Source: a virus
Reading direction: 5' to 3' (one strand)
Virus record (IMG/VR): IMGVR_UViG_3300021090_000703
Location: 1 to 23,087 of that record
Length of the DNA stretch: 23,087 bases
Each line of letters starts with the position of its first letter. Positions within the stretch are counted from its first letter, which is position 1. The notes under the pieces are model-generated. The model was not told the DNA's origin and searched no databases. It saw only the letters and a program-made list of their open reading frames with translations. Of this stretch, positions 1 to 23,087 are shown one piece after another. The position numbers were made by a program, and so were the translations under genes.

Positions 1-71
1 GGCAGGGTCATCTGCTCCAAGCTCTCCACGATCTCCACCTTGTTTGCGGTGACCAATGCTAGATCGGCCAT
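1..71 (-). CDS. Putative phage coat or head protein, N-terminal fragment
   Basis: This is the start of a gene that runs off the low-coordinate end of the window; 23 codons are visible. The ATG at 71 follows an AGGAGG Shine-Dalgarno sequence with a 5-base spacer, so the start is well supported. The peptide begins MADLALVTANKVEIVESLEQ, a type of N-terminus I associate with small phage coat or head-decoration proteins. Its place directly after a scaffold-like gene is where a major capsid or coat gene is expected. A 19-bp perfect palindrome (84-102) abuts the ribosome binding site. The assignment rests on position and a short N-terminus, so a decoration protein is equally possible. Confidence 0.6.
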   Translation of the reverse strand, partial: MADLALVTANKVEIVESLEQMTL

Positions 72-83
72 AAGAACCTCCTA

Positions 84-102
84 CGTGGCGCCTGGCGCCA
101 CG
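84..102. repeat. 19-bp perfect palindrome CGTGGCGCCTGGCGCCACG
   Basis: Two 9-base arms flank a single central base. The same 19-mer, or its complement in the central base, occurs at 5218-5236 and 15203-15221. On the minus strand it ends just before the SD of the coat-like gene, so the mRNA could carry a hairpin touching the ribosome binding site. The arms are too close for a normal RNA loop, so only the outer part would pair in RNA. A protein-binding DNA site is an alternative. Confidence 0.75.
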
Positions 103-167
103 ACACTTGCACCTGAAAAAGAAGCGTTCACACTGCCGCTGCTTAGCGCGGCGTCAAGTGCAGGTGT
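103..167. repeat. Imperfect inverted repeat, long member of the ACTTGCACCTG palindromic family
   Basis: ACACTTGCACCTG (103-115) and CAAGTGCAGGTGT (155-167) pair along their full length if two G-U wobbles are allowed, with about 39 bases between them. The arms match those of the elements at 847-867 in the 22 kb region and at 868-914, so this is a family member with a longer internal segment. It fills the gap between the scaffold and coat-like genes. I see no T-run that would make it a clear terminator. Confidence 0.5.
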
Positions 168-168
168 G

Positions 169-819
169 CTAGAAAACTCGTGTGATGACAGTGTCGGCTG
201 CCTTTTGCGCTTCCTTCTTGTCATCGTCGCTGACCTTCTTTTCTTTTCCATCAGGCGTTTCGCTGTAGGTCAACGGCTTGGCGCCCAGATCCTTCGCGTG
301 CTTGGTGATGTATTCCATCGCCTCCACGGGATCCATCTTTTCGAGTAGTTCCACGATATGCTTGGGCAGATCCTTTTTTTGCGCAGCCAGGATCCCGTCC
401 AATGCTTTCTTGTACTTTTCAGCCTGATCCTCGCTTGCTTGCAAGCGTGGCTCCAGCTCGGTCTTCTGCTTCGTCAGATCGTCAATCTCAGTCTGACGGC
501 TCTCGGCCAGCTTCTGCCATTCCTGTTTATCCTTGAGCGCTTCCTCATCAGCCTTCTTTTTGGCTTTTGCGGTTTCGGCTTCGAGTTCAGCCTTAGCTTT
601 TTCGCGCTCCTTGGTGCGGGCTTCGCCAATCTTCTGATCGATGAACGCCTGCTGATCAGCACTGAATGTGATGTCGGCGACCTCTTTCTTTTTCTTTCCA
701 GCTTTCTCGGGATCTCCGCCAGCGCTGTCGTCTGTCTTTGGGTCGTCTTCCTGGGCACCACCAGAAGCATCCGGGTCTTTGTCAAAGTACAAGCATGTGC
801 GTAACCAATCGAAAAACAT
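169..819 (-). CDS. Phage scaffolding protein (GP20-like)
   Basis: The 216-residue product is highly charged. It has an acidic N-terminal part, then a long Lys/Glu/Ala-rich coiled-coil region (about residues 60-145) and a Lys-rich C-terminus. This composition, length and position before a coat-like gene fit the internal scaffolding proteins that assemble procapsids and then leave. The ATG at 819 follows GGAGGA with a short spacer. It is the first gene after a promoter and structured leader (820-1050), suggesting that scaffold and coat are expressed from their own transcript. There is no protease motif, so a fused head protease is unlikely. Scaffold families are recognised by composition more than by motifs, hence moderate certainty. 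Confidence 0.75.
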   Translation of the reverse strand: MFFDWLRTCLYFDKDPDASGGAQEDDPKTDDSAGGDPEKAGKKKKEVADITFSADQQAFIDQKIGEARTKEREKAKAELEAETAKAKKKADEEALKDKQEWQKLAESRQTEIDDLTKQKTELEPRLQASEDQAEKYKKALDGILAAQKKDLPKHIVELLEKMDPVEAMEYITKHAKDLGAKPLTYSETPDGKEKKVSDDDKKEAQKAADTVITRVF

Positions 820-867
820 TTCTTCCTCCGTGTTTTTTGCCGCCTCACGTTCGGCGTAGAGTAGGGA

Positions 868-914
868 TTACACTTGCGCCTGCACGATTTGCCAAGCAAA
901 TCGAAGTGCAGGTG
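868..914. repeat. Nested palindromic element with GATTTGC-CAA-GCAAATC core
   Basis: The core arms GATTTGC (886-892) and GCAAATC (896-902) are a perfect inverted repeat around CAA. Outer arms resemble CACTTGCRCCTG and GTGCAGGTG, as in the other family members. The same core recurs at 21683-21700 with loop TTA. It lies in the scaffold leader, between the conserved hairpin and the ribosome binding site. A related element without the core lies in the same relative place in the other leader (9483-9511). Confidence 0.65.
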
Positions 915-915
915 A

Positions 916-1014
916 ACGGAAACACCCAGCCACAGCGCTCCCTTGCGGTTACGCAGTGACTGGGTGGGTATTCCAGCAATCCCTCGTGGATGCACCGATT
1001 AGGCGCAATTGACT
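916..1014 (-). ncRNA. Structured leader RNA, copy A (upstream of scaffold)
   Basis: This part of the leader is homologous to 9513-9613. In transcript order it contains GUCAAUUGCGCC, a small hairpin (992-1006, GCGCC/GGUGC with a 5-base loop), a conserved GAGGGAUU stretch, and a long hairpin (923-966) whose outer stem CACCCAG/CUGGGUG continues for about 15 pairs with one mismatch, capped by CC-GCAA-GG. The other copy keeps the same pairs with different bases (CACCUGG/CCAGGUG; GCGCC/GGCGC), which points to selection on RNA structure. It matches no riboswitch or ribozyme consensus I know. Roles could be attenuation, antitermination or mRNA stability. Confidence 0.7.
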
Positions 1015-1020
1015 GAACGC

Positions 1021-1050
1021 ATTATAGCACCAGAAGCAGACGAGGCGCAA
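1021..1050 (-). promoter_or_regulatory. Sigma-70-type promoter for scaffold-coat transcript
   Basis: The minus strand carries a perfect TATAAT (1021-1026) preceded by TGC, giving an extended -10. A TTGCGC -35 candidate lies 18 bases upstream (1045-1050). Transcription would start near 1014, just after the MuF-like gene ends. The same TGCTATAAT begins the second leader copy at 9620-9628. Confidence 0.75.
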
Positions 1051-1056
1051 TGTTGA

Positions 1057-1908
1057 TTATGTTTCGCTCATGATCCAGCCATCAGGGCCACGACGCCTAA
1101 ATCTGAAACGACAATGACAATTCGTCTTACAACGAGAATCGCCAATACGTGGTAATGTGCGGATCGGCCGCCAACCAAGCTGGGCATAGGCCAAGCAATC
1201 ATCACAATGGTCGGCTTCACCCAGCTCGCGCATCTCCTCCTGCATCAGATTGTGTGTCTCTTCCACGCGTCTGCGCATTTCCTCATATAACCCACGGTTG
1301 GCATCTTCATACATGCCGGTTCTATATAAGAATCGCCCGTCCAAGACTTGTTTGCCGCTGGCGATCTCCTCTGCAAAGTTGCGTAAAAATTTATATTGCT
1401 CTTTGATCTTGGCGCCTGTCCAGCCCCAGTCAGATTGGCTCATTTGTGCCCATCCACCTCTGGCCAGCACGGAGGCGTTGACATTTAGGATCTTGATCCT
1501 TTGCGCCATGCCGATCTGCCATTCAGCCAGTGTGATCTCGCCAGCCTGAAGCTGCGTGGACAATGCGGTCATTCTGCTGAGTTGCGCCAGGTTGACTTCA
1601 TCTACGATATCGCGGATGACCGAGAATGGAACGATACGATTGGTTTCGGTGTGGATGTATACGCCGCGTGCCGCGTCCCATAAAAACAGTGTAGAAGCCC
1701 CGAAAAGTAGCACGCCGACCAAAATCTCATTCGCTGTGTCTTCGTCATCATCCTGTGGGGCAAGCGGCAACTCATCGAACTCATCTGGAGCATGAGCCTG
1801 CCACTCCACCAGCGCGGCTGTCATATCTTCGGGGGTGACAGAAACTAACGCATCCAGTTCCTCGTCTGTCCAAAGTAATGGGTTGAAAAGGTTCTTTTGA
1901 TCGGCCAT
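1057..1908 (-). CDS. MuF-like minor head protein
   Basis: The 283-residue product follows the portal gene, the usual place for a head morphogenesis (MuF-type) protein attached to the portal. The C-terminal region carries a Cys/His cluster of the form HCDDC, then GWRPIRTLP, then CKTNCHC, typical of phage MuF-like proteins with a zinc-binding C-terminus. An acidic segment and one hydrophobic stretch (EILVGVLLFGASTLFLW) lie in the N-terminal third. The ATG at 1908 shares a base with the portal stop (TAATG), so translation is probably coupled. A longer reading upstream to 2067 would lie inside the portal gene and looks like frame noise. The promoter for scaffold starts immediately after this gene. 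Confidence 0.75.
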   Translation of the reverse strand: MADQKNLFNPLLWTDEELDALVSVTPEDMTAALVEWQAHAPDEFDELPLAPQDDDEDTANEILVGVLLFGASTLFLWDAARGVYIHTETNRIVPFSVIRDIVDEVNLAQLSRMTALSTQLQAGEITLAEWQIGMAQRIKILNVNASVLARGGWAQMSQSDWGWTGAKIKEQYKFLRNFAEEIASGKQVLDGRFLYRTGMYEDANRGLYEEMRRRVEETHNLMQEEMRELGEADHCDDCLAYAQLGWRPIRTLPRIGDSRCKTNCHCRFRFRRRGPDGWIMSET

Positions 1909-3512
1909 TATTGTCCTGTCGGTGGAATGCGGTCTTCCTGCCTGGCCTTGATCGCGGCGAGTCGCTGCGTGCCCAGATCCGTCAGCTGCTGGTCGGTCCA
2001 GCCCAGCCGTCGCAGGTAAGTCTCTATCGCGATGCCGGCAGCCACAGCTTTCTCTGAAGCTTCCCACAACAGCTTATCGATCCGCAGGCGATACTCATCG
2101 GTTTTGGTCACATCTTTGATCTGCTCTTCACTAAAACCATTGAATTTCATGGCTGCGATTAAGGGCATGCCGGTATCCACCTGAGACTTGATCACCTCCG
2201 CCTTCTCTTTCGCGCTCATGGGGATGACATCGCGCTCAGCGAACGTATGCACCAGGTCGCCCTTCTCAAAGAGGCCCAGGTTCTTGAAACCATCGAGATC
2301 ATGAATGCCGGCAATCGTCAGTGCCATCTGGTTGGCCCGGATCAGGGCCGGCTCGGCGTTGCCGCGCGCTTCGAGCACCTTGTCAACAGCAGGGCCCAGC
2401 AACGTCTTCAGCGCGACGTTCGAAAGTTCACCCTTATCCTTTAGATCGTAATAGAGGATCTCCGGCAGGTCATTGGCCAGCTCGTCCATCTGCGCATTCA
2501 GAATGTTGAGCGCTGCATCATATTGAATGTTGGGGACCATTTGCTCCAGCTTCGCCATGCCCGGCAGCGTGAAAAGATCATCGTCACCCAAGGTCACAGC
2601 ATTGCCCTGGGATGAATCACTTCCATTGCGGCCGGCAATCGTCGGAGGCGGCAAAGGCTTCCCGCTGGCATCCATAGCGTTTGCTGAGATCGCATTGGTT
2701 GGCTTGTTGAACCGGAACAGGATTTGGTGCAGGCGAGTGGCCTGGCGATTGGCCTCATCGATCTTGTCGAGCGTATGCACAAAACAACCGATGCCGCGCG
2801 TCTCGCCGATATCCTGGAACTTCGCGTGCACGATCGGAATGAAATCAAAACCCAACTCTGAAAAAGTCTTCGTTTCTTTGGGGTCGCCCAGCTGCTTGAT
2901 CGGCGTCTCGATGGATCTATTGTGCTTCCATAGGCGATAGCCACCAAAGTCCTTGCTCCATACTTCCGTGTGCATTTCATTCCCGTCCGGTACGTCGATC
3001 CGGATGAACATGATGAAGCCGCGCTCGTCCAACGTCAGGTCCGTAACATATTTTGGCTTGAGCGGGTCCAGATACACGCGCGTCACCTGGTTGTCTTCAC
3101 TCTTCTCGGACACCTTGATAAACAGATCGCCGAAGTTGGAGAGCCAGCGCGCGGCGACCTGTTTCTGTGATGCCCAGTTTGACCACGCCCAGATCTTCTG
3201 GATGGGCTCGACGAGCTCCTTATTGTCCGCGACGATCGGCAAAGCGCGCTCGAGCGGGCCTGGCCAGAGCTTCGAGACGTAGAACTCCACGGCGCGGTGC
3301 GCAGGGTTGCGCAGCGGCTTCATGCCTGGCATCCAGATCGCATTCTCGAAGAGTGCACTCTGCACCAGGTCATATAGGCCGTTGTTGAGGTAATACTCCT
3401 CCAACATCTCATACCAGGCACTCGGCAGGATCGCCTGTGCCTGCGCGAGCGATGTCATCAGCGCCACGCGCTGCCAATAGGTTTGTGCGGTATCACCGAA
3501 GACTGTAGCCAT
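1908..3512 (-). CDS. Phage portal protein
   Basis: The 534-residue product has the size, order and look of a phage portal, the dodecameric ring through which DNA enters and leaves the capsid. The N-terminal half is rich in aromatic residues, followed by beta-rich segments and a region HTLDKIDEANRQATRLHQ that resembles the helical stem region of portals. It lies between terminase and the MuF-like gene, as expected apart from the inserted Ig-type gene. ATG 3512 sits 8 bases after AAGGAG and is preferred to a GTG at 3521, which almost touches that SD. I cannot see the exact portal subfamily; SPP1 gp6-like is possible. The stop overlaps the next start by one base. Confidence 0.85.
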   Translation of the reverse strand: MATVFGDTAQTYWQRVALMTSLAQAQAILPSAWYEMLEEYYLNNGLYDLVQSALFENAIWMPGMKPLRNPAHRAVEFYVSKLWPGPLERALPIVADNKELVEPIQKIWAWSNWASQKQVAARWLSNFGDLFIKVSEKSEDNQVTRVYLDPLKPKYVTDLTLDERGFIMFIRIDVPDGNEMHTEVWSKDFGGYRLWKHNRSIETPIKQLGDPKETKTFSELGFDFIPIVHAKFQDIGETRGIGCFVHTLDKIDEANRQATRLHQILFRFNKPTNAISANAMDASGKPLPPPTIAGRNGSDSSQGNAVTLGDDDLFTLPGMAKLEQMVPNIQYDAALNILNAQMDELANDLPEILYYDLKDKGELSNVALKTLLGPAVDKVLEARGNAEPALIRANQMALTIAGIHDLDGFKNLGLFEKGDLVHTFAERDVIPMSAKEKAEVIKSQVDTGMPLIAAMKFNGFSEEQIKDVTKTDEYRLRIDKLLWEASEKAVAAGIAIETYLRRLGWTDQQLTDLGTQRLAAIKARQEDRIPPTGQ

Positions 3513-3622
3513 AAGACACACTCCTTAATTCCAGGGCGGTTTGAAAAAATAGTTTTATATTCTCTGTATCCATATCAGCCACACGTACACGAAAAGCCGA
3601 AAGCGATCCAGTTCAATCCTTT
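3513..3622 (-). promoter_or_regulatory. AT-rich intergenic stretch with a weak promoter candidate
   Basis: This 110-base gap upstream of the portal is AT-rich on its portal side. The minus strand contains TATAAA 17 bases after GTGGCT, a weak promoter candidate that could restart transcription after the inserted Ig-type gene. The -35 match is poor. I see no terminator with a T-run and no small gene. Confidence 0.25.
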
Positions 3623-5203
3623 CTATACCGCGTACTTGTTGAACGCCTCTTCATACTCACTATCAACACCTCTTGCCCAACAAACGAAATTATCAATGCT
3701 GCTGTCAAGGTCGAAGAAAATCAAACCCATTTTGTCGCCAGACGTTCCATGTCCGCCGAAATTTGACAGATATTGTTCGCCACCAACCAAAGCCTCGTTG
3801 TAGTAAGTACGAACCACTATTTCTGTGGTTATATCTGTGATGGCAGACATCAATCTTGAGCCATTTACCTCGGCAGGAGTTCCGGTTATGACAGTGGTTT
3901 CTACACCAGCCACACGGTTTATCAACTGCACATTTGCAGCAGTGCGCCTGACATAAACATAGTTGTCTGCATCCACATATTGCATCACCAACCCAACGCC
4001 AGTTGTTCCACGAGTCACGGCTGCTTCAAGAAGTATGCTCTCTGCACCAACGGGTACAGTACAAATTGCCCTGTCCACGCTCAACGAAGTTGCCATCGCT
4101 TTATTTCCAGAGATTTCAACCGTTCCTACCTGATTTACCCAAGCTAAACCGCTTCCACCTGATTCCTCCGAACCTCCTCCGCCTGTATTGCCCAATGCGC
4201 CATTTGCACGCGTGAAGGCATCGGAGGCGAGAGGACTGACAATAATAAGATTTTGAGGAATACGGATGAAACCTGAAGTGAACACCGCTGTTATCCCTTG
4301 TGCACCCAGGGAAGGATACACGGTGGCATCGGCTCCATTTTTATCTGGGTACAGTAATCTCCATTTCGGGAAGGCCGTTGCTTCCTTGATGAAAAAGAAT
4401 GCGCCAGTATTTCTCAACAGGATCAAGCCATATACAGTTGCTCCGGATGCGGGGTTTGCGCCAACGGTCAGCGGCACGATCGCATAGAGGAATGCACGTA
4501 CAACGCCCGTCGTGAAGAAGTTGAGCGCCTGTGACACTCCTCCAGCGGCATTAGAATCCCATCCAACAGAGTAATTGGTGTTCGTGCCTGCCAAGCGTGC
4601 GATCAACGCCTTGCCCGCAGCTCTCGCTCGACCCGGATACCATAATCCAGGATTGCCGGCTGCTGCACCTCCTGTTGCAAAGTCGGCGACTCCAGAGCCA
4701 ATGGATAATTTTGAGTTGGTGTCCGTGGCGGTGCGTGTCTGCCCAGTCGGGGTTGCCGTTGTGCCGTTCACTGCACCAGGAGCTACCGTGTCGGTGAATT
4801 CATCAGCAAGATCAAAGGCGCTTGACACTACAACCAGTTGTGTCGCGGCTGTATTGCCATTGCCCACCATATCGTGAAAAGCGTTGGCGGCTATGTCAAA
4901 GGTCATCGTCCCATTTGGCGAAGCAGGCATGCCTTCGCAGGTGTAAGCAGTTCCAGACCCTCCGAAATTGGCAATCGTTCCGCCGCCAACACCAACAGCA
5001 CCAGAAGCGAAATCTAATGATGGTTTGCTGAGTGTGAACGTGATAGCAAGGGGCAGGGTTGCGTTTGGACTTCCACCTATTACGGCAATTGTCACGGTCG
5101 GCGCGGTGGTGTCTTGCTTCATCCGCGCTCGTCGTTTCTTCCAAAAGACAACATCTCTCCACAACTTTTGGAACAATGCTCTACTTTTGTCGTTTTTCGC
5201 CAT
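3623..5203 (-). CDS. Putative virion surface protein, Ig-like plus jelly-roll domains
   Basis: The 526-residue product begins with a basic segment, then a bacterial Ig-like domain (about residues 30-120) with the pattern LPLAITFTLSKP, GGTIANFGGSGTAY and ending DMVGNGN. Two regions starting DEFTDTVAPG (about 150) and SDAFTRANGALGN (about 325) look like concanavalin/LamG-type beta jelly-rolls. These folds are common in phage proteins that bind carbohydrate on the host surface or decorate capsids. ATG 5203 follows GGAAGGAAGG. It is unusual to find this between large terminase and portal, and the gene seems more AT-rich than its neighbours, so it may be a late insertion. There is no signal peptide, which favours a virion part over a secreted protein. 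Tail fibre is an alternative. Confidence 0.6.
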   Translation of the reverse strand: MAKNDKSRALFQKLWRDVVFWKKRRARMKQDTTAPTVTIAVIGGSPNATLPLAITFTLSKPSLDFASGAVGVGGGTIANFGGSGTAYTCEGMPASPNGTMTFDIAANAFHDMVGNGNTAATQLVVVSSAFDLADEFTDTVAPGAVNGTTATPTGQTRTATDTNSKLSIGSGVADFATGGAAAGNPGLWYPGRARAAGKALIARLAGTNTNYSVGWDSNAAGGVSQALNFFTTGVVRAFLYAIVPLTVGANPASGATVYGLILLRNTGAFFFIKEATAFPKWRLLYPDKNGADATVYPSLGAQGITAVFTSGFIRIPQNLIIVSPLASDAFTRANGALGNTGGGGSEESGGSGLAWVNQVGTVEISGNKAMATSLSVDRAICTVPVGAESILLEAAVTRGTTGVGLVMQYVDADNYVYVRRTAANVQLINRVAGVETTVITGTPAEVNGSRLMSAITDITTEIVVRTYYNEALVGGEQYLSNFGGHGTSGDKMGLIFFDLDSSIDNFVCWARGVDSEYEEAFNKYAV

Positions 5204-5217
5204 GCTTTCCTTCCTTC

Positions 5218-5236
5218 CGTGGCGCCAGGCGCCACG
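5218..5236. repeat. 19-bp perfect palindrome CGTGGCGCCAGGCGCCACG
   Basis: This is identical to 84-102 apart from the central base, which is complementary on reading. It fills most of the 37-base gap between the terminase stop and the Ig-type gene start. As at 84-102, on the minus strand it runs straight into the SD (GAAGGAAGG) of the next gene. Confidence 0.75.
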
Positions 5237-5240
5237 TCAA

Positions 5241-6800
5241 TCAAGATTTCCTGCCGAGGCGGAGTTTCCACCCCTCGGCCAATAAGTTCTCCAGGTACAA
5301 GATCCCCATACTGAACGCATCCTGCGGATCATCGATCTTGGTGCCCGGCCACTTGAACAGCAGCTCTTCGAAGTCATACAGCCAGGGCACAGATTCATCG
5401 GGCATCGGGAGCCATACACAATCTCGCTCACACCACTGGCTGGCTCGCCGGCCACGTTCGGTCTTGCTGACCGTACCTGGGTTGAACTCCATCATGAAGT
5501 CGACCAGTTCCGGCAGCACACCCTGGCGGATGGTTTGGAGCACTGCGATGCCGCTGCCTTTGTCTTCAACCACTGTGCCGCGCAGCTTGCCGTCATAGTT
5601 CCAGCGCAGCGTGTTGTCGATCACGTCCTTCGTGATCTGCGGCACCTGCATTCGTTCCCACCAGGCTTCCCGCAACAGGATATGGTAGTCTCGTGTGAGC
5701 TCTAACACGATGCGGGCATTCGTATCGTTCTGCTCTTTGTCTTTGAACGCCGTGTCATAAAACAACCAGCGCGCAATGCTGCGGTTAAATATGCTGCGAT
5801 CGCTCGGGTCATAGCGGTTCTTGCCATCGAACCATTTGCGCAGAAAGATCGCACCACCAGCTGGGGCAGGGCGCTGCTGCAGCTGACCGGCCGTGCCGCG
5901 CTCACCCAGATCGGCCTCCATCGCATCGAGGGCGGGTTCATCGATGTGCTCTGGCCACAACAGCTCACCTGGCGTCGTGCGTGGATCTTCCAGGCCAATA
6001 CTCGTAAAGATACGCTTCGGCTCATACCGTGCCGGCAAACACAACAGCTCATACTGGTGCGCCTTGGCGTCATTCTTCATACGATCGAGCACGTGGCCAG
6101 GCAGGTCATCTTCGTGCAAGCGCTGGCCAATGATCAGGCGCCTGGCGGTCTTCGGGTCATTGGCACGGGTCGAGAGGGAGTTATCCCATACCTCATTAAC
6201 CTTGTTGCGCTCGACATCACTATCTGCATCCTGAGACTTCAGCGCATCATCGACCACAATGAAGTCGCCGCCTTCACCGGTGACCTGGCTGTCCATACCG
6301 AATCCCATGCGCAAGCCGGTCTTGTCGTTCTCATAGCGACTCTTCTCATTCTGGTCACCAGTCAGCTGGAAGATCTCACCGAAGCGTTCCTGATACCAGT
6401 CCGACTGCAGAATGCGCCGGCTCTTCAGCGTATCGCGCACAGCCAGCTTCAGCGAATAGGAGCCCGTGATCCAGCGGCTCGAGGGCATGCTCAGCCACAC
6501 CCATGTCGGCCAGATCACACAGGATTGCAGGCTCTTCATGTGCCGCGGCGGGATATTGATGATAAGGTTCTGGATCTGGAGCAGCGTGAGCGCCACCAGA
6601 TATTCACTGATCAGTCCAATATGCCAGTTATAAATAAAGGGGATGGCGGGCTCGACGACCTTCCACGCTTCCTGAACGTAGAAGCTAAGACTCCGAGTCA
6701 GCCTCTCCGCTTCGATTTCCTTCTTGGAAGGCAGTGTCATAATCACGTTGGGCGCGTTCAATGACTTCTGCCGCTTGCTGGAGGATGTCAAGATCGTCAT
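5241..6800 (-). CDS. terL: Terminase large subunit
   Basis: The product (519 residues from ATG 6800) is the packaging motor ATPase and nuclease. The N-terminal ATPase shows the terminase-type Walker A PPRHMKS (84-90) and Walker B DFIVVDD (179-185). The C-terminal RNase H-like nuclease shows acidic residues in FYDTAFK (D349), VVEDKGSG (E412/D413) and DDPQDAFSMG near the end. Length is normal. The start is uncertain: ATG 6800 overlaps the small terminase gene by 116 bases, and ATG 6740 (499 residues) by 56; neither has a clear SD. Upstream lies the small subunit, and downstream an unexpected Ig-type gene precedes the portal. Confidence 0.93.
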   Translation of the reverse strand: MTILTSSSKRQKSLNAPNVIMTLPSKKEIEAERLTRSLSFYVQEAWKVVEPAIPFIYNWHIGLISEYLVALTLLQIQNLIINIPPRHMKSLQSCVIWPTWVWLSMPSSRWITGSYSLKLAVRDTLKSRRILQSDWYQERFGEIFQLTGDQNEKSRYENDKTGLRMGFGMDSQVTGEGGDFIVVDDALKSQDADSDVERNKVNEVWDNSLSTRANDPKTARRLIIGQRLHEDDLPGHVLDRMKNDAKAHQYELLCLPARYEPKRIFTSIGLEDPRTTPGELLWPEHIDEPALDAMEADLGERGTAGQLQQRPAPAGGAIFLRKWFDGKNRYDPSDRSIFNRSIARWLFYDTAFKDKEQNDTNARIVLELTRDYHILLREAWWERMQVPQITKDVIDNTLRWNYDGKLRGTVVEDKGSGIAVLQTIRQGVLPELVDFMMEFNPGTVSKTERGRRASQWCERDCVWLPMPDESVPWLYDFEELLFKWPGTKIDDPQDAFSMGILYLENLLAEGWKLRLGRKS

Positions 6801-7404
6801 TGGTTAGGTATTTTCCTATTGTCTTCAGATCAATCGCTGACGGCCCAAGTGGAGCGCCATCCTTGCCGGTGACTTCATGCCGCCTCGGCGCCAGTGCGCC
6901 GTAGATCTTGGCTTTCACAATAACTGATTCGGTGATCGTTTTCAGAAATTGCGCATTGCCTGCGTTGGCTTTCAGGATCTGTTCGACGGTCTGGTCTTCG
7001 CGTTTCTTGAAGGTGCGCAGCATATCCTTGCTTTTGTCCCAGGCATCGGCAGCTTCGTGGCGCACCCAATCCATCGTGAGTGCTGATTCTGCTTTGATCT
7101 CATCCACTTGCGCCTGATGGGCGTTGATGTATTCCTGCTCGGCTGACTTGATCATCTTTTCCACGGCTTGATGATCCGATTCGAGCGGGTAGTCCGGAAA
7201 CAGCTTGTTAAGTTCCTCCGTGATCTGCCTGAACGTCATGTGAGGATTCATTACCCGCATCTCCCATGCTTTGTATTTACGCGCCGAAGACACCTCCGGA
7301 GGGACCTGCGGCCGCCGTGGTGGTCTCTGTGTTTTGCCCGGCTTAGGCGCGCGGGGTCTTTTAGGAGGTGACGGTTTCTTTTTCTTGGGAGGCACCGTGA
7401 TCAT
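6685..7404 (-). CDS. Putative terminase small subunit
   Basis: The 239-residue product lies directly before the large terminase. It starts with a Lys/Pro/Arg-rich tail (to about 40), then a region SARKYKAWEMRVMNPHMTFRQITEELNK... that could form a helix-turn-helix, then helical segments, as in DNA-recognition subunits of terminases. ATG 7404 overlaps the methyltransferase stop (ATGA), so the two are probably translated together; the frame stays open further upstream, but that part lies inside the methyltransferase gene. Small terminases are poorly conserved, so the call leans on position. A helix-rich DNA-binding protein of another kind remains possible. Confidence 0.65.
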   Translation of the reverse strand: MITVPPKKKKPSPPKRPRAPKPGKTQRPPRRPQVPPEVSSARKYKAWEMRVMNPHMTFRQITEELNKLFPDYPLESDHQAVEKMIKSAEQEYINAHQAQVDEIKAESALTMDWVRHEAADAWDKSKDMLRTFKKREDQTVEQILKANAGNAQFLKTITESVIVKAKIYGALAPRRHEVTGKDGAPLGPSAIDLKTIGKYLTNDDLDILQQAAEVIERAQRDYDTAFQEGNRSGEADSES

Positions 7405-8714
7405 CCGCGCTCCAATCGCTTCGGCTCGATCCCCGTCGCATCGCAGAACCGTTCCAAAGCCACAGCCACAAACGCGGGCTCGATCTCTGAGGCGTATACA
7501 AGCCGGCCCTCCTGCTGGCCAGCCAGGACCTGGGACCCGGACCCACAGAAGGGCTCCAGACAGATCTCGCCAGGCTTGGTATGGTTGCGCATCGGCCGTG
7601 CGAAGATCTCCACCGGCTTCTCCGTGGGGTGCAGCGCTTTGCTGTTGCGCTTCTTGCCCTGCCAATCCAACAACCAGACATCGGATCCCTGATGCAATTC
7701 CGCGAGGATCGTCTCCAGCTCCCCCTCCCACACCGTGGATTCTTTCCCATCAAAGAAGCGTTTCCGTAGAAACGGCTTGTTACCTTTTGGCCAGCCGAAC
7801 AGGCACGGCTCGTGCTGATAGTAGTAGGTGGCAAAGCCAAGGATAAACACTGGCTTCACCCAGATGATCTCCTGATGTACCAGGATCCCACAGTCGGCCA
7901 TGGCTTGCTCAAACAGCGCGCGCGTCGCGCTCGCATGCCAGATGAACCAGGCTGCATTCGGTTTCTGGTACGGCTGCCAGGTCTGGAAGACCGTCGTCAG
8001 AAAGGCCTGCTTATCCTGGATGGTGCTCTCTTTGTATTTCCTGCTCCAATCCTTCCCACCCCCGGGCCTGGCCGTCCCATCATAGTCCACCATATACGGC
8101 GCATCGGTCGAGAACAAGGAAGCTGGTGCGGTTTTTCGCACTAACCGCGCAACGGTCTCCGGCTTGGAGCTGTCACCACAAATTAAACGATGATCTCCCA
8201 GTTGCCATAGATCGCCGACCTTGACCCTCCATTTTTTGAGGAGTTTGTCGGCCTGGTCAAACTTCGCAGGCGCATCGACCTTCTTCTTTTCCTCTTCGAA
8301 CAGCCCGTCCAGGTCGTCGTCGCTCCATCCCCAGTCCAGGAGATCGTCGGCTTTGAAGTATTTCTTGAGCAGTTCCATATCCCAATCGCCGCCCGCTTTG
8401 TTGGCCACAATATTCGCTTGCTCACATTGCTTCTTTGTCCAGCGCACCTGGCGGTAGGAATAACGCCTCCCTTCCCAGATCACATAACCCAGCCCCACAG
8501 TGCCCTGCTTGTCCGGCCGGCTGGATTTATGCTCGATGCTGATCTTGCACTTGTTGATGTCGATCACTTTGCTACGCTGGTTGCCGCCAATGATCTCGTC
8601 GGAGTTGAGGTCATGCACGATACCACTTAGATCGCCCAGCTCGCGCAGCCACGTCGCCAGGTCCTGCAATTGGCTCTCTGTGATCGTGCGTGGATTTTTT
8701 GAATATCGTTTCAT
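7401..8714 (-). CDS. ParB-like domain plus DNA methyltransferase
   Basis: The 437-residue product has a short ParB/Srx-like N-terminal part (SGIVHDLNSDEIIGGNQRSKV, about 29-50) and an amino-methyltransferase domain of the beta arrangement. The catalytic motif IV reads TDAPY (203-207) where DPPY is usual. HPTEKP (362-367) and the AdoMet-binding FCGSGS (389-394) follow. It would methylate adenine N6 or cytosine N4 in DNA, perhaps to protect phage DNA from host restriction. No restriction endonuclease is next to it. The ATG at 8714 has no clear SD. Its stop overlaps the small terminase start. The DAPY change may alter activity but may be normal in this subfamily. Confidence 0.88.
   Translation of the reverse strand: MKRYSKNPRTITESQLQDLATWLRELGDLSGIVHDLNSDEIIGGNQRSKVIDINKCKISIEHKSSRPDKQGTVGLGYVIWEGRRYSYRQVRWTKKQCEQANIVANKAGGDWDMELLKKYFKADDLLDWGWSDDDLDGLFEEEKKKVDAPAKFDQADKLLKKWRVKVGDLWQLGDHRLICGDSSKPETVARLVRKTAPASLFSTDAPYMVDYDGTARPGGGKDWSRKYKESTIQDKQAFLTTVFQTWQPYQKPNAAWFIWHASATRALFEQAMADCGILVHQEIIWVKPVFILGFATYYYQHEPCLFGWPKGNKPFLRKRFFDGKESTVWEGELETILAELHQGSDVWLLDWQGKKRNSKALHPTEKPVEIFARPMRNHTKPGEICLEPFCGSGSQVLAGQQEGRLVYASEIEPAFVAVALERFCDATGIEPKRLERG
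8126..8141. repeat. GTGCG-N6-CGCAC site inside the methyltransferase gene
   Basis: This inverted repeat has 5-base arms and a T-rich spacer. On the minus strand it reads GTGCGAAAAACCGCAC, close to the three sites in the replication initiator gene (consensus GTGCGGAAAANCGCAC). It may be a stray binding site for the same protein, or chance. Confidence 0.4.
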
Positions 8715-8766
8715 TCTTAGAATGTCTGTTCTATTTATGGCCGAAAAAGCAACTTCTTAAGGCAAC

Positions 8767-8967
8767 TCAAACGGCTTTTTTCTGCTCGTGCACATCCTCC
8801 ACAGTGACGGTCACCATGGGTTGCTTGGCATCCGGCTGGAACTCTGGGAAGTGCCTGTTCAGCTCTGCAGTCACCGCCTCGATGAAGCCTGGCTCCCGCT
8901 GCTGCTGGTCTGGCAGTGGGGGAGTGAGGACCCCCACAATCGTAATGATGATGCGTTTCTTCATCAT
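8767..8967 (-). CDS. Small protein of unknown function
   Basis: This 66-residue product starts MMKKRIIITIVGVLTPP, a short basic and hydrophobic start that could be a weak signal or membrane anchor. It continues with a charged region (EAVTAELNRHFPEFQPD) and a beta-type segment (PMVTVTVEDVHEQ). I do not recognise it. It begins at ATG 8967 or 8964, directly after the terminator of the holin-like gene, and shows no SD. Expression may depend on read-through or on an unseen promoter. It lies between the holin-like gene and the methyltransferase with a 52-base gap. Confidence 0.5.
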   Translation of the reverse strand: MMKKRIIITIVGVLTPPLPDQQQREPGFIEAVTAELNRHFPEFQPDAKQPMVTVTVEDVHEQKKAV

Positions 8968-8970
8968 GTG

Positions 8971-8993
8971 AAAAGGGCACGGCTAGCGTGCCC
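8971..8993 (-). terminator. Rho-independent terminator after the holin-like gene
   Basis: On the minus strand GGGCACG and CGTGCCC form a 7-pair GC-rich stem around a 5-base loop (8975-8993), followed at once by TTTT (8971-8974). It lies 9 bases after the stop of the holin-like gene. The T-run is short, so termination may be partial, which would allow expression of the methyltransferase and terminase genes downstream. Confidence 0.65.
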
Positions 8994-9001
8994 TCTGTTA
9001 G

Positions 9002-9445
9002 TTACTCTGAGCCCCTGATGTTGAGGACAGGTACGCGCGCACGGTAGAATAACCGGTTGACCGGTGCGGGCACCGTCATTTGAGTGAGAAAGCCAAGCAC
9101 AAAGAGTGCGATCGTTGCGGCTTGGACTGCCAGTCCATCCAAGAAGCCAAGAGCCAGATCCGGCCGGAAGATCCCCAGCGCGACCAATGCAATGAACGCG
9201 ACCAGGTTCAATCCAGCGGTCCACTTCCCTGCTGTCTCTTCGGTCTTGATCACGCCGGCCCAGCGAAAGATGCTGACCAATGCTGTCACCAGAGCCGATA
9301 CACCGGCCAGCGTACCAAACGCCACAACGATCTTGAGAATGGAATCAAGCACCGTGCCGCTCGGCTCCTGGGGCTGGGGAGCAAAAGCCATAAGCAGCAG
9401 AGACAATAGGATCATGAGGATCAGGAACAATCGGTTGGTTTTCAT
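9002..9445 (-). CDS. Holin-like or other small membrane protein
   Basis: The 147-residue product has an N-terminal hydrophobic segment (LFLILMILLSLLLMAFAP) that could be a signal peptide or a membrane helix. Three further hydrophobic stretches lie at about 36-62, 77-93 and 104-122. It has no enzyme motif. Size, helix count and expression from a separate late-type promoter fit a holin, which would make pores in the inner membrane for lysis. No endolysin gene is visible in the window, so this is an inference. ATG 9445 follows AAGGAG with a 6-base spacer. It is flanked by a structured leader upstream and a terminator downstream, so it looks like a single-gene unit. Confidence 0.5.
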   Translation of the reverse strand: MKTNRLFLILMILLSLLLMAFAPQPQEPSGTVLDSILKIVVAFGTLAGVSALVTALVSIFRWAGVIKTEETAGKWTAGLNLVAFIALVALGIFRPDLALGFLDGLAVQAATIALFVLGFLTQMTVPAPVNRLFYRARVPVLNIRGSE

Positions 9446-9482
9446 GGGAATCTCCTTATGTGGTAGGGGATGGCTGCCAACT

Positions 9483-9511
9483 CACCTGCACTGCGCGCAG
9501 GCGCACGTGTA
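9483..9511. repeat. Short palindromic element without central core
   Basis: The plus strand reads CACCTGCACT, then GCGCGCAGGCGCACGTGTA. It matches the reverse complement of 868-914 after removal of the GATTTGC...GCAAATC core. The inner CTGCGCGCAG (9491-9500) is a perfect palindrome. It lies in the leader of the holin-like gene, between the conserved hairpin and the SD. Confidence 0.5.
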
Positions 9512-9613
9512 AAAGAAAACACCTGGCCACCAGCGATCCCAGACGGATACGCTGTGGCCAGGTGGGTAAACTGGCAAATCCCTCATAGATGCGCCACGCC
9601 GGCGCAATTGACT
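9511..9613 (-). ncRNA. Structured leader RNA, copy B (upstream of holin-like gene)
   Basis: This is homologous to 916-1014. The first hairpin (9591-9605) is a perfect GCGCC/GGCGC stem. The main hairpin (9520-9564) has stem CACCUGGCCAC/GUGGCCAGGUG plus an inner AGCG/CGCU stem. It differs from copy A by paired changes. Here the hairpin is followed by UUUUCUUUU (9511-9519), so it resembles an intrinsic terminator placed in the leader before the gene. That suggests attenuation that is relieved under some condition, or an antitermination site. Confidence 0.7.
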
Positions 9614-9619
9614 TTTTAC

Positions 9620-9649
9620 ATTATAGCACGCTCATACGGAGCCAAGCAT
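9620..9649 (-). promoter_or_regulatory. Extended -10 promoter for the holin-like gene
   Basis: TGCTATAAT on the minus strand (TATAAT at 9620-9625) is an extended -10 identical to that of the scaffold promoter. The -35 is weak: TGCTTG at a 17-base spacing is the best candidate. Transcription would start near 9613. Confidence 0.7.
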
Positions 9650-9658
9650 GCGCCTCGG

Positions 9659-9913
9659 TTACTCTGGAAAGGAAGCAGCCACGAGCTGACCATAGACCAG
9701 TGCCATCTTTTCTACATCCTTCTCACGGATATTCCAATGGAAGGTCCAGCCGCAATGAATGCAATTCGCTTCTATTTTCGGGATTAATAGATCTCCGCAC
9801 CGTAACTGTGCGAAACCCTGGATCTCCTCAATCGCGAAGTGTTCGAAGGGTCGCCTGCACCTCCCACAGTTCACCGGCCCACTCGCCACGATATCATCGC
9901 TGTTTCTATGCAT
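9659..9913 (-). CDS. Small zinc ribbon protein
   Basis: The 84-residue product has two Cys pairs, CGRC (16-19) and CIHC (about 51-54), with another Cys (39) between, a layout typical of a zinc ribbon. The C-terminal half is helical and charged. It may bind nucleic acid or a protein partner. ATG 9913 follows GGAG with a 7-base spacer. It lies just downstream of the HTH regulator and is the last gene before the holin-like unit, so it may share in control of late genes. I cannot name a family. Confidence 0.65.
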   Translation of the reverse strand: MHRNSDDIVASGPVNCGRCRRPFEHFAIEEIQGFAQLRCGDLLIPKIEANCIHCGWTFHWNIREKDVEKMALVYGQLVAASFPE

Positions 9914-9936
9914 AGATCATCTCCATATGCAAGTGT

Positions 9937-9978
9937 AATGAAACCAGACTTCTTGTGCTAGTATGAATATGTTTCATT
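9937..9978. repeat. Inverted repeat AATGAAAC/GTTTCATT
   Basis: Perfect 8-base arms at 9937-9944 and 9971-9978 enclose 26 bases in the short gap after the HTH regulator gene. It could be an operator or chance. There is no T-run to support a terminator. Confidence 0.3.
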
Positions 9979-10420
9979 TGCTCTTGCGTGGCCGTTCATC
10001 TTTGTTAGTCTTCAGCTTTACCCATCCCCGATGCACAGAGTGCGCCATTAGCTGGTACATCGATTGCATCCCCAGGCGGGTCCGTAATCTCAAAAAGATC
10101 ACGCGCGCAGTTCCTACATTCATCCCCAACTCAAACGCAATCTGCTTTTCAGACAGGCCCTCGGCCAGCATCTGCAGCATGCGCCGTTGGATATCGTTGG
10201 GCTGCAGTTTTTGGCTCTCAATCAACAGTATTTGCTCATACATCCATTTAAGTGTGTTCTCCAGGACTTGATGCGGTGGATACGGTTGCCTTGTGGCTGG
10301 ATCGATCCGGCGCAATTCATGCTGGTAGAGCCACCAGGCGGACTGTCTGACCGGGAGCGGCAACGGTTGATCGAAGATCGTTTCTCTGGCGTTGTTATCA
10401 GTCACTGATGCCCGTGTCAT
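9974..10420 (-). CDS. LuxR-type helix-turn-helix regulator
   Basis: The 148-residue product has a C-terminal HTH of the LuxR/sigma-70 region 4 type (about 75-130): QRRMLQMLAEGLSEKQIAFE, then a turn and recognition helix beginning NVGTARVIFLRLRTRLG. The N-terminal half has no receiver or ligand domain that I recognise. Such phage proteins often act as transcription activators. ATG 10420 has no SD but overlaps the stop of a 35-codon upstream gene (ATGA), so it should be translated by coupling to that gene and to the integrase. This would link regulator level to integrase expression. A sigma-like factor is an alternative reading. Confidence 0.75.
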   Translation of the reverse strand: MTRASVTDNNARETIFDQPLPLPVRQSAWWLYQHELRRIDPATRQPYPPHQVLENTLKWMYEQILLIESQKLQPNDIQRRMLQMLAEGLSEKQIAFELGMNVGTARVIFLRLRTRLGMQSMYQLMAHSVHRGWVKLKTNKDERPRKSK

Positions 10421-10524
10421 TCACTGTTGAACATTTGATCGTATAAACGGAATGCTTTTTCTTGGGCAATAACATAGTTGCCATATTTTTGTGTCATAAA
10501 CTCTGAAAACTTTAGCTCTATCAT
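10417..10524 (-). CDS. 35-codon linking gene between integrase and regulator
   Basis: A 35-residue peptide begins MIELKFSEFMTQKYGNYVIA and ends FNSE. It shows ATGA overlaps at both ends: its ATG overlaps the integrase TGA, and its TGA overlaps the regulator ATG. This exact fit, with no SD for the regulator, suggests a real, translationally coupled gene. The sequence is probably helical and amphipathic. It could be a small regulator, for example an excisionase-type partner, or simply a coupling device. I do not recognise it. Confidence 0.55.
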   Translation of the reverse strand: MIELKFSEFMTQKYGNYVIAQEKAFRLYDQMFNSE

Positions 10525-11399
10525 AGGGCAACCGCCTTATTGAATATCTTGTCGTAATTCTCATCAAGCTCTGGGGTTGAGAAGTGTGCATAACGTGACG
10601 TGGTCGATGTGCTTTCATGTCTGGCCAGCTCCTGCGCTAATTTTAGATTGCCGTCGCTAGCCATCATGACCATCGTGACAAAGTAGTGCCTGAAATCGTG
10701 GATCCTGACCCTTGCGCCTGCTTCCTTCATTCGCTCCCTGATCGCCTTGCGCATGCCGTCAATTGTCATAGGCTTGATTTTCGTCACCCTGCCGTGCTGA
10801 GCGAACAGCGGCAGCGATTCCAAGGGCTTATTCGACGCACCATCCATCCCAGCGCGTGCGGAGAGGTAATCCTTCAATGCGGCAACAGATCTCTTGGAAA
10901 ATCGAACAACGGCTGTCTTTTCACCCTTTCCAGTAATCAAAACCCGTTCGTCTCTCCAGTCGATATCGCCGCGCTTGAGACTGCATAATTCGGAAATCCT
11001 GAAGCCTGTATCAGCCAATGTTAGAACAAATGCTCTGTCTCTGAATTTCATGAGAGTACCTCGCAAGGTATCGCAGTGCGCGATGATCTTTTCAACACCA
11101 TCACGGTCAAACATGACTGGCTTGGTCTTTGTTTTCCTTGTATAGTGATTGTTTAGACTCTCGCGCTTGTTTAGATCTCCGGCTTCACAAAACGCATACA
11201 GCCCCATTACAGCCGACCGCAGAACCCTTTTACTGGAGGGGGAGAGGTGGCTGATCGCAGCCAGGAATGTTTCGTAAGACTGATCATTCAAGCTTTCGCC
11301 CGCGATCTGAAAATAATAAGACAACGCCCAATGATAGGTCTTGATCGTGTTGGGGAGGCGGTCCAATGTCTTGAGATACTTTTCGGCCTGGTCTATCAT
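10521..11399 (-). CDS. int: Tyrosine recombinase / integrase
   Basis: The 292-residue product is a XerC/D-like tyrosine recombinase. The N-terminal SAM-like core-binding domain spans about 1-85. The catalytic domain shows R134 (GFRISEL), K158 (TGKGEK), H234 and R237 (HDFRH), H261 and the nucleophile Y270 (SRYAH), so the active site is complete. It would integrate and excise the phage genome, supporting a temperate lifestyle, or resolve dimers. There is no arm-binding domain of the lambda type. ATG 11399 has no clear SD. The stop overlaps the 35-codon gene (ATGA), which in turn overlaps the LuxR-type regulator. Confidence 0.93.
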   Translation of the reverse strand: MIDQAEKYLKTLDRLPNTIKTYHWALSYYFQIAGESLNDQSYETFLAAISHLSPSSKRVLRSAVMGLYAFCEAGDLNKRESLNNHYTRKTKTKPVMFDRDGVEKIIAHCDTLRGTLMKFRDRAFVLTLADTGFRISELCSLKRGDIDWRDERVLITGKGEKTAVVRFSKRSVAALKDYLSARAGMDGASNKPLESLPLFAQHGRVTKIKPMTIDGMRKAIRERMKEAGARVRIHDFRHYFVTMVMMASDGNLKLAQELARHESTSTTSRYAHFSTPELDENYDKIFNKAVAL

Positions 11400-11468
11400 G
11401 TTTTATTTACACTCTACATAATTGATTTTATTTAGAGCGTCGCCAAAACCACAGGGAGTTATGTTCCC
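11400..11468. other. AT-rich gap before integrase, possible att or control site
   Basis: This 69-base gap includes an inverted repeat CTCTA (11412-11416) and TAGAG (11433-11437) separated by 16 AT-rich bases. The size would suit a tyrosine recombinase core site. A weak hairpin GGGA/TCCC lies at its upstream end. No second half-site or host junction is available here, so the att idea is weak. Confidence 0.25.
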
Positions 11469-11759
11469 CTATCTGTTCTGGCCGTGCGCATCTCGCCACT
11501 CTCTAAATTGAAACAGCACACCGGCTCCGAGTTCGTCATCCCTCTCACCTCCCAAGGTGCTGTGAAACTCAAATATAAAAGCGTCTTGCTCAGCGGCCTC
11601 CGATGCTTCCAATAAATTTAGAGCCAAGTCGCGCGCTTCTTCCGGTAGTAGTTGCAGCGGTTCTTTCAGCTTGTCTGTTTTGATCTCGACGAACGGCTGG
11701 CGTGTGTTGCCACCGTAGCCACTGGTTACATTGATCACTGAGCGCTTCCAATCATTCAT
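11469..11759 (-). CDS. Hypothetical phage protein, 96 aa
   Basis: I do not recognise this product. It has a beta-like N-terminal part (SVINVTSGYGGNTRQPFVEI), a helical acidic centre (LLPEEARDLALNLLEASEAAEQDAF) and a Gly/Arg-rich end. It is soluble and has no Cys cluster. ATG 11759 overlaps the stop of the 70-residue gene upstream (ATGA), so both belong to one transcript. It is the last gene before the integrase. Confidence 0.7.
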   Translation of the reverse strand: MNDWKRSVINVTSGYGGNTRQPFVEIKTDKLKEPLQLLPEEARDLALNLLEASEAAEQDAFIFEFHSTLGGERDDELGAGVLFQFREWRDAHGQNR

Positions 11760-11968
11760 ACTTCACCCCGCTTCATCAGCTTCAGCGTGATTTCAGTCGG
11801 TTTGATTCGCTTCACCCGAAATGTGCTGCCTTTCAGTTCCACGACTTCACCCTCACGAAACCAGCCGCCATGATTGGGGTGTTTCCCTTCAAGCGATTTC
11901 ATCATCTCCTTCAATTGCTCTTCATTCTCTGCTTTCACTTGTTCAAACATTCCTTTTCCAGTATCCAT
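11756..11968 (-). CDS. Hypothetical phage protein, 70 aa
   Basis: The product has a charged helical N-terminus (about 1-30) followed by a small beta-rich part: WFREGEVVELKGSTFRVKRI and TEITLKLMKRG. The second part resembles the short SH3/KOW-like phage proteins whose function is unknown. ATG 11968 follows AAGGAG with a 6-base spacer. It overlaps the next gene at ATGA. Confidence 0.7.
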   Translation of the reverse strand: MDTGKGMFEQVKAENEEQLKEMMKSLEGKHPNHGGWFREGEVVELKGSTFRVKRIKPTEITLKLMKRGEV

Positions 11969-11980
11969 TGTGTTCTCCTT

Positions 11981-12283
11981 TTACACAGGCTTCGATTGGC
12001 TCTGGTTCGATCTTTGGCTCACGATCAACACAACCTTGTCGTTCTCAACATCCAGCTTCATGCTGAGGCCCAGCGATGAGCTGGAATATTCGCTTAAATG
12101 TTCGATCGTCATCTGGCCGCCCGCGCGCTGCACAAGAATAGCCAGGAAAGAAAGCAGATAAGAGATCTGCTCTTGTTGGTTCAAATGTTGTTTTGGCATG
12201 CGTTCTCCTTTTAGTATGCTTCGTTCATGCTGGCGCCATAGAAAGTCCAGGAAGCGCAGGAAGAGATCTCGAATGATATTCAT
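11981..12283 (-). CDS. Hypothetical protein with two possible starts (100 or 72 aa)
   Basis: The ATG at 12283 overlaps the stop of the preceding gene (ATGA), giving 100 residues that begin with an amphipathic helix, NIIRDLFLRFLDFLWRQ. A second in-frame ATG at 12199 has a strong AAGGAG SD 5 bases upstream and gives 72 residues starting MPKQHLNQQ. Both products may be made. The common part has a hydrophobic helix (ISYLLSFLAILVQRAGG) and a beta-type end (LSMKLDVENDKVVLIVS). I do not recognise a family. The longer form could sit at the membrane through the N-terminal helix. Confidence 0.65.
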   Translation of the reverse strand: MNIIRDLFLRFLDFLWRQHERSILKGERMPKQHLNQQEQISYLLSFLAILVQRAGGQMTIEHLSEYSSSSLGLSMKLDVENDKVVLIVSQRSNQSQSKPV

Positions 12284-13332
12284 AACCTCATGGATTTTTG
12301 CTGCGCTTCAGAGATGGCGTCCGGCATGCCGTACTTCTTGCGGTCACGGTTGACCTTCTCTACATACTCAGTGATGGCATCCTCCAGAGCTTCACTCCCC
12401 AGACCGGCGCCAAAGATACCGTCGTCGTCCTGGTCATAGGAGTTCTCGCCCTTGCCTGCGTGCATGGGTGGCGCTTTGGAATCGAACTCCCAGTAATAGG
12501 CGATCCTCTTCCTCCAGGGAAAATGTCCTCGCCAGCGGATCTCCTTCTGTCTTTGGAAGGTGGCGAAGTAATGCAGGTCCAGAGTGTTATCCGGCTCGAT
12601 CGGGATCTCCCTCACAAGGGGCTCGCCGATGTTCTCGACTTCCCGTTCATAGCTGCCCCGAATCATCCGATCAAAGTCGAAGGAAAGGTGAACCCCACCA
12701 CCCGTTGAGTAGTCCCTGCTCCAGTTGGCGGCTCTCCAAAAGTGAATGCCGGAAGGCAATGGATCCGTGGGCCGCAGCAATCTTCGAACCTTCTTTCGTG
12801 GCCGGCCCAGTCGGAGAAGCAGCCTGCGATACCATCGCGGGACCTGGACTCGAAGGCCCGGTCCGCTTGCCATGTCGTTGTAGGCAAGGTAGAACGTCAG
12901 ATGCCCTCGCCACGGGTCGAAGTCGAAGCCCGTATCGTAGCCAAAGCCCATGCGTGTGACATTACTGAAGAGCCAGCGAAAGAAAGACAGTCCTGAGATC
13001 GTCAGACCGGCGCTGCCGAACAGGAAGCCAAAGAAGAAACCAAGGTCGTGCTCGTCGGCTGCCATATAGACCTTGAACTCGATCGACGACTTGTGAAACA
13101 GATGCCACCAGGGATGAATGGTCGGCGGCGGATACCACTTGTGATGCTTGTTGTCGTCGTTGTAGCTGAGATAAAACCAGCAGCGCCCCTCGCGCCATAA
13201 AGGTTCCGGGTGTTTCTCGTCACTGGTGTTTTGCCAGTGGAAGTGAACGTGTTGATCGGTGATACGCAGGTACAACCGGAAAGAAATGAGCATCAAAAGC
13301 AGTGCAGCAAGTAACCAGTACAGATTATTCAT
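12280..13332 (-). CDS. Large hypothetical phage protein with N-terminal membrane helix
   Basis: The 350-residue product starts with a membrane helix (about 3-23) and continues with a large soluble part rich in Trp, Tyr, Arg and His. A second hydrophobic stretch lies near 97-125 (DLGFFFGFLFGSAGLTISGLS as a partial view). The end carries KGENSYDQDDDGIFG, a type of motif I associate with unassigned tailed-phage proteins. ATG 13332 sits 6 bases after GGAGG; an ATG two codons earlier abuts that SD and is less likely. No enzyme motif is visible. It lies among DNA metabolism genes, but nothing ties it to that role. Confidence 0.7.
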   Translation of the reverse strand: MNNLYWLLAALLLMLISFRLYLRITDQHVHFHWQNTSDEKHPEPLWREGRCWFYLSYNDDNKHHKWYPPPTIHPWWHLFHKSSIEFKVYMAADEHDLGFFFGFLFGSAGLTISGLSFFRWLFSNVTRMGFGYDTGFDFDPWRGHLTFYLAYNDMASGPGLRVQVPRWYRRLLLRLGRPRKKVRRLLRPTDPLPSGIHFWRAANWSRDYSTGGGVHLSFDFDRMIRGSYEREVENIGEPLVREIPIEPDNTLDLHYFATFQRQKEIRWRGHFPWRKRIAYYWEFDSKAPPMHAGKGENSYDQDDDGIFGAGLGSEALEDAITEYVEKVNRDRKKYGMPDAISEAQQKSMRL

Positions 13333-13347
13333 CGTCATCCTCCAAGC

Positions 13348-13743
13348 CTAAATAATCATCATCCATTCTTCGGCGCCAGCCAAAACCACATCATCATCGT
13401 CAAGATCACCGAGGAGTGAGAAAGCCAAGCCCTGATCCCGAGTAGCTACACTCACGCCATCAGCCAGGACTGGCACACCTTGTTCTATCTCGGTTCGAAC
13501 CTCCTCCACGGGATAGCCAAACCGATTAGAGATCGCCTCAATGAGGCCTTCTCTTTGCTCGTCTGATATCGCTTCGAGATCCAGCATATACACTTCTACA
13601 TTCGGAAGTCCTGGCAAGTTCGCCTTCGAGGTCAGGATAGACTTGATCGGCACGACAGCGCCAGGGAAAATTGATCCCCACAGTGCTCGCCGATCTTCGG
13701 CATGAACGGTTGCGGTAGTCAGCCAGTTATCCTTCGTGTTCAT
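13348..13743 (-). CDS. Hypothetical phage protein, 131 aa
   Basis: I do not recognise this product. It has a beta-like centre (GAVVPIKSILTSKANLPG, VEVYMLDLEAI), a helix (SDEQREGLIEAISNRFG) and a very acidic C-terminus (LGDLDDDDVVLAG). ATG 13743 follows AAGGAG with a 6-base spacer and is preferred over ATG 13761. The start overlaps the end of the exonuclease gene by 17 bases, so they are co-expressed. Confidence 0.7.
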   Translation of the reverse strand: MNTKDNWLTTATVHAEDRRALWGSIFPGAVVPIKSILTSKANLPGLPNVEVYMLDLEAISDEQREGLIEAISNRFGYPVEEVRTEIEQGVPVLADGVSVATRDQGLAFSLLGDLDDDDVVLAGAEEWMMII

Positions 13744-14425
13744 TCGGCTCTCCTTGTTCATTGGGATTCATTGCCGGCAAAGTCAATTGACCTTGTGCCA
13801 TGTGCAGGACCAGGCGCCGCGTCATCTCGGCGTCTGCATGTGCACGATGAATACTCTGTGGGAGATTGATCTTGCATTGCTGAAGGGCCGTGCTCAGGCG
13901 CTGCCATCTGTAGGAGCCGTGGTATTCATTCCAATCGCCATAGTGAGCGGCGTACAGCTCCATGGCACAGTACCAGCCACTGTCGAAGAGTTGCGCCAAA
14001 GGATCCCAATCCTCGGGTGACCACCACCAGGCGCTGAAGCCATCCTTGCCGGACAGGTTGAATCCGTTGGCCTGGGCAGAGCGGGTGATCTTGCCCATAT
14101 CAAATTCCGCATTGTAGATGATCACGATGCGCCCCTTCAAGATCCGGTCTAGCTCCGGCAACAGCTCCCGGAACGTCGGTGCGCGTTGCACCATCTCCTG
14201 CGAGATGCCATGGATATCAGTGGCGCTGAGCGGAATCGGCTTGATGGGTTTGACCAGGGAGTTGATCAGGACCTGGCCGGTCAGATCGACAATGGCGATC
14301 TCACAGATCTCATCCATGTCACTGAGGCCGGTGGTCTCCGTGTCCAGGAAGAGCGGATCCTGGCTGACATATTTTTGTGCACGCGCAATCGCGCTCATGC
14401 GGTCATCGGGAAACGGGTGAAACAT
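13727..14425 (-). CDS. DEDDh 3'-5' exonuclease (DnaQ-like)
   Basis: The 232-residue product shows the three Exo motifs of the DnaQ family: DTETTGL (D28, E30), NAEFDMG (D109) and HRAHADA (H193, D198, the H-x4-D form). All acidic metal ligands are present. It would remove nucleotides from 3' ends, for proofreading, repair or recycling. It is a stand-alone domain, as no polymerase is fused or visible in the window. ATG 14425 follows AAGGAG with a 7-base spacer. Trp-rich stretches (SAWWWSPEDW) between Exo II and III are unusual but match a similar layout in phage exonucleases that handle RNA or DNA. Confidence 0.9.
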   Translation of the reverse strand: MFHPFPDDRMSAIARAQKYVSQDPLFLDTETTGLSDMDEICEIAIVDLTGQVLINSLVKPIKPIPLSATDIHGISQEMVQRAPTFRELLPELDRILKGRIVIIYNAEFDMGKITRSAQANGFNLSGKDGFSAWWWSPEDWDPLAQLFDSGWYCAMELYAAHYGDWNEYHGSYRWQRLSTALQQCKINLPQSIHRAHADAEMTRRLVLHMAQGQLTLPAMNPNEQGEPNEHEG

Positions 14426-14438
14426 GGCTAATCTCCTT

Positions 14439-14810
14439 TTACAGTTTTATGCCCACCAGGTAGCTGGGTGGACTTGGAATCGTTTGAGTTGTTGGCCGCC
14501 ATAAATGCAATGTATGGGGGTGGTTGTTTACATACTGGCTTCGACGCGGATGATATTGAATGACGATATCTTCGCCGTCCCAAAAAACATCCTTGATGTG
14601 GCACATCTCGGACCAGGTCGGCGTGTGCATTTGCTTCCCATCGAGCACGTGCACGCTGACATGTTCCCAGCCAGCGCCATCACTCACAATACAAAACAGC
14701 TTCCGCCCTCCCCTAATGGGTGGAAGCTCGAAGGCGCCGTTATTTCCCTGGGTGGCAGTAGAAGCCATCAGGCCGGTTCTGATCCTGTGTTCTTCGTGTA
14801 CATGGAACAT
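14439..14810 (-). CDS. Conserved phage protein (DUF7694-like)
   Basis: The 123-residue product contains GAGWEHVSVHV, PTWSEMCHIKDVFWDGED, then QYHPRRSQYVNNHPHTLHLW. This pattern belongs to a widespread phage protein group, which I believe is annotated DUF7694; its function is unknown. ATG 14810 lies 6 bases after GAGGAG, and is preferred to ATG 14816, which abuts the SD and would overlap the helicase stop. It follows the helicase gene and precedes the exonuclease. Confidence 0.75.
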   Translation of the reverse strand: MFHVHEEHRIRTGLMASTATQGNNGAFELPPIRGGRKLFCIVSDGAGWEHVSVHVLDGKQMHTPTWSEMCHIKDVFWDGEDIVIQYHPRRSQYVNNHPHTLHLWRPTTQTIPSPPSYLVGIKL

Positions 14811-14812
14811 GA

Positions 14813-16777
14813 TCATCTCCTCAAAGAACTCAACACTTTCAACCGGTTGATCTCATCCTGATTGACTCGATATCGGCCGTCATTGTCCAGCGCCAACAAA
14901 CCCACCAGCCGTGCGGCCCTGCAGGCGGCCGTCAAACGCGAAAGCGTTCGACTTCCAGTGAGCCCGCGGCCTTCCATAATCTCTTTGGGACTCAAAGGCG
15001 CCATCCAACAATAGCGAATCACCTGCGTGATGTAATTGCCGATATCCGGTCCCACGCTCTTCTGTGCCTGCAGGACCTTGGCGGCTACAGCTGGCAAGGC
15101 CAGGGCTGCGGCGATATCATCCTTCGGCTTCTCCTGGCTCAGTGACAGACCAGACGACGCGCGCGCGACCACGCGCCTTCTGCTCTGTGCTTCAGGTTTG
15201 GCCGTGGCGCCTGGCGCCACGTTTCCCACCTGGATGAATTCGATATCTACCTCGCCTGCGAGCTCCGCCTCGACCCCGAAGACACGGCCGCGATACTTCG
15301 CCGCTTCCTCCGGAGTGAAGACCGTAATGAACTCGCCTTCGAACTCGCCATGCAATAATCTTCCGACTCGCTGCGCGAACTGCTCACGTGCGGACCCGGC
15401 GCCGGCCACCTCGATCACCAGGCGCAGATCCGTCAGAGAGATCCCGCGATCACCCACGCGACTGACCACGCACACCTCGCTCTCTTCGAGCTTCTCGAGC
15501 TTGCGCGCGGTGGCGCCGTGGATGAACGGCACATCGAGCGCGTCGGCGAGCTGCTGACCCTGCTCCAGCCAATCACAGAAGATGAGTGCCCTGCCCCTCC
15601 GCCTGGCCACCAGGCTCTTGACATAGGAAGTCTTTGCTGCATCATTCGGGACCGTGGCCACGATGATGCGTGGGCGGCGCAATACGCCGGCCTTGATCAT
15701 CTCGGACCATCTAATGGCTACAGGAAACCCGCTCAAGGCGACGATCAAATGCTGACGGTCATCCTCGCGCCAGGCTGTGCCCGTGAGCCCAAGTCGGTAC
15801 TTCGTCTTGATGAACGCCAACTTCGAGAACGTGTTCGCCGGCAGGCGCTGCGCCTCATCCGGGATGATCAAATCCCATTCTTCCTTCAGATACTTCTGCG
15901 CGCCCTGGTACGTTGACAGAGTGACATCGGCATTCGGCGCGAACTTCTTCAGCCGATCACGCCATTGATCAATGAGCATGGTGGTGTCAGCTAACAGCAG
16001 CACGCGGCCGCGGAAGTGGTTGAGGATCGCACACGTGGTCAGTGTCTTGCCGGACCCGGGTGGATAGTTGATCAACACCGCTCCTTTATGTACGAATTCA
16101 TTGATCGCACGCTCGATGTAATCGGCGCCGGCTTCCCTCTGCTTTTTGTCGATGATCTCAGTCAGTAGAGCGGGATATTCGACATCATCTTTCCAATGTT
16201 CATTGGCCACCGGCGTCGGTGCATAAGGCAGGATCCCATCACGGACCAGCGCGGCGACCAGCTTGATCCATGCATCGCCGCCTTTGATCTTGAATGAGCC
16301 ATCGGCCTGCATCGATCCGAGATGCCTGCCATACTTGCGCTTGAAGCTAGCGCCGTCGCCCTCTGTTAATTGCAAGCTGGTGCGCGTCCCGTCGATCACA
16401 GCTTTATGCTCTGGCGGCTTCCAGCCCAGCTCCTGCTTCATCCAGCCGGGCAGCGGTGTGAGCAGGTCCATTGAGCGAGTTACGCGCGCCTTGATGAATG
16501 CCGGCTCCTGGGCAACGACCCAACCAAAGATCGGCATCTTGACGCCGCGCCAATGAATGAGCCAGGCTTCATGTTCATTGATTGGCAGGAGCGTGTATGG
16601 CCTGGTCAGCGTCGCGCGGATCGCCTCCGGATCCAACTCAATGCCCTGATCGACTCGCAAGTATTGAGCGATCTCCAGCGCTGCGGACTCGCGGAACTCC
16701 GTCAGGTCCTTGATGGCCTGGTCGAGCACTTGCACTGCAGTCTGTGCGCCTTCGAAGACAGTCCCCAAAGTTTTCAT
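14813..16777 (-). CDS. SF2 DNA/RNA helicase (DEAD/ResIII type)
   Basis: The 654-residue product has an N-terminal region of about 215 residues without clear motifs, then a superfamily 2 helicase core: Walker A PPGSGKT (239-245), DEAQ box (307-310), motif III LTGT (331-334), and motif VI REQFAQRVGRLLHG. The layout is like RAD25/ResIII helicases. It would unwind DNA for replication or recombination. The C-terminal region (from about 590) looks like a winged helix. A palindromic element (15203-15221) is read in frame as VAPGAT in a poorly structured linker, so it adds residues without breaking the core. The SD is only purine-rich (GGGAAAGAG). Confidence 0.92.
   Translation of the reverse strand: MKTLGTVFEGAQTAVQVLDQAIKDLTEFRESAALEIAQYLRVDQGIELDPEAIRATLTRPYTLLPINEHEAWLIHWRGVKMPIFGWVVAQEPAFIKARVTRSMDLLTPLPGWMKQELGWKPPEHKAVIDGTRTSLQLTEGDGASFKRKYGRHLGSMQADGSFKIKGGDAWIKLVAALVRDGILPYAPTPVANEHWKDDVEYPALLTEIIDKKQREAGADYIERAINEFVHKGAVLINYPPGSGKTLTTCAILNHFRGRVLLLADTTMLIDQWRDRLKKFAPNADVTLSTYQGAQKYLKEEWDLIIPDEAQRLPANTFSKLAFIKTKYRLGLTGTAWREDDRQHLIVALSGFPVAIRWSEMIKAGVLRRPRIIVATVPNDAAKTSYVKSLVARRRGRALIFCDWLEQGQQLADALDVPFIHGATARKLEKLEESEVCVVSRVGDRGISLTDLRLVIEVAGAGSAREQFAQRVGRLLHGEFEGEFITVFTPEEAAKYRGRVFGVEAELAGEVDIEFIQVGNVAPGATAKPEAQSRRRVVARASSGLSLSQEKPKDDIAAALALPAVAAKVLQAQKSVGPDIGNYITQVIRYCWMAPLSPKEIMEGRGLTGSRTLSRLTAACRAARLVGLLALDNDGRYRVNQDEINRLKVLSSLRR
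15203..15221. repeat. 19-bp palindrome inside the helicase gene
   Basis: CGTGGCGCCTGGCGCCACG is the same sequence as 84-102. Here it is inside a coding region and is read as VAPGAT in a linker after the helicase core. This resembles in-frame palindromic elements such as those of Rickettsia, but is only inferred to be mobile. Confidence 0.7.
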
Positions 16778-16794
16778 TGATCTCTTTCCCTTTC

Positions 16795-17283
16795 TTAAAA
16801 CAATTCCAATTGAGCGGCCTTCTTGCCGCTTTCACGCATAGCAACTTCAGCGCGAAAAGTCTTCTCAAATAAGTTCCAAGCAGTCTCTTGTTCTTCAGAC
16901 AGCTGATCGCATAGAACCCAGTGCTCGATTAGGAATACTTCTCCATAATGAATTCCGACGCCGAGGGGGCTTTGGTAAATATCCTTTTTCTTCTTTCCCA
17001 GAGGCTCATAGTGCCCCCATTGGTCGGCGCGAACAGAATCGGTAATCTCTTGCCCACCTGTGTGTACGTTGCGCCATATGTGCTTACCGTCCAAATCAGC
17101 CAGGATCATTTTGGAGGGTTCATAATCTTTACGATGCGCAGCATGTTTGGCTCGATAAGAATCCTCATCCCGTTTGCGCGCGGTCTCAAAGACATCCTCA
17201 CCAGGCGCGCAGTTCAGTGGGTAAAAGAAGGTGACGGGCAGGGATAGAGCGACGGCCTTTTTCTTCAGATCGGCTTTTTTCAT
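16795..17283 (-). CDS. Uncharacterised protein with C-terminal clamp-type motif
   Basis: The 162-residue product is soluble and rich in Lys, Glu and aromatic residues. It is not from a family I recognise. The extreme C-terminus reads QLELF, which matches the QL(S/D)LF consensus for proteins that dock on the bacterial beta sliding clamp. Together with its place just before the helicase gene, this suggests a role in replication or repair. ATG 17283 overlaps the stop of the membrane protein gene upstream (ATGA). The single motif could occur by chance. Confidence 0.7.
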   Translation of the reverse strand: MKKADLKKKAVALSLPVTFFYPLNCAPGEDVFETARKRDEDSYRAKHAAHRKDYEPSKMILADLDGKHIWRNVHTGGQEITDSVRADQWGHYEPLGKKKKDIYQSPLGVGIHYGEVFLIEHWVLCDQLSEEQETAWNLFEKTFRAEVAMRESGKKAAQLELF

Positions 17284-17945
17284 TTCTTCTCCGCCCTCGC
17301 CTCAACTGGCATCGAGATCGTCGGCTTGAACTCACAGCTGCGCGCATGCGCGTTCATCGCGTTCTGCGTTCCTGTCCGTTTGCAGCCTGCCCCCTCGTAA
17401 CGGCAATGAACAATCGCTTGCTTTTCACTCGGCTTCGCTGAGCGGCCGCTGGGCTTTGCTGAGCGAGTCTTCTTCGGTGGCTTCTTCGCTGAGCGGGTGA
17501 ACCCTGCGGATTTGCCGTCCGCTAAAGCGATCGTAACGATGATCAGGTCACCGACCAGCACCGCCATCACAGACCACGTGCCCAGATCGGATATCTCCAA
17601 TTTCAATTCATCCGGCATGGTCATGCGAATGTAGGGAGGCAACAGGAAAGCAGATAAGACCAGAATGCCCACCGCGCTGATCAAGGCACCCCAGAACCTC
17701 ATCACCGGCCGGCCCTTCGCTGTGAATGGCTGCAGGCTGCCCAGGCGGTGAGCCACGAATGCCAGACCACCTGCAACGGCCAAACCCGTGAAGAGCCCAC
17801 TGACCGCATCCAGCCACGGGATGACATCCCGGATCCAGGCCGGCGCATGCTCACTGAAGGTGAACAAGCCAATCCAGCGTGCCAGGTTGACGAGGGCGGC
17901 CAGGCTCAAGAGAACGGTCCCAAAATGAAATCTTGATTTCTTCAT
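17280..17945 (-). CDS. Four-helix membrane protein with C2HC zinc finger tail
   Basis: The 221-residue product has four hydrophobic segments (about 8-30, 43-66, 83-103, 124-141). A basic low-complexity linker follows with repeated RSAK/GRSAKPS units. The C-terminal part contains CRYEGAGC, then HARSC, a CX6CX11HX3C zinc finger-like motif. The tail would face the cytoplasm and could bind DNA or a partner. It lies two genes downstream of the FtsK-type ATPase and may belong to the same membrane complex. The start follows AGGAAG. No known family is evident. Confidence 0.7.
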   Translation of the reverse strand: MKKSRFHFGTVLLSLAALVNLARWIGLFTFSEHAPAWIRDVIPWLDAVSGLFTGLAVAGGLAFVAHRLGSLQPFTAKGRPVMRFWGALISAVGILVLSAFLLPPYIRMTMPDELKLEISDLGTWSVMAVLVGDLIIVTIALADGKSAGFTRSAKKPPKKTRSAKPSGRSAKPSEKQAIVHCRYEGAGCKRTGTQNAMNAHARSCEFKPTISMPVEARAEKK

Positions 17946-17951
17946 ACTTCC

Positions 17952-18200
17952 TCACCTTCCGGCCAGGCTGATCAATGCCACGGCCGTGAGTAGCAAAAGA
18001 ACAAAGCCTGCACTCAGCAGCAACCCCTGGAGCTGCTTGAGCGTTTGCCCGGCTTTCTTCTTCAGAGAGCCCCTGGCCTTGTGGCGCCGTTTGATCGGCG
18101 CCCTCATCTGTACATTGAAGGACCGCCCGCATTTGCATGTTGCTCTCCCGTTTCCATGGAAACGCACTGTGCGGCCACACGAACAAATCATGGTCATCAT
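17952..18200 (-). CDS. Small zinc ribbon membrane protein
   Basis: The 82-residue product has an N-terminal zinc ribbon-like part (CSCG and CKCG within the first 25 residues), a basic linker, and one C-terminal membrane helix (GLLLSAGFVLLLLTAVALISL). The ribbon would lie in the cytoplasm with a tail anchor. Alternative starts at 18200, 18197 and 18191 exist; the SD AAAGGAG best suits 18197. It lies between the FtsK-type ATPase and the four-helix membrane protein. Confidence 0.7.
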   Translation of the reverse strand: MMTMICSCGRTVRFHGNGRATCKCGRSFNVQMRAPIKRRHKARGSLKKKAGQTLKQLQGLLLSAGFVLLLLTAVALISLAGR

Positions 18201-18210
18201 GGCTCCTTTC

Positions 18211-18287
18211 GCGCTACTACTACTACCTGCTATGCCACTACCGGGCCCGAATCAGGAGTATTTCCGGCAGTAGTAGAAGTAGTAGCA
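18211..18287 (-). repeat. Imperfect inverted repeat at the end of the FtsK-type gene
   Basis: GCGCTACTACTACTACCTGC (18211-18230) and the sequence around 18266-18287 form an imperfect inverted repeat built of TAC/GTA triplets. The RNA hairpin would cover the last codons of the FtsK-type gene and the short gap before the zinc ribbon gene's SD. It might slow decay or reduce read-through. No T-run is present. Confidence 0.45.
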
Positions 18288-19504
18288 CCCAGATATTCAA
18301 TGATTGCGTTTACTTTGTCGTACCAGGCGCCCGCGTACGTTTTTTTTAGTAGCCTGGCCACTGCCCTGCCACTCATACCCGGGGACCATTCCGGCCGGAT
18401 GGACTCCGCCAGCTTTGTGATCTCATTGGGTCCGCCTGCTTCAGCAGACCCGGCCTTCCCTCCATCCACCTGCGCGGCCAGCTCCTGCAGCGCTGCATCG
18501 GAAAGACGCGGGTAATCCACCGTGAATGATTGGAACTCCGTGAGTCGTCCGTTCCACAGGACCAGTCCGCGCCCCACCTGGCTGGGCAGCTTCTCGGCGC
18601 CTTTGTTGCCCAGCACGGTAATGCTGTCATTGAAGGACGGCACCCGGAAGCAGACGCGCGTAGCCAAATTGCTCTTGACTAAAATGGCGCTCTGCACCGG
18701 GTCATTGGTTGCCAGGATTGGATACAGCCCGCACGCTCGATACAGCTTCACCATCCGCTTGATCGCTTCCTTCAATCCATCATCGAGGTCTGCGATCTCA
18801 TCCACCACCAGTGCGATAGGCGTAATGAACTCTTTACCCGCTGCGTTGTGCATCAGGATATTCGGATATCCGCTTGTCCGCAATTGATCCAGCCGGTGTT
18901 CCAGGATCTCGGAAAGAACCTTCAATCCCTCGTCGACGTTTCCCATAAAGTGAAACTTGGGGTGGCCAATGTAGCGGCCCAGCTCCGCGCCGCGCTTCCC
19001 ATCACAGGCATACACATCGGTCCGCTCACCCACTAACAGCGCCTGGATCATGCCATTGACCAGTCCCGATTTCCCGCCACCGCGCGTGCCGCCAACCAAT
19101 AAGGAATCGGCCTCGATGAGGCTGATCCATAATTCGCCTTGCGCGGTGGTGCCGATCGGCATATGCCAGGGCGTGGACTGTTCGGCGACAGACAGCGATC
19201 GCGCAATCAATGGAGAGGGTGCAGGCGGGACCTCCAATCCCACCTGCAGGAACATGCCGCGGCTGTTCGTGCGCACCACGAGCCTGCCCTCTAATTGCGT
19301 GGAAAGATCATGTACAAAATCATCATTGATCCGCCCCAGCTGGATGGCGGCCGGATCGAAGGCTACGATCATCCGATCCCCTCGACGCCATACACAAAAG
19401 GCCATGCCAGCCGGGTACAGCAATACCCTGCGATTGATCAACAGCATCAGTGTTTTGAATGCCACTCGCATCGCGAAGTTATAGGGAGAGATTGAGTTAT
19501 TCAT
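18230..19504 (-). CDS. FtsK/SpoIIIE-type DNA translocase ATPase
   Basis: The 424-residue product has a Walker A GGTRGGGKSG (138-147) and Walker B ALVVDE (231-236) with the spacing of FtsK/SpoIIIE/TraB ATPases, including CDGKRGAELGRY after the P-loop helix. An N-terminal hydrophobic segment (about 12-37) may be a membrane helix. The C-terminal part (from about 350) may be a winged helix. It would pump double-stranded DNA. It lies among lipoprotein and small membrane genes, which fits a membrane DNA translocation complex such as in mobile elements. ATG 19504 follows GAGG and is preferred to an upstream reading to 19540 that enters the preceding gene. It is not the packaging terminase, which is encoded separately. 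Confidence 0.88.
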   Translation of the reverse strand: MNNSISPYNFAMRVAFKTLMLLINRRVLLYPAGMAFCVWRRGDRMIVAFDPAAIQLGRINDDFVHDLSTQLEGRLVVRTNSRGMFLQVGLEVPPAPSPLIARSLSVAEQSTPWHMPIGTTAQGELWISLIEADSLLVGGTRGGGKSGLVNGMIQALLVGERTDVYACDGKRGAELGRYIGHPKFHFMGNVDEGLKVLSEILEHRLDQLRTSGYPNILMHNAAGKEFITPIALVVDEIADLDDGLKEAIKRMVKLYRACGLYPILATNDPVQSAILVKSNLATRVCFRVPSFNDSITVLGNKGAEKLPSQVGRGLVLWNGRLTEFQSFTVDYPRLSDAALQELAAQVDGGKAGSAEAGGPNEITKLAESIRPEWSPGMSGRAVARLLKKTYAGAWYDKVNAIIEYLGATTSTTAGNTPDSGPVVA

Positions 19505-19505
19505 A

Positions 19506-19703
19506 TCAGCCTCGATACAAAGACCACAGCCATCCGGCAATGATCAAAGCAATAATGATGCCTGGGATCCAACGGCGGATCCGCCATAAGACAGACACTT
19601 CCTCCGGCTCGTAGGATCTCGCCGAATCGGTCAGCTTGAGCAGCTCAGTTGGCGATAGGTCTTCCAGATGGGTGATCGGATAGTTTAGTTTCCGCGCCAT
19701 CAT
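19506..19703 (-). CDS. Small single-helix membrane protein, 65 aa
   Basis: The product has a soluble N-terminal part with LEDLSPTELLKLTDSARSY and one C-terminal membrane helix (WIPGIIIALIIAGWLWSLY). It is tail-anchored with the N-terminus probably in the cytoplasm. ATG 19703 overlaps the lipoprotein stop (ATGA), and its own stop is one base before the FtsK-type start, so the three genes are tightly linked. Confidence 0.7.
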   Translation of the reverse strand: MMARKLNYPITHLEDLSPTELLKLTDSARSYEPEEVSVLWRIRRWIPGIIIALIIAGWLWSLYRG

Positions 19704-20638
19704 TCCCCTCCTTGCTTTGCCCGTTCCCAGTCCTGATCCAGGACCTGGACAACTTCCCCATTGACGGCATTCAGCTGAGGATTCTCTTCGTTCAAAATCT
19801 GGAAGCGACTCTGTAGATTCGAATCAGATAGCTGCTTCGTCATCTCCTGCCCTGCCAGCCGCTTGGCTGCCATGCTTTGACCGCTGCCACCTGGCAGTCC
19901 GCGCGTGCCCAGGTCCAGCAGCTGGTCGCGTTGCGTCGTTTCATCCTGCCGCTTGGCGGTGATCTCCGGCAACAGCGGAGGCAGGTCCAACTTCTTGCGA
20001 AGCCATTGCTTCCATAAATTGTCACGGAGATCCCCTCGGAAATTGGGATTGCGGTCCACATCGGTGATCGTCCCTTCTACCACATCCAGCATAGGCTGCG
20101 GATTGCCGCGCGCGTCCACCGGCACCGGACGAAATCGCTCGCGCCGGATGACGACCATCAGAATGATCGCCAGCACCAGGACCACGATCACAAAAGAATA
20201 TGCCGGCAGCTTTCCTTTGAAGTCGTTGATGTCCTGCTGGCGTTGCAGCTCCAACTTATCCCGCTCGATGTTGTTGGCCATCTGCGTACCTTCTGCAGCA
20301 GCCATCACGAAGACAGCGGTCATCGTGGCATTCGGTGTCGGCGTCCAGGCCATCGACGTCTGAGTCATCGCGGCAACCTGTGTGCTCTGTACACTCTGTG
20401 CGGTCGATGTCCAAAACTGTTGCTGGATGGCCATCGCTGCGGCCGTCTCGGTGATATGAACGATCGGGGCCTGAGCGCTGGCGGTGAGGAACTGCTCTTG
20501 ATAGTAGGCTTGCTGAAGGGCCGCGTCTGCAGTTGCCCGGCTGCTCTGTGAGCTCGAGTACAGATCCGGGGAGGAGGCAGGTGCGCACGCCGGTAGCAGG
20601 GAGAGCAAAAAAAAAGTGGCGAGAACGATACGTTTCAC
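19700..20638 (-). CDS. Putative lipoprotein with a second membrane helix
   Basis: I choose GTG 20638, 6 bases after GGAG, which gives the product the start MKRIVLATFFLLSLLPAC, a clear lipoprotein signal with lipobox LPAC. A long Ala/Thr/Gln-rich extracellular region follows, including TPTPN, as is common in Chloroflexota envelope proteins. A membrane helix (about 148-165, SFVIVVLVLAIILMVVI) then leads to a charged cytoplasmic part rich in Gln and Arg. The topology would join the outside of the membrane to the cytoplasm next to the FtsK-type ATPase. An upstream TTG start is less likely. No enzyme motif is seen. Confidence 0.7.
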   Translation of the reverse strand: MKRIVLATFFLLSLLPACAPASSPDLYSSSQSSRATADAALQQAYYQEQFLTASAQAPIVHITETAAAMAIQQQFWTSTAQSVQSTQVAAMTQTSMAWTPTPNATMTAVFVMAAAEGTQMANNIERDKLELQRQQDINDFKGKLPAYSFVIVVLVLAIILMVVIRRERFRPVPVDARGNPQPMLDVVEGTITDVDRNPNFRGDLRDNLWKQWLRKKLDLPPLLPEITAKRQDETTQRDQLLDLGTRGLPGGSGQSMAAKRLAGQEMTKQLSDSNLQSRFQILNEENPQLNAVNGEVVQVLDQDWERAKQGGE

Positions 20639-20660
20639 ATCAAGCTCCAATCTTTCTTAC

Positions 20661-21098
20661 TTACCGAAGCCAGGGGATCTCATCGTCCTCTTTGGGCGCA
20701 TCGATCAAGACGCGCGGCTCGCCCGGTTTGGTATTTATGGAACTGAGCAGCTTCAATGTTTCCAGTTGCAGCAGCTGGCTGATCGCCGCGCTCGTATCGA
20801 TGCGAGGCGACTGGTTTTCGGTGTCCTGTGGAAAAAATGGCTTCCCCTTGACCTTTCGGTCTCCCTTCGCGCGATTGAAGAACCAGTACAGCGCGACCAT
20901 GAGCACGGTCAGAACCACGACAATGATCAAGGCCAGCGTCAGCATCGTGATCAGGTTGCCCCAGGCGCTGATCTGGCCAAGCTGTGCCGTTTCGATCTGG
21001 GCTTTGGCTTGCTGCGCCATGGCGTACGACTGGGATGTCGAAGACACCCCAAAGACGATCACGATCAGCACGAGAACTGCGATCACAAAATAAGGCAT
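20661..21098 (-). CDS. Two-helix membrane protein, 145 aa
   Basis: The product has an N-terminal hydrophobic helix (YFVIAVLVLIVIVFGV), a short Ala/Gln-rich segment, a second helix (LITMLTLALIIVVVLTVLMVALYWFF), and a cytoplasmic tail of about 70 residues ending in an acidic patch (APKEDDEIPWLR). It resembles the lipoprotein next to it in layout. ATG 21098 follows GAAGGAAGG. It belongs to the same operon. I do not recognise it. Confidence 0.7.
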   Translation of the reverse strand: MPYFVIAVLVLIVIVFGVSSTSQSYAMAQQAKAQIETAQLGQISAWGNLITMLTLALIIVVVLTVLMVALYWFFNRAKGDRKVKGKPFFPQDTENQSPRIDTSAAISQLLQLETLKLLSSINTKPGEPRVLIDAPKEDDEIPWLR

Positions 21099-21099
21099 C

Positions 21100-21300
21100 T
21101 CAACCTTCCTTCTTTTCGAGCTTCGAGACTTCGTGCACCACTTGAACGATCAGGAAATCCTCACCGCTCCGGGCAGCATACGTTCTGGCCAGAGCGATCA
21201 TTTCATCGAGATCTTCCTGCTCGTGAAACTTCCGGCGCTGCAGCTTCCCCTTGCGCTTCATATGCTTTTGGACAATGAAAAATTGACCGGTGATATCCAT
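21100..21300 (-). CDS. Small basic protein, 66 aa
   Basis: From ATG 21300, 8 bases after AAGGAG, the product is MDITGQFFIVQKHMKRKGKL followed by a charged helical stretch (EDLDEMIALARTYAARSG) and a beta-type end (FLIVQVVHEVSKL). The frame continues upstream to 21363, but that part lacks an SD and overlaps the preceding gene. Function unknown. It is soluble, unlike its neighbours. Confidence 0.65.
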   Translation of the reverse strand: MDITGQFFIVQKHMKRKGKLQRRKFHEQEDLDEMIALARTYAARSGEDFLIVQVVHEVSKLEKKEG

Positions 21301-21320
21301 GAGATACTCTCCTTCATCTC

Positions 21321-21476
21321 TCACTTGCGCTTTGTCTTTTGTGCTACTCTTTGTTGGTACCAATGCTGGTCTAGGCGTCCTTCCTGCTCTCCACGCTCGT
21401 ACCCTTTGTCAAATGCTATGCTGAAACCGATGTAGAAAACGAGAGCAGCCACTAGGATGATCATTGCGGCTGTCAT
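21321..21476 (-). CDS. 51-residue single-helix membrane protein
   Basis: The product MTAAMIILVAALVFYIGFSI continues with a charged cytoplasmic tail (DKGYERGEQEGRLDQHWYQQ). ATG 21476 has AAGGAG 8 bases upstream and overlaps the preceding stop (ATGA). The open frame extends further upstream, but that region lies in other genes. Short proteins of this layout are common in phage and plasmid membrane modules. Confidence 0.65.
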   Translation of the reverse strand: MTAAMIILVAALVFYIGFSIAFDKGYERGEQEGRLDQHWYQQRVAQKTKRK

Positions 21477-21655
21477 TTGTTCATCTCCTTCTGCGCTTCC
21501 CGCTCGAGCTCTTCTCCGATCTCGCGCCAGCCCCAAGGATCGGCATTCCTTCCATGCGCACGGACCCATGCATACACGGCAATGCCGGCGCCGATGACCA
21601 GCAGAAGGACAGCGATCCAACTGAAGCCGATCAAAATAGCGGATAACGTTTGCAT
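21473..21655 (-). CDS. 60-residue single-helix membrane protein
   Basis: The product has an N-terminal membrane helix (LIGFSWIAVLLLVIGAGIAVYAW) and a charged cytoplasmic tail ending EMNK. ATG 21655 follows GAAGGAAGG. It lies 3 bases after the preceding gene and overlaps the next one at ATGA. Function unknown. Confidence 0.7.
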   Translation of the reverse strand: MQTLSAILIGFSWIAVLLLVIGAGIAVYAWVRAHGRNADPWGWREIGEELEREAQKEMNK

Positions 21656-21658
21656 GCT

Positions 21659-21952
21659 TTACCTTCCTTCTACATCTGCACTCGATTTGCTTAGCAAATC
21701 GGCAGGTGCATGTGTCTCTTTCTTCTTGTTTCGTTTCACCAGCAGCGCCGCAGGTTTCCACACTGGCGCGCGCCAATCCTCGACCGGCTCCAGCCCATAC
21801 AGCTCCATGTATGCCGGCAGCAGGTGCAGCGGGATCTTGATCGCGATGCCCGGTCCAAACATCGGCAACCGGCGTGCCTTCTGCACATCCGGAGCTTCGA
21901 TCAAGACGGTCGTGGTCGTGCGCGCGCTGCCGCGAGTCCATCGCTTACTCAT
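21659..21952 (-). CDS. Hypothetical protein, 97 aa, with palindrome-encoded end
   Basis: I do not recognise this product. It begins MSKRWTRGSARTTTTVLIEA and has a central part GPGIAIKIPLHLLPAYMELYG. The final 18 or so residues (APADLLSKSSADVEGR) are encoded by the nested palindromic element at 21672-21713, which has probably replaced or extended the original end. ATG 21952 follows GGAG and overlaps the initiator stop by 8 bases. It opens the membrane module but is itself soluble. Confidence 0.65.
   Translation of the reverse strand: MSKRWTRGSARTTTTVLIEAPDVQKARRLPMFGPGIAIKIPLHLLPAYMELYGLEPVEDWRAPVWKPAALLVKRNKKKETHAPADLLSKSSADVEGR
21672..21713. repeat. Nested palindromic element with GATTTGC-TTA-GCAAATC core
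   Basis: Core arms GATTTGC (21684-21690) and GCAAATC (21694-21700) match the core at 886-902, with outer arms CTGCACT and CAGGTGCATGTG. It lies in the end of a coding gene and supplies its last residues and the sequence before its stop. Confidence 0.65.
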
Positions 21953-23087
21953 GATCGGTCTCCACGGTGGCCACCACGAACACCACGATCACGCTCCTAG
22001 CCAAGATCTCCATCAGCAAGCGCTCCACGGTGCTTCGAAGCCGGCTCTCCAGCCAATCGCGCGCATAGACATTCATCACCCCGACCGTCAAAGCGTTTCC
22101 ATCGAAACGGACCGCCTTTGTATCCCGCACCCACGTGTCGAACGATGCCCGCGGCATCTCCATCTGCAGCTGGTCAAGCACGGACCGCCAAGCCTTTCCC
22201 TCCGGGCTATCGTCTTCCGGTTCGCGTGAGAAGGCTGGGAGAAGGTGCGCGGCTTTCTCTCGATCCGGATCATGCTTCTTCTGGTAATGCACCTGGCTCT
22301 CCTCAAAGGTCATGAACCACGCTGGACACTCCATGCACGTGAAAGGGTGCTTTTCCGTGCGATGCACATCTTTCAACGCCCGCGTACCAAAACGCTCTTC
22401 GCAGTAATCGCATTCATATTTGATCAGCTTCAGGGCTTCCAGGAAATCTTCCGGCAGCACCGCCGACCACTCCTTTGCTGCCCAGAGTGGTGGGCGCTCC
22501 CCTTTCAGAAGACGGGCACGGACCAGGCCACCCGGACCATTCAGCTTGCTCTTATTCGAATACGCATAGGAGCACCAGCCTAGAACGTCGATCGGGGAAC
22601 ACTTCTCCAAGTCTTTGGATGCCACCAGATTGCCGTCGAACAGCAGATCTGTGCGGCTCAAGATCTCAATCACTCCCGGGAAAGTGCGGTTTTCCGCACT
22701 GCCATTCCCGTTAAGAGGAGGAGGAGGAGAATCTGTATTTAAGTTAATTAAAGATTCTCCTCCTCCTACTAAAGAGGAGGGAGTGCGACTTTCCGCACCA
22801 GCAGTGCGATTTTCCGCACTTGGTTCAGGGCTCACCTTTTCAATTACACTTGCACCTGGCGCAAGTGCAGGTGTCGAGCGGCTGAACGTGAACTGGACGA
22901 AGCCAGGGCGCGGATGAGATGAACGCAGCCATCCCAAGAGCTCCATATCAGCCTTCTGCTCGAAATATTGCCGGCGACTCAACTTCAGAAATGCCATCAA
23001 CTCCTCTTCATTCAAGTGAGGCGTGCGCTCGTACTTCGCCTCCCAGGCCAGGGACAGGATCCGTGTGAACGATGCCAGCAGCGCGCG
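21945..23087 (-). CDS. Replication initiator with tandem C2H2 fingers and DnaA domain I-like C-terminus (5' end outside window)
   Basis: The frame is open to the window edge (380 residues visible), so the true start is outside; a TTG at 23015 is not needed as a start. In numbering from that TTG: residues before 1 to about 47 look like a helical DNA-binding region (LNEEELMAFLKLSRRQYFEQ). A disordered linker (about 48-115) is encoded by repeat-rich DNA. Two C2H2 fingers follow: C202/C205/H218/H223 and C227/C230/H243/H248, both CX2CX12HX4H. About 274-350 resembles DnaA domain I (AWRSVLDQL, FDTWV, DWLESRL), which in DnaA contacts the DnaB helicase. The protein would open an origin and recruit host helicase. 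Its stop overlaps the next gene. Confidence 0.85.
   Translation of the reverse strand, partial: RALLASFTRILSLAWEAKYERTPHLNEEELMAFLKLSRRQYFEQKADMELLGWLRSSHPRPGFVQFTFSRSTPALAPGASVIEKVSPEPSAENRTAGAESRTPSSLVGGGESLINLNTDSPPPPLNGNGSAENRTFPGVIEILSRTDLLFDGNLVASKDLEKCSPIDVLGWCSYAYSNKSKLNGPGGLVRARLLKGERPPLWAAKEWSAVLPEDFLEALKLIKYECDYCEERFGTRALKDVHRTEKHPFTCMECPAWFMTFEESQVHYQKKHDPDREKAAHLLPAFSREPEDDSPEGKAWRSVLDQLQMEMPRASFDTWVRDTKAVRFDGNALTVGVMNVYARDWLESRLRSTVERLLMEILARSVIVVFVVATVETDHE
22683..22820. other. Candidate replication origin inside the initiator gene
   Basis: Three 16-18-bp palindromic sites (22683-22700, 22783-22798, 22803-22820) share the minus-strand form AGTGCGGAAAANCGCACT. Between the first and second lies a perfect 16-bp inverted repeat of GA/CT-rich sequence (22719-22734 and 22752-22767) around a 17-base AT-rich segment (22735-22751, only two G). 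Repeated protein-binding sites next to an AT-rich unwinding element, inside the gene of the initiator, match the lambda O layout. The peptide over this region is a low-complexity linker. Confidence 0.6.
22847..22867. repeat. Palindromic element CACTTGCACCTGGCGCAAGTG inside the initiator gene
   Basis: Seven-base arms (22847-22853, 22861-22867) surround a nearly symmetrical centre with one mismatch. It is followed by CAGGTGT, the outer arm seen in other members. It is read in frame as LAPGAS, next to the same type of peptide (VAPGAT) given by 15203-15221. Confidence 0.6.

Follow-up and report, generated by a model that had tools for sequence, protein, structure and literature searches.

A small dispersed palindrome in a tailed phage and its contact with the ribosome binding sites of two genes

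A perfect 19-bp palindrome, CGTGGCGCC-W-GGCGCCACG, with 9-bp arms around a single W centre, occurs in three exact copies in the 23,087-base IMG/VR virus record IMGVR_UViG_3300021090_000703 (54.6% GC), the whole of which is referred to here as the window. Two copies run directly into the ribosome binding site (SD) of a gene, and the third lies inside a helicase gene (Table 1). With moderate confidence, we regard the palindrome as a small dispersed hairpin repeat that occupies permissive spots and resembles REP elements in behaviour without being one, and for which any functional role is a prediction. We infer that it was copied to three places and that it survives where the DNA would be permissive, namely at two tight stop-to-SD junctions and in one variable protein linker. 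In mRNA, the palindrome would form a hairpin without a U-tract, and the copy in the coat gene gap, which appears to be old, could have been kept as a passive intercistronic hairpin acting as an mRNA boundary or in mRNA stability. The terminase, portal, scaffold-like, FtsK-like, helicase, methylase and integrase genes of the window mark its source as a tailed phage, and all of its genes were read on the minus strand.

Table 1. Palindrome copies and neighbouring features in the window.
Feature	Position	Strand	Remark
Copy 1, 19-bp perfect palindrome	84..102	.	Between scaffold gene and SD of decoration-type gene
Copy 2, 19-bp perfect palindrome	5218..5236	.	4 nt past terminase stop, touching Ig-gene SD
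Copy 3, 19-bp perfect palindrome	15203..15221	.	In frame (VAPGAT), in variable helicase linker
SD abutted by copy 1 (AGGAGG, one T before)	77..82	-	From sequence
Imperfect inverted-repeat element CACTTGCACCTG ... AAGTGCAGGTG beside copy 1	104..168	.	Absent from L052
Decoration-type head protein gene start, clipped at window end	1..72	-	Homolog of L052 4028-4444
Scaffold-like gene, upstream of copy 1	169..819	-	80.6% DNA identity to L052 over aligned bases
Ig-domain (Big_12) gene, downstream of copy 2	3623..5203	-	Between terminase and portal
Terminase large subunit, upstream of copy 2	5241..6740	-	From protein comparison
ResIII/XPB-like helicase gene, holding copy 3	14813..16777	-	From protein comparison

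An initial annotation, made from the sequence alone, had described this palindrome at two SDs, and both copies proved exact and were confirmed on minus-strand reading; the third exact copy had been missed. By its relatives, the gene that it named coat-like encodes a decoration-type protein of about 138 aa and lies immediately before the gene for the major capsid protein, an order also seen for its homolog in the relative L052. Read on the minus strand, copy 1 is GGCGCCACG-TAGGAGG-TTCTT-ATG (abutting sequence TAGGAGGTTCTT; start codon 72-70), and copy 2 lies in the arrangement TGA-TTGA-palindrome-GAAGGAAGGAAAGC-ATG, where GGCGCCACG abuts GAAGGAAGGAAAGC and the start codon is at 5203-5201. Copy 3, translated as part of the helicase ORF, has no SD nearby. 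A search of the whole window allowing up to three mismatches returned the three exact copies and no degenerate ones, against 0.04 expected by chance, and no shuffle gave three. Perfect 9-1-9 palindromes of any sequence number four, compared with a shuffle mean of 0.13 and a shuffle maximum of 2; the fourth has another sequence. By our own gene list, non-coding DNA makes up 4.5% of the window, so two of the three copies would fall there under random placement with a probability of about 0.006, a bias that tolerance and function would both explain. No target duplications were seen at the copies, nor did the other end of the Ig gene carry a second one; no mobilising enzyme for the palindrome was found, nor, for copies 2 and 3, a clean-ended pair of empty and filled sites.

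The Ig-domain gene, absent between terminase and portal in the relatives L006 and L052, looks like an acquired cargo gene, and because the terminase in these two is not followed by it, copy 2 has no orthologous site there. The helicase linker around copy 3 is poorly conserved and is not kept in L007, L008 and L009; an in-frame insertion of copy 3 relative to these helicases was considered and found undemonstrable, since the linker differs in both sequence and length. The scaffold-like gene gave no protein-family match. Between the portal and MuF-like genes of the relative L053 (10294-13588), several further genes were seen by eye, including a hexapeptide-repeat acetyltransferase-like gene.

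Beyond this phage, the exact motif with any centre was found in two other IMG/VR contigs, both times in GC-rich, coding-like sequence, and allowing CA/TG ends added one coding-like IMG/VR match. A scan of GTDB genomes returned 24 isolated single matches in unrelated taxa. These scattered single matches in GTDB and IMG/VR do not have the look of a host-wide repeat family, a reading that was therefore set aside, and they point to no host; Chloroflexota is a guess. A literature search for a phage palindrome adjoining the SDs of capsid genes found nothing.

The junction between the scaffold and decoration-type genes was compared among relatives, defined as viral contigs matched by terminase, helicase, portal, decoration and capsid protein searches. 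In the nearest relative, L052 (portal 82% identical), and the near-identical L057/L058, CATGGCGC-TG-GCGCCATG stands at the same junction, directly before GAGGAGG. Alignment with copy 1 shows that this palindrome is homologous, with A-T in place of G-C on both arms, an altered centre and one base missing from an arm; three distinct metagenome contigs belonging to one relative carry palindromes of this type. This equivalent hairpin in the closest relative indicates that the coat-gap hairpin is probably old. By a rough estimate, two random arm changes hit one pair and match about 1 time in 50. The arm-matched change in L052 suggests, from the aligned sequences, that pairing has been kept; the alternative is template-switch repair without selection, template-switch mutation at imperfect palindromes being a known process (PMC7202029).

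A palindrome of the window family is absent before the decoration-type gene in at least 11 distinct relatives (L053, L054, L060/L061, L062, L063, L064, L066, L067, L068, L084-L086 and L092), so the gap comparison that the initial annotation had proposed separates these from the L052 type with its homologous palindrome. Since most relatives have no palindrome at this junction, the hairpin is not needed there. The distance from the scaffold stop to the decoration-gene SD (AGGAG) is 1-7 nt in most relatives, with an overlap in three and 14 nt in one. The palindrome touches the SD because such junctions are only a few bases long, where a tolerated insert must abut the SD. Consequently, the identical placement at two genes, from which a function had been argued, needs little explanation, while a kept hairpin at the coat gap may still hold; a preferred insertion point next to SDs, one of the options raised at the outset, fits best in the weak form that short gaps force the contact. 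Two relatives have other structures at the junction. In L054, inspection by eye revealed a short hairpin of another sequence, GTTGCT-AAAGG-AGCAAC, whose loop holds the SD, and in L065 an unrelated inverted repeat, TTCATCATCCCC...GGGGATGATGAA, lies just before AAGGAG.

The coat-gap copy, judging from L052, may have been retained as an intercistronic hairpin. A stronger form of this idea, in which the decoration/capsid (and Ig) message has a processed 5' end that a functional intercistronic RNA hairpin marks or protects for high output, has in our estimation a real but minor chance of being correct. It draws on the stable stem right before the SD, on the homologous L052 palindrome with its changed pair at the same site and on the unrelated inverted repeat that L065 carries in the same place. 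However, the hairpin is missing from at least 11 distinct relatives that have the same gene, and copy 3 is intragenic, far from any SD. A 9-bp stem is also short for RNase III, which further weakens this explanation.

Computed tests addressed what the palindrome could do at the SDs. The hairpin alone has a predicted energy of -13.8 kcal/mol and leaves the SD outside. Removing or shuffling the palindrome left predicted SD accessibility at copy 1 the same and raised it at copy 2 and in L052; the start codon region of copy 1 was somewhat more open with the palindrome (0.45, versus 0.30 removed and 0.40 shuffled). Copies 1 and 2 have no terminator-like sites, their downstream flanks TAGGAGG and GAAGGAAGG containing no T-run, and no promoter-like sites; a terminator or promoter role at the SD-abutting copies was accordingly rejected, no such site being predicted at either. 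An Rfam search of the window gave no match.

These results also bear on the remaining explanations. It is improbable that the palindrome is the binding site of a dimeric DNA-binding protein, a putative operator or a road block of the stoperator kind that would be used at several genomic sites. Its perfect two-fold symmetry and the occurrence of exact copies only are consistent with such a site, as is a phage-encoded 148-aa protein with a weak HTH-like match (GerE/sigma-70 region 4) below curated cut-offs; nevertheless, copies 1 and 2 have no promoter-like site near them, the sites number only three, one arm base is lost in L052 and neither of two promoter-like leaders in the window holds a copy. 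A translation switch that would mask or free the SD is more doubtful still: the palindrome is in direct contact with the SD, but the SD lies outside the hairpin and its accessibility is not raised at either copy or in L052. The shared translation-control site suggested in the initial annotation is not borne out, given these accessibilities, the intragenic position of copy 3 and the lack of the hairpin in most relatives. Chance similarity or an assembly artefact, which would suit the isolated single copies in GC-rich DNA outside this phage, can practically be dismissed in view of the excess of copies over chance in a window of 54.6% GC and the homologous palindrome in three separate contigs of one relative.

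Other palindromes occur in these contigs. A second 19-bp palindrome, CGATTTGCTWAGCAAATCG, is the fourth perfect one in the window (21683-21701) and is also present at 885-903 with a centre mismatch. It was located in 17 viral stretches, and several contigs hold it twice; contig IMGVR 3300045970_000678 is among those with the palindrome and encodes a relative of the capsid protein. One of its copies abuts an SD-like sequence (L044 6378), others are inside ORFs, and in L035, L047 and L050 it adjoins other CCCTCTCCC-type inverted repeats. The CACTTGCACCTG...AAGTGCAGGTG repeats gave 12 matches in the window at up to two mismatches, versus 2.2 expected; they form inverted repeats with variable middles at 104-166, 871-914, 9483-9510 and 22847-22873, and in L048 a CACTTGCACCTG-type repeat directly precedes an SD. 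The CGATTTGC palindrome lies within the middle of CACTTGCACCTG...AAGTGCAGGTG at 871-914 and near 21683, as if nested. Four copies of a AGTGCGGTTTTCCGCACT-like hairpin were observed at 22683-22820 and 8125-8142; three are clustered and adjoin a long AGGAGGAGG...CCTCCTCCT inverted repeat. Short palindromes of varied sequence are therefore common and dispersed in these contigs, and contact with an SD is one of several locations. A broader conjecture, which we consider speculative, concerns perfect 9-1-9 palindromes of about 19 bp with several unrelated sequences: these would be minimal mobile or self-templating elements that spread through a group of uncultured phages, nest within one another and later come to serve as intercistronic hairpins in front of capsid genes.

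Two similar promoter-plus-leader regions were observed on the minus strand at 820-1030 and 9446-9629. Both contain GTGCTATAATG, a conserved AGTCAATTGC block and a long hairpin, and their RNA folds far better than shuffled sequences (z of -4.3 and -4.9, respectively), with no shuffle as good. The leader at 820-1030 is 86% identical in L052, and neither leader has an Rfam match. They are possibly a shared late-gene leader or antiterminator RNA. This duplicated, strongly structured promoter leader is a better lead than the 19-bp palindrome.

Comparison with known systems yields partial likenesses. Rickettsia palindromic elements are over 100 bp long, form sequence families and provide a palindromic insert that is tolerated in frame in a protein; they resemble copy 3 as an in-frame insert but are far longer. 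Unlike intrinsic terminators, the window hairpin has no following T-run at copies 1 and 2. Stoperators sit in small phage gene gaps, and the palindrome is likewise a short repeat in small gene gaps, although no repressor or promoter link was found for it. In cluster A mycobacteriophages, stoperators are 13-bp sites involved in transcription regulation (PMC3203893). In cluster K mycobacteriophages, the start-associated sequence (SAS) is an asymmetric repeat of 13 bp, GGGATAGGAGCCC, which contains the SD, occurs in 11-19 copies, is limited to the non-structural half of the genome and marks the same gene families across phages; extended SAS have inverted repeats just upstream, and SAS are rare outside these phages (PMC3203893). 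The likeness is that of a repeated short sequence right before the start codons of some phage genes. However, the window palindrome is a symmetric 19-mer that ends outside the SD, has three copies, two of them in the structural region, and is not placed almost exclusively at gene starts, given copy 3 inside the helicase gene; furthermore, only in the window and the L052 type does it mark the decoration gene, at least 11 distinct relatives being without it. REP/REPIN sequences, as PMC3116915 and PMC3733652 describe them, are 20-40 bp long, attain high copy numbers in the chromosomes of bacteria and in most cases bear a GTAG or CGTC tag. On that description, both are short palindromic repeats dispersed mainly between genes, but the window palindrome has 19 bp and three copies in a phage (23 kb), and its flanks share no GTAG/CGTC tag. 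Thus, in placement it is like extended SAS and in form like REP, and it lacks defining features of both.

A small dispersed hairpin repeat in permissive spots implies that apparently precise regulatory placement can follow from the compact packing of phage genes. If the coat-gap hairpin has been kept, the window and L052, set against their hairpin-less relatives, would offer a natural comparison for dispersed palindromes becoming regulatory parts of capsid operons.
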